From Oscillospiraceae bacterium (GTDB lineage: Bacteria; Bacillota; Clostridia; Oscillospirales; Oscillospiraceae): 45,597 bases of DNA. The translations under genes and the position numbers were made by a program. Position 1 is the first letter of the stretch. Each line of letters begins with the position of its first letter. Where the stretch lies: the NCBI GenBank assembly GCA_017458065.1, contig JAFTGD010000033.1, forward strand, positions 1-45,597, read 5' to 3'. Below are positions 1 to 45,597 of the stretch, piece after piece. Under the pieces are notes generated by a model. It did no database searches. It saw only the letters and a program-made list of their open reading frames with translations, and was not told where the DNA came from.

Positions 1-561
1 CGGGACCAGCACAAGACGGTGGAAGAGAACGTCCAGCTCTTCAAGGAGATCTGGCCGCCGATCATCAGGCTGGCGGAGGAGTGCGGCGTGAAGGTGGGCA
101 TCGAGAACTGCCCGATGCTGTTCGGCGCGGACCAGTGGCCGGGCGGGCAGAACCTGATGTGTACGCCGGTGCTGTACCGCAGGCTGTTTGCCGAGCTCCC
201 GAGCCCGAACTTCGGCCTGAACTTTGACCCGAGCCACTATGTGTGGCAGGGCCTGGACTATCTGCAGACGGTCTATGAGTTCAGGGACAAGATCTTCCAC
301 ATCCACTTCAAGGACATCAAGCTCTATCCCGAAAAGCTGAAGCAGTGCGGCGTGCTGGCCTATCCGCTCGATTACATGAGCCCGAAGATCCCGGGCCTTG
401 GCGATGTGGACTGGGGCGCTTTCGTCTCGGCGCTGAACGACATCCGCTACAACGGCGACGCGGTGATCGAGGTGGAGGACAAAGCCTTTGAGAGCTGCAA
501 AGAGGACGTGCTGAAGTCCATCCGGCTGAGTAAGCGCTATCTGGACAACTTCATCATGTGA
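1..561 (+). CDS. Sugar phosphate isomerase/epimerase, TIM-barrel (5'-truncated)
   Basis: The reading frame is open from the first base, so the gene begins outside the window; about 186 residues are present. The protein resembles the xylose-isomerase-like TIM-barrel family (IolE and related sugar isomerases, epimerases and dehydratases). Visible metal or substrate-binding positions typical of the family are the Glu of VGIENCP, the Asp and His of NFDPSHYVWQ, the His pair of HIHFKD, and the Glu of VIEVED near the C-terminus. Members act on phosphorylated or free sugars and inositols in the cytosol. The exact substrate cannot be read from this part, and the neighbour that might reveal a pathway lies upstream. 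A strong terminator follows immediately, so this is the last gene of its transcription unit. Confidence 0.85.
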   Translation, partial: RDQHKTVEENVQLFKEIWPPIIRLAEECGVKVGIENCPMLFGADQWPGGQNLMCTPVLYRRLFAELPSPNFGLNFDPSHYVWQGLDYLQTVYEFRDKIFHIHFKDIKLYPEKLKQCGVLAYPLDYMSPKIPGLGDVDWGAFVSALNDIRYNGDAVIEVEDKAFESCKEDVLKSIRLSKRYLDNFIM

Positions 562-590
562 CCGGCCCGCACAGGGCCTGATAGGAAAAC

Positions 591-630
591 GCAGCCCGAT
601 CCTTGAAACGGATCGGGCTGCCATATTTTT
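591..630 (+). terminator. Rho-independent terminator after the isomerase gene
   Basis: A perfect 12-bp stem, left arm 591-602 and right arm 610-621, encloses a 7-base loop and is followed by CATATTTTT. It lies 30 bases past the stop codon of the plus-strand gene. The remaining bases to 698 hold no other signal that I can see. Confidence 0.85.
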
Positions 631-698
631 GCCTTCCTTTTTCGCTGCGGTATAGGATGATATCGGGGGTTATATCGGGTTTTTAGACGGTTTGGCTC

Positions 699-1421
699 TC
701 AGGCCAGCAGCTCGGAGAGCGCGTTCAGCGCCGAGATGGAAATGGCGTTTACCAGCATGTGGAAGAAGATGTTGCCCCAGATGCTGTCGCAGCGCTCGTA
801 GCAGCGGCAGAGCAGCCAGGAGACGGGCAGATACTGCAGCAGGTACAGCCAGTAGATCGGGTCCTGCAGCGCGTAGCCCCACACGTGGTACAGCGCGAAG
901 ATCAGCATGCTGACCGCGTAGGCCAGGATGCGGTTCCGGCTCCGCAGCGTGCCGAAGATCGCCCCGCGGAAGACGGGCTCCTCCACCAGAGGGGCGAGGA
1001 AGATGGCAAGGGCCGCTGTCTTGCCGTATTCCACCCCCGCCATCTCCATGACAGCGGAGTTGTTGGGGTTGGCGCTGTCGGCCGGAAGAAGCAGCGTGAG
1101 TACGCCGCTGAGGATCAAGTTGAAGGCCAGCATCATGCCGTAGCAGACCAGAATCTGCAGAATGCAATAGCCCATATGATCGCAGAAGGGGTCAAAATCC
1201 CGCCGCAGAAAACGCCCCAGAAAGACCAGCATGTACACCGCGCCGGTAATATACACGATGATGTTGACCGTGAGGTCCGACAGCGGCGCGATCTCCGGCA
1301 GGGAATACAGGATCGTGGGCAGCAGCCAGACGTGCAGCGGCAGATAGAGGAGCGCCGCTATCGTCTCGCCGCGGGTCATCCGGCTCGTAAAGAGCGTGGG
1401 ATCGGGGGATGTCCGGTTCAT
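699..1421 (-). CDS. CPBP family intramembrane glutamic endopeptidase
   Basis: This 240-residue protein is largely hydrophobic, with about six membrane spans. It carries the CPBP (Abi/CAAX protease-like) signature: Glu147-Glu148 and Arg152 in VEEPVFRG, His179 in LYHVWG, and His221 with Asn225 in FFHMLVNA. These residues form the active site of Rce1-type intramembrane proteases. In Gram-positive bacteria such proteins are linked to peptide maturation, bacteriocin immunity and signalling, but the substrate here is unknown. Its ATG overlaps the TGA of mutS as ATGA (1418-1421), so translation is probably coupled and the gene is the last of the miaB-mutS unit. No functional link to mismatch repair is known; the link may be simply positional. 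Confidence 0.88.
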   Translation of the reverse strand: MNRTSPDPTLFTSRMTRGETIAALLYLPLHVWLLPTILYSLPEIAPLSDLTVNIIVYITGAVYMLVFLGRFLRRDFDPFCDHMGYCILQILVCYGMMLAFNLILSGVLTLLLPADSANPNNSAVMEMAGVEYGKTAALAIFLAPLVEEPVFRGAIFGTLRSRNRILAYAVSMLIFALYHVWGYALQDPIYWLYLLQYLPVSWLLCRCYERCDSIWGNIFFHMLVNAISISALNALSELLA

Positions 1422-4036
1422 TGCATCGCCTTTCGCTGCAGAGAGTAGAGCAGGTTCAGCGCCTCCAGAGGCGTGAGGGTGTTGAGGTCGGTTTTGCGCA
1501 GGGTGTCGCGGATCTCATCCGCCTGCATGTCCGAGAAGCTGATCTGGCTGAGCGGGTCGTCGTCAGAGGCGGCGCGGGCTTCGGCGGGGGCGGCGATGCC
1601 CTTATCCTCAATGAGCTCCTCCAGGCAGTGCTTTGCCCGGTCGATGACCGAATCCGGCACGCCGGCCAGCTTTGCCACCTCAATGCCGTAGCTGTCGTCA
1701 GCGGCGCCGGGGACGATCTTCCGCAGAAAGATGAGCTTGCCGTTCTGCTTCTTGGCGGTGATGTTGTAGTTGCGGATGCCGTCCAGCTCGCCCTCCAGGA
1801 CCGAGAGCTCGTGATAGTGGGTGGCGAACATCGTGCGCGCGCCGAGGCGGCGCTTGTCCGCGCAGTACTCGAGGATTGCCCTTGCGATGGCCATGCCGTC
1901 GTAGGTCGAGGTTCCGCGGCCGATCTCGTCCAGGATCAGCAGGGAGGCGGACGTGGCGTTGCGGAGGATGTTGGCGACCTCGCTCATCTCCACCATGAAG
2001 GTCGAGCGGCCGGAGGCCAGGTCGTCAGAGGCGCCGATGCGGGTGAAGACGCGGTCCGTGACGCCGACGGTGGCGGACTGGGCCGGGACAAAGGAACCAA
2101 TCTGCGCCATCAGGACGATGAGCGCCGTCTGGCGCATATAAGTGGACTTACCGGCCATGTTCGGCCCGGTCACGATGGCGAGGCGGTCGGAGCCGGTGTT
2201 GAGATAGGTGTCGTTCGGTACAAAGCGGACGTCCTTCAGCGTCTGTTCCACCACCGGGTGGCGCCCCTCCTTGATCAAGAGCTCCCTTGTGGCGTCGACC
2301 TCGGGCATGGTATAGCGGTTGCGCACCGCGACCTCCGCCAGCGAGCAGAAGCAGTCCAGCGCGGCCACCTGGGCAGCGGTCTGCTGGATGCGGGTGACCT
2401 TGGAGGCCACGCTGTCGCGTACCGCGACAAAGTAGTCGTACTCCAGCGACTGGATCCGATCCCGGGCGGTCAGGAGACTGTTTTCCAGCTCCTTCAGCTC
2501 GGGGGTGAAATAGCGCTCGTTGGAGACGAGAGTCTGCTTGCGGATATAGTGCTCGGGGACGTTCTCCAGCCCCGCGGACTTGGGCACGTCGATGTAGTAG
2601 CCGAAGACGCGGTTGTAGCCGACCTTCAGCTTTTTGATGCCGGTGGCCTGGCGCTCCTGCTCTTCGAGAGCGGCAATGCGCTCGGCACCGTGGTCCCGCA
2701 GCTGGCGCAGCTCGTCCAGTTCCTGCGAAAAGCCCTCCCGGATCATGCCGCCCTCGCGGACAGAGAAAGGGGGATCGTCGCAGATGGCGCGGTCGATCTC
2801 CTCCCGCACGTCCGAAAGCAGGTCCATGGCGGCGATCTCCCGCAGCTCCGTGCTCTGCATGTCCTTCAGCAGGGCCTGCAGGCGCGGCAGCACTGCCACG
2901 CAGTTGGAGAGCATGCGCAGGTCCCTCCCGCCGGCGCTGCCGTAGACGGTGCGGCTTACGAGGCGCTGCATGTCGCTGATGTCCTTCAGGGCGCGCATGA
3001 GCTCCGCCCGGCAGACCGAGGCCTTGGTGAGTTCCGATACCGCGTTGAGGCGGCGGCGGATGGCGGCGACGGAGAGCAGAGGCCGCTCCACCCAGGAGCG
3101 GAGCATGCGGCTGCCCATGGCGGTGCCGGTCTTGTCCAGGACCCAGAGGAGGCTGCCCTTCTTCTCGCCGCTGCTGAGGGACTCGGTGAGCTCCAGACTG
3201 CGGCGGGCGGTGTAGTCCAGCTCCATATATCTGCCGCCGAAGAACACGTCCAGGCGGTTGATGTGCGAGAGGTCAAACTTCTGCGTCTCCTGCAGATACT
3301 GCAGCAGCGCGCCGCAGGCGCAGACGGCTCCGCTGCCGTCCTGCAGCCCCGCCTCGTCCACATCCGAGAAGCCAAACTGCTCGCAGACGCGAGCGGCGCA
3401 GGGGAGGTATTCAAAATATTCCGCGCCCTGGTCCGGCATGGCGTCCAGCTGTTCGCGGAGGAAGGAGACGATGGCGGCGTTCTCCGCCGCACCGGGGGAG
3501 AGCACCGCCTCCCGCGGCAGGAAGCGGGCCAGCTCGTTGCGAACATGCTCCTCGCCGTCCCGCGGGAAGGAGGCGCAGCAGAACTCGCCGGTGGAGAGCT
3601 CGCAGAAGGCAATGCCGGCGCTATCGACGGAGAGGAAGATGGCGCAGATGTAGTTGCTGCGCTCTTCCGAGAGCATCGAGCTGTCCGTGACGGTGCCGGG
3701 GGTGATGATGCGGATCACGTCGCGCTGCACCAGCCCCTTAGCCAACGCAGGGTCCTCCAGCTGCTCACAGATGGCGACCTTGTAGCCCTTGGCGATAAGC
3801 TTTGCGATATACCCTTCGGCGCTGTGATAGGGGACGCCGCACATGGGCGTGCGCTCCTCCGGGTCCTCGACGTTGCGGTCCCGCGTCGTGAGGGCCAGGT
3901 CCAGCTCCCGCGAGGCGGTGACGGCGTCGTCGTCGAACATCTCATAAAAATCGCCGAGGCGGAAGAAAAGCAGACAGTCGCTGTGCTGCTGCTTGATCTC
4001 CTTGTATTGCCGCTTCATCGGCGTGAGCTCAGCCAT
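1418..4036 (-). CDS. mutS: DNA mismatch repair protein MutS
   Basis: MutS recognises mispaired and unpaired bases and recruits MutL. The 872-residue length is normal for MutS1. The N-terminal mismatch-binding domain has the Phe-x-Glu wedge (Phe30 and Glu32 in GDFYEMF). The C-terminal ABC-type ATPase has a Walker A motif (GPNMAGKST, around residue 622) and a Walker B with signature region (LILDEIGRGTSTYDG, around residue 700). The start at 4036 overlaps the miaB stop by 8 bases, and the stop overlaps the CPBP gene start by 4, so the three genes form one operon. mutL is transcribed divergently across the 5454-5650 spacer, so both halves of the repair machinery are kept together. The ATPase domain is the most conserved part; I see no disruption. 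Confidence 0.98.
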   Translation of the reverse strand: MAELTPMKRQYKEIKQQHSDCLLFFRLGDFYEMFDDDAVTASRELDLALTTRDRNVEDPEERTPMCGVPYHSAEGYIAKLIAKGYKVAICEQLEDPALAKGLVQRDVIRIITPGTVTDSSMLSEERSNYICAIFLSVDSAGIAFCELSTGEFCCASFPRDGEEHVRNELARFLPREAVLSPGAAENAAIVSFLREQLDAMPDQGAEYFEYLPCAARVCEQFGFSDVDEAGLQDGSGAVCACGALLQYLQETQKFDLSHINRLDVFFGGRYMELDYTARRSLELTESLSSGEKKGSLLWVLDKTGTAMGSRMLRSWVERPLLSVAAIRRRLNAVSELTKASVCRAELMRALKDISDMQRLVSRTVYGSAGGRDLRMLSNCVAVLPRLQALLKDMQSTELREIAAMDLLSDVREEIDRAICDDPPFSVREGGMIREGFSQELDELRQLRDHGAERIAALEEQERQATGIKKLKVGYNRVFGYYIDVPKSAGLENVPEHYIRKQTLVSNERYFTPELKELENSLLTARDRIQSLEYDYFVAVRDSVASKVTRIQQTAAQVAALDCFCSLAEVAVRNRYTMPEVDATRELLIKEGRHPVVEQTLKDVRFVPNDTYLNTGSDRLAIVTGPNMAGKSTYMRQTALIVLMAQIGSFVPAQSATVGVTDRVFTRIGASDDLASGRSTFMVEMSEVANILRNATSASLLILDEIGRGTSTYDGMAIARAILEYCADKRRLGARTMFATHYHELSVLEGELDGIRNYNITAKKQNGKLIFLRKIVPGAADDSYGIEVAKLAGVPDSVIDRAKHCLEELIEDKGIAAPAEARAASDDDPLSQISFSDMQADEIRDTLRKTDLNTLTPLEALNLLYSLQRKAMQ

Positions 4037-5453
4037 TTTGTTCTGCTTCCTTTCCGTAGAGTGCCCAGGTGTTGCCGTCGGTGATTTCGACGGTGATGAA
4101 GTGCCCGACCAGCGAGGGGTCGCCCTTCAGATGCACCAGTCGGCCGCCGTTGGTGCGGGCGGAGAGGTTATACTCATCCCGCCCGGTCTCGCCGTCCACG
4201 AGGACGCGCTGCCTGGTCCCGATGTAGGCGCAGTGCTTCTCAGCAGAGATGCGGTTGGCAAGCTCCGTGAGCGCGTCAAAGTGCTTCTGCTTGTCCTCCC
4301 GGGTATAGGGGTCCGGCATGGAGGCCGCGGGCGTGCCCACGCGCTTGGAGTAGATGAAAGTGAACATCGCGTCATAGCGCACCTCTTCGCAGAGGGAGAG
4401 CGTCTCGGCAAAGTCCTCGTCCGTCTCGCCGGGGAAGCCCACGATGATATCCGTGGTCAGGACAAGATCGGGCATCCAGCGCCGGGCGGCGGCGATCTCT
4501 TCCAGATACTTTTCCCGCGTATAGCTGCGGTTCATGGCCTTGAGGATGCGGTCGGAACCGGCCTGCACCGGCAGATGGATGTGGTGGGCGCACTTTTTGC
4601 ACTCGGCCATGGTGCGGAAAAGCTTCTCGGTGGCGTCTTTCGGGTGGCTGGTCATGAAGCGGATCAGAAAGTCCCCCGGGATGTCGTTGATCATGCGCAG
4701 GAGATCGGCAAAGTCCACATCCAGACCGAGATCCTTCCCGTAGGAGTTGACGTTCTGGCCCAGAAGCGTGATGTCCTTATAGCCTGCGGCCACCAGCTCT
4801 CTGGCCTCGGCCACGACCTCCTCCGGCAGGCGCGAGCGCTCGCGTCCGCGCACATAGGGGACCACGCAGTAGGTGCAGAAGTTGTTGCAGCCGTACATGA
4901 TGGAGAGCCAGGCCTTGACCGAGCCGTCGCGCCGGCGGGGGATGCCCTCGGCCACGACGCCGAGGTTCTGCTCGGTGGCAAAGACGCGCTTGTGCCGGTC
5001 CAGCACCCGCTTCAGCAGCTCGGGAAAACGCCAGAGCTCGTGCGGCCCGAAGACCAGATCCACGATGGGATAGGATTTTTTGATCTTCTCGGTCATGTGC
5101 TCCTGCTGCACCATGCAGCCGCAGACCGCGATGATCTGGTTGGGCTTGGCCTTCTTGGTGTGGTTGAGCGCACCGACGTTGCCGAGAACGCGCATCTCGG
5201 CATGCTCGCGCACAGCGCAGGTGTTCACAACGATGACGTCCGCCTGAAACTCATCCTGCGTCATGCCGTAGCCCATCTCGGCGAGATAGCCGCGCAGCTT
5301 TTCGCTGTCAGCCTCATTCTGCTGGCAGCCGTAGGTGTCCACCATGGCGAGGGGTCTGGCGCCGTCGGCGGTGACGCGGTCAAAGATCTCGTGGCAGAGG
5401 GAGAGCTGGCGGGCGATCTCCTCCTGGGGGATGGTTTTTCTCTCGTATTTCAA
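4029..5453 (-). CDS. miaB: tRNA-2-methylthio-N6-dimethylallyladenosine synthase MiaB
   Basis: MiaB is a radical SAM methylthiotransferase that converts i6A37 to ms2i6A37 in tRNAs reading UNN codons. The 474-residue protein has an N-terminal UPF0004 domain with three conserved Cys (TYGCQQNEAD, NTCAVRE, VCGCMVQ), a radical SAM CxxxCxxC motif (GCNNFCTYC) and a C-terminal TRAM region (GRLVHLKGDPSLVGHF). The start is a TTG at 5453, chosen because GGAG lies 8 bases upstream and no better start follows. It is the first gene of miaB-mutS-CPBP. The enzyme for the preceding step, MiaA, is encoded 2.2 kb away on the other strand, so both A37 modification steps map to this repair cluster. Confidence 0.96.
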   Translation of the reverse strand: MKYERKTIPQEEIARQLSLCHEIFDRVTADGARPLAMVDTYGCQQNEADSEKLRGYLAEMGYGMTQDEFQADVIVVNTCAVREHAEMRVLGNVGALNHTKKAKPNQIIAVCGCMVQQEHMTEKIKKSYPIVDLVFGPHELWRFPELLKRVLDRHKRVFATEQNLGVVAEGIPRRRDGSVKAWLSIMYGCNNFCTYCVVPYVRGRERSRLPEEVVAEARELVAAGYKDITLLGQNVNSYGKDLGLDVDFADLLRMINDIPGDFLIRFMTSHPKDATEKLFRTMAECKKCAHHIHLPVQAGSDRILKAMNRSYTREKYLEEIAAARRWMPDLVLTTDIIVGFPGETDEDFAETLSLCEEVRYDAMFTFIYSKRVGTPAASMPDPYTREDKQKHFDALTELANRISAEKHCAYIGTRQRVLVDGETGRDEYNLSARTNGGRLVHLKGDPSLVGHFITVEITDGNTWALYGKEAEQNG

Positions 5454-5491
5454 GGGTGTTGCTCCGTTCCTGTGTTATCAAAAGATTCTCT

Positions 5492-5520
5492 ATTTTATCC
5501 CGAATATGCGAAAATAGCAA
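5492..5520 (-). promoter_or_regulatory. Promoter for miaB-mutS-CPBP
   Basis: On the minus strand TTGCTA (5515-5520) and TAAAAT (5492-5497) are separated by exactly 17 bases, about 40 bases before the miaB start. The -35 matches the sigma-A consensus at four of six positions. This is a sequence prediction only. Confidence 0.6.
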
Positions 5521-5583
5521 GCGCGAATGCAGAAAGAAACGGAGAAGTCCGGAGCGCGGAATCAGCGCCGGAAGAAAAAACCG

Positions 5584-5612
5584 TGGACCAATCAGGAAAA
5601 ATAGAGTATAAT
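5584..5612 (+). promoter_or_regulatory. Promoter for mutL-miaA-yggS
   Basis: A perfect TATAAT (5607-5612) has TGGACC (5584-5589) 17 bases upstream, a four-of-six match to the -35 consensus. It lies about 40 bases before the mutL start and back to back with the miaB promoter in the AT-rich 5454-5650 spacer. Confidence 0.6.
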
Positions 5613-5650
5613 AACTTAATTATGAAATGATGACGCAAGGAGAATCCTTT

Positions 5651-7630
5651 ATGCCGCATATCAATCTGCTCTCTCCGCATGTCGCCGACCTGATTGCGGC
5701 CGGCGAGGTCGTGGAGCGCCCGGCTTCGGTGATCAAGGAGCTGATGGAGAACGCCTTTGACGCCGGCGCGAAGAACGTCACGGTCGAGATCCGGGATGGC
5801 GGCGCGACCATGATCCGCATCACCGACGATGGCTGCGGCATGGCGCCGGAGGATGCCGGGATCGCCTTTCTGCGGCACGCGACCTCCAAGCTCCGGGACG
5901 AGCACGGGCTCGAAGCCATCGAGACAATGGGCTTCCGCGGCGAAGCGCTGGCGGCGATCTCCGCCGTGTCGCATATCGAGCTGTACACCCGCCGGCCGGA
6001 GGACACGGAAGGCACCTATATGGCGCTGACCGCCGGGGACATCGACGAGATGGAGCCCACCGGCTGCCCCGCCGGGACCAGCATCTGCGTCAGGGACCTG
6101 TTCTTCAACACCCCCGCCCGGCTGAAGTTCCTGAAATCCGACCGGAGCGAGGCCTCAGCCTGTGTGCAGGCGGGACTCCGCTGCGCGCTGGGCCGGCCGG
6201 AGATCTCCGTCCGCTTCCTGCGCGACGGCAAGGAGGAGTTCTTCACCCCCGGCGACGGCCAGATGAGCTCGGCCAGCTATGCGCTGCTGGGGCGCGAGAT
6301 CGCTTCCACGCTGCTCCCGGTGCAGAGCGCCGACGAGGGGATCCGGCTCCAGGGCTTCATCTCGTCCCCGGCTGCCGGCCGCGGCAACCGCAGCACGCAG
6401 TATTTTTACGTGAACGGGCGCTTTATCCGCTCGACGCTGCTGCAGACGGCGCTGGAGCAGGCCTATAAGAACACGCTTCTGACGGGGCGCTATCCCGCCT
6501 GCGTTGTGTATCTGGAGATCCGCCCCGGCGCGGTGGATGTGAACGTCCACCCGGCGAAGATCGAAGTGAAGTTCACCGACGAGAGGCGGGTGTTCAACCT
6601 CCTCTACCAGGCGGCGAGAGACACCCTGCTGGGCGAAAACCGGATTGCGAAGGCAGAGACCCCGGAGGAAGAGCAGAACCCGGTACCGGCGGAGACCGGG
6701 ACCGCGGCGGCGGAAAACCCGGCCGCGACGCCGGAGAATGCCGGACCCGCAGCAGCGCCGCAGCCGGCGCCCACAGGCGCTGCCCCAAAGCGGGAGACGG
6801 TCTATGAATACGTCTCCGCACCGCTCTGGAAGACGGCCGCGGAACCGATTCAGACAGCGCCCGGCGTCGGGACCGTTTTGCCCCGGCCGCAGGCGGAACC
6901 GGCCACCGGACCGGTCAGGGATCAGCAGCCGCCCTTAGGCTTTGGGACTGCGGACAACGCCCTCCCGGAAGCCGATGCGGAAGCACGGGAAAACAGCGCG
7001 GCGATACCGCCGGAGACCGGCCCTGTCGAAAACCCTGTTCAAGATGTTGATACTTTTGAGGTGCCGGACCACAAGATCGTGGGTGAGGCGCTGAAAACCT
7101 ATATCATTGTTGAGGTCGGGGATCAGATCATCCTCATCGACAAACACGCCGCCCACGAGCGGATGAACTTTGACCGGCTGAAGGCAAACCGGCAGCCGAT
7201 CCCCGTCCAGCAGCTGCTGATCCCCCAGACCCTTCGGGTGACGGCGGAGGAGCAGGGACTGCTGGAGGAGTACGGAGCGCTTTTTGAGGAGTTCGGCTTC
7301 GAGATCGAACCCTTCGGGGAGAACGCCGTCATCCTGCGCGGCGTCCCGGCGGACATGCTGCCGGACGATGCGGTCCCGGCGGTGGAAGAGATCCTCGAGC
7401 ACCTGCGGGAGGGCGGCACGCCCGACCCGATGAGCGCGAGGGACGAGCTGCTGCACACGGTGGCCTGCAAGGCGGCCATCAAGGCCGGGTGGAACACCGG
7501 CACAGCCGAGCTCGAGAAGATCGCCCGGGAGGTCCTGAGCGGACGGGTCAAGTACTGCCCCCACGGCAGACCCGTGTCCGCCACCGTGACCCGGAAGGAA
7601 CTGGACAAGCTGTTCCTGCGGATCGTATGA
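5651..7630 (+). CDS. mutL: DNA mismatch repair endonuclease MutL
   Basis: MutL couples mismatch recognition by MutS to strand incision. I place the start at 5651 because AAGGAG lies 8 bases upstream; an in-frame ATG at 5627 lacks such a site. The 659-residue product has the GHKL ATPase motifs (ENAFDAGA, DDGCGM, GFRGEAL) in the first 110 residues, a transducer domain, a long Ala/Pro/Glu-rich linker (roughly residues 325-465) and a C-terminal dimerisation domain. The latter has the endonuclease elements DKHAAHER (Asp497), ACKAAIKAG and CPHGRP (Cys636), expected in bacteria without MutH. The last acidic position of the DQHA(x)2E(x)4E motif is Asp508 instead of Glu. Its TGA overlaps the miaA ATG, so the genes are coupled. 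Confidence 0.97.
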   Translation: MPHINLLSPHVADLIAAGEVVERPASVIKELMENAFDAGAKNVTVEIRDGGATMIRITDDGCGMAPEDAGIAFLRHATSKLRDEHGLEAIETMGFRGEALAAISAVSHIELYTRRPEDTEGTYMALTAGDIDEMEPTGCPAGTSICVRDLFFNTPARLKFLKSDRSEASACVQAGLRCALGRPEISVRFLRDGKEEFFTPGDGQMSSASYALLGREIASTLLPVQSADEGIRLQGFISSPAAGRGNRSTQYFYVNGRFIRSTLLQTALEQAYKNTLLTGRYPACVVYLEIRPGAVDVNVHPAKIEVKFTDERRVFNLLYQAARDTLLGENRIAKAETPEEEQNPVPAETGTAAAENPAATPENAGPAAAPQPAPTGAAPKRETVYEYVSAPLWKTAAEPIQTAPGVGTVLPRPQAEPATGPVRDQQPPLGFGTADNALPEADAEARENSAAIPPETGPVENPVQDVDTFEVPDHKIVGEALKTYIIVEVGDQIILIDKHAAHERMNFDRLKANRQPIPVQQLLIPQTLRVTAEEQGLLEEYGALFEEFGFEIEPFGENAVILRGVPADMLPDDAVPAVEEILEHLREGGTPDPMSARDELLHTVACKAAIKAGWNTGTAELEKIAREVLSGRVKYCPHGRPVSATVTRKELDKLFLRIV

Positions 7631-8574
7631 GCGGGAAGAAGCTGATCGTCGTCGCGGGGCCTACCGCCTCGGGGAAGACTGCCCTGGGGATCGCCCTCGC
7701 GAAGAGGCTGGACGGCGAGATCGTCTCGGCAGACTCCATGCAGATCTACCGCGGGATGGACATCGGCACCGCGAAGGCGACGCCCGAAGAGCAGGCGGCT
7801 GTTCCGCACCACATGCTGGACCTGCTGGAGCCGGGGGAGAACTATTCGGTCTCACGCTATGTGGAGGACGCGACGGCCGTCTGCGAGGATCTCTTCCGCC
7901 GCGGGAAGCAGCCCATCGTGGTGGGCGGGACCGGGCTTTATATCGACGCGCTGCTGGCTGGACGGCAGTTTGCCGGGGCCGAGCCGGAGAACCGGGAACT
8001 GAGAAGCAGGCTTGCGGAGGAATACGACCGCCTCGGTGGCGAGGCGATGCTGGAGCGCCTGCGGGCGGTCGACCCGGACCGGGCCTTGCGCCTTGCGGCA
8101 ACGGACCGCCGCCGCATCATCCGCGCGCTGGAGGTCCACGCCCTCACGGGGCGCAGCATCACCGCCCACGACGAGGAAAGCCGCCGCCGGCCGCCCGCGT
8201 ATGAAGCGCTCTATACGGTGCTCTCCTACGCCGACCGGGCGAAGCTCTATACCCGCATCGAGGAGCGGGTGGACTGCATGTGCGAAGAGGGCCTCTTTGA
8301 GGAGACCGCGCGTCTGCTGGAAAAAGGCGTCCCCGACGAGAGCACCTGCATGCAGGCCATCGGCTACCGCCAGGCGGCCCAGGCGCTGCGAGGGGAGATC
8401 TCCCGGGAAGAGGCCGTCGCCCTCATCAAGCAGGCGACGCGCCGCTATGCCAAGCGGCAGCTGACCTGGTTCAGACGCCGGGAAGGGGCGCTGTGGCTGG
8501 AGCCGGACCGGATGACAAAAGAAGAGATGGCCCGGCGGGTTCTGGAAGACTTCGGAAGGAGGAATACACCGTGA
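7627..8574 (+). CDS. miaA: tRNA dimethylallyltransferase MiaA
   Basis: MiaA transfers a dimethylallyl group to N6 of A37 in tRNAs that read codons starting with U, giving i6A, the substrate of MiaB. The start at 7627 overlaps the mutL stop as ATGA and yields a normal 315-residue protein; the frame is open further upstream, but that part lies inside mutL. The P-loop GPTASGKT is at residues 11-18, followed by the conserved SADSMQIYRGMDIGTAK segment and GGTGLYIDALL. The family's C-terminal TRRYAKRQLTWFRR segment is also present. Its TGA overlaps the GTG of the next gene. The pairing with mutL is a common bacterial arrangement. Confidence 0.97.
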   Translation: MSGKKLIVVAGPTASGKTALGIALAKRLDGEIVSADSMQIYRGMDIGTAKATPEEQAAVPHHMLDLLEPGENYSVSRYVEDATAVCEDLFRRGKQPIVVGGTGLYIDALLAGRQFAGAEPENRELRSRLAEEYDRLGGEAMLERLRAVDPDRALRLAATDRRRIIRALEVHALTGRSITAHDEESRRRPPAYEALYTVLSYADRAKLYTRIEERVDCMCEEGLFEETARLLEKGVPDESTCMQAIGYRQAAQALRGEISREEAVALIKQATRRYAKRQLTWFRRREGALWLEPDRMTKEEMARRVLEDFGRRNTP

Positions 8575-9275
8575 CGGATAGCGATATAGCGAGGAATGTG
8601 GCGCATGTGAAGGCCGAGATCGCCCGCGCCGCGGCGGAGGCGGGGAGAGACCCTGCGGAGATCCGCCTGGTGGCCGCGACCAAGATGAACGATGCGGACC
8701 GGGTCCGGGAGGCGATCCGGGCGGGTGTGGACATCTGCGGCGAAAACCGCGTGCAGGAGATGCTGGAGAAGAACGCCCTCGGCGCCTATGAGGGCGCGCC
8801 GCTGCATTTTATCGGGCACCTGCAGAAGAACAAGGTCCGCCAGGTGGTGGGACTCTGCGCCCTGATCCACTCGGTGGACAGCCTGTCCCTGCTACAGGAG
8901 ATCAGCCGTGTGGCCGAGAAGAGGGGCCTTGTGCAGGACGTGCTGCTGGAAGTGAACGTCGGAGCGGAGGAATCCAAATCCGGCATTTCGCCGGAGGAAG
9001 TGCCCGATTTGCTCTCGGAAGCGGCCAATCTGCCCGCCGTTCGGGTGCGCGGATTGATGGCGATCCCGCCGATTTGCGAAAAACCGGAAGAAAATCGGCC
9101 ATTTTTTCTTCAAATGCAAAAGCTTTTTATTGACAACAGCGAAAAAAAATACGATAATGTACGCATGGATTTTCTGTCTATGGGCATGACCGGGGATTAC
9201 ACCGAGGCAGTGCGCTGCGGAGCGAACCTTGTTCGCGTCGGTTCCGGGATTTTCGGCCCGCGGCATTACACATAA
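8571..9275 (+). CDS. YggS family pyridoxal-phosphate homeostasis protein
   Basis: This 234-residue protein belongs to the YggS/PROSC family. These are single-domain PLP-binding TIM barrels that buffer the cellular pool of vitamin B6 and affect amino-acid metabolism. The PLP lysine is Lys38 in LVAATKMN; other family blocks are GENRVQEM, HFIGHLQKNKVR, VNVGAEESKSG, LSMGMTGDYTEAV and the phosphate-binding RVGSGIFG. I chose the GTG at 8571 since AAGGAGG lies 8 bases upstream and the start overlaps the miaA stop as GTGA. A yggS homologue immediately before sepF and divIVA is the classic Gram-positive division-cluster order (ylmE-ylmF). The gene is AT-richer toward its 3' end than its neighbours, with no break in the frame. 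Confidence 0.94.
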   Translation: MTDSDIARNVAHVKAEIARAAAEAGRDPAEIRLVAATKMNDADRVREAIRAGVDICGENRVQEMLEKNALGAYEGAPLHFIGHLQKNKVRQVVGLCALIHSVDSLSLLQEISRVAEKRGLVQDVLLEVNVGAEESKSGISPEEVPDLLSEAANLPAVRVRGLMAIPPICEKPEENRPFFLQMQKLFIDNSEKKYDNVRMDFLSMGMTGDYTEAVRCGANLVRVGSGIFGPRHYT

Positions 9276-9296
9276 ACTGACAACGGAGGATCAGCC

Positions 9297-9860
9297 ATGG
9301 GTTTCATGGATGAATTGAGAAAGCTGACCCAGCCGTATGAGGAAGAGGACGACTTCTACGAGGGCGCGAACCCCGACGCGGAGCCGTCGGTCCCGACAGA
9401 GGCACAGCTGGAATTTGAAAACGCGTTCGGCGGGCGTGAGACGCCCGAGCGGGCGGAGGAAGAGACGGAAGAGACCGCCGCCCCCCAGGAGGGCGGGAAG
9501 GGGATCTTCTCCGGGCTCGGGAGAAAGAAAACCGTCCGGCCCAGGCTTGCGGCCCGGGAGAGGACTGTGGAGTTCGGCGGGACCGAACAGCAGGTGATTC
9601 TCTTCAATCCCAAGAGCTTCGATGAGGCGGGCGACCTGGTGCAGCATCTGAGCCAGGGCCGCAGCATCGTGATGACGCTTGAGGGCGTCCCGACGGATCT
9701 GGCCCGGCGTCTGCTGGACTTCCTCTCCGGCATCGCCTACGCGCTTCAGGGGAAGATCACCCCGATCTCAGCAAAGACCTATTTTGTAACCCCGCAGAAT
9801 GTTGACGTGCTCGGCGCGGATGAGCTGGCCTCCTCCGGACAGGGCACGGCCTCAACCTGA
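9297..9860 (+). CDS. sepF: Cell division protein SepF
   Basis: SepF binds FtsZ and the membrane and aligns FtsZ filaments at the septum. The 187-residue protein starts at an ATG with GGAGGA six bases upstream. It has a short amphipathic N-terminus (MGFMDELRKL) that fits the membrane-binding helix of SepF. A long acidic and proline-containing linker follows, and then the SepF (DUF552) fold, residues about 95-175, with VILFNPKSFDEAG, SIVMTLEGV and LDFLSGIAYALQG. The gene lies between yggS and divIVA, its usual Gram-positive context. The last dozen residues are variable and uninformative. Confidence 0.95.
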   Translation: MGFMDELRKLTQPYEEEDDFYEGANPDAEPSVPTEAQLEFENAFGGRETPERAEEETEETAAPQEGGKGIFSGLGRKKTVRPRLAARERTVEFGGTEQQVILFNPKSFDEAGDLVQHLSQGRSIVMTLEGVPTDLARRLLDFLSGIAYALQGKITPISAKTYFVTPQNVDVLGADELASSGQGTAST

Positions 9861-9907
9861 TATATCAAGACTTCCGTACATCAATCATTGAAAGGTGGAT
9901 TTTAAGC

Positions 9908-10564
9908 ATGATTACCGCTCAGGACATCCGTGAAAAGACTTTTGAGAAGTCCAGAATGAATGGCTATGACATGGCCTCCGTGGACGATTTTCTGGAGGAG
10001 CTGGCTGAAGACATCAGCGCCTCTCAGAAGGAAAACGCCGTGCTGAAGAGCAAGATGAAGGTCCTCGTCGACAAGATCGAAGAGTACCGTGCCAATGAGG
10101 AAGCACTGAACATGGCGATTCTCTCTGCCCAGAAGCTCGCGGTGCAGATCGAGAGCGAGGCACGTCAGCGCGCCGCCGCGATGATTGAAGACGCCGAGCG
10201 CCAGGTTCAGGCGAAGGTCGGCTCCATCCAGGCGCAGACCGATGCCGAAGAGCGCCGTCTGGCGGATGCTCAGACCGCGACCAAGCTCTTCCTCGACAAG
10301 GCAAAGGCCCTGATCGGCGATCACCTCAACAAGCTGGGCGTGATCGGCGGCGAGCTGGAGCTGCCGGAGGAGCCCGAGATCGAAGAGGAGGTGGCAGCAG
10401 TGACCGAAGAAGTCGACATCGACGAAGCGGTCCGCTCTATTGAGGAGCAGGTTGCCCGTCCCAGCGCTCCGGAACCCGCGCTGGACCTCGATCTGTCCGA
10501 CTTTGATCTGACCCCTGCCCCTAAACGCAAAAATCTGAGCAGCACGCAGTCTTTTAATCTGTAA
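9908..10564 (+). CDS. divIVA: DivIVA domain protein (septum/pole organiser)
   Basis: DivIVA proteins sense curved membrane and recruit division or wall-growth factors. The 218-residue protein opens with the canonical lipid-binding domain: ITAQDIREKTFEKSRMNGY and then VDDFLEELAEDI. A long coiled coil follows at about residues 35-140, rich in Glu, Lys, Gln and Ala heptads. An acidic, less structured tail carries EEPEIEEEV and ends LSSTQSFNL. The start has AAAGGTGG nine bases upstream. It lies directly after sepF and is closed by a hairpin at 10576-10635 before ileS. Expected location is the septal and polar membrane on the cytoplasmic side. Confidence 0.94.
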   Translation: MITAQDIREKTFEKSRMNGYDMASVDDFLEELAEDISASQKENAVLKSKMKVLVDKIEEYRANEEALNMAILSAQKLAVQIESEARQRAAAMIEDAERQVQAKVGSIQAQTDAEERRLADAQTATKLFLDKAKALIGDHLNKLGVIGGELELPEEPEIEEEVAAVTEEVDIDEAVRSIEEQVARPSAPEPALDLDLSDFDLTPAPKRKNLSSTQSFNL

Positions 10565-10575
10565 GCTGCTCCTGT

Positions 10576-10635
10576 AAGCCGGACCAGCCGCGGGGTGGCG
10601 CGTTTGCGCACGCCCCGCTTTCGGCTTATTTTCTA
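10576..10635 (+). terminator. Hairpin terminator between divIVA and ileS
   Basis: Nested arms pair AAGCCG (10576-10581) with CGGCTT (10122 in from the 3' side, at 10122+500, i.e. 10622-10627) and GCGGGG (10590-10595) with CCCCGC (10613-10618). ATTTTCTATTCTT follows. It most likely ends the divIVA transcript. The 97-base gap leaves no room for a full T-box leader. Confidence 0.6.
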
Positions 10636-10661
10636 TTCTTACACATCAGGAGTATCTTTCT

Positions 10662-13460
10662 ATGTCCAAAGACTATAATGCCACGCTGAACCTGCCGAAA
10701 ACGGACTTCCCGATGCGCGCAGGGCTCCCGAAACGCGAGCCCGAGATGCTGAAGCGCTGGGAAGAAATGGATGTTTACAACGAACAGCTGAAGAAGAATG
10801 AGGGTAAGCCCCTCTTCTCCCTCCACGACGGACCTCCCTTCTCCAACGGGAATATCCACATGGGCCACGCCCTGAACAAGGCCCTGAAAGATTTTATCAA
10901 CCGCTGCTACATGATGCGCGGCCGCTGTGTCCCCTATATCCCCGGCTGGGACAACCACGGCATGCCCATTGAGAGCGCCATCATCAAAGAGCAGAAGCTG
11001 AACCACAAGGAAATGTCCACCGCGGACTTCCGCAGCGCCTGCCACGACTACGCCGAGAAGTATGTCTACCGCCAGATGGAGGGCTTCAAGCGCCTTGGCG
11101 TCATTGGCGACTGGGACCACCCCTACCTCACCATGAACAAGGGCTTCGAGGCCGACGAGGTGCGCGTCTTCGGCAAGATGTACCGCAACGGGCATATCTA
11201 CAAGGGCTTTAAGCCGGTCTACTGGTGCGCCCATGACGAGACTGCCCTGGCCGAGGCCGAAATCGAGTATCACGACGACCCGGTCTCCACGGTCTATGTC
11301 AAGTTCCCCATGCATGACGACAAGGGCAAGCTGGGCCATCTGGATCTGAGCAAGCTCTACTTCGTGATCTGGACTACGACGACCTGGACCCTGCCCGGAA
11401 ACCTGGGCATCACCCTGCACCCGGACATCAGCTATGCCATCGTCAAGGCCCCGAACGGCGAGATGTACATCATGGCGGAGGACCTCGTCGACGAGGTCAT
11501 GTCGAAGGGCGGCTTCACCGAGTATGAGACCGTCGAGACCCACCCCGGAACCTTCTTCGAGTACATGCTGGCGGATCACCCCTTCCTTCAGAAGACCTCT
11601 CTGCTGATGCTGGCGGACTATGTCACGACGGATTCCGGTACCGGCTGTGTCCACACGGCGCCCGGCTTCGGCGACGTCGACTATCAGACCTGCATGCAGT
11701 ACGGCGTCGAGATGGTCGTCCCCGTCGACGACCAGGGGCGTCATACCGACTATGCCGGCAAGTACGCCGGTCTTGGCGTGGAAGAGTCCAACCCCGTCAT
11801 CACGGCGGATATGAGAGAGAGCGGCGTGCTCTTTGCAACCGAGGACATCGTCCACAGCTATCCGCACTGCTGGCGCTGCAAGAAGCCGATCATCTTCCGC
11901 GCGACGCCGCAGTGGTTCTGCTCGGTCGACTCCTTCAAGGAGGAGGCCATCGCGGCCTGCGAGAACGTGCGCTGGCTCCCTGCCTGGGGCAAGGAGCGCA
12001 TGGGCGCCATGATCCGAGAGCGCAGCGACTGGTGCATCTCCCGCCAGCGCCGCTGGGGTCTGCCGATCCCGGTGTTCTACTGCGAGGACTGCGGCAAGCC
12101 CGTCTGCACCGAAGAGAGCATCGAATCCGTCGCGAAGATCTTTGAAGCCGAGGGCAGCAACGCGTGGTTTGAGCGCGAGGCGGCTTCGCTTCTGCCGGAG
12201 GGCTTCACCTGCCCGCACTGCGGCGGAAAGCACTTCACCAAAGAGACCAACACCCTGGACGGCTGGTTTGACTCCGGCTCCACCCACTTTGCCGCGATGC
12301 AGCGTGATCAGGGCTTCTGGCCCGCCACGATGTACATCGAGGGCGGCGACCAGTACCGCGGATGGTTCCAGTCCTCCCTGCTGGTTGCGGTCGGCGCGCT
12401 CGGCAAGGGCGCTCCCTACCAGGAATGCCTGACCCACGGCTGGACCGTCGACGGCGAGGGCCGCGAGATGCACAAGTCCCTCGGCAACGGCATCGATCCC
12501 GCCGACCTGATCAAGGAGTTCGGCGCGGATGTCGTCCGTCTCTGGGCCGGTTCCGCGGATTACCACGTGGACGTGCGCTGCTCGCAGGAGATCTTCAAGC
12601 AGCTGAGCCAGAACTATCTCAAGTTCCGCAACACCGCCCGCTACTGCCTCGGCAACCTGAACGGCTTTGACCCTGAAAACCCAGTCGCGCCGGAAGACAT
12701 GCTGCCGCTGGACCGCTGGGCCATGACCAAGCTCAACGAACTGATCGAAAAGGCGGAGGCGGCTTATCAGGACTATGAGTTCCACACCGTCTCTCACGCC
12801 ATCAACGATTTCTGCGTGGTAGAGCTCTCCAGCTTCTATCTGGATATCATCAAGGACCGCCTCTACTGCGAGGCGCCGGACAGCCTGAAGCGCCGCAGCG
12901 CCCAGACCGCCCTGTTCTATATCCTCGACACGCTGACCAAGATGTTTGCGCCGATCCTGGCCTTCACCTGCGACGAGATCTGGCAGGCCATGCCGCACCG
13001 CGGGGAAGACGATGTGCGCAACGTCGTGCTGAACCAGATGAACAAACCCTTCACCGAGTACGCGCTCGGTGAGGAGGAGATGGCCCGATGGGAGAGCCTG
13101 ATCCGCGTGCGCAACGACGTTAACGGCGTCATCGAGACCGCCCGTGCCGCCAAGCGCATCGGCAAGCCGCTGGAGGCCGCCGTCCGGCTGCACGCCACGG
13201 ATACCGACAGCAAGGCGGTTCTGGACAGTGTCAGCGATATGGGCCTCTCCGAGCTCTTCATCGTGTCCCAGTGCCTCATCGCTCCCGACGAGGACCCGGA
13301 CGCCGCGGCAAAGAGCAGCGGGACCGCTTTCCCGGGCCTGGAGATCAGCGTCCGCGAAGCCCCCGGAACCAAGTGCCCGCGCTGCTGGATGCACTCCGTC
13401 GACGCAGACCCCGAGACCGGTCTCTGCCCGCGCTGTGCCGAAGTACTGAAGTCTCTGTAA
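10662..13460 (+). CDS. ileS: Isoleucine--tRNA ligase
   Basis: IleRS charges tRNA-Ile and edits valine. The 932-residue length and domain order are normal: the class I catalytic core with a HIGH-type motif (NIHMGHALN, residues 64-72), a CP1 editing domain with TTWTLPGNLG and GTGCVHTAPGFG, the second catalytic half, an anticodon-binding helical domain, and a C-terminal zinc finger of two CPRC pairs (CPRCWMHSV and LCPRCAEVL). The KMSKS loop reads EMHKSLGNG (around residues 602-610), so two of its five positions differ from the consensus while the catalytic Lys605 is retained. AGGAG lies nine bases before the ATG. No T-box element is visible upstream, unlike many Firmicutes ileS genes. Confidence 0.98.
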   Translation: MSKDYNATLNLPKTDFPMRAGLPKREPEMLKRWEEMDVYNEQLKKNEGKPLFSLHDGPPFSNGNIHMGHALNKALKDFINRCYMMRGRCVPYIPGWDNHGMPIESAIIKEQKLNHKEMSTADFRSACHDYAEKYVYRQMEGFKRLGVIGDWDHPYLTMNKGFEADEVRVFGKMYRNGHIYKGFKPVYWCAHDETALAEAEIEYHDDPVSTVYVKFPMHDDKGKLGHLDLSKLYFVIWTTTTWTLPGNLGITLHPDISYAIVKAPNGEMYIMAEDLVDEVMSKGGFTEYETVETHPGTFFEYMLADHPFLQKTSLLMLADYVTTDSGTGCVHTAPGFGDVDYQTCMQYGVEMVVPVDDQGRHTDYAGKYAGLGVEESNPVITADMRESGVLFATEDIVHSYPHCWRCKKPIIFRATPQWFCSVDSFKEEAIAACENVRWLPAWGKERMGAMIRERSDWCISRQRRWGLPIPVFYCEDCGKPVCTEESIESVAKIFEAEGSNAWFEREAASLLPEGFTCPHCGGKHFTKETNTLDGWFDSGSTHFAAMQRDQGFWPATMYIEGGDQYRGWFQSSLLVAVGALGKGAPYQECLTHGWTVDGEGREMHKSLGNGIDPADLIKEFGADVVRLWAGSADYHVDVRCSQEIFKQLSQNYLKFRNTARYCLGNLNGFDPENPVAPEDMLPLDRWAMTKLNELIEKAEAAYQDYEFHTVSHAINDFCVVELSSFYLDIIKDRLYCEAPDSLKRRSAQTALFYILDTLTKMFAPILAFTCDEIWQAMPHRGEDDVRNVVLNQMNKPFTEYALGEEEMARWESLIRVRNDVNGVIETARAAKRIGKPLEAAVRLHATDTDSKAVLDSVSDMGLSELFIVSQCLIAPDEDPDAAAKSSGTAFPGLEISVREAPGTKCPRCWMHSVDADPETGLCPRCAEVLKSL

Positions 13461-13509
13461 TCACCCAATTCCATTTTCGCCGTTGCCCAACGGCAGACAG
13501 GAGTACGCT

Positions 13510-14592
13510 ATGCTGTATGCAATTATCGGAATGCTGGTCGTTATTGCCGACCAGTACATCAAGTTCTGGGTTCAGGGCCACATTGCGCTGGGCGCCACGG
13601 AGGAATTTGTCCCCGGGATTCTGAGCCTTGCCAATGTCCACAATGACGGCGCTGCTTTCGGCTTCCTGGCGGGAGACGGAGCGAGGATCCCCTTCATCAT
13701 TCTGGCGGGTGTCTTCACGGTCGTGGTCATCATCGCCCTGGCTACGAGGCTGATCTCCGGAAGGCTTGCCCGCTGGAGCATTGTCCTCGTGACAGCCGGC
13801 GCACTCTCCAACTGCCTGGACCGCGTGATGTACGGCTATGTGCAGGATATGTTCAAGACGGAGTTCATGAACTTCCCGGTCTTCAACCTGGCCGATGTCT
13901 TCATCACACTCTTCGCCATCCTGTTTGCCCTTGCGGTCATCTTCGGAAAGACCCGAAAGGACGACGATGACGACTACGAGTTTGAGGACGAAGAGGAAGA
14001 GGAAGAACCGCGCAGAGTCTCCCGCAAGAAGGAGAAGCGCGCTGCCAAGGCCGAAAAAGCCGCCAGAAAGAGCAAGAAGAGCCGCTCCGCCCGCTATGAG
14101 GACGACTATGAGGACGAGGAAGAAGAGCCCGAGGAAGAGGAAGCCCCGCCCGCCCGTACACGCAAGCCTGCTAAGCGCAGCAGACGCGCGGTCGTCGTCG
14201 AGGACGAGGACGAAGAGGTCGAGGAAGAGCTGGCACCCGCGCCGGTCCGCAGACCGGTCAGGGAGCAGCCTGCAAAGCAGCAGCGCGCCGCTGCCGCCCC
14301 GGCGAGAACCGCTTCGAAGGCCAAAGCCGCCGAAGTTCAGGAAGACGATCCTTTCGCCGGCTGGGAACGCCCCGAGCGTACCGTGAGCAAGAAGACCGCA
14401 GCCGTCAGACAGAAGGCGGAGAGCACCGCCGCTTCCGCGAGAACGGCGGCAAAGGAAGCCCCCGCTCAGGCCGCCAGAACGGCCCAGCGCAGCACGGCGG
14501 CTGCCGCGGCCAAACCCGCCGCGAAGCCGGCGCCCAAGGCCGCCGCAGAGGAAGAGTTCTCACTGGACGATATCCTGAACGAATTCAGATAA
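13510..14592 (+). CDS. lspA: Lipoprotein signal peptidase LspA with long charged C-terminal tail
   Basis: LspA removes signal peptides from prolipoproteins in the membrane. The first ~147 residues are a complete LspA: four hydrophobic spans, Asp14 in VIADQ, the HNDGAAFG block (residues 44-51), and the catalytic aspartates Asp104 (NCLDR) and Asp129 (FNLADVF). AGGAG sits six bases before the ATG at 13510, which is better than the upstream in-frame start. Unusually, about 212 further residues follow: alternating Asp/Glu and Lys/Arg blocks, then an Ala/Lys/Pro-rich stretch, then a folded-looking end, EEEFSLDDILNEFR. Normal LspA ends soon after the last span, on the cytoplasmic side, so the tail should be a disordered cytosolic extension. 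Its role is unknown. Confidence 0.95.
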   Translation: MLYAIIGMLVVIADQYIKFWVQGHIALGATEEFVPGILSLANVHNDGAAFGFLAGDGARIPFIILAGVFTVVVIIALATRLISGRLARWSIVLVTAGALSNCLDRVMYGYVQDMFKTEFMNFPVFNLADVFITLFAILFALAVIFGKTRKDDDDDYEFEDEEEEEEPRRVSRKKEKRAAKAEKAARKSKKSRSARYEDDYEDEEEEPEEEEAPPARTRKPAKRSRRAVVVEDEDEEVEEELAPAPVRRPVREQPAKQQRAAAAPARTASKAKAAEVQEDDPFAGWERPERTVSKKTAAVRQKAESTAASARTAAKEAPAQAARTAQRSTAAAAAKPAAKPAPKAAAEEEFSLDDILNEFR

Positions 14593-14605
14593 ACAACCCA
14601 ATACC

Positions 14606-15529
14606 ATGGAAGAAGAAATTCTGTCCATCATTGCCGAGGAGAGCGGAGAGCGTATCGATGCTCTCCTCGCGCGCGCAGTGGCAGGTCTCAGCCGGAGCGC
14701 GGCCCAGCGCCTGATTGAACAGGGGGCGGTGCTGCTGGAGGGCAGACCGGTACAGAAAAACACCCGCTGTGAAGCGGGTGCGTGCATCACGGTCGCTCTT
14801 CCGGAAACGCAGGAGGTCCCGCTGGTTCCGCAGAACCTGCCGCTGGAGATCGTCTATGAAGACGATGACCTCATCGTTGTGAACAAACCGCGCGGCATGG
14901 TGGTGCATCCCGCGCCGGGGCACCCGGATGGGACGCTGGTGAACGCGCTGCTGTGGCACTGCGGGGACAGCCTCTCCGGCATCGGCGGCGAGAAGCGCCC
15001 GGGCATCGTGCACCGGATCGATAAGGACACCTCGGGACTGCTGATCGCGGCGAAGAACGATTTCGCGCATCAGGCGCTCTCGGCGCAGCTGGCGGACCGG
15101 AGCCTGTCCCGGGTGTATGAAGCGGTGGTGCGGGGCCGTCTTCGGGAGGAGAGCGGGACGATTGACTGCCCGATCGGGCGGCATCCGACAGACCGCAAAC
15201 GAATGGCCGTCGTCGAGCGAAACGGCAGACCCGCTGTGACGCACTGGGAGGTCCTGGCGCGCTACAATGGATATACCCGGGTTCGCTGTCGCCTGCAGAC
15301 AGGCCGGACCCACCAGATCCGCGTCCACATGGCGAGCATCGGCCACCCCCTGCTGGGCGACGGCGTTTACGGCGCGCCCTCGCCGGAAAAGGGACTGGAG
15401 GGCCAGTGTCTGCATGCGCGGGAGCTGAAGTTTGTCCACCCCCGGACCGGGGAGCATGTGCATCTTGTGACGGAGCTGCCGGATTGGTTTACGGATGTGC
15501 TGGCGAAGCTGGGGCCGGAGACGGGCTGA
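14606..15529 (+). CDS. RluA/RluD family 23S rRNA pseudouridine synthase
   Basis: This 307-residue protein has an N-terminal S4 RNA-binding domain (roughly residues 15-65) followed by the RluA-type catalytic domain. The catalytic Asp139 lies in HRIDKDTSGLL; other family blocks are NKPRGMVVHPAPGH near residues 93-106 and TGRTHQIRVHMASIGHPLLGD toward the end. Such enzymes make pseudouridine in 23S rRNA; the S4 domain and length fit RluD, but target positions cannot be read from sequence. It starts 13 bases after lspA and has no strong Shine-Dalgarno site, which suggests translation partly dependent on lspA. lspA followed by this gene is a common bacterial pair. Confidence 0.93.
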   Translation: MEEEILSIIAEESGERIDALLARAVAGLSRSAAQRLIEQGAVLLEGRPVQKNTRCEAGACITVALPETQEVPLVPQNLPLEIVYEDDDLIVVNKPRGMVVHPAPGHPDGTLVNALLWHCGDSLSGIGGEKRPGIVHRIDKDTSGLLIAAKNDFAHQALSAQLADRSLSRVYEAVVRGRLREESGTIDCPIGRHPTDRKRMAVVERNGRPAVTHWEVLARYNGYTRVRCRLQTGRTHQIRVHMASIGHPLLGDGVYGAPSPEKGLEGQCLHARELKFVHPRTGEHVHLVTELPDWFTDVLAKLGPETG

Positions 15530-15549
15530 GAACAAAGGAGAAGAAGCAA

Positions 15550-15753
15550 ATGACAACAAAACAGATTTCCAGACTGGTCGTGCTGGCGGCGGTGGTGGTC
15601 TCGTGCGTGGTGCTGCTGGTAAAGCTGATCCAGGGTACGGCGGGGATCGTCGGCAGCCTGTTTAACCTGATTCTGGGCATCGTCGTGGTGGTCGCCCTGG
15701 TGGTGATCGTCATCTGGATGTTCGCCTACGCCAAGAAGATGCGGAAAAAGTAA
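15550..15753 (+). CDS. Small two-span membrane protein
   Basis: This 67-residue protein starts at an ATG with AAAGGAG nine bases upstream and lies 20 bases after the pseudouridine synthase gene. It has two hydrophobic spans (about residues 8-27 and 34-58) with a short loop, and a basic end (KKMRKK), so both ends are probably cytoplasmic. I do not recognise a family, and no catalytic motif is visible. It is the last gene of the lspA unit, closed by the hairpin at 15757-15788. Confidence 0.7.
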   Translation: MTTKQISRLVVLAAVVVSCVVLLVKLIQGTAGIVGSLFNLILGIVVVVALVVIVIWMFAYAKKMRKK

Positions 15754-15756
15754 GAA

Positions 15757-15788
15757 AACGCGGGGTGATTACCCCGCGTTGTATTTTT
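15757..15788. terminator. Bidirectional terminator between convergent genes
   Basis: A perfect 10-bp stem (15757-15766 with 15771-15780) has a 4-base loop. It is followed by GTATTTTT on the plus strand, and by TTTTC on the minus strand. It serves the small membrane protein gene, and it overlaps the stop codon of the convergent aminotransferase gene. Confidence 0.85.
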
Positions 15789-16959
15789 CAATGGCGATTT
15801 TCAAAATGTCGATGGCACGGGCAATGTCCGTCGCGTTGATGGTATAGGCCAGACGGACCTCGTTCTTTCCGCGGCCGGGCGTGGCGTAGAAGGGCTCGCC
15901 GCAGGCGAAGAGGACGGTTTCGCCGTTGTCGTCAAACTCGTTCAGCAACCAGAGTTGGAACTTGTCCGCGTCGTCGACGGGCAGCGCGCACATGACATAG
16001 AAGGCGCCCTTCGGCATACGGCAGACGACGCCGGGGATCTCCTGGAGCTTCCGGACCATGGTGTCACGCCGCAGGCGGTATTCATCGCGGACCGCGTCGA
16101 AGTAGTTGGGATCGAGGCCGTAGAGCGCGGCGGAGGCAATCTGGTCGACGGTGGGCGTGGCCAGACGGCACTGGCACCACTTCATGACCTGACCCATGAA
16201 CTCCTTGTTCTTCGAGATGACGGCCCCGACGCGCGCGCCGCAGGCAGAGAAGCGCTTGGAGACCGAGTCGATGACGATGACGTTGTCCTCATAACCTTTA
16301 AACTGCAGCCCGCTGAGCAGCGGCTCGCCGGCGTAGACAAACTCACGGTAGACCTCGTCGCAGATGATAAAGAGATCGTGCTCCTTCGCAATGTCCAGCA
16401 TCAGCTTCAGCTCGTCCGGGCTGAGGATCGAGCCGGTGGGGTTGCCGGGATTGGTGACAAAGAGGGCGCGGGTGTGCTCGTTGATGCAGGCCTCGACCCG
16501 GGCACGGTCGGCGTAGAAATAGCCCTCCTCCACCGAGGTGGGAATCGGGTGGATCTTCGCCCCGGCCAGCGTGACCGAGGTGTGGTAGTTTGGATAGAAG
16601 GGCTCGGGGATCACGACCTCGTCCCCGTCGTCCAGAATGGTGGCAAAGGTCATCTGCAGGGCTTCGCTGCCGCCGGTGGTGGGCAGGATGTCGCCGCGCT
16701 CCAGCTCCACGCCGATGCGCCTGTAGTAATCCCGCACCGCGTCGAGATAGACCGGCAGGCCGCCCGAAGGAGCGTAGGAGACTACTTTTTCGTCAAAATC
16801 CTTCAGCGCCTGATAGAAGGGCGCGGGGGTCTCCACGTCCGGCTGGCCGATATTCAGGTGATAAATCTTGATACCGCGCTCTTTGGTCTTCTGTGCGTAG
16901 GGGTTGAACTTGCGCATCGGAGAAAGGCCGCAGCGTTCCATTTTGGAAGACAGTTTCAT
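15769..16959 (-). CDS. Class I/II PLP-dependent aminotransferase
   Basis: This 396-residue protein is a fold-type I aminotransferase of the aspartate/aromatic group. Visible positions are the NPGNPTG block (residues 170-176), Asp201 and Tyr204 in CDEVYREF, the PLP lysine Lys235 in DSVSKRFSACG, and the carboxylate-binding Arg near the C-terminus in NEVRLAY. The N-terminal SPMRKF and NIGQPD segments also match the family. Such enzymes move amino groups between an amino acid and 2-oxoglutarate or a similar acceptor in the cytosol; substrate choice is uncertain. AAAGGAG lies ten bases before the ATG. The gene is monocistronic, with its own promoter and a shared terminator. Confidence 0.92.
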   Translation of the reverse strand: MKLSSKMERCGLSPMRKFNPYAQKTKERGIKIYHLNIGQPDVETPAPFYQALKDFDEKVVSYAPSGGLPVYLDAVRDYYRRIGVELERGDILPTTGGSEALQMTFATILDDGDEVVIPEPFYPNYHTSVTLAGAKIHPIPTSVEEGYFYADRARVEACINEHTRALFVTNPGNPTGSILSPDELKLMLDIAKEHDLFIICDEVYREFVYAGEPLLSGLQFKGYEDNVIVIDSVSKRFSACGARVGAVISKNKEFMGQVMKWCQCRLATPTVDQIASAALYGLDPNYFDAVRDEYRLRRDTMVRKLQEIPGVVCRMPKGAFYVMCALPVDDADKFQLWLLNEFDDNGETVLFACGEPFYATPGRGKNEVRLAYTINATDIARAIDILKIAIEKYNAG

Positions 16960-16992
16960 GAATATGCGCTCCTTTGCTATAAAAATTCAATG

Positions 16993-17021
16993 CATTCTAT
17001 CACAATCCCGCTCCCCGCACA
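16993..17021 (-). promoter_or_regulatory. Candidate promoter of the aminotransferase gene
   Basis: On the minus strand TTGTGC (17016-17021) and TAGAAT (16993-16998) are 17 bases apart, about 35 bases before the start codon. The -10 is good and the -35 weak. Confidence 0.45.
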
Positions 17022-17054
17022 AGAGAAAACTGCTATTTTGATCGCTTCGCAAAA

Positions 17055-17110
17055 TTGCTTTTCATTAGCTTTTGTGATAGTATGGCCGTGACGCGGAAGC
17101 GGATTCCGCG
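17055..17110 (+). promoter_or_regulatory. Candidate promoter and inverted repeat before the sigma factor operon
   Basis: TTGCTT (17055-17060) and TAGTAT (17078-17083) are 17 bases apart. Just downstream, CGCGGAA (17092-17098) and TTCCGCG (17104-17110) form a 7-bp inverted repeat around five bases in the presumed leader, which could be an operator or a leader hairpin. No clear ECF-type -35/-10 pair is seen here. Confidence 0.4.
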
Positions 17111-17152
17111 AAAGCGCTAAGACGACAGAGAAACGGAAGGGAGGCGGGGCGT

Positions 17153-17705
17153 ATGCCGGGTGAGAGCGACGAGGCGGTGTATCTCCGCTTTCTGGCTGAG
17201 CGGCGCGAAGAGGACCTGATCGAGCTGCTGCACCGCTATGAGGAGGGGCTGAGGCTCTTCCTGTACGGCTATGTCCGAAACCTGCAGGACGCCGAGGAGC
17301 TGACTTACGACACCTTTGCCGCCATCTCCTCAGAGAAACTGGCGGCGGAGCGGGGCCAGCTTCAAAACCTGGCTCTTCGCGGTGGCGAAGAAGCAGGCCC
17401 TCATGTTCCTGCGGAAGAACCGGCTCCGGATCGAGCCGCTGGACGAGGCGCAGGCCGCGGCGGAGCTTCCGGACAGCCGCCTCCTGCAGGAGGAGCGGAA
17501 CCGTAAGCTCTATCTCGCCATGAACCAGTTGAGCCCGGAATACCGGGAGGTGCTTTATCTGCACTATTTTGAACAACTCAGCCACGCGGAGATCTGCAGC
17601 GTAATGGGCAAGAACATCCGGCAGGTCTATCACCTGATGGAGCGCGGCCGGGCGGCGCTGAAGAACAGGCTGGAAGGGATGGGGATACACGATGCGGACG
17701 GATGA
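17153..17705 (+). pseudogene. ECF-type sigma-70 family RNA polymerase sigma factor, split by a 1-base frameshift
   Basis: The ATG at 17153 has GGGAGG eight bases upstream. The first frame gives sigma region 2 (residues about 10-60: FLYGYVRNLQDAEELTYDTF), then degenerates to an Arg/Gly/Pro-rich readthrough that ends at 17506. Region 2 continues in the +1 frame with SFKTWLFAVAKKQALMFLRKN and is followed by region 4 (LSPEYREVLYLHYFEQLSH, then a helix-turn-helix). Removing one G from the run at 17352-17355 restores a single 183-residue ECF sigma factor of normal length. The break may be a real mutation, a sequencing or assembly error, or less likely programmed frameshifting. The downstream membrane-protein genes are intact and tightly overlapping, which argues that the factor is or recently was functional. 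Confidence 0.85.
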
Positions 17706-18018
17706 AGAAAAGGTACGGGAGATCCTGCGCCGCGGAGAGATCATGAAGACAGAGTGGCTTCTGCGCCGCAAAATCGCGGCGGAGGCGGCCTCGCTCGTCC
17801 TATGCCTGGTCCTGATCATCACGGTCTGTGCCGTCTCGCCCGCCCTGACGGGGACGGCAGGCACGTCAAACGCCGGGCGCTACGGCAGCCTGATTCTCAC
17901 AACGCCCGATCTTGCCGTGGCGGTGATCGGCCTGCTGTGCTTTGCCGCGGGCTTTCTCACGGCGCTGCTGTGTAAAAACTGCAGCGCCTTGTGCCGGACG
18001 GAGAGAAGAAAGCCATGA
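17692..18018 (+). CDS. Two-TM protein beside the ECF sigma gene; candidate anti-sigma or partner
   Basis: This 108-residue protein overlaps the end of the sigma gene by 14 bases. Its first 27 residues are charged and helical, with the block MRTDEEKVREILRRGEIMK, followed by a span at about 28-49, a short outside loop, a second span at about 73-93 and a Cys/Arg-rich cytoplasmic tail. No zinc-binding anti-sigma motif is visible. A paralogue with the same N-terminal block heads the next operon (19581-19940). A small membrane protein directly after an ECF factor is the usual anti-sigma position, and a PrsW-type protease follows two genes later. The role is inferred from context, not from a recognised domain. 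Confidence 0.75.
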   Translation: MRTDEEKVREILRRGEIMKTEWLLRRKIAAEAASLVLCLVLIITVCAVSPALTGTAGTSNAGRYGSLILTTPDLAVAVIGLLCFAAGFLTALLCKNCSALCRTERRKP

Positions 18019-18797
18019 ACACCGCGGTCATTCCCGCTGCACTGCACGCGCTGGCGGCCGCGCTGGTGCTCTGGCGCAGCGTGCACTTCCTGAGCCGGAA
18101 CAGAGAGGACAGAAGAGTGATCCTCTGGGTTTTCGCCGTCACATGCCTCCTGATGAGCGACCTGTACTGGATCATTTACGATCTTTTGCAGCCGCAGGCG
18201 CGGATGCCCTTCGCCGCCAACGAGATCTGTGAAGGGGCAAGCTTTCTCCTGCTGGCGGGCTGCCTGACCACGGTGTTCTTCGGCCGCTTCGGCAGCATCC
18301 GGAGGGTGGAGCTGGGTACGGCGGCCTTTGCCGCCGCCAATGTGCTTCTGTGGATCTTCTGGTCCGGGGAGTGGCTGCAGGATGTCCTGATCGGGCTTGC
18401 CTTCGGGTATCTCCTGTGCCGGACCGCCGCCTGCATGAAGCTCTGCGGGGCGCTGCGGCGCGGGGAATGGATCGCGCTGGCATCCCTCTCCGGCCTGCTG
18501 GTCCTGCTGGAAGCGGCGTCCCTCCTCGCACCTGAGAGGGCTGGGGCGCTCCTGGACGCCGGCAGCACGGCGCTGCTCTTTGCCGTGCTGGCGTTCTTCA
18601 CCGTCGGGAGCATCCGGGCGCTGCGCGCCGCCGGCGGCGAGGACCGGGCGGTCAGCCTGTCCTTTGCCGTTTTTGTCTGGAGCCTCATCACCCTGTACAG
18701 CACCGAGGGGACGCGGTATCTGGCGGCGCTTCCCTGCAGCGCAGCGGCCCTGGCGCTGATGCTGCTGGCCCTGGAGAGGGAGGTGGAAAAGCTGTGA
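18015..18797 (+). CDS. Multi-TM membrane protein of unknown function
   Basis: I place the start at 18015, where ATG overlaps the previous stop as ATGA, giving 260 residues. The protein has about seven or eight hydrophobic segments, for example residues 4-20, 34-53, 68-87, 95-115 and 190-210, and short charged loops. I recognise no family and see no catalytic motif. It lies between the two-TM protein and the PrsW-type protease with 4-base overlaps on both sides, so the products are probably made in fixed proportion. A sensor or scaffold role for the protease is possible, but this is speculation from gene order. Confidence 0.7.
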   Translation: MNTAVIPAALHALAAALVLWRSVHFLSRNREDRRVILWVFAVTCLLMSDLYWIIYDLLQPQARMPFAANEICEGASFLLLAGCLTTVFFGRFGSIRRVELGTAAFAAANVLLWIFWSGEWLQDVLIGLAFGYLLCRTAACMKLCGALRRGEWIALASLSGLLVLLEAASLLAPERAGALLDAGSTALLFAVLAFFTVGSIRALRAAGGEDRAVSLSFAVFVWSLITLYSTEGTRYLAALPCSAAALALMLLALEREVEKL

Positions 18798-19417
18798 TCT
18801 ACGCGGAGAACATCCTGCTCTGCATCGGCATCCCGCTTCTGCTCACGCTGCTGTTCCTGCGGGATAACGCGAGGCGCTTTGTGCTGGGCTTCCTGCTGGG
18901 CATGGCGGCCTGCCTCCTGGCGGCTTATGTCAGCGGCTTTCTGGACCTGGTCAGCGGCATGGGGCAGGAGAACACGGCCGTCTTCCTCTCGCCGGTGATG
19001 GAGGAGCTTATGAAGCTGCTGCCGCTGCTGGCCTTTCTGCTTCTGTTCCGGCCGGAGGACGGCGAGCTGCTGCAGACGGCCATCGGGATCGGCGTGGGTT
19101 TTGCCACCTTTGAAAACTGCTGCAACATGCTCACCGCCGGCGCCGCCAGCCTCTCGCATATTCTGGTGCGCTCTCTGGCGGTGGGGGTGATGCATGTCGT
19201 CAGCATCCTCGCCCTGACCCTGGGCCTCGCGCTGACCAAACGGGTCAGGATGCTGAGCTTCCCCTGCGTCTTGGGCGCATACTCGCTCTCGGCCACCTTC
19301 CACGCCATGTATAACCTGCTGGTCTCTGAGCCCGGGACCTCCCGCTGGATCGGCTACGCCCTGCCCCTGCTGACGGCGCTCCTGCTGTACGGGGCATACC
19401 GCCGCCTCCGGGTATAA
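18794..19417 (+). CDS. PrsW family intramembrane metalloprotease
   Basis: This 207-residue membrane protein carries the PrsW signature: Glu70-Glu71 and Lys74 in VMEELMK, the FATFEN block (residues 103-108), His134 in GVMHVV, and His170 with Asn174 in FHAMYN. About seven hydrophobic spans are present. In Bacillus subtilis PrsW makes the first cut in the anti-sigma factor RsiW, which releases the ECF factor SigW. Here the gene shares an operon with an ECF sigma gene and a small membrane protein, so the same regulated proteolysis is a natural hypothesis. The start is a GTG that overlaps the previous TGA as GTGA. The unit ends at the terminator 19438-19470. Confidence 0.85.
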   Translation: MIYAENILLCIGIPLLLTLLFLRDNARRFVLGFLLGMAACLLAAYVSGFLDLVSGMGQENTAVFLSPVMEELMKLLPLLAFLLLFRPEDGELLQTAIGIGVGFATFENCCNMLTAGAASLSHILVRSLAVGVMHVVSILALTLGLALTKRVRMLSFPCVLGAYSLSATFHAMYNLLVSEPGTSRWIGYALPLLTALLLYGAYRRLRV

Positions 19418-19437
19418 TCCGATATCACTTGCATGGA

Positions 19438-19470
19438 CCGCTGCCCGTCTTTCGGGCAGCGGATTCTTTT
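19438..19470 (+). terminator. Terminator after the PrsW-type gene
   Basis: A 10-bp perfect stem (19438-19447 with 19453-19462) with a 5-base loop is followed by ATTCTTTT. It separates the sigma operon from the surface-protein operon. The stretch from 19471 to 19580 is AT-rich and should hold the promoter of the next operon; TGAACTTTTT near 19483 resembles an ECF -35, but I cannot define a matching -10. Confidence 0.85.
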
Positions 19471-19580
19471 ACTCTGAAAAATATGAACTTTTTGTAAACA
19501 AATAGCCTTGGACTGGGTAAAAAACGGAAAACCTGCAAGTAAAATACAAAGGGAATTTTCCGGCGGAGGAGGACTGTGCC

Positions 19581-19940
19581 TTGCGGACGACGGAAGAAGC
19601 GCTGACCGAGATCCTGCGGCGGGCGGAGATTATGAAAAAAGAACACGAGCTCCGGCGCCTCGGCTTTCTCTCGACGCTGGCATGTGTGCTGACGGTAGGG
19701 CTTATCGTCTTGGTGTCCCGTGCGACGGGCAGCCCCGCGCAGGAGGGCAATGCGGTCATGGGCGCGTTTCTCCTGGGGCCGGAGGTGGGCGCCTATGTGC
19801 TGGTGGCCATCGCGGCGCTCATCACCGGGATGAGCCTGTCCACGCTGATCTACCGGAAGAGAGAGCTGGATTCCGCCCGGTCCTCCGGCCGGGAGGAGAC
19901 ATCGAAGCTGTCACAGGGAAAAGAGGACACGATGAAATGA
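19581..19940 (+). CDS. Two-TM protein, paralogue of the protein beside the sigma factor
   Basis: Translation starts at a TTG with GGAGGAGGA eight to nine bases upstream, giving 119 residues. The N-terminal block MRTTEEALTEILRRAEIMK matches that of the 17692-18018 product over about 26 residues. The architecture is also the same: a charged cytoplasmic helix, a span at about 27-48, an outside loop, a second span at about 66-90, then a hydrophilic tail. The gene heads the operon of exported proteins and overlaps the next start by four bases. I recognise no database family. The shared N-terminal helix is the best candidate for a common binding partner, possibly the sigma factor. Confidence 0.75.
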   Translation: MRTTEEALTEILRRAEIMKKEHELRRLGFLSTLACVLTVGLIVLVSRATGSPAQEGNAVMGAFLLGPEVGAYVLVAIAALITGMSLSTLIYRKRELDSARSSGREETSKLSQGKEDTMK

Positions 19941-21121
19941 AAACCAAACGTTTATTTGCCTGTTTCCTTTGCATCATGATGCTGTTCAGCCTACTGCCGG
20001 CCGGCGCGCGGGCGGAGTTCTTTGATCCGATCGACGGCCTCGCCTCCCTCGGAGAGTTCACCCCGCCTGAGATGATCCTCCCGGACGATGTCGGCACGGT
20101 GGTCGCGGACGTAATAGAAGCCGCGGACACTCCAGAAGAGGGGACAGCGCCGCAGGAGGAAGAGACAGCCGAAGAGCCGGAAGAGCAGGAACCGGAGGAC
20201 GATGGCAAGCTGCGGATTTATCCAGCCGACGGCTCCTTCCATCTCACGATAGAGGGCGTCACAGAGACCGAATCCCCGGTCCCGCCCGAACTGCGGAAAC
20301 TGGTGAACGGACAGGCAAAGCCTGTACGGACAGAAGACGGACAACTCGCCGGGCAAAAGCTGTACCTGAAGACCCCGGACGCGGAGGAGCTGTATCTCGA
20401 CCGCCTCGAGGTGGAAAAGACCCTGGGCTATTACACCGCGGACTGGACCGTGGTGAACCTGACAGACGCCGGGGGCGAACGCAAGGCCCTCACGGCGGCG
20501 GGCGCTTCTTATAACGTGATCTTCTCCGGCCCTGCGACGGAGAAATATGCCGGCTATGAGCCGGTCTTCGCTCTGCTGACCCTGCACTGGGACGAGAAGG
20601 GCGCCATCGTGGGCCGGGACGTGGAGTTTCTGGAGACGACCCATACGGAGAGCTATAGCTCCTGGAGCTTTATCACGGACTGCCTCTCCACCCTGGTGAT
20701 CGCGGTCCCGACCGGCCAGCCGTATATGGAGGGCATCCATCCGAAGACGGATGCTGACGGATACCCAATCTGGTCATTATCCATTCCCAGCAGTCAGCCG
20801 ATTGCTTATAAGGCAGAGCGGACAGAAATCGGAACGATCTCGGTTAAGGAAGCTTCCAATTTTACAGATGGTCAGGCAATCTCTGTGACACTGGACTACT
20901 CCTCGTTTCAAAGTGATACGTATTCTATTCCGATTGAAATCACTGTCATACAGAACGGATTAGAAAGTGCATGGAGAGCTGGGACAACTATTTCATTAAG
21001 CCCTGACGGCAGTGATCCTATAACGTTATTTGTAAATATCAGCGCTGAAGCGTGGACGGCTGCGCCACATGGTGCTTATGCCATTTCGCTGATCTTCAAT
21101 TCGGCTCTTTCGGGGAGGTGA
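19937..21121 (+). CDS. Exported protein with acidic linker and shared C-terminal beta domain
   Basis: The ATG at 19937 overlaps the previous stop as ATGA and gives 394 residues. A signal peptide (MKTKRLFACFLCIMMLFSLL, cleavage likely after ARA at residue 26) is followed by an acidic stretch of Glu/Pro/Thr (about 60-90) and a middle domain of unknown type rich in predicted beta strands. A C-terminal domain (about 277-394) has LSIPSS, SVKEAS, LDYSSFQ and an end reading NISAEAWTAAPHGAYA. The same C-terminal pattern recurs in the 21697-22980 product. Base composition changes inside the gene near 20760, from GC-rich to clearly AT-richer, at the border of that domain. No anchor is seen, so the protein may be secreted or bound by partners. 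Confidence 0.78.
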   Translation: MKTKRLFACFLCIMMLFSLLPAGARAEFFDPIDGLASLGEFTPPEMILPDDVGTVVADVIEAADTPEEGTAPQEEETAEEPEEQEPEDDGKLRIYPADGSFHLTIEGVTETESPVPPELRKLVNGQAKPVRTEDGQLAGQKLYLKTPDAEELYLDRLEVEKTLGYYTADWTVVNLTDAGGERKALTAAGASYNVIFSGPATEKYAGYEPVFALLTLHWDEKGAIVGRDVEFLETTHTESYSSWSFITDCLSTLVIAVPTGQPYMEGIHPKTDADGYPIWSLSIPSSQPIAYKAERTEIGTISVKEASNFTDGQAISVTLDYSSFQSDTYSIPIEITVIQNGLESAWRAGTTISLSPDGSDPITLFVNISAEAWTAAPHGAYAISLIFNSALSGR

Positions 21122-21126
21122 TATGT

Positions 21127-21672
21127 ATGGCAGGAAATCATGAAGCGCCGAGAGCGCACAGGAGCAAACGAAAACGTCAGGCTGTCAGCCAGCGAATTGT
21201 GATCATATGCCTTGTTCTTCTGCTCCTTATGGCCGTTTGTGTAATCGTATGGCTCGCCAATAGAAATAACAGCAATCCGGAATCAGGATCGAAAGCAGAA
21301 AGCACAGCTCAGGCCTCACAATCGGGAAATGGCGGCCTTGTCGTCCCGGAACGCCCGGAGATGATCGACATTACCGCCTATGAATCCCTTGAGTTCAAAG
21401 CGGATACGCTGGAACAGTCCGTCCGCTTTGATAACCCGCTTCAAAACAACTGCTGGCTGGTGATCACCCTGTCCATGGAGGACGGCACGGTGCTTTGGAA
21501 GTCGGAGGAGCTTCAACCGGGCCAGGTGGTACGGAGCATCACGCTGAATCAGACGCTTTCGGCGGGTGAATACAATAACGCGATCCTCAGCTATCAGCAC
21601 TGGACATACGACGCTGAAAAAGAACCGCTCAACGGGGCGGAGACAATCGTAACGCTAAAAGTAGTTCAATAA
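21127..21672 (+). CDS. Single-TM protein with extracytoplasmic domain
   Basis: The ATG at 21127 has GGGGAGG eight bases upstream and gives 181 residues. A basic cytoplasmic N-terminus is followed by one span (about residues 23-45), a Ser/Asn/Gly-rich linker and an outside beta-type domain of about 110 residues. The domain has FDNPLQNNCWLVITLSMEDG and KSEELQPGQ, and LNQTLSAGEY closer to the C-terminus. Proteins of this form accompany surface-protein genes in other Clostridia, but I know of no assigned function. It lies five bases after the previous gene and 24 before the next, inside the five-gene operon. Confidence 0.75.
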   Translation: MAGNHEAPRAHRSKRKRQAVSQRIVIICLVLLLLMAVCVIVWLANRNNSNPESGSKAESTAQASQSGNGGLVVPERPEMIDITAYESLEFKADTLEQSVRFDNPLQNNCWLVITLSMEDGTVLWKSEELQPGQVVRSITLNQTLSAGEYNNAILSYQHWTYDAEKEPLNGAETIVTLKVVQ

Positions 21673-21696
21673 AAAACATATATGGAGGAATTTAAC

Positions 21697-22980
21697 ATGA
21701 AAAAGGTATTTTCCCTTTTGCTCTGCCTGCTCCTCGTCGTGGGATGCTTCCCGATGACGGCGCTGGCGGACGACACGACCATCACAGTAGATGGCGAAAC
21801 CAGCATTTCCCTTACCACTGGAGTCCCCGAGCTGGCCTCGATCACCGTCACAGCGCCGACCAAGACGCAGTACAATGTGGGCGACGAGCTGGACACGACC
21901 GGCATGGTGGTCATGGCGAATTACAATTACACAGACGACACACCGAAGGATGTAACATCCGCTGTCACGCTTTCCGGCTTTGATTCTTCTTCTGCTGGTG
22001 AGAAAACTGTCACGGTTTCCTATACAGAGGGGGATGTCACGAAGACGGCGACCTTTACCGTCACGATCATCGAACCCGTTGTCACAACCTATACAATCTC
22101 GGTTTCCGCCGATCCTGCGGAGGGCGGCACGGTCAGCGGCGGCGGTACGTATGACGAAAACGCCTCTATCACCGTAACGGCCACAGCGAATGACAACTAT
22201 ACCTTTGTGAAATGGACAGAGGACGGCGAAGAGGTTAGCACCAGCGCAAGCTATACCTTTACTGTGACCGGCAACCGGACGCTGGTGGCGGTGTTTGAGC
22301 CGGAGCAAGTGATCTACACTGTGACCGTTCAGCCGGGCGATGGCACAGGGACAGCGTTCACCGTGGACAGCACGACCGTCATTTCCCGCGAGGAAATGAT
22401 AAGTGGAAACTATGACCAAACAAAGGGCTGCTTCTATTTGGATACGGACGGCAAGGTCTATTACATGTTTCCACGCCAGTGTCCGTTTACCGCACCGGGA
22501 GGAAAAGAATTCGACTGCTGGCAACTGAGTTCCGGCGGCACATTCAGCGGCGGCGCATCGCTTGAAGCGGGCAACTTCACAATCACCGCTCTGTATAAAG
22601 AGCCGGAATCGGAACCTTCCATCACCCTTTCCATCCCTGCAACGATAAACATCAATTATGGTGATACGCAGACTGCGTTTGATATTCAGGTAAAAGAAGC
22701 CGTATTCCGCAATGATGGGGGCAATTTTGAGGTACTTTTCCCATATTCTTCCTTCCAATGCACTTCGCATGATGGAACAATACCGTTTACTGTCACCACT
22801 AATGCAGAGGGAGTTCCCAATGGTCATCATGGAGATAAAGGTTACTTTGCCATCCTTCATGGTACGCCTTTGCCATTTAGCTGTCAGGGATTTATCAATA
22901 TCACCAGCGACGCTTGGGCTGTGGCGAAGCCGGGCAACTATACAGCTACGTTAAAAGTTCAAGTAGTGTGGATTCAATAA
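21697..22980 (+). CDS. Exported multidomain protein with Ig-like and InlB-type repeats
   Basis: GGAGG eight bases upstream fixes the start at 21697, giving 427 residues; an ATG at 21682 overlaps that site. After a signal peptide ending TALA (residue 24) comes a group 3 bacterial Ig-like domain (about 47-124: KTQYNVGDELDTTGMVV). An InlB B-repeat-like domain follows (about 131-201: ADPAEGGTVSGGG and FVKWTEDG), then a less clear third unit (about 207-301, with FDCW), and a C-terminal domain (307-427) with LSIPA, VKEA, PYSSFQ and NITSDAWAVAKPGNY. The last domain matches the end of the 19937-21121 product, and its DNA is again AT-richer. No wall anchor is visible. Adhesion or surface assembly is likely. 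Confidence 0.85.
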   Translation: MKKVFSLLLCLLLVVGCFPMTALADDTTITVDGETSISLTTGVPELASITVTAPTKTQYNVGDELDTTGMVVMANYNYTDDTPKDVTSAVTLSGFDSSSAGEKTVTVSYTEGDVTKTATFTVTIIEPVVTTYTISVSADPAEGGTVSGGGTYDENASITVTATANDNYTFVKWTEDGEEVSTSASYTFTVTGNRTLVAVFEPEQVIYTVTVQPGDGTGTAFTVDSTTVISREEMISGNYDQTKGCFYLDTDGKVYYMFPRQCPFTAPGGKEFDCWQLSSGGTFSGGASLEAGNFTITALYKEPESEPSITLSIPATININYGDTQTAFDIQVKEAVFRNDGGNFEVLFPYSSFQCTSHDGTIPFTVTTNAEGVPNGHHGDKGYFAILHGTPLPFSCQGFINITSDAWAVAKPGNYTATLKVQVVWIQ

Positions 22981-22993
22981 TTGGAGAATCGCC

Positions 22994-23647
22994 ATGGGAG
23001 AGCATACACAAAGCAGAATCATCCTGTCGCTCCTGTTGGGGCTTATTCTGCTTGCGCTCTGTCTGCCCGTCTGTGCTTATGCAGAAGATGCCGAGTTTTC
23101 CGGCGGTGACGAGGCCGGTATCTCTCTTACCACAACCGTCCCGCCGGAAATCACCGCCGGAGGCGGTGCGGAATACCGCAAAGGGAGCACGGACGGACTG
23201 ACCTTCCAAACAGACGACGCAAAGGATAATCTGCTGCGCGTCCTCGTGGACGGAAAGGTCATTTCCTCCGATAAGTATTCCATATCCGGGGAGCCGCTGA
23301 CGACTACCCTGTACGCCGATTTCCTGGATACCCTGTCCGCAGGAGAGCATACCATCGAGATCGTCACGACGAACGGCAGCGCGGAGACTGCGTTCACCGT
23401 CGTGGAGGAGACGCCGAAACCGAGCCCGACGCCGACTCCCACCCCGAGCCCAAGCCCAACACCCGCGCCGAGTCCGAGTCCGAGCCCAACTCCGACGCCA
23501 ACGCCGAAGCCGGATCCGCAAAAGGGACCGAAGACCGGTGACGAGAGTAGCAGCGGATTCTGGGCGGCCGTGATGGCGCTGTCCGGTATGGGTCTCTGTG
23601 GGTTCGCCGCCGCAGGGAAAAAGCGTCGCGAAAAGCGTCGACAGTAA
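22994..23647 (+). CDS. Wall-anchored surface protein with Pro-rich stalk and sortase-like sorting signal
   Basis: This 217-residue protein has a signal peptide (cleaved near residue 30, CAYA) and an outside beta domain (about 60-137: FQTDDAKDNLLRVLVDGK and LSAGEHTIEIVT). A stalk of alternating Pro with Ser, Thr or Ala follows at 141-176, then GPKTGD (178-183), a hydrophobic span and a basic end (KKRREKRR). That order is the standard cell-wall sorting signal, with GPKTG in place of LPxTG. TTGGAGA lies before the ATG. It shares an ISLTT-x-VP element with the preceding protein, near residue 43. No sortase gene is in the window. It is the last gene of the operon. Confidence 0.85.
   Translation: MGEHTQSRIILSLLLGLILLALCLPVCAYAEDAEFSGGDEAGISLTTTVPPEITAGGGAEYRKGSTDGLTFQTDDAKDNLLRVLVDGKVISSDKYSISGEPLTTTLYADFLDTLSAGEHTIEIVTTNGSAETAFTVVEETPKPSPTPTPTPSPSPTPAPSPSPSPTPTPTPKPDPQKGPKTGDESSSGFWAAVMALSGMGLCGFAAAGKKRREKRRQ
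23412..23521 (+). repeat. In-gene Pro-Ser/Thr codon repeat (wall-spanning stalk)
   Basis: About 36 codons alternate CCN (Pro) with Ser, Thr, Ala or Lys codons. Short DNA units such as CCGAGTCCGAG recur, which makes this a likely site of length variation between strains. It lies wholly inside the wall-anchored protein gene. Confidence 0.8.
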
Positions 23648-23690
23648 AAAGCAACATCCCGGAGCCAATTTCGGCTCCGGGATGTGCGCT
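23648..23690 (-). terminator. Long hairpin, copy A; terminator of the HEPN/MNT pair
   Basis: Arms 23654-23666 and 23673-23685 pair perfectly around a 6-base loop. On the minus strand the hairpin is followed by a T run (TTTTTACT), so it ends the hepT transcript; it may also stop the surface operon arriving from the other side. About 39 bases are almost identical to copy B at 26672-26715. From 23691 to 23768 I see nothing else. Confidence 0.75.
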
Positions 23691-23768
23691 AAAATGGGAA
23701 TAGACAGCACTTCAGAAGCATGATAGTGTTATCTTACAGGCATTGCAGATAAACAGACTGCCTTAGTA

Positions 23769-24164
23769 TTATCGACTTAATAAGAAGGTCTTGATTTTAC
23801 CAATGAAATATTCTGCATTATAGACCTGTTCGGCAATATCGCTCTTGGCAGCAACAAAAAAATCGTTATAGTCGCTGTCGGTACGCAAATCAAACAGATC
23901 TCGAATGATGTCGGAAAGATTAGTTTCGAAAATACCGGTTTTTATATATAAGCGCCGAAACTCAGCAATCACACCACTGTGATGCTTCGAATCATATCCA
24001 TCAAGAGCCAATACAGCGCGCATGGCATGAAAAACAGCATAGTAAGAACGATTGGCGGCACTTCTATAGCTTTTACTCTCAAGAAGGAGCTTTGCATCTG
24101 CCAAGCATTCTTCTGCTTTCTCTAGTCGCACCCGGGATAGTGACATTCTGTTCTCAAGCGACAT
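23769..24164 (-). CDS. HEPN domain toxin, HepT-like
   Basis: This 131-residue all-helical protein is a HEPN-domain member of the kind paired with MNT nucleotidyltransferases. It has the R-x(4-6)-H RNase motif as Arg39 to His46 in NRSYYAVFHAM, preceded by the family's RLEKAEECLADAKLLLE helix. A DSDYNDFF segment lies toward the C-terminus. HepT toxins cut or inactivate RNA and are silenced by AMPylation or by binding of the MNT partner. The gene overlaps its partner by 11 bases and is AT-rich compared with the flanking chromosome, in line with horizontal transfer. The hairpin at 23648-23690 closes the unit. Confidence 0.88.
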   Translation of the reverse strand: MSLENRMSLSRVRLEKAEECLADAKLLLESKSYRSAANRSYYAVFHAMRAVLALDGYDSKHHSGVIAEFRRLYIKTGIFETNLSDIIRDLFDLRTDSDYNDFFVAAKSDIAEQVYNAEYFIGKIKTFLLSR

Positions 24165-24492
24165 AACGTATTCCCTCTGTCAGCACATTGTGGTAAAAAG
24201 GCAGGTCATCTGCGTATTGTGTAAACAACTTAAATGGCACGGCCGTGACGGAGATGGTGATATCATAGTTTAGACACAAGTCGCTTACAATGTGAGAGAT
24301 TGCGCGGCGACGCGAGGTGATTTCCGGCCAGTCAAGATCCACAAGCAGAAGAATATCAATATCCGATTCTTCATGATAATCACCACGGGCATAAGACCCA
24401 TACAGATATGCGTCCATGATTGGCGCCGGAAAGACAGTTGAACATTTTTGATAAACCTCGCCCAGAATCTTAACAGCGTCCGCTGTGCACAT
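24154..24492 (-). CDS. MNT domain nucleotidyltransferase antitoxin, MntA-like
   Basis: This 112-residue protein is a minimal nucleotidyltransferase. The active-site pattern GS-x10-D-x-D is intact: Gly32-Ser33, then Asp44 and Asp46 in SDIDILLLVD. In characterised HepT-MntA pairs the MNT protein neutralises the HEPN toxin by transferring AMP groups to it. The antitoxin gene comes first, with GGAGG seven bases before the ATG and a strong promoter at 24530-24558. The HEPN gene follows with an 11-base overlap. The pair could act as an addiction or anti-phage module; which of these applies cannot be told from sequence. Confidence 0.88.
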   Translation of the reverse strand: MCTADAVKILGEVYQKCSTVFPAPIMDAYLYGSYARGDYHEESDIDILLLVDLDWPEITSRRRAISHIVSDLCLNYDITISVTAVPFKLFTQYADDLPFYHNVLTEGIRYVA

Positions 24493-24529
24493 GCTATCAC
24501 CTCCAAGCTTTCATTTATTACTATAAATT

Positions 24530-24558
24530 ATTATATACATTTTCCAGTATTGCGTCAA
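24530..24558 (-). promoter_or_regulatory. Sigma-A promoter of the MNT/HEPN pair
   Basis: On the minus strand TTGACG (24553-24558) and a perfect TATAAT (24530-24535) are 17 bases apart, about 38 bases upstream of the MNT start. Confidence 0.75.
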
Positions 24559-24723
24559 TTATTAATTCATTTCGGATCATGTGAGGCGGCTTGATGATCA
24601 GTCACGTTTTGCGTGAAAAACCGCTGCAAAAGGGCCTGGCTCTCGGCCAACTCCGAAACCGGATCCGCAAAACAACGAATGCAAAGCACCTGCCCCAAGA
24701 TCAGAGTCGATCCTGGAGCAGAT

Positions 24724-24820
24724 GCTGGGGACACATGGCCTCACACTGGCCGCACTTGATGCAGTCGGAGGCCTTGCCGTGGTCGACGCTGAGGTTCTCG
24801 TAATAGCCGCCCTGCGGAGC
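24724..24820 (-). pseudogene. Relic of an aldo/keto reductase 3' end (ferredoxin-like tail)
   Basis: Over these 97 bases the minus strand matches 26944-27040, inside the intact aldo/keto reductase gene, with about nine mismatches. Read in the same frame it encodes [16 protein letters not shown] and [15 protein letters not shown], so the iron-sulfur Cys residues are still present. It then runs off the family into LLQDRL and a stop. The 5' part is lost where the AbiE-type module begins. This is a truncated paralogue rather than a short gene. The rest of the 24493-24849 gap holds only the MNT promoter; I see nothing in 24560-24720. Confidence 0.85.
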
Positions 24821-24849
24821 ATACCGCGCGCCTCGGGACAATCCGACTA

Positions 24850-25863
24850 TTATCGAGCCAATCCGTTAATCTCCGTTTCCAGACCTGAAATAGCCGCCAT
24901 GATTTCATCAAAAGACGGCTGCTCGCCATAAATCATGTCTCTCATGTGATCGTAGTCTGCGCTCAAATCTTTGATTGCAGACTCGCTGGGAATCAGTTTT
25001 ACTGTGCCGATTTGCGCAGTTTCATAGGACGCATTTCTTGTGTAATAGAACTTGAGTTTGAACTTCACATCCTGCTCCAGCAGCTCTTTTCGACTGAAAA
25101 CTTGCTCTTTCACGGCACTGCGGCTCATCTGATAAAGATCATAGTAATGCCGGGCATAACGAGGCGGGATTCCTTTCCGGTCATATGATGCAGCTGTCTT
25201 ATGAAGAATCGTGACTTTCTCCCAGAATGTTCTTTCAACATCCACAGTGGGTATGATAGTATCTGCCTGACGAAACGCCTTCGGAAACTGATCGGCTGCT
25301 ATTGAAGTGATCGTAACAGGATGAGACGGAACCCATTCCGCAAGCGGCCCTATTTCCAGCCTGATTTCCTGCCTTAGATAATTTGTGTTGAACACATGGG
25401 GATAGAAGAAATTGACTGTACATTGGTCCTTATCGTCCGGGTCCATGCGCACGATCACATTTTTGCCGATTATGCTGCTTATGTCCTGTTCCATTTGAGG
25501 GGCAAAGATCTGAGTCAAGAACTCCGAGGCGCTTGCCACAGCTTTTTTGTTAAACTTGTCTTGCTGTGTTTTGGATCGCTCCTCCCATGGTTCATGAATC
25601 CCATAGCCAAGCAGCCGCCAGTCCATAATCAGGTCTATATCTTCCGAGAAACGTTCGATCACATGATATGCCTTGCTGAGGCTTGTGCCGCCCTTAAAAA
25701 TAAACGACTGCGGCCATGGCGACTTGTGGAACAGATAATCCAGAGTAAAGCTGACCCAGAAATCCTTCTCAACAATTGACGGATTCCGGATACCCGCCTT
25801 CTCTGCGGCATTTCCAAACAGCACTTCCCGGTCTGCATCACTTGATTTCGCAATCGTAATCAT
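24850..25863 (-). CDS. AbiEii/AbiGii family nucleotidyltransferase toxin
   Basis: This 337-residue protein is an AbiEii-type nucleotidyltransferase-like toxin (type IV toxin-antitoxin or abortive-infection systems). Conserved elements are Glu32-Lys33-Asp34 (VEKDFW), the [11 protein letters not shown] block (Lys57 to Lys64), [10 protein letters not shown] with Asp75 and Asp77, FWEKVTILH, and the YYDLYQM segment toward the C-terminus. Characterised members use NTPs to modify targets such as tRNA and stop growth during phage infection. Its ATG overlaps the stop of the antitoxin gene as ATGA. The gene is AT-rich relative to the core genes, and its 3' end lies next to the aldo/keto reductase relic. 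Confidence 0.9.
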
Positions 25864-26480
25864 GGTGATTTCTCCTCACATATCTTTTTGATTTCCTTGT
25901 AAATCCAGCCAGATGCAGTGCGGGCTTCCTTCAGTAAGGTTTCTCTGTCTTGCGCTGTGAGCGCAGAAGAAAACCGATCCAGTTGGTCCTGCGTCATGTT
26001 TCCCATGCCAATGGCGCGAATGCCCTGAATGATCATTACTGTGATTGGAGAGTATCCGTTAATCTCTCTCGGCATAATGTGTTTGAATTTTAATGGCGTC
26101 CTTCCGATCGTGTAATCACGATAGGGGCCATCGCTGACATATTCCCATACATTCGGAACCTGCGTAGAAATATGCAGAATATTTAGGGCGGTGTCTCCCG
26201 ATGGCGCGATATTCCAGTTAAATCTCCGTGCCAATGCTTCTGCAATTTTATCGATTCTTGGGACTCCGTATTCCTGAATCAACTGACTGAATGCAGGTTT
26301 ATCGTAAACACCGTTCATGACGCGGCGGATCTTTCCTTCCTTCTCTATCCGAAACAGGGCCTGGCTCACAGTGTTGGCGTCAGCAATATCAAGAAAATCC
26401 GAAGCCGAAAATGCAGCGCCATAAGGATAGTCTATGATACGTTCTTCAATCTGAGACTGGTATTTTGGTCGTTCGCTCAT
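25860..26480 (-). CDS. DUF6088 / AbiEi-like antitoxin
   Basis: This 206-residue protein matches the DUF6088 group of antitoxins found before AbiEii genes. Its N-terminal ~70 residues form a winged helix (SASDFLDIADANTVSQALFR and then KIRRVMNGVYDKP). The C-terminal part has the family segments IAPSGDTALNIL, STQVPNVWEYVSDGPY and KHIMPREING. AbiEi-type antitoxins repress their own operon through inverted repeats and counter the toxin without a stable complex. GGAGG lies nine bases before the ATG. The promoter upstream overlaps an inverted repeat that fits such autoregulation. Confidence 0.86.
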   Translation of the reverse strand: MSERPKYQSQIEERIIDYPYGAAFSASDFLDIADANTVSQALFRIEKEGKIRRVMNGVYDKPAFSQLIQEYGVPRIDKIAEALARRFNWNIAPSGDTALNILHISTQVPNVWEYVSDGPYRDYTIGRTPLKFKHIMPREINGYSPITVMIIQGIRAIGMGNMTQDQLDRFSSALTAQDRETLLKEARTASGWIYKEIKKICEEKSP

Positions 26481-26498
26481 CGTGTCTCGCCTCCTCTC

Positions 26499-26538
26499 TC
26501 GTAAAGTAAATTATATGTTTTTCTTTACGAAAAGTCAA
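26499..26538 (-). promoter_or_regulatory. AbiE-type operon promoter with overlapping inverted-repeat operator
   Basis: On the minus strand TTGACT (26533-26538) and a perfect TATAAT (26510-26515) are 17 bases apart. A perfect 8-bp inverted repeat, TCGTAAAG (26499-26506) and CTTTACGA (26523-26530), brackets the -10 element. A repressor bound there would block polymerase, so this is the likely autoregulatory site of the AbiEi-like protein. Confidence 0.7.
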
Positions 26539-26668
26539 GTCCCTCCTTGTCCTCTCTTGGCAGAGATTGTTCATATCGTCCAGCATCGTTTTTTGTCCAA
26601 TCTGGATTGATTTTGGACGAAAAGTCAATGCGGTTGGACGATCATTTATTCCCGCCCAGTTGCAAAAC

Positions 26669-26715
26669 AAAAAGCGCACATCCCGGAGCCGATTTCGGCT
26701 CCGGGATGTGCGCTT
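26669..26715 (-). terminator. Long hairpin, copy B
   Basis: A perfect 19-bp stem (26672-26690 with 26697-26715) has a 6-base loop. On the minus strand it is followed by TTTTTGTTTTG, so it reads as a minus-strand terminator. About 39 bases are shared with copy A at 23648-23690. From 26539 to 26668 I see only short imperfect inverted repeats built on TGGACGAT. Confidence 0.75.
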
Positions 26716-26758
26716 TCCAATGCCGCGTTTATAACAGCTACTGCTTCAGCAGTTCTGT

Positions 26759-26851
26759 TTATTTCTGGCGATCGGACGCAGGGATGCTCAAAGCATCCAT
26801 GGCCTGGATCGGCGTCCAGTTGAGATACTTCATCAGATTTTGGATTTCACT
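26759..26851 (-). pseudogene. Possible remnant of a gene's C-terminus
   Basis: On the minus strand an open stretch of about 30 codons ends in TAA at 26759-26761. It encodes a peptide containing QNLMKYLNWTPIQAMDAL and ending IPASDRQK. The pattern resembles the C-terminal tail of small accessory proteins in gut Clostridia, but no start codon with a ribosome site precedes it and a stop lies just upstream. Hairpin B lies where its terminator would be. I cannot name the parent gene. Confidence 0.35.
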
Positions 26852-26852
26852 T

Positions 26853-26881
26853 CAAAATCCCCCGCCGGAGAGGCGGGGGAT
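26853..26881 (-). terminator. Terminator of the aldo/keto reductase gene
   Basis: A 10-bp stem (26857-26866 with 26872-26881) encloses five bases, and on the minus strand TTTTGAAG follows. It is 12 bases past the reductase stop codon. Confidence 0.75.
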
Positions 26882-26893
26882 GACAGATCGGGC

Positions 26894-28015
26894 TTATTCA
26901 AAATGTGCGGCGACGTCTTCCAGATATTTGCGGATCGGCAGGTGCTGGGGACACATGGCCTCGCACTGGCCGCATTTCAGGCAGTCAGAGGCCTTGCCGT
27001 GGTCGACAGTGAGGTTCTCGTAATAGCCGCCCTGCGGGGTCCATCCCTTCTCCTTGATCTCCTGCAGGTCCAGGTTATAGAGGGAGAAATACTTCGGGAT
27101 GGCGATGTTCATGGGACAGTTGACCGTGCAGTAGGAGCAGCCGGTGCAGGGGATGGTGATGTTGCCGTTGATGATCTCGGCGGCGATGCGCATCAGGCCC
27201 TGTTCTTCCTCATTGAGCGGTTTGAAGTCCCGCATGTAGCCGGTGTTGTCCAGCAGCTGCTCCATGTTGCTCATGCCGCTGAGGACGACCATGACGTTCT
27301 CCAGGCTGGCAGCAAAGCGGATGGCCCAGGAGGGAACGGACATGTCGGGCTCGCGGTCCTTGAACATCTTTTCCAGACTCTCCGGGACCTTGGCCAGCGT
27401 GCCGCCCTTGACCGGCTCCATGACGATGACGGGCTTATGGTGCCTCGTCGCGACCTCGTAGCACTTGCGGCTCTGGACGCCGAGGCTCTCCCAGTCCAGA
27501 TAGTTGAGCTGCAGCTGGACGTACTCGATCTCCGGATGGGCGGTCAGCAGCTTATCCAGCAGCTCCGGACCGTCGTGGTAGGAAAAGCCGATGTGCCGGA
27601 CCAGACCCTGCTCCTTCTTCTCGCGGATGAAGTCCCAGCAGCGGAGGCGGTCAAAGTTCTGCACCGTCTGGGCGTTGACATCGTGGAGCCAGTAGTAGTC
27701 AAAATACCCCGCGCCGGTGCGGCGCAGCTGCTCCTGAAACAGCCATTCCCGGTCCTCTTCCTTTTTGAGCATGTAGGAGGGGAGCTTGGTGGTGAGGGTG
27801 AAGCTGTCCCTCGGATGACGGGAGATCAGCGCTTCCTTCGCGGCCTCCTCGCTCTTGCCGCCGCAGTACATCCAGGCGGTGTCAAAGTAGGTGAAGCCCT
27901 GCTCCAGGAAGGAGTCCACCATCTGCTTCATCTGTTCGATGTCGATGCTGCTGTCGTCGTTCGGATCGGTGAGCGGCAGGCGCATCAGGCCGAAGCCCAG
28001 TTTCTTTTTACTCAT
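26894..28015 (-). CDS. Aldo/keto reductase with C-terminal 4Fe-4S domain
   Basis: This 373-residue protein joins an aldo/keto reductase barrel to a ferredoxin-like tail. The catalytic tetrad is visible as Asp45 and Tyr50 (YFDTAWMY), Lys77 (TTKLP) and His111 (YWLHDV). The tail has two Cys clusters, [12 protein letters not shown] (Cys290, 293, 296, 300) and [12 protein letters not shown] (Cys345, 348, 351, 355), each able to hold part of a 4Fe-4S cluster. Such fusion enzymes are common in anaerobic Firmicutes and probably reduce sugar-derived aldehydes or ketones. The gene follows the GPH symporter by 31 bases and is co-transcribed with it. A partial paralogue remains at 24724-24820. Confidence 0.92.
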
Positions 28016-28046
28016 GGGATCACACCTTTCATAGGACGGATGGGTT

Positions 28047-29468
28047 TTATTTTCCGGAACCGGCGCTCTGCAGGAGCTTCTCTTTTTCGACCTGCAGGGC
28101 GTCGATTTCTTTCTTGCCGAGGGGATAGAGGAAACGCAGCAGCAGGAACACCGACAGGAACAGGAGCGCCGGGATCATGACGGAGGAGTTGTACATGCTT
28201 TTGAGAGCGGATTCCGTCAGGCCCTCGGTGTTCAGGGTACTGCCGTTGTAGCCGATGCGCAGCAGCGGGACATTGATGAGGATGGTGGCAACGGTGGTGC
28301 CGAGCTTGCGCATAAAGGAATAGAAGGCGTAGCTGGTGGCCTCGTCGTTCAGCCCGTAAGTGACCTTGTTGTAGTCGATGGCGTCGGTGGCCAGCGCCCA
28401 GACCAGCAGGAAGATAAAGGCGGTGCCGATGCCGGACATCAGGCAGGCGATCAGATAGAGCCAGACATTGGTGATGCCGAAGAGCGCCAGCACAAACAGG
28501 ATCAGATAGAAGACGGCGGCGAGGAGAATGCCGTAGGAGCAGACTTCGCGGCGGCCGAAGCGGTTGCCCAGGCGGGAGGCGAAGAACATGATCACCGCGA
28601 CCGGCAGATACTGGAACACCGTGGGCAGCATCGTGAGGCCGGTGGCGTGGAAGTAATGGTCAAAGAGATAGGTGTTGTAGCCCTGACCGAACATCTGTGC
28701 CGCGAGGAAGAGCATGCTGGCGAGGCTCACCGCCATGAAGGGGCGGCTCTTCAGCAGGACCTTGATGACCTTCACGGTCTGGCCCTTCTCCGCAGGCTCC
28801 GGGGCGGTCTCCACACGCTCTTTGGTCCAGGCGTAGCAGAGGAAGTAGGCCAGCACGCTGAGCACGGAAATGGCGACCACGCCGACAAAGACCTTGTGAT
28901 AGTCCATCTGGGAGCTGCCGTCTGCAAGCTTCACATAGCACATGCTGGCCAGTACCATCGCGGGCATGGCGCCGAAGGTGGAGCCGATGGAGCGGAAGAC
29001 GGACAGGGAGGAGCGCTCCTTGTCGCTGGACGTGATGACCTGGGCGAGCGAGCCGTAGGGGATGTTGATGCAGGTATAGAGCATGCCGAAGAGAATATAG
29101 CTGAAGTAGATCCAGGCGATCTTGCCGCCGTTGGAGAAGCCGCGCACATCCGCAAACATCAAAACCGCGGAGAGCGCCGTCGGAATGGCGAAGATCTTCA
29201 GCCAGCGGCGGTAGCGCCCGCCCTTTTTGGGCTTGGCCCGGTCGATCAGCAGGCCCCAGATCGGGTCGTTGATGGCGTCCCAGATGCGGGCTACGATGGT
29301 CATGATCATGACGCTCAGAACGCCGATCTGGAGGATGTCCGTATAATACTTGTTGAGGATGCTCTGGGTCAGACCGAAGACCAGACAGGAGGCGACGTCG
29401 CCCATCGCATAGCCGATCTTGTCCTTTGCCCTGATGCCGCTGGTACGCGCAATATAGCTCTGTTCCAT
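28047..29468 (-). CDS. Glycoside-pentoside-hexuronide (GPH) type MFS symporter
   Basis: This 473-residue protein has about twelve spans and the GPH signature near the N-terminus: [18 protein letters not shown], then [12 protein letters not shown] and GRYRRW. GPH carriers import sugars, glycosides or uronides with sodium ions or protons. Its C-terminal tail is cytosolic and charged, without an EIIA-like domain. The gene is the first of a two-gene operon with the aldo/keto reductase, which suggests uptake and reduction or isomerisation of one sugar. It diverges from the YesN/YesM genes across 171 bases that hold two facing promoters, so that system is its likely regulator. The substrate cannot be deduced. 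Confidence 0.92.
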
Positions 29469-29512
29469 AGCTTGTTTTCGTCCTTTCCGATGGATCGTGC
29501 AGACTGATTACC

Positions 29513-29541
29513 AGTGTACCCGAAAGAGGCGGATTCGTCAA
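29513..29541 (-). promoter_or_regulatory. Promoter of the symporter-reductase operon
   Basis: On the minus strand TTGACG (29536-29541) and TACACT (29513-29518) are 17 bases apart, 45 bases before the start codon. It sits back to back with the promoter of the response-regulator operon. Confidence 0.65.
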
Positions 29542-29552
29542 TTGTTTTTCCG

Positions 29553-29581
29553 TTGCAGGCGCCCTGAGTTCATGGTAAAAT
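29553..29581 (+). promoter_or_regulatory. Promoter of the YesN-YesM-binding-protein operon
   Basis: TTGCAG (29553-29558) and TAAAAT (29576-29581) are 17 bases apart, about 60 bases before the response regulator start. The 11 bases between this and the opposing promoter suggest that one bound regulator could affect both. Confidence 0.6.
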
Positions 29582-29639
29582 GAAACCGTGAACGTGCAGA
29601 ACCGAAAGCGGACGGACCAAGCATTCCGGAGGGAAGAAC

Positions 29640-31250
29640 ATGGAACCGATCAAAGTGTTTATCACCGAGGATGAGAGTATCGTGCGGGAAGGCCTGCGGG
29701 ACATGATCCCGTGGGAGCAGTACGGCTTTACCTTCGCCGGGGAGGCATCCGACGGCGAGATTGCGCTGCCGCTGGTGCGCAAGATCAAGCCGGATATCCT
29801 CATCACGGATATCAAGATGCCCTTTATGGACGGGCTGGCCTTCAGCCGTCTTGTGATGAAGGAACTGCCCAATACCAAGATCATCATCATCTCCGGCTAT
29901 GACGATTTCTCCTATGCCCAGCAGGCGATCGAGCTGCACGTGGACCAGTACCTGCTGAAGCCGATCTCCAAGAGCAGCATGATCCAGGCCCTGGAGCAGA
30001 CCAAACGGCGCATCGAAGAAGAGCAGGACCAGCGGGAGTATCTGCACCGCTTCATGCGGGAGTCTCAGGGCTACGAGCAGTACGCCAGGAGACTGTTTTT
30101 CGAGAAGCTGGTCTCGGGCGCAATGCGTGTTCCCGAGATCTATGAGCAGGCCGCGGCGCTGGAGATCGAGCTGGACGCCGAGCAGTACAACGTGGTGCTC
30201 CTGAACCTGCAGTCGGAGGAGCGCACGACGGGCTATTCCGAACAGATCACCCGGCTGCACGACGCCATTATCCAGGAGCTGCTGCGCTGCCCGGATTTTC
30301 TGGTGTTCCGCTGCAGCATCCTCACCCACGCCATCGTGATCAAGGGCTCGGCCGGACAGCTGGAGGGCCTGATGCAGCGCTGCATCAATACCATCTGGGA
30401 CGACTGCCAGGGAGCCGCTTTCCCGCTGCGGTGGTACGCGGCGGTCGGGAAGCCCACCACCCGTCTGAGCGGGCTCCCGCAGTCTTACGCCGAGGCGAGC
30501 CATGCTCTGGCCTTCCGCCATTTCATGCCGCACCAGCATGTGCTGACGGCCGATCTGGTGCTCCGCGAGAACGAGAATGCGCAGAGCTTTGACGCCGTGG
30601 AGAACGGGGCTGCGGACCCCATGCTGATCCGCGAGATCATCCGGCACGGGCTGGAGAGCGAGATCGACGACTTTGTATCCGAATACTTCGGGAACCTAGG
30701 GACCGCGTGCGAGTCGATGATGTTCCGGCATTACCTGATCCTGAGCGCGCGCATCAACGCGGTCGCGGCGATCCAGGAGCTCGGGATTGAAAAGGAACTG
30801 CTCACGATGCGGCTGCCGTCGCCGGAGCCGGACGCGGCGGGGGATCTGCGCGGCTACCTGACCGAGGTGCTGAGAACGGCCATCTCCCTGCGGGATGAGG
30901 AGAACCAGCGCCAGTCCAGCGGTATTGTGGAGAACGCCCTCCAGGTCATCGACCAGAACTATGCCGACGAGAACATCTCCCTCAACTCCGTGGCGAAGGC
31001 GATCAACGTCAGCTCCAATTACCTCAGCGCCATTTTCAGCCAGAGGACGGGGACCTCCTTTGTGGAGTACCTGACCCAGAAGCGTATGGCGCGCGCCCGG
31101 CAGCTGCTGCGGCAGAGCGGGAAACGCACCGGCGAGATCGCCGCCGAGGTCGGATACAAGGACCCGAGATATTTCAGCTTCGTGTTTAAGAAGACGCAGG
31201 GCGTCACGCCGCGTGAATACCGCACAGGGGAGCAGGAAAAATGGACCTGA
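29640..31250 (+). CDS. YesN-type response regulator with AraC-family DNA-binding domain
   Basis: This 536-residue protein has an N-terminal receiver domain (acidic residues Glu10 and Asp11, phospho-acceptor Asp57 in ILITDIKMP, Lys in YLLKP). A long middle region follows, and an AraC-type double helix-turn-helix at the end (about residues 430-530: NVSSNYLSAIFSQRTGTSF and then GYKDPRYFSFVFKK). It partners the kinase that follows with a 10-base overlap. In Firmicutes YesN/YesM pairs usually sense sugars outside the cell and switch on transport and breakdown genes. The divergent symporter-reductase operon is the nearest candidate target. Confidence 0.94.
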   Translation: MEPIKVFITEDESIVREGLRDMIPWEQYGFTFAGEASDGEIALPLVRKIKPDILITDIKMPFMDGLAFSRLVMKELPNTKIIIISGYDDFSYAQQAIELHVDQYLLKPISKSSMIQALEQTKRRIEEEQDQREYLHRFMRESQGYEQYARRLFFEKLVSGAMRVPEIYEQAAALEIELDAEQYNVVLLNLQSEERTTGYSEQITRLHDAIIQELLRCPDFLVFRCSILTHAIVIKGSAGQLEGLMQRCINTIWDDCQGAAFPLRWYAAVGKPTTRLSGLPQSYAEASHALAFRHFMPHQHVLTADLVLRENENAQSFDAVENGAADPMLIREIIRHGLESEIDDFVSEYFGNLGTACESMMFRHYLILSARINAVAAIQELGIEKELLTMRLPSPEPDAAGDLRGYLTEVLRTAISLRDEENQRQSSGIVENALQVIDQNYADENISLNSVAKAINVSSNYLSAIFSQRTGTSFVEYLTQKRMARARQLLRQSGKRTGEIAAEVGYKDPRYFSFVFKKTQGVTPREYRTGEQEKWT

Positions 31251-32665
31251 AGCACAGCACCGGGGAGAAGACCTCCATCAGCGCCAGACTCCGGCAGCTG
31301 ATCCTGTACCTCGCGGTTCCGCTCTGCGTGATGTCGGCGATGGTGCTGCTGCTGTTTCTGGTCTACAGTCTGCAGTACGCGCAGATCAGCAGCAACATCT
31401 CCACCGCCTCCCGGTTCAACCAGAACTTCAAGGACGAGGTCGACCTGAAAATGTACTACTTCGTCACCGGCAGCCGAAATGAGATCCCCTGGGACGAGGT
31501 GGAGACGGCGGAAGAGCTTGCGACCAAGCTGCTCGGCAGCACCAGGGACAGGGAGAGCCGCAGAGCGGTCAACAGCGTGCTGAACCTCTGTGAGAACCTG
31601 AAGAACTGCATGAGCGAGATCGAGAGCACGGACGGCTACGACCTGCGGATCCACCGCCTGGAGACCAACGTCTATGTCATCACCGAGCTCATCCAGGATT
31701 ATATGTACACCTACCTCTATCACGAGGCAGGGGCGCTGGCCGCTCTGCGGGAGCGGCAGAACATGTGGCTTATTACCGAGCTGGTCCTCACTGCCGGCGT
31801 CATGATCGTCACGATTGTCTTCTCCCTGCGCAGAAGCTTTGTCATCACGCGCAGCATCACCCGACCCATCGACGAGCTCTACGGCCGCGTCACCGGGATC
31901 GGACGGGGAGACCTGTCCCCGCGCCCGCCCGTTCAGGCGGAGGATGAGAAGCTGCGCGCGCTCGGGGAGGGCCTGGAGGAAATGGCATCGCGCCTGAACG
32001 AGCAGATGGAGCTGAACCGTCAGGAGCAGGTCCGTCTGCGCAGCATGGAGCTGGCCCTCGTACAGGCGCAGATCAACCCGCACTTTTTGTACAACACCCT
32101 CGACGCCATCATGTGGCTGGTGGAGACGGGGAAAAACGAACAGGCCGTGGAGATGGTCTCCAGCCTGTCGCTGTACTTCCGCTCCTTCTTCTCCAACGGC
32201 AAGGACATCATCACCCTCCGCGAGGAGGCGCTCCACGTGCGCAGCTATCTGGAGATCCAGCAGGTGCGCTACAAGGATATCCTCAGCTATGAGCTGCATA
32301 TGGACCCCGCTCTGGACAGCTGTCTGATCCCCAAGATGACGCTGCAGCCGCTGGTGGAGAACGCCATCTACCACGGCATCAAGCCCAAGCGAGGCGGCGG
32401 CACGGTCATGATCAGCAGTGCGCAGGAAGGGGAGCAGATCGTTCTGTGCGTCAGGGATACCGGCGTCGGACTCACAAAGGATGCGCTGGAGACGCTGAGA
32501 GCGTCGCTCCGGACCGACGAGGGAACGGGCTTCGGCGTGCTGGCTTCGTACAAACGGCTGCAGCTGATGTTCGGCGAGGAGCTGGACTTCCGCATCGACA
32601 GCGAAGAGAGCCGGGAGACCGAGATCACCATCCGGATCCCGAGACGTCTGGAGGAGACGCCATGA
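31241..32665 (+). CDS. YesM-type sensor histidine kinase
   Basis: This 474-residue membrane kinase has a first span at about residues 21-45, an outside sensor region of about 140 residues, a second span near 170-195 and a HAMP domain (ITRPIDELYGRV). Then come the His_kinase domain with phospho-acceptor His281 in QINPHFLYNTLD and an HATPase domain with QPLVENAIYHG and DTGVGL. This is the LytS/YesM class. The start overlaps the regulator gene by 10 bases, and its stop overlaps the lipoprotein gene as ATGA. The outside domain is short, so ligand recognition may rely on the binding protein encoded next to it. Confidence 0.94.
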   Translation: MDLKHSTGEKTSISARLRQLILYLAVPLCVMSAMVLLLFLVYSLQYAQISSNISTASRFNQNFKDEVDLKMYYFVTGSRNEIPWDEVETAEELATKLLGSTRDRESRRAVNSVLNLCENLKNCMSEIESTDGYDLRIHRLETNVYVITELIQDYMYTYLYHEAGALAALRERQNMWLITELVLTAGVMIVTIVFSLRRSFVITRSITRPIDELYGRVTGIGRGDLSPRPPVQAEDEKLRALGEGLEEMASRLNEQMELNRQEQVRLRSMELALVQAQINPHFLYNTLDAIMWLVETGKNEQAVEMVSSLSLYFRSFFSNGKDIITLREEALHVRSYLEIQQVRYKDILSYELHMDPALDSCLIPKMTLQPLVENAIYHGIKPKRGGGTVMISSAQEGEQIVLCVRDTGVGLTKDALETLRASLRTDEGTGFGVLASYKRLQLMFGEELDFRIDSEESRETEITIRIPRRLEETP

Positions 32666-33651
32666 AGAAAATGACCTGTCTTGTTTGCCTTTTGCTTGCG
32701 GTGATGCTGCTCGCCGCCTGCGGACAGCGGGATGCCGCCGTTCAGGAGGAGCGGCTCATCCGCGTGGGCTTTTCCCAGGTGGGTTCGGAATCCGACTGGC
32801 GCATGGCCAACACCGCCTCCATGACGGCGGCGCTGTGTGAGGAGAACGGATTTGAACTGATCTTCGACAATGCCAAGCAGCGGCAGGAGAACCAGCTGCT
32901 TGCGATCCGCAACTTCATCCAGCAGGACGTGGACTATATCGTCCTCGCCCCGATCGCCGAGTCCGGCTGGGACGACGTTCTGCAGGAGGCAAGGGACGCG
33001 AAGATCCCGGTGATCATCGTGGACCGTCAGATCAGCGTGGAGGACAAGAGCCTTTATACCAGCTGGGTCGGTTCGGACTTCCTGGCGGAGGGACAGACCG
33101 CCGTGCGCTGGCTTGAAAAGAAGCTCGCCGAAGAGGGGAGAGCGGAGGAGCCGCTGCGGATCCTCCACATCCAGGGCACCGACGGCGCCACGGCCCAGAT
33201 CATGCGCAGCCGCGCGCTGGACGAGGCGGTCGAGGCGCACCCCGAGTGGGAGATCGTCGCCAAGCTCCCCGGGGAATACACCGAGGCCAAGAGCTACGAA
33301 CTGGTGCGGGATTTCCTGAGCAGGGGCGAGGAGATCGACGTCGTCTACAGTGAAAACGACAACATGAGCTTCGGTGCGATCCGCGCTCTCGAAGAGGCGG
33401 GGATCGCCTATGGCGGAGACGGCGGCGTGCTGATCCTCTCCTTCGACGCCGTCAGGGAAGCGCTGCAGGACTGCCTGGAGGGGAAAATCAACCTCTGCGT
33501 GGAGTGCAACCCCCTGCACGGACCGCGGGTCGCCGCCCTGATCCAGCAGCTGGAGGCAGGGGAGCAACCCGCGAAAGAGACCTATGTGGACGAGACCTCC
33601 TTCTCCTCAGACACGCTGACAGAAGAGATCGTCCGGGCAAGGGATTATTGA
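32662..33651 (+). CDS. Sugar-binding lipoprotein, YtfQ-like periplasmic-binding fold
   Basis: The ATG at 32662 overlaps the kinase stop and gives 329 residues. The lipobox LLAAC places the lipid anchor at Cys20. The mature part has the type I periplasmic-binding fold of pentose/hexose binding proteins, with VGFSQVGSESDWRMANT near the start and YIVLAPIAESGWDDV in the first lobe; both match the galactofuranose-binding YtfQ group. No ABC permease or ATPase gene follows; the next gene is convergent 14 bases away. The protein therefore may act as the extracellular sensor for the YesM kinase, or feed a transporter encoded elsewhere. Confidence 0.9.
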   Translation: MKKMTCLVCLLLAVMLLAACGQRDAAVQEERLIRVGFSQVGSESDWRMANTASMTAALCEENGFELIFDNAKQRQENQLLAIRNFIQQDVDYIVLAPIAESGWDDVLQEARDAKIPVIIVDRQISVEDKSLYTSWVGSDFLAEGQTAVRWLEKKLAEEGRAEEPLRILHIQGTDGATAQIMRSRALDEAVEAHPEWEIVAKLPGEYTEAKSYELVRDFLSRGEEIDVVYSENDNMSFGAIRALEEAGIAYGGDGGVLILSFDAVREALQDCLEGKINLCVECNPLHGPRVAALIQQLEAGEQPAKETYVDETSFSSDTLTEEIVRARDY

Positions 33652-33665
33652 TTTTTTCCGAGAGT

Positions 33666-34730
33666 TCAGCCGCTGCCCCGCTCATAGAGCATCCAGGGCA
33701 GCCGGGAGGAATGGGCTTGTCTGCCGCGCATCAGCGTAAGCAGCGTGAGTGCGGCCGAGCTTCCCATCTGATGGCGCTCATGGCCGAGAGATGTGATGGA
33801 CACCGGGCTCAGCCGGCAGTAGTGGCTGTTGTCAAAACTGACCACCGCGACGTCCTCCGGGACCCGATACCCCGCCGCCAGAAGACACTGGATCAGCGGG
33901 TAGGCGATCTCGTCGTTGTAGCAGACCACAGCGGAACAGGAACCAAGGCCGGTATGGACAAAGCGATGCAGCCAGTCCAGCCGGCCTTTTAAGATGGCGT
34001 CGCGCTCTTCCGTCCCGTACCAGCGGACATGCGCGTCCGCGGGGGAGAGCCCCGCCTGCGCAAGCTCGGTCACACAGCCCTCATAGCGCTCCGGACCCTG
34101 CCGGTCGTCGTACTTGAAGAGCCCGGCGATCTCCCGGTGGCCCTTGTCCAGCAGATAACGGGTGAGCAGGCGCCCTCCGCCGGCATTGTCGTCCTGTACG
34201 CAGGGGCTGCCGGACGGGACGCCGTGGGGGGCATGCAGCCAGACAAGAGGGATCCCCAGCTTCCCGAGGCGGGTCAGCAGATCCAGATTGGGGCTGGGGA
34301 GAGCGGTCTTCGCCCCCTCCATCAGGATGCCGGCAGGGGGATCCGCCAGCAGCCCGGTCAGGATTTCCCGCTCCCGCTCTGTGCGGTTCTCGGTAAAATA
34401 CGCCTCGGTTCGAAAACCGCGCGGGCGGCAGACGGATTCAATATCCCGCAGAAGCTGGGGATAGAGATAATCCCCCTCGCAGCACACGACGACAGCGATG
34501 CGCCCGCTCCTGCCGGCAAGAGCGTCGGCGAGGTAGGTCCCGCTCCCGCGCTCGCGGGTCAGCAGCCCCTCCTGTTCCAGCAGGGCCAGCGCGCGGCGCA
34601 CCGTCTCGCGGCTGTAACCGGTCTGGCGGCACAGCTCCGGCTCGCTGGGGAACTTCCGCTCGCCCTGGCGGTGCAGCTGCACACACAGCTGCCGGAGCTC
34701 TGCGGCCAGGTTGAGATATTTGGCGGCCAT
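33666..34730 (-). CDS. GntR-type helix-turn-helix / LacI-type sugar-binding regulator (AraR-like)
   Basis: This 354-residue protein fuses an N-terminal GntR-type winged helix (about residues 5-68: FPSEPELCRQTGYSRETVRR and GSGTYLAD) to a C-terminal periplasmic-binding-like effector domain of the LacI family. The latter has VVCYNDEIAYPLIQCLL and VAVVSFDNS. This is the architecture of AraR of Bacillus, a repressor released by L-arabinose; the sugar sensed here is not known. It lies 21 bases after the flavodoxin-fold gene on the same strand and is convergent with the sugar-binding lipoprotein gene. Its targets may be the neighbouring sugar genes. Confidence 0.9.
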   Translation of the reverse strand: MAAKYLNLAAELRQLCVQLHRQGERKFPSEPELCRQTGYSRETVRRALALLEQEGLLTRERGSGTYLADALAGRSGRIAVVVCCEGDYLYPQLLRDIESVCRPRGFRTEAYFTENRTEREREILTGLLADPPAGILMEGAKTALPSPNLDLLTRLGKLGIPLVWLHAPHGVPSGSPCVQDDNAGGGRLLTRYLLDKGHREIAGLFKYDDRQGPERYEGCVTELAQAGLSPADAHVRWYGTEERDAILKGRLDWLHRFVHTGLGSCSAVVCYNDEIAYPLIQCLLAAGYRVPEDVAVVSFDNSHYCRLSPVSITSLGHERHQMGSSAALTLLTLMRGRQAHSSRLPWMLYERGSG

Positions 34731-34751
34731 GGCCGATCTCGTCCGGCCGCC

Positions 34752-35381
34752 TTACTTCCCGTCCGGGAAGCTGGTGAAGGAGTCATGCTCCTCCGCCGGC
34801 AGACCGGATTTTGCTTTCTCGGCGGCAATGGCCTTGATCAGGAAAGCCATGTTGCGGCCGAGGTTGCGCATGGTCTGTAGCCCTTCCAGATCCTTCTTCA
34901 CGTCCTCCGGCGTGAAGCCGTGGGTCTGGTTCCAGTAGGTGCTGGAGACCACCGGCATCCCGGAGATGGTGAAGTACTTGTTCAGCATGTCAAAAGAGGC
35001 GGTGTTGCCGCCGCGGCGGCAGTTCACAACCGCGGCGCCGACCTTCATCTGCTTGGAAAAGCCGGTGCTGTAGAAGAGCCTGTCGAGAAACGCGATCAGC
35101 GTGGCGTTCGGCGAGGCGTAGTAAACCGGGCTTCCGACCAGCAGGCCGTCGGCCTCTTCAAACAGTTTGGCGGCCTCGTTGACCTTGTCCTTGACGACGC
35201 ACTCGTCATGGGTATGACAGTAGCCGCAGGCGAGACAGCCGCGGATGTTCTCTTTGCCGATGTGGAGCAGCTCCGTCTCGACACCTTCCTCGTGCAGGGT
35301 GCGGACGACCTCGTCGAGCGCGGTTGCGGTGCAGCCGTTTGCCTTCGGGCTGCCGTTGACGACCAATACTTTGTATGCCAT
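34752..35381 (-). CDS. Flavodoxin-fold NAD(P)H-dependent oxidoreductase with Cys motif
   Basis: This 209-residue protein is an FMN reductase of the NADPH_dependent/flavodoxin-2 type, with VLVVNGSPKANGCTATAL for FMN phosphate binding and LLVGSPVYYASP around residue 80. A compact cluster Cys49-x2-Cys52-x2-Cys55-x5-Cys61 resembles the iron-sulfur motif of Isf-type flavoproteins, so a 4Fe-4S cluster is possible; similar Cys patterns also occur in proteins not proven to hold one. AAAGGAG precedes the ATG. The gene leads a two-gene unit with the AraR-like regulator and has a strong promoter. A redox or quinone-reductase role is likely. Confidence 0.88.
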   Translation of the reverse strand: MAYKVLVVNGSPKANGCTATALDEVVRTLHEEGVETELLHIGKENIRGCLACGYCHTHDECVVKDKVNEAAKLFEEADGLLVGSPVYYASPNATLIAFLDRLFYSTGFSKQMKVGAAVVNCRRGGNTASFDMLNKYFTISGMPVVSSTYWNQTHGFTPEDVKKDLEGLQTMRNLGRNMAFLIKAIAAEKAKSGLPAEEHDSFTSFPDGK

Positions 35382-35428
35382 GTTTTTTCTCCTTTGCGCG
35401 TAGTCTGTACGGGTTAACGGACGATTTT

Positions 35429-35457
35429 ATTGTAGTGAATCGCCCATGAAAAGTCAA
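35429..35457 (-). promoter_or_regulatory. Sigma-A promoter of the flavodoxin-fold gene
   Basis: On the minus strand TTGACT (35452-35457) and TACAAT (35429-35434) are 17 bases apart, about 48 bases before the start codon. Confidence 0.75.
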
Positions 35458-35508
35458 TATTGGAAATACTGCCTGAAAAGCGAAGCCGAGCCTTGTACAG
35501 TTTTCACA

Positions 35509-35585
35509 AAATACGACTTGTATTTCGTTGTAAGTTGCTGTTCCGCTCAGATTCTGTTAAGATAAAGAAAAAGTTAGGATTCTAA
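35509..35585 (+). promoter_or_regulatory. marR promoter with MarR-type operator
   Basis: TTGCTG (35535-35540) and TAAGAT (35558-35563) are 17 bases apart. TTAGGATTCTAA (35574-35585), a near-perfect palindrome, ends three bases before the marR start and covers its ribosome site. A second inverted repeat, AAATAC/GTATTT (35509-35514 and 35520-35525), lies upstream of the -35. Confidence 0.65.
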
Positions 35586-35588
35586 GAA

Positions 35589-36089
35589 ATGATGACCGAA
35601 TACCAGATCATGGATCTGTTCCAGAAAATATCCGTCCTGAATGAAGCCGGCCACACCCGCTATCTTCAGCCGGAGAATCCCACCAGCCTGACGAATACGC
35701 AGGCAATCATCCTTCACTATATCCTCTTCGAGGCGAAGACCCGAGACGTTTTTGCCAAGGATGTGGAAGCGTATTTCGGCATCAAGGCATCCTCGGTCAA
35801 CAGCATCGTCAATTACCTGGAGAATGCCGGCTATGTCACCCGTGAGACCCTCGGCGAGGACAAGCGCATGAAGCGCCTTGTTCCCACGGCGGAGGCCCTT
35901 GCCATCAGGGAATGGCTGTTTGAAGAGATTCACAATGGGATCGTGGATACCTTCGCAGGCTTCACGGAAGAGGAGCTGCAGGAGCTGAAAAGCCTGATGG
36001 AGAAAATGCGCGTCAACCTGCTCAGCATGTCGGCACGAAAAGAGCCGCATTATACCAGAGACCCCAAAAAAGCGTACAAAGCAAAATAA
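35589..36089 (+). CDS. MarR family transcriptional regulator
   Basis: This 166-residue protein has the MarR winged-helix core: SLTNTQAIILHYILF, then AYFGIKASSVNSIVNYLENAG as recognition helix region, and ETLGEDKRMKRLVPT as the wing with the basic tip. Flanking helices would form the dimer. MarR proteins bind palindromes as dimers and often respond to phenolic or other small aromatic ligands. A near-palindrome TTAGGATTCTAA sits directly before its start codon, and the perfect form TTAGAATTCTAA precedes the molybdenum-hydroxylase-like operon 60 bases downstream of this gene. That makes autoregulation and control of the following operon the most likely role. Confidence 0.92.
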   Translation: MMTEYQIMDLFQKISVLNEAGHTRYLQPENPTSLTNTQAIILHYILFEAKTRDVFAKDVEAYFGIKASSVNSIVNYLENAGYVTRETLGEDKRMKRLVPTAEALAIREWLFEEIHNGIVDTFAGFTEEELQELKSLMEKMRVNLLSMSARKEPHYTRDPKKAYKAK

Positions 36090-36141
36090 CAGCAATCCCA
36101 ACGTCAGAAAACCGAAACCCCGGCGTTTCGGTTTTGCAGGC

Positions 36142-36169
36142 CCAATTAGTTAGAATTCTAAGTAATTGG
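36142..36169 (+). promoter_or_regulatory. MarR-type operator before the Tat-exported oxidoreductase operon
   Basis: A 28-base near-palindrome is centred on perfect TTAGAATTCTAA (36150-36161), with outer arms CCAATTA and TAATTGG. The core differs by one base from the site before marR. TATTAT at 36171-36176 may be the -10 element, with the operator occupying the -35 region. Confidence 0.7.
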
Positions 36170-36208
36170 CTATTATGTCATCAACTTGATTTTAAAGGAG
36201 GAATCAAC

Positions 36209-36910
36209 TTGGCGCAAATTCCCAGAAGAGAGTTTTTGAAGGCGGGAACCGCCGCGCTTGCGGGAGCGACGCTTTCCGCACTGGGGCTTGGCTCCATCAC
36301 CGCTTCGGCGGAGGGCGTTATCGCGGAGAAGCAGGTCTTCGTCTACACCTGTCCCGTCTGCGGGAAGCAGTTCTCGGATTTTGAAAAGCTCAAAGCGCAC
36401 TTTACCGGCGCCCATCAGGAGCTCGAGCTGCCGAAGACGGTGACCTTCCGCATCAACAATGTGGAATACGACGTGTTCGTGGAAGACCACTGGACTCTGC
36501 GCGAGGCACTGATCCGGGCGATCGGCCTGACGGGCAACGCAAAGCAGATGTGCGACCGCGGCGGCTGCGGGTCCTGTACCGTCCTGATCGACGGAAAGCC
36601 CGCTCTCTCCTGCTCTACGCTGGCGGTGGAATGCGAGGGAAAGAGCATCGAGACCAGCGAGGGCATCGCCGCGGATCCGGAATACCGGCCGCTGCTGGAG
36701 GCCTATGTCCGCAACGACACCGCGCAGTGCGGCTACTGCACGCCGGCGCAGTTTACCATGGCAAAGTATATCCTGAACAAATATGAGTTTGCACCGACAG
36801 AGGAGCAGATCCGCCTGGAGCTGTCCGGCAATATCTGCCGCTGCGGTACCTATGCCCGGCACGTGAAAGCGATCACGGAAGCCGCGGCAGAGATGAAAGG
36901 GGGTAAGTGA
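36209..36910 (+). CDS. Tat-exported 2Fe-2S subunit of a xanthine dehydrogenase-family enzyme, with a C2H2 zinc-finger insert
   Basis: A TTG at 36209 with AAAGGAGG seven bases upstream is the start, giving 233 residues. The N-terminus is a twin-arginine signal (Arg6-Arg7 in PRREFLKAG, cleavage near ASA at 34). Next comes CPVCGKQF and KAHFTGAH: Cys48, Cys51, His64 and His69, an exact C-x2-C-x12-H-x4-H zinc-finger spacing. Then follow the plant-type 2Fe-2S domain (Cys115, 120, 123, 135) and the second 2Fe-2S domain (Cys174, 177, 210, 212) of small hydroxylase subunits. The finger is not part of the normal family. In E. coli PaoABC the equivalent subunit alone carries the Tat signal and takes its partners along; the same is likely here. 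Confidence 0.92.
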   Translation: MAQIPRREFLKAGTAALAGATLSALGLGSITASAEGVIAEKQVFVYTCPVCGKQFSDFEKLKAHFTGAHQELELPKTVTFRINNVEYDVFVEDHWTLREALIRAIGLTGNAKQMCDRGGCGSCTVLIDGKPALSCSTLAVECEGKSIETSEGIAADPEYRPLLEAYVRNDTAQCGYCTPAQFTMAKYILNKYEFAPTEEQIRLELSGNICRCGTYARHVKAITEAAAEMKGGK

Positions 36911-36912
36911 TC

Positions 36913-39219
36913 ATGCCCGGAATGGCAGAATGGAAACTGGAAGGAACCAATGACGAACGCCAGGAGTTCAAATATGTCGGCACCTGGGATCACCCCGGCA
37001 GACAGTCCTGGGACATGACAAGCGGAGCGGCGAAGTATCCCACGGACCTCTACAAAGACGGTACGCTTTACGGCATGTGTCTGCGCAGCCCCTACGGCCA
37101 TGCAAAGATCAGAAGCCTGGACATCTCCGAAGCGGAAAAGATCAAGGGCGTGAAGCTGATCCTCACCTATGAGGACGAAGAGATCGCCTCAATGCCCAAG
37201 TATATTCCCTCGTACTTCACCTTCGGCCAGAGCCCTCTGCTGGGGACCGAGGCGGAGTTTGAAGGGGACGAGGTCGGCTGTGTGGTCGTGGCCGAGAGCG
37301 AAGAGATCTGCAAGAAAGCGCTCGACTACGTGAAGGTGGACTGGGAAGTGCTGCCCTTTATCCTGGACTGCCGCGAAGCGGGAAAGCCCGGCGCGCCCAT
37401 CCTGCGCCCGGAGATGAACCCGGAGAGCAACATGACGGGCAACACCTTCGGCGCCGCGATCAAGTGGGAAAACGGCAATGTCGAGGAGGGCTTCAAGGAA
37501 GCGGACTACATCGAGACCATCGAGTATGGACGCCCGATGTGGAGCCAGTTCCGATCCATGCCGGCGGCCTACTTCTCCTACTGGGACGACGACCCCTGGG
37601 GGAACCCCGACGGTGAAAAGATGTGTTATGTCACAAACCACGCCCACTTCCCGACCAACGGACCGCTGGTCTCGGCCATGACGGGCATGGGCCTGCACGA
37701 GGACAAGGTCCGCGCGCTCTCGCCCTACATGGCCTCCCGCTACTGCGACTTTGTGGAGAAGCGCGGCGCGCAACTGTCGCCGGTTCTGTCCAAGCGTCTG
37801 GGCGGCGCCCCGGTCAAGATGGTCTGCACCCGCCGTCAGGCCTTTGACGCTGCCGTACCGCAGACCTACTTCACCATCCGCATCGGCTTCAAGGAGGACG
37901 GAACCCTCTGCGCTGTCCACTGCAAGAACGTGCACCAGTCCGGCGCACGCGGCGGCTACGGCGACAAGACCCACGGACACCTGGTTCTGCCGCCGAACGC
38001 ACAGGGCTTCAAGTCTACCTCCTGCCCGAACATCTATTCCGAGATGGAGTACTATGTGACAAACGGCGCCTGCACCACAGCCGACCCCGGCAAAGACGTC
38101 TGGGAGCCGGTCAACCTGGCGTTTGCGAAGATCGCGGACGTGCTCGGGATGGACATCACCGACGTCATCATGAAGAACGTCATCATTACCCAGCCCTCTC
38201 TGGAAGCCTGCATGGAGGAAGGGAAGAAGGCCTTCCGCTGGGACGAGAAGTGGCACCTGGCTGGCAAGCGCGTTCTGGAAGACGGCCGCTATCACGGCGT
38301 GGCCGCCCGCGCATGCTGGTCGATGACCTGGGGCATGATTTCCTATAACATCAACCTCCGTCTCAATACCGACGGCAAGGTCTACATGCCGTATTCCGAG
38401 GCGCTAATCGGAACCTACTGGCCGGATGCCGTCCAGATGGTTATCGCCGAGGAGATGGGCATGAAGCTGGAAGACGTCATCGTCTACTACGCGGGCAACT
38501 ATCCCAACTGGCAAAAGGGCGACGCGGCGGACCGCGGCTCCACCTGCACCTGGGCGGCCAAGGAAGCTGCGATCATGCTGAAGAACCGCGTCCTGAACGC
38601 CATCTATATGTATGTCGGCGCGGCATCCCCCGAGGAAGCGGATATTGTGGATTCCATGCTGACGCTGAAGGCTGACCCCTCGGTCCAGATCCCGCTGGTG
38701 GGTCTGGGGCAGTTCGGCGAAGGCTTCTGCGGCAAGCCGAACGTCCCCTTCCAGAACGACGTGGTCCGGACAATGAATGTGGACTTCTGCGAGGTCGCGG
38801 TGGATCCGGAGACCGGTATGGTCGAGATCCTGGACTACACAGCCGCTCACGACTTCGGCAAGGTAATCCGCCCCGCCTCGGCCATGGGTCAGCTGGAGAT
38901 GGCGCTCACCATGGCGTCCGGACGCGCCCTGAGAGAAGAGATCATCTGGGACGAGAACACCGGCGTCCTGCTGAACGGCAACATGTACGACTACAAGGTC
39001 CCCACCGCGCTGGACCAGCCGGTAATGAACAACGTGGCGGTTGAGACGCGCTGCGGCGGCGGAGCGTACGGCTCCACCGGCGTCGCCCACGCCCACACCA
39101 ACGCGGGACCGGTCGGCTGCGCGATCCAGAACGCCATCGGCGGCGACTTCATTGTTATGCAGCCTTACACGCCGGACCGGGTTCTCGCGGCCATGGGCAA
39201 GATCAAGAAGGAGGATTGA
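36913..39219 (+). CDS. Xanthine dehydrogenase-family molybdopterin-binding subunit, divergent
   Basis: I favour the ATG at 36913 (768 residues; AAAGGGGG nine bases upstream), though a GTG at 36907 overlapping the previous stop is possible. The domain order of molybdenum hydroxylase large subunits is present: an N-terminal a/b hammerhead domain, then molybdopterin domains ending AIQNAIGGDF. Key motifs are altered. The GGGFGGK cofactor loop is replaced by SPYMASRYCD (about residues 270-280), the GQG glutamine segment reads LIGTYWPDA, and the catalytic Glu expected in a GVGE block near residue 724 appears to be Val (STGV). It has no signal peptide and would be exported with the Fe-S subunit. Substrate is unknown, and catalysis may differ from that of true hydroxylases. 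Confidence 0.88.
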   Translation: MPGMAEWKLEGTNDERQEFKYVGTWDHPGRQSWDMTSGAAKYPTDLYKDGTLYGMCLRSPYGHAKIRSLDISEAEKIKGVKLILTYEDEEIASMPKYIPSYFTFGQSPLLGTEAEFEGDEVGCVVVAESEEICKKALDYVKVDWEVLPFILDCREAGKPGAPILRPEMNPESNMTGNTFGAAIKWENGNVEEGFKEADYIETIEYGRPMWSQFRSMPAAYFSYWDDDPWGNPDGEKMCYVTNHAHFPTNGPLVSAMTGMGLHEDKVRALSPYMASRYCDFVEKRGAQLSPVLSKRLGGAPVKMVCTRRQAFDAAVPQTYFTIRIGFKEDGTLCAVHCKNVHQSGARGGYGDKTHGHLVLPPNAQGFKSTSCPNIYSEMEYYVTNGACTTADPGKDVWEPVNLAFAKIADVLGMDITDVIMKNVIITQPSLEACMEEGKKAFRWDEKWHLAGKRVLEDGRYHGVAARACWSMTWGMISYNINLRLNTDGKVYMPYSEALIGTYWPDAVQMVIAEEMGMKLEDVIVYYAGNYPNWQKGDAADRGSTCTWAAKEAAIMLKNRVLNAIYMYVGAASPEEADIVDSMLTLKADPSVQIPLVGLGQFGEGFCGKPNVPFQNDVVRTMNVDFCEVAVDPETGMVEILDYTAAHDFGKVIRPASAMGQLEMALTMASGRALREEIIWDENTGVLLNGNMYDYKVPTALDQPVMNNVAVETRCGGGAYGSTGVAHAHTNAGPVGCAIQNAIGGDFIVMQPYTPDRVLAAMGKIKKED

Positions 39220-39220
39220 G

Positions 39221-40165
39221 ATGAGACCATTCAAGCATATTCAGGCTTCGACGATCGAAGAAGCGGCAGCCCTCGCAGCGCATGAGGACGTCATGGTCAT
39301 CGCGGGCGGGACAGACCTGCTCGGTACGCTCAAAGACGAATGCCTCCCGTACTATCCCAATTATATTGTCGATCTGAAAACCATCCCCGGTCTTGCGTCC
39401 ATCGAGGAGCAGGGGGATGAGATCGTGATCGGCGCGTTGGCGAAGCTGCAGGATATCGCGGACAGCGAGCTGGTCCGGACCCACGCGCAGGCGCTGGCAG
39501 AGGCCTGCAGCCGGGCAGCGTCCCCGACGATCCGCCAGATGGGGACCCTCGGCGGGAACATCTGCCAGATGCACCGCTGCTGGTACTTCCGCTGCCCGGA
39601 CAACCGCTTCGTCTGCGCCCGCAAGGGCGGTAAGGAGTGCTACGCCTATAAGGGCGACAACCGTTATCACTCCATCCTGGGCATCGAGGGCGGCTGCCTC
39701 GCGGCGAGCTCGCACGACACGGCCCCGGCCCTGGCGGCGCTGGGCGCGACGATTGTCACGACCGCGCGGGAGATCCCGGCGGAGGAGTTCTTCGCGGCAA
39801 ACGGGCTCCGCTCCAACATCCTGGAGAACGGCGAGCTGGTGAAGAAAGTGCGTGTTCCGAAGACGGCGAACAGCCGCTTCGAGAAGTTTGCCCTGCGCAA
39901 GTCCATCGACTTCCCGCTGGTGAACTGCGCTGTCGCGGAGGATGCGGCGCATCAGGTCCACATCGTCCTCGGCGCCTGCTATCCCTCGCCAAAGCGCATG
40001 ACCGAGGCCGAGGAGGCCGTCAAAGGCGGCATCACGGAGGCGAGCGCACAGGCCGCCGGCGACGCGGCGGTGTCGAAGGTGATGGTCCTGTCGAAGAACG
40101 AGTACAAGGTGGAGATCGCCCGCACCCTCGTGAAGAGAACGCTGCTCCGCCTGATCAATGAATAA
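39221..40165 (+). CDS. FAD-binding subunit of the xanthine dehydrogenase-family enzyme, with Cys-rich insert
   Basis: AAGGAGG six bases upstream fixes the ATG at 39221 (314 residues). The FAD domain motifs are AGGTDLL (residues 28-34) and MGTLGGNICQ (107-116), followed by the C-terminal CO-dehydrogenase flavoprotein domain. Between them a segment with Cys115, 120, 125, 132 and 140 (MHRCWYFRCPDNRFVCARKG and KECYAYKG) matches the place where 4-hydroxybenzoyl-CoA reductase and PaoB carry an extra 4Fe-4S cluster. The subunit passes electrons from the 2Fe-2S centres onward through FAD. It has no signal of its own. The next gene overlaps its end by eight bases. Confidence 0.92.
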   Translation: MRPFKHIQASTIEEAAALAAHEDVMVIAGGTDLLGTLKDECLPYYPNYIVDLKTIPGLASIEEQGDEIVIGALAKLQDIADSELVRTHAQALAEACSRAASPTIRQMGTLGGNICQMHRCWYFRCPDNRFVCARKGGKECYAYKGDNRYHSILGIEGGCLAASSHDTAPALAALGATIVTTAREIPAEEFFAANGLRSNILENGELVKKVRVPKTANSRFEKFALRKSIDFPLVNCAVAEDAAHQVHIVLGACYPSPKRMTEAEEAVKGGITEASAQAAGDAAVSKVMVLSKNEYKVEIARTLVKRTLLRLINE

Positions 40166-41252
40166 TCCGATGGAAGAGGCCGCAGCACACACGGAGACCG
40201 GCTGGCAGGATGAGCTGGGGGCGTTGAACGAGTTTGTCCGGAGCAATCCGGAGATCCGCATCACGCCCCAAAGCATGCGCATTCCGAAGCCCTGCAGAGA
40301 GGAATTCTACGCCCGCGTCGACGCCGTTGTGGAAAAGCTGGCCGGGGCGCTCGCGCAGAAGCGACTGGAAGAGGCGTCAGAGATCGCCGGGCGGATCGTG
40401 GAGGTGCGAAACCGAATCTGTGAGCGGAGCAATCTGAAGCAGTACCGGCTCCCGGCTTCGATCGAAAACCTGGTCGAGAACCCTGTGAAGGCCGTGTCCG
40501 GACCGCTGTTCGAGCTCGTTCTGGACAGCGTCCAGAACGGCAGAAGCGGCGAGGAGATCGAGGATCGGGCCCAGCAGCTGCTCTTCCCCTTCCTGAAGGA
40601 CCTGCAGCGCTGCGCCTATGAAGCCTGGGCGTATCTGACCGTCATCGACGCCTGGAAGCCGATCCGGTTTTACGGGATCGTGACGACGGACTTTGCAAAG
40701 CTTACGGTGGCGGAGACGGATGAGGCGATCGTAGGCTACCAGTTCAGCTCGCCGGATAAGCGGCTTCCGGAGACGGTGTTTGAAACCGAGGACGGGAAAA
40801 CCGTCGCCGTCAAGACAGAGACCGGGCTCGAGCTGGACTACTACGGGGAGAAGGTCAGCCGCGAGAAAGGCTATTCCTCCGGCGGCAACACCGTGAATGA
40901 ACTGGCGCACCGGGTGCTGCTGGCGTACCGCTTTCCAAGCCCGCAGGAGGTCACCTTGATCGCGGACGCCGAGAAGCGCTTTGTCAAGCCGACGGACCTG
41001 ACCTGCACCTTCCTGCTGCCGAGCGAGATGGAGAACGAGTATCTGTTCTCGTCCTTCGTCCGCCACATCCGCACGGTGCGCTCCCTCCGCCCGGTGCAGG
41101 TGCTGAGCTTCGACGAAAACGGCGCCTTCCCGGAGGAATGGGCGGCGGATCCGCGGATCCCCGGCTGGGAGAGAACCGCCGTGGGCAACGATCCGGAGCC
41201 CCTGAGAAGAATTGCGGAAAAAGCTTTTGTAATACGAAAACAGGAGGTATGA
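40158..41252 (+). CDS. Protein of unknown function in the oxidoreductase operon
   Basis: This 364-residue protein starts within the FAD subunit gene; an in-frame ATG at 40170 is an alternative, and neither has a strong ribosome site. It is soluble, without signal or spans. The N-terminal ~130 residues are helical and charged, followed by a mixed alpha/beta part with YLTVIDAWKPIRFYGIVTTD and a C-terminal segment FLLPSEMENEYLFSSFVRHI. I recognise no family. Its position is where PaoD/XdhC-type cofactor-insertion chaperones are found, but the Cys and NAD-binding features of XdhC are missing. A maturation or substrate-processing role is only a guess. Confidence 0.75.
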   Translation: MNNPMEEAAAHTETGWQDELGALNEFVRSNPEIRITPQSMRIPKPCREEFYARVDAVVEKLAGALAQKRLEEASEIAGRIVEVRNRICERSNLKQYRLPASIENLVENPVKAVSGPLFELVLDSVQNGRSGEEIEDRAQQLLFPFLKDLQRCAYEAWAYLTVIDAWKPIRFYGIVTTDFAKLTVAETDEAIVGYQFSSPDKRLPETVFETEDGKTVAVKTETGLELDYYGEKVSREKGYSSGGNTVNELAHRVLLAYRFPSPQEVTLIADAEKRFVKPTDLTCTFLLPSEMENEYLFSSFVRHIRTVRSLRPVQVLSFDENGAFPEEWAADPRIPGWERTAVGNDPEPLRRIAEKAFVIRKQEV

Positions 41253-41647
41253 TGAATATGAACCTGAAACGAATCCTGATAGTCTTTCTGGCGGTGATGC
41301 TCCTGACCACGCTGTTTGTCGTGGCGGCGCAGGCGACAGAAGAGGCGGACGTCGAGATCGTCGAAGCCGCGGTGCTGGACGAGGAGGACTATGTCCCCCT
41401 GCCCCTCGGAACCGTCCCCTATGTGGACAACGATACGGCGGTACGCGGAGAATATACCCCGTTTGAACCGAAGGAAGACGCCGACACCTTCTCCGGCATC
41501 GCCATCGAAGGCAACGAGGAAGAGGAGCTGCAGCAGGAGCGCATTGCCGGCGGCGCTGTCGGAGAGGCGACTTCGGTCCTGGAGGCGCTGCACGGTATCA
41601 CCGACTACTCCGAAGGAGAGTATGTTCCGGTGTACGGAATCGACTGA
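41252..41647 (+). CDS. Small acidic secreted protein
   Basis: The gene starts at ATG 41252 or 41258, both served by AGGAGG at 41242-41247; an ATG at 41249 overlaps the previous stop as ATGA. The product is about 130 residues. A hydrophobic signal sequence (NLKRILIVFLAVMLLTTLFV, cleavage near AQA) is followed by an acidic, low-complexity mature part with many Glu and Asp and no Cys. I recognise no family. Being last in the operon of an exported enzyme, it may be a surface partner or a substrate-binding accessory. The terminator at 41670-41700 follows. Confidence 0.7.
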   Translation: MNMNLKRILIVFLAVMLLTTLFVVAAQATEEADVEIVEAAVLDEEDYVPLPLGTVPYVDNDTAVRGEYTPFEPKEDADTFSGIAIEGNEEEELQQERIAGGAVGEATSVLEALHGITDYSEGEYVPVYGID

Positions 41648-41669
41648 GCAGGCATCAAAGCACATAAAC

Positions 41670-41700
41670 AGGAAGGCCGCGGGGAGTCCGCGGCCTTCCT
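41670..41700. terminator. Strong hairpin between convergent genes
   Basis: A perfect 13-bp stem (41670-41682 with 41688-41700) has a 5-base loop. The T run is weak on both strands (GTTTATG on the minus strand), so it may work in both directions at moderate strength. Confidence 0.65.
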
Positions 41701-41717
41701 GCATACAGTGGGCGTCG

Positions 41718-42584
41718 CTATTCAAAAAGAGAGATCTGCCGGTCTTCCTCCGGGAACTCCGACGTGTAGCGGAAGCAGGCTTCCGGATCGTGGAGGATGC
41801 CATGGCGTTCACAGGTCTCGTGGAAGAGCCTCATCAGTTCGCTGTTTCGCTCGCTGACGACCTCATAGGCGGCGCCGTATTGTTCCCGGTACCACCCGGA
41901 GAGGCCGGGGAACAGCCGGTCCAGGGCCCGGTAATAATACTCCCGGTTTCCATCCCGCAGCGTCATGCCGATGTTGAAGCAGACGATGCCTTTGACGCCG
42001 GCATCGACACAGTACTCCAGAATGGCGCGGATGTTTTCCTCTGTATCGGTCAGATAGGGCAGGATCGGCGTCATCCAGACGACGGTGGGGATCCCGCGCA
42101 GCTGGAATTCCTTCAAGACCTCATAGCGCCGGGAGGTGGTGCAGACATTGGGCTCCAGCAGCCGGCTGAGCCTGTCATCCGCGACCGTCAGCGTCATCTG
42201 CAGGACGCTTTTTGCCTTGCGGTTGATGCTTTCAAAGAGATCCAGATCCCGGAGCACAAGATCGGACTTGGTGATGACCGTCGCACCGTAGCCATAGCGG
42301 CCGAGAAGCTCCAGGCAGCGCCGGGTCAGCAGCAGGTCCTTCTCGCAGGGCTGATAGGGATCCGCCATAGAGCCGGAGCCGATCATGATTCGTTTCCGTT
42401 TGCTGCGGAGGATGCTCTCCAGCAGCTCCGGGGCGTTTTCCTTGACCTCGATGTCCTCAAACGGATGGGTGAACTGGTAGCAGGCGCTGCGGGAGTCGCA
42501 GTAGATACAGCCGTGCAGACAGCCCCGGTAAACGTTCATGCCGTTCCACCGGGTCAATAAGGATTTTGCTTTCACACTGTGCAT
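41718..42584 (-). CDS. Radical SAM protein, SPL (spore photoproduct lyase)-like family
   Basis: I place the start at 42584, where GGAGGG lies eight bases upstream, giving 288 residues; the frame is open further but without a start signal. The radical SAM motif is CxxxCxxC at Cys22, Cys26 and Cys29 (GCLHGCIYCDSRS). Other SPL-like blocks are IMIGSGSMADPYQPCE and VITKSDLVLRDLDLF. The true spore photoproduct lyases are longer and have an extra Cys, so this is probably a member of the wider group with unknown substrate. It is monocistronic and lies convergent to the oxidoreductase operon. Confidence 0.87.
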   Translation of the reverse strand: MHSVKAKSLLTRWNGMNVYRGCLHGCIYCDSRSACYQFTHPFEDIEVKENAPELLESILRSKRKRIMIGSGSMADPYQPCEKDLLLTRRCLELLGRYGYGATVITKSDLVLRDLDLFESINRKAKSVLQMTLTVADDRLSRLLEPNVCTTSRRYEVLKEFQLRGIPTVVWMTPILPYLTDTEENIRAILEYCVDAGVKGIVCFNIGMTLRDGNREYYYRALDRLFPGLSGWYREQYGAAYEVVSERNSELMRLFHETCERHGILHDPEACFRYTSEFPEEDRQISLFE

Positions 42585-42667
42585 ACGCGCTGCCCTCCGA
42601 TAACAGAAAGCGCGGGAAGAATCGGCTCCCCCGATCGCGCCGAATGCGCCTTTGCCTGACCGAAACC

Positions 42668-42696
42668 AGTATAGCATAAAGACGCGGGAACAGGAA
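42668..42696 (-). promoter_or_regulatory. Candidate promoter of the radical SAM gene
   Basis: On the minus strand TATACT (42668-42673) has TTCCTG (42691-42696) 17 bases upstream. The -10 is good and the -35 poor. It lies 84 bases from the start codon. Confidence 0.4.
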
Positions 42697-42765
42697 GCGG
42701 GAAAACGAGATTCCCGCCATTCAGTTTGGAAAGGGGAGAAACATACGTTCTCGACGCGTCCGGGC

Positions 42766-42795
42766 TTGCAGAGAGCGGGAACGGTGTGGTAAGAT
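42766..42795 (+). promoter_or_regulatory. Candidate promoter of the S66 peptidase gene
   Basis: TTGCAG (42766-42771) and TAAGAT (42790-42795) are 18 bases apart, 34 bases before the start codon. Confidence 0.5.
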
Positions 42796-42829
42796 GGGAA
42801 GCAGAATCAAGAGACAGAGAGGGAAGAAC

Positions 42830-43888
42830 ATGAGATATCCGAAATTCATTCAGGACAGAGCGGCGATCGGCTTTCCGGCGCCATCTTTCGGCTGCAGCAT
42901 CGAGCCCTACCGGTCGGCCTTTGACCACGCGCAGGAGGTCCTGCGGCGGAAGGGGTATCGGACGGTCTGCGGCCCGAACGCCTACGCCGGAGACGGGATC
43001 GGCATCAGTACCAGCCCCGACAAGTGCGGGAGAGAGATCACCGACATGCTGTGCGATCAGAGCCTGGACGCCCTGATCTCCTGCGGAGGCGGGGAGCTGA
43101 TGTGCGAGATCCTGCGTTATGTGGACTTCGACGCCATCGCCAAGGCGGAACCCAAGTGGTTCATGGGCTACTCGGACAACACCAACATCACCTTTCTTCT
43201 GGCGACGCTCTGCGATACGGCGTCCGTCTACGGACCCTGCGCGGCATCGTTTGGCATGGAGCCCTGGCATGAGGCCATCGAGGACGCCTGGAGCCTTCTC
43301 CGGGGCGAGAAGCTGGAGATGGCGGGGTACCCGGCCTATGAGACAAACCCGAACAAGGACGCGGACCACCCATTGGAACCCTATGCCTGTACCGAGCCGA
43401 GAAAGATGATCGCCTGGGACCCTGAAAAGGGCATCCTGCCGGGGGGAGCGGAAGAAGAGCTCGGCTTTTCCGGCCGGCTGATCGGCGGCTGCATGGACAT
43501 CCTGACCATGCTCTGCGGCACAAAATACGACAGGGTCAGTGCGTTTGCAGAGAAGTACGAAGAAGACGGACTGATCTGGTTCCTCGAGGCTTGCGACCTG
43601 AATGTGTTCGGGATCCGCCGCGCGGTCTGGCAGCTGAAAAATGCCGGATGGTTCCGGCATGTAAAAGGCTTCCTGATTGGCAGACCCCTCGCAGGACAGC
43701 AGGACGTGATGGGGCTGGACCACATCCGGGCCGTGACGGATATACTCGGAGAGTTCCGGGTCCCGATCCTGCTGGATCTGGACATCGGGCACCTGCCGCC
43801 GATGATGCCGCTCATCTCCGGCAGTATGGCGGATGTGCAATATGCGGCCGGTACAGACCGGTTCCGGCTGAAGATGCGGCTGGAATAA
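42830..43888 (+). CDS. S66 family peptidase (LD-carboxypeptidase/MccF-like)
   Basis: I place the start at ATG 42830, with GAGGGA upstream, giving 352 residues. The catalytic triad of S66 serine peptidases is visible as Ser115 in FMGYSDNT, Glu253 in FLEACDLN and His321 in IGHLPPM. Family members include muramoyltetrapeptide carboxypeptidase (LdcA), which trims recycled wall peptides, and MccF, which cleaves microcin C-type toxins. There is no signal peptide, so it acts in the cytosol. The FLEACDLN block and length fit the MccF-like branch at least as well as LdcA; I cannot decide between the two. It is monocistronic with its own terminator. Confidence 0.9.
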   Translation: MRYPKFIQDRAAIGFPAPSFGCSIEPYRSAFDHAQEVLRRKGYRTVCGPNAYAGDGIGISTSPDKCGREITDMLCDQSLDALISCGGGELMCEILRYVDFDAIAKAEPKWFMGYSDNTNITFLLATLCDTASVYGPCAASFGMEPWHEAIEDAWSLLRGEKLEMAGYPAYETNPNKDADHPLEPYACTEPRKMIAWDPEKGILPGGAEEELGFSGRLIGGCMDILTMLCGTKYDRVSAFAEKYEEDGLIWFLEACDLNVFGIRRAVWQLKNAGWFRHVKGFLIGRPLAGQQDVMGLDHIRAVTDILGEFRVPILLDLDIGHLPPMMPLISGSMADVQYAAGTDRFRLKMRLE

Positions 43889-43903
43889 GTTCAAATCAAT
43901 AAT

Positions 43904-43948
43904 GCCGGAGCCCCTCGTTCCTGATGAACGGGAAGCTCCGGCCTTTTT
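43904..43948 (+). terminator. Terminator after the S66 peptidase gene
   Basis: Outer arms GCCGGAGC (43904-43911) and GCTCCGGC (43935-43942) with further internal pairing are followed by CTTTTTGC. It also separates the convergent macro-domain gene. Confidence 0.85.
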
Positions 43949-43957
43949 GCGCGGTTT

Positions 43958-44470
43958 TTACTGCTGCGTGCTTTCGTAGGCAGCGAGGGTGCGGTCGTCA
44001 AAGAGCACCCACTTGATCACATCCAGGCTGTCCGGGTGCTCGGCGACAAACTGCTTTGCGGTCTCAACGGCGATCCGGGCCGCTTCCTCCAGCGGGAAGT
44101 GGTATACGCCGGTGGAGATGGAGGGGAAGGCGATGCTGCGGCATCCGTTTTCGACGGCCAGCTCCAGACACGAGCGGTAACAGGAGGCCAGCAGCTCGCG
44201 CTCGTGGCTTTTGCCCCCGTGCCAGACGGGGCCGGGAGTATGGATAACATACTTGCAGGGCAGGCGGTAGGCTTTGGTGATCTTGGCCTCGCCGGTGCGG
44301 CAGCCGTTCAGCGTGCGGCACTCCTTCAGCAGCTCGGGACCGGCTGCGCGGTGGATCGCCCCGTCGACGCCGCCCCCGCCGAGGAGCGTGGTGTTGGCGG
44401 CATTGGCGATGGCGTCGACGCCGTGGTCCCTGGTGATATCGCCCTTGACAAAAACAAATTCCGTGCTCAT
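43958..44470 (-). CDS. Macro domain protein (O-acetyl-ADP-ribose deacetylase-like)
   Basis: This 170-residue protein is a single macro domain of the MacroD/YmdB type. Visible are KGDITRD (Asp11), the [20 protein letters not shown] block with the catalytic Asn and Asp region, and the phosphate loop [10 protein letters not shown]. Such enzymes remove O-acetyl groups from ADP-ribose or ADP-ribose from proteins and nucleic acids. AAAGGAG lies nine bases before the ATG. The gene is 39 bases after the CpXC-domain gene on the same strand, so the two are likely co-transcribed. No ADP-ribosyltransferase gene is seen nearby. Confidence 0.94.
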
Positions 44471-44509
44471 AGAAACAAACTCCTTTCCAAGAAAAACCGT
44501 GTTCAGCTT

Positions 44510-45148
44510 TCAGACAATGCCTTTTGCAAACTCTTTCGCCCAGGCGCTGTCGTAGACATAACGGCCTGCTTCCGCCTGGATCTGCCCGGCAAACTCGGTG
44601 TGCAGGAACTGATAATAGCTCTCATCCAGAGGGGCAAGTTCCCGCTTCCCGCCCTTTCCCAGAAAGGTGACGACTTCGTCTCCGGTTTCGGCGCTCCCGG
44701 CGTAGAAAGGCTCTCTGGTCAGGACAAAGTCCGGCGACTGGAGCAGAAACTGCGCCTTCGCGATATACTTGTAGATCTCCAGGATCCGGTCGTCCCGGCC
44801 CATGACAAAGGTCATCGTCTTTTCCCGCATCTCGTGGATGTTGTGGACGATGCGCACCCGGAGCCCCTGATGCCTGCTCGAGAGGTTCAGCGCAGTGACG
44901 TAATCCGGGATCTGAGCGGGGTCGTGGACCACCTGGATCCAGGCGTTGTGCTCGGCATCGTGGAAGGAGAGGTCGTATTCCAGACGGTCCTTTCTGCCGC
45001 AGTGAGGGCAACGGTATTTGAACAGTTCCCCGGAGATCACCTTATCGGCCGCGTCGGGCAGCCGGTTGTCGATGCTCCGATAGACCGTCACGTTGACGGC
45101 TTCCACACATTCAGGGCACAAAAGGTGGACGACTTCAGGCGATGGCAT
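44510..45148 (-). CDS. CpXC domain protein
   Basis: I favour the start at ATG 45148 (212 residues), since GAGGAG lies about 11 bases upstream and the longer frame would begin before the promoter. The N-terminal half is a CpXC domain, a small zinc-binding module: Cys11-x2-Cys14 (LCPECVE) and Cys47-x2-Cys50 (RCPHCGRKD), with GELFKY between and DLSFHDAEH after. The second half is helical, with LEIYKYIAKAQFLLQSPDF. The function of CpXC proteins is not established. It leads a two-gene unit with the macro-domain gene, so a role in nucleotide or modification signalling is possible but unproven. Confidence 0.87.
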   Translation of the reverse strand: MPSPEVVHLLCPECVEAVNVTVYRSIDNRLPDAADKVISGELFKYRCPHCGRKDRLEYDLSFHDAEHNAWIQVVHDPAQIPDYVTALNLSSRHQGLRVRIVHNIHEMREKTMTFVMGRDDRILEIYKYIAKAQFLLQSPDFVLTREPFYAGSAETGDEVVTFLGKGGKRELAPLDESYYQFLHTEFAGQIQAEAGRYVYDSAWAKEFAKGIV

Positions 45149-45230
45149 GGTCTGACACGCTCCTCTCACTGGCTGCGGATTCTTTCGCCGCTCTACGCTG
45201 CCCGCTGTTTTGGACGGGATACTCTTTTTT

Positions 45231-45259
45231 ATTTTATCAAACAGGCCCCGAGAATGCAA
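45231..45259 (-). promoter_or_regulatory. Promoter of the CpXC-macro pair
   Basis: On the minus strand TTGCAT (45254-45259) and TAAAAT (45231-45236) are 17 bases apart, about 80 bases before the chosen start. Confidence 0.6.
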
Positions 45260-45306
45260 CAAGCGGACCCGGATAATCCGCGATTTCTTTCCCGCCGGCC
45301 CCGGGC

Positions 45307-45336
45307 AATAAAAAACCCAGCCTCTTTCGAGGCTGG
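45307..45336 (-). terminator. Terminator of the BadF-type ATPase gene
   Basis: On the minus strand an 8-bp stem (45317-45324 with 45329-45336, loop of four) is followed by GTTTTTTATTG. It is 20 bases past the stop codon. Confidence 0.9.
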
Positions 45337-45356
45337 ATCTGTCTTAATCAGGGAAA

Positions 45357-45597
45357 TTACTTCTTCGCGAGGCCCTTCTGGCGGGCATACTCGGCAGCAC
45401 CCAGCGCGCCCATGAGCTGCGGGTCGGTCTTGAGATTGACGACCTTCAGCTTCAGAACATGCTCGATGGCTTCCTTCAGACCGTCGTTCTTGGCGCAGCC
45501 GCCGGTCAGCGTGATGCTGTCGGTGGCGCCGGCCTTCTTGGCCATGACAAAGCAGCGCTTTGCAACTGCCATCTCGATACCGGCAGCGATCTCATCC
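45357..45597 (-). CDS. BadF/BadG/BcrA/BcrD-type ATPase, 3' part (dehydratase/reductase activator)
   Basis: The frame is open to the window edge, so only the last ~79 residues are present. The segment DEIAAGIEMAVAKR, followed by a TLTGGCAKNDGLKEAIE block and TDPQLMGALGAAEYA, matches the C-terminal nucleotide-binding lobe of BadF/HgdC-type ATPases. These ASKHA-fold iron-sulfur proteins use ATP to drive an electron into 2-hydroxyacyl-CoA dehydratases or benzoyl-CoA reductases, which are enzymes of strict anaerobes. The 4Fe-4S-binding Cys lie further upstream and cannot be checked here. The partner enzyme should be encoded beyond the window. Confidence 0.88.
   Translation of the reverse strand, partial: DEIAAGIEMAVAKRCFVMAKKAGATDSITLTGGCAKNDGLKEAIEHVLKLKVVNLKTDPQLMGALGAAEYARQKGLAKK

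Follow-up and report, generated by a model that had tools for sequence, protein, structure and literature searches.

A conserved ECF sigma/PrsW cassette with candidate two-TM anti-sigma factors and a predicted surface-protein operon in Clostridia

Gene organization of the locus

The candidate envelope-signalling region lies in a window of 45,597 nucleotides, which is the whole stretch of DNA that was analysed. It is composed of two units split by a terminator hairpin at 19438–19462. The features are, in order:

17153..17506, +, first frame of the ECF sigma gene, running from the N terminus into region 2
17316..17705, +, second frame of the ECF sigma gene; remainder of region 2, then region 4 carrying the recognition helix QVYHLMERG
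17692..18018, +, two-TM protein A; adjoins sigma, where anti-sigma genes usually lie, and is a candidate anti-sigma factor
18015..18797 (ORF from 17991), +, multi-TM protein; modelled with nine helices and a candidate for a sensor or PrsW partner
18794..19417, +, PrsW-type intramembrane protease; PF13367, 62 bits versus a cut-off of 23.5
19438..19462, +, intrinsic terminator with a 10-bp stem, dividing the two transcription units
19513..19542, +, predicted sigma-dependent promoter CTGGGTAAAA-N10-CTGCAAGTAA; 22.5 bits, or 20.2 bits with the locus left out of training
19581..19940, +, two-TM protein B, starting with TTG; heads the predicted target operon and is a candidate anti-sigma and feedback protein
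19937..21121, +, S1, exported protein; signal peptide-like start, with its ATG overlapping the two-TM B stop codon
21127..21672, +, S2, single-pass membrane protein with an outer domain; close homologue in locus L022 (E 6.6e-70)
21697..22980, +, S3, exported protein; Big_3 and InlB-type Flg_new_2 domains, homologue in L022 (E 4.9e-193)
22994..23647, +, S4, exported protein; proline-rich stalk and LPXTG-like anchor, homologue in L022 (E 1.1e-44)
23654..23685, no strand assigned, 14-bp hairpin at the operon end; scored as a terminator on the minus strand

Neighbouring genes from sigma through PrsW overlap by 4 to 14 bases. The region contains seven terminator matches versus a mean of 6.5 in shuffles, and the hairpins at 19438–19462 and 23654–23685 have by far the longest stems. 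The gene inventory of an earlier note on this DNA holds in full, with every part present at the position it had given. That note had also described the two-TM, multi-TM and exported proteins as matching no known family. The description stands for both two-TM proteins, the multi-TM protein, S1 and S2, which have no match in Pfam or NCBIfam at curated cut-offs, but not for S3, which matches Flg_new_2 (60.7 bits) and Big_3 (41.9 bits). S4 bears an LPXTG anchor as defined by TIGR01167 (19 bits versus 15.9). The AlphaFold2 model of the multi-TM protein, with a pLDDT of 93.9 and a pTM of 0.92, contains nine helices.

The reading frame of the sigma gene shifts between about 17340 and 17375, while relatives have intact genes. 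The second frame matches Sigma70_r4_2 (57.7 bits versus 25.7) and the sigma70-ECF model TIGR02937 (69 bits versus 42.9); region 2 falls under its cut-off on each of the two broken frames. ECF sigma factors are built of region 2 and region 4 only, in about 180 residues, and the window's sigma factor belongs to this group. The intact sigma factor of a relative (L079, 189 residues) matches ECF structures across both regions. The frame change in the window is either genuine or an error of the assembly. If it is genuine, the system may be inactive in the sequenced genome.

Distribution of the cassette

PrsW was surveyed in 60 genomes, consisting of the window's own genome, 36 of its genus and 23 of its order. 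Two genomes besides the window's contain a cassette-type PrsW. Four aligned PrsW proteins were used to scan named genomes, and the best 80 of 369 relatives were taken. With three loci from the two genus relatives and the window itself, this gave 84 loci picked by PrsW, among which L046 duplicates L007. Judged by title, the best 80 come mostly from Lachnospiraceae and unplaced Clostridiales or Clostridia, with some Oscillospiraceae, and most are ruminant MAGs. One cassette (L089) lies on a MAG contig titled Coriobacteriales, outside Clostridia, through transfer or a binning error.

Iterated profiles detect sigma in 81, a two-TM protein in 82, and the multi-TM protein and PrsW in all 84 of these PrsW-chosen loci. 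The recurring set in rumen and gut Clostridia is sigma, two-TM A in part of the loci, multi-TM protein, PrsW, two-TM B and an exported protein. Exceptions in order are L053, where a two-TM gene lies between the multi-TM and PrsW genes, and L078, where sigma is on the opposite strand. The cassette is not a chance arrangement, since this gene set recurs in dozens of other genomes.

The loci had been picked by PrsW, and a reverse search from the two-TM family toward PrsW was therefore run. Among 391 genomes of the class, all 15 strong two-TM matches (E<1e-10), found in eight genomes, adjoin a cassette-type PrsW; at most 12 candidates were scored per genome, so that stray copies could escape this count. 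Four of the 391 genomes contain a strong PrsW (E<1e-30) with no strong two-TM match. When all 58 candidates of the window's own genome were scored, the two-TM family was found solely in the window. The class survey thus bears out the proposal that the two-TM family accompanies ECF and PrsW genes, and the opposite pattern, a family usually found without them, was not observed.

The multi-TM and PrsW genes directly adjoin in 83 of the 84 loci (the exception is L053) and form a single ORF in L074. The two proteins could be a membrane proteolysis pair working independently of the two-TM proteins. In L152, L153 and L154, PrsW relatives have an adjacent multi-TM gene, and the stretch retrieved there contains neither ECF nor two-TM genes; these may represent an older two-gene unit. 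The 15 of 15 strong two-TM matches beside cassette-type PrsW, and the overlap of the window genes into a single unit with sigma, argue against this reading, which we consider improbable.

A promoter-like motif upstream of two-TM B

A motif of two boxes, GTGAGTAAAA-N10-CTGCAACTAA, lies upstream of two-TM B. It scores at least 12 bits in 57 of 60 usable loci versus 0 of 300 shuffles, and the count remains 57 of 60 with leave-one-out training. The spacer between the boxes is 10 in about 90 percent of loci. Random pieces reach 12 bits in 5 of 600 cases, about the yield expected from real sites in those loci. In the window, the scored block stops 35 nt before two-TM B. Terminator-like sites, too, lie ahead of two-TM B: they occur in 32 of 60 loci versus 2 of 300 shuffles.

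Across 1.2 Mb of loci, both strands contain 73 sites of at least 14 bits, and a shuffled copy contains none. By the script's rule, 63 of these sites precede two-TM genes, 1 precedes a sigma gene and 9 are others, some of which also precede two-TM genes when inspected by eye. The sigma gene itself lacks the motif in its upstream region in 71 of 72 loci. The window's variant, TGGGTAAAN{12,14}GCAA, occurs once in its own 3.6-Mb genome.

A looser pattern was searched in 36 genomes and gave 27 sites in 19 of them, versus 0 for the reversed control; the other 17, including the window's own genome, have no match to it. Fifteen sites precede two-TM genes or the two-TM/protease fusion of L103, and one adjoins a cassette (L095). 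Of the remaining sites, nine precede exported-looking proteins elsewhere, without a two-TM gene, and two are likely chance. Two of these nine exported proteins, in L094 and L111, are close homologues of each other. The motif thereby picks out candidate regulon members directly, namely nine exported proteins outside cassettes in the 36 genomes.

Covariation between promoter and sigma factor

Covariation was scored over the 54 loci with a scored promoter and an intact sigma gene, a set that excludes the window. Where the variable −35 base is A, sigma residue 168 is Asn in all 38 loci. Where it is G, the residue is His in 15 of 16 loci and Arg in one. This top pair scores 0.74 versus a maximum of 0.33 in 30 shuffles, which do not keep relatedness. 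Sigma residue 168 aligns with T171 of SigW, a residue described as contacting A-34 (PMC6713349).

Sigma residues 65, 71, 73, 75 and 91, all in region 2, covary with the −10 bases more strongly than any of 30 shuffles. At base 4 of the −10 box, C accompanies Met91 in 33 of 40 loci and G accompanies Lys91 in 8 of 9. Pairs of an unexpected kind, joining −10 bases to region 4, are weaker and under the shuffle maximum, yet make up 3 of the top 10. Inspection of the window by eye shows the expected pairing, His with G and Met with C. The tree is weakly supported; along it, the −35 base changes six times, with one independent pair on starred branches and six on all branches.

The sigma gene and the surface operon might be mere neighbours, with the motif belonging to another regulator. 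The covariation could be inflated because linked genes share a history, the tree is weakly supported, and part of the covarying pairs connect the −10 box with region 4. Against the neighbour reading stand the two boxes with their spacer of 10 in about 90 percent of loci and the fit of the window, which is outside the set. In addition, the motif letters covary most with the linked sigma at a residue in its DNA-reading helix and at residues in region 2. This reading is very improbable.

The sigma factor very probably drives the surface operon, as the earlier note had proposed, because the motif is conserved and covaries with the linked sigma, at DNA-reading residues among others, and because the window fits; the single occurrence of the window's variant in its 3.6-Mb genome agrees with this. 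From sequence comparison, it very probably also drives other exported proteins elsewhere in some genomes. The proposed sigma-promoter code, Asn or His with A or G, is a testable feature of surface-protein control in rumen and gut Clostridia. The window's −10 box bears a rare G at a position that is C or T in the other 58 scored promoters. Because of this G and the broken sigma frame, the system may be active or inactive in the sequenced genome.

Cargo of the operon

An ORF follows two-TM B in 67 of the 70 loci examined. Fifty-six of these ORFs look exported, with a signal-peptide-like start, and 11 do not; 41 are at least 500 residues long, and 26 overlap two-TM B as ATGA. The window shares S2–S4 with L022, which is the same place as L107, and S1, S2 and S3 have no strong match in the other cassette loci. 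In L011, L015 and L034, the first gene after two-TM B is non-exported, without a signal-peptide-like start. By eye, L011 and L015 have genes resembling an LD-carboxypeptidase and an oligopeptide transporter after two-TM B, rather than surface proteins. In 13 loci, a gene for a trypsin-like protease lies no more than 2.2 kb downstream of PrsW.

Two-TM proteins as candidate anti-sigma factors

Each two-TM protein begins with an N-terminal stretch rich in Arg and Lys, about 28 columns long; two hydrophobic segments follow, separated by a short, charge-poor loop, and a basic tail ends the protein. Both ends are probably inside, given the Arg/Lys-rich N terminus, the two hydrophobic segments and the basic tail. 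The outer loop contains a conserved stretch, YGSxLL...GGY, which suggests that PrsW may cleave the two-TM proteins outside the membrane.

Two related ECF genes (L127 and L134) are directly followed by a gene for a single-pass protein that also contains the N-terminal helix of the two-TM family. In addition, the two-TM N terminus is fused to Trypsin_2 domains in L045 (2782–3561) and L103 (1604–2554), and, by profile, to a trypsin-like protease in L073 (5641–6642). These fusions recall HtrA-type site-1 proteases. Copy A is present in 43 of 79 cassettes, 38 of which also have copy B; the other 36 lack copy A, and 33 of them have copy B.

Two classes of anti-sigma domain were compared. The class I domain of the RsiW type is cytoplasmic, at least 50 residues long and often carries Hx3Cx2C (size criterion from PMC7406223). 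It was rejected for the two-TM proteins, whose cytoplasmic N terminus spans about 28 columns in A2 and has no Hx3Cx2C by eye; they also have no match among the Pfam anti-sigma families. The class II, CnrY-type domain is a short helical peptide that binds both sigma domains; the length of the N terminus fits it, and the two-TM proteins are candidates for this class by length. Other ECF genes of such genomes have apparent zinc anti-sigma proteins in the corresponding place (L197, L199 and L202, by eye). In L195, a related ECF gene is followed by a small protein that looks like a two-TM protein and is unlike the family in sequence.

No pair between the two-TM N-terminal helix and sigma exceeds the maximum of 10 shuffles (40 pairs for copy A, 65 for copy B). 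One pair of copy B beats the shuffles (0.45 versus 0.38), yet it links sigma residue 75 with the end of TM2.

The two-TM proteins might instead be helpers or sensors of the export of the neighbouring surface protein, with another protein, perhaps the multi-TM protein, holding sigma. The signal-peptide-like ORFs after two-TM B (56 of 67), the ATGA overlaps (26 of 67), the 36 of 79 cassettes without copy A and the lack of helix–sigma covariation above shuffles agree with such a role, and the multi-TM protein is present in all 84 PrsW-chosen loci. Copy A, however, lies beside sigma and distant from the cargo, and the N-terminal helix recurs after other ECF genes. Also against such a role, nine predicted regulon sites lie before exported proteins that have no two-TM gene, and the genes after two-TM B in L011, L015 and L034 have no signal-peptide-like start. 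We regard an export role of this kind as rather unlikely.

The two-TM proteins are likely anti-sigma factors, judging from their position, the sharing of their N-terminal domain and the protease fusions. The earlier suggestion that they replace RsiW is plausible on this evidence: the position of copy A, the helix after the ECF genes of L127 and L134, and the fusions speak for it, whereas the lack of helix–sigma covariation and the cassettes without copy A speak against it. With slightly less confidence, we infer that PrsW is the protease that cuts them. The two-TM proteins point to a compact anti-sigma family that would be new, and the multi-TM protein would be a partner of PrsW.

Proposed mechanism

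The preferred reading is a self-contained envelope-signalling cassette of a sigma factor, two-TM anti-sigma proteins and a PrsW/multi-TM unit with feedback, to which we assign a probability of roughly 60%. First, the ECF sigma factor would be made from a promoter of another type, the motif being missing before the sigma gene in nearly all loci. The two-TM proteins would keep it at the membrane through their short cytoplasmic N-terminal helix, a compact anti-sigma in place of RsiW. Second, the multi-TM protein and PrsW would form a single sensing and cutting unit. On an outside signal, PrsW would free sigma by cutting the two-TM protein in or close to its short outer loop. Third, and well supported by the sequence comparisons, sigma would read the two-box motif and transcribe two-TM B with the downstream exported proteins and, in some genomes, other exported proteins elsewhere. 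Fourth, the two-TM B made from this operon would shut sigma off, as negative feedback.

More tentatively, the cassette may be a widespread signalling-and-display module. A nine-helix sensor and PrsW would cut a new hairpin anti-sigma, a second copy would give feedback, large surface proteins would be exchangeable cargo, and the Asn/His with A/G code would direct transcription.

Comparison with known systems

A literature search found no description of the cassette, which is conserved and apparently undescribed. It is a novel version of ECF/anti-sigma/proteolysis (ECF/RIP) signalling, a type already known. SigI/RsgI of clostridia resembles it in that a sigma factor under a membrane anti-sigma controls surface proteins. 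However, SigI is of another sigma class, RsgI has another anti-sigma architecture, and the system is not known to include a PrsW.

In B. subtilis, PrsW makes the first cut in RsiW, the anti-sigma of SigW (PMC3498285). SigW/RsiW/PrsW and the cassette both combine an ECF sigma with a PrsW-type protease. In contrast to that system, no RsiW-like zinc anti-sigma was found in the cassette, and PrsW is encoded inside it. The cassette's PrsW does not reach the cut-off of the PrsW equivalog NF033739 (31.2 versus 225 bits), and the promoter differs. The cassette also adds the multi-TM protein and a second anti-sigma candidate heading the target operon.

In SigM/YhdL/YhdK of B. subtilis, two membrane proteins encoded after the ECF gene jointly act as anti-sigma (PMC6827917). 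Going by that description, the cassette is set apart in that its two proteins are mutual paralogues, one of them lies in the target operon, and PrsW is present. CnrH/CnrY, with a class II anti-sigma domain, resembles the cassette in that the piece proposed to bind sigma is a very short helical part in the cytoplasm (PMC7406223). Compared with CnrY as described there, the two-TM proteins have two TM segments, and the cassette has an intramembrane protease.

Neighbouring and additional genes

The window's own genome contains a second PrsW-family gene (L010, contig C41, 5309–6043; 124 bits), with no ECF gene beside it by eye. Downstream of the surface operon, the minus strand of the window encodes a HEPN domain protein adjoining a nucleotidyltransferase protein (23769–24492), likely a toxin–antitoxin pair. 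An AbiEii toxin-type protein and a DUF6088 protein follow on the same strand (24850–26480), likely a type IV toxin–antitoxin pair.
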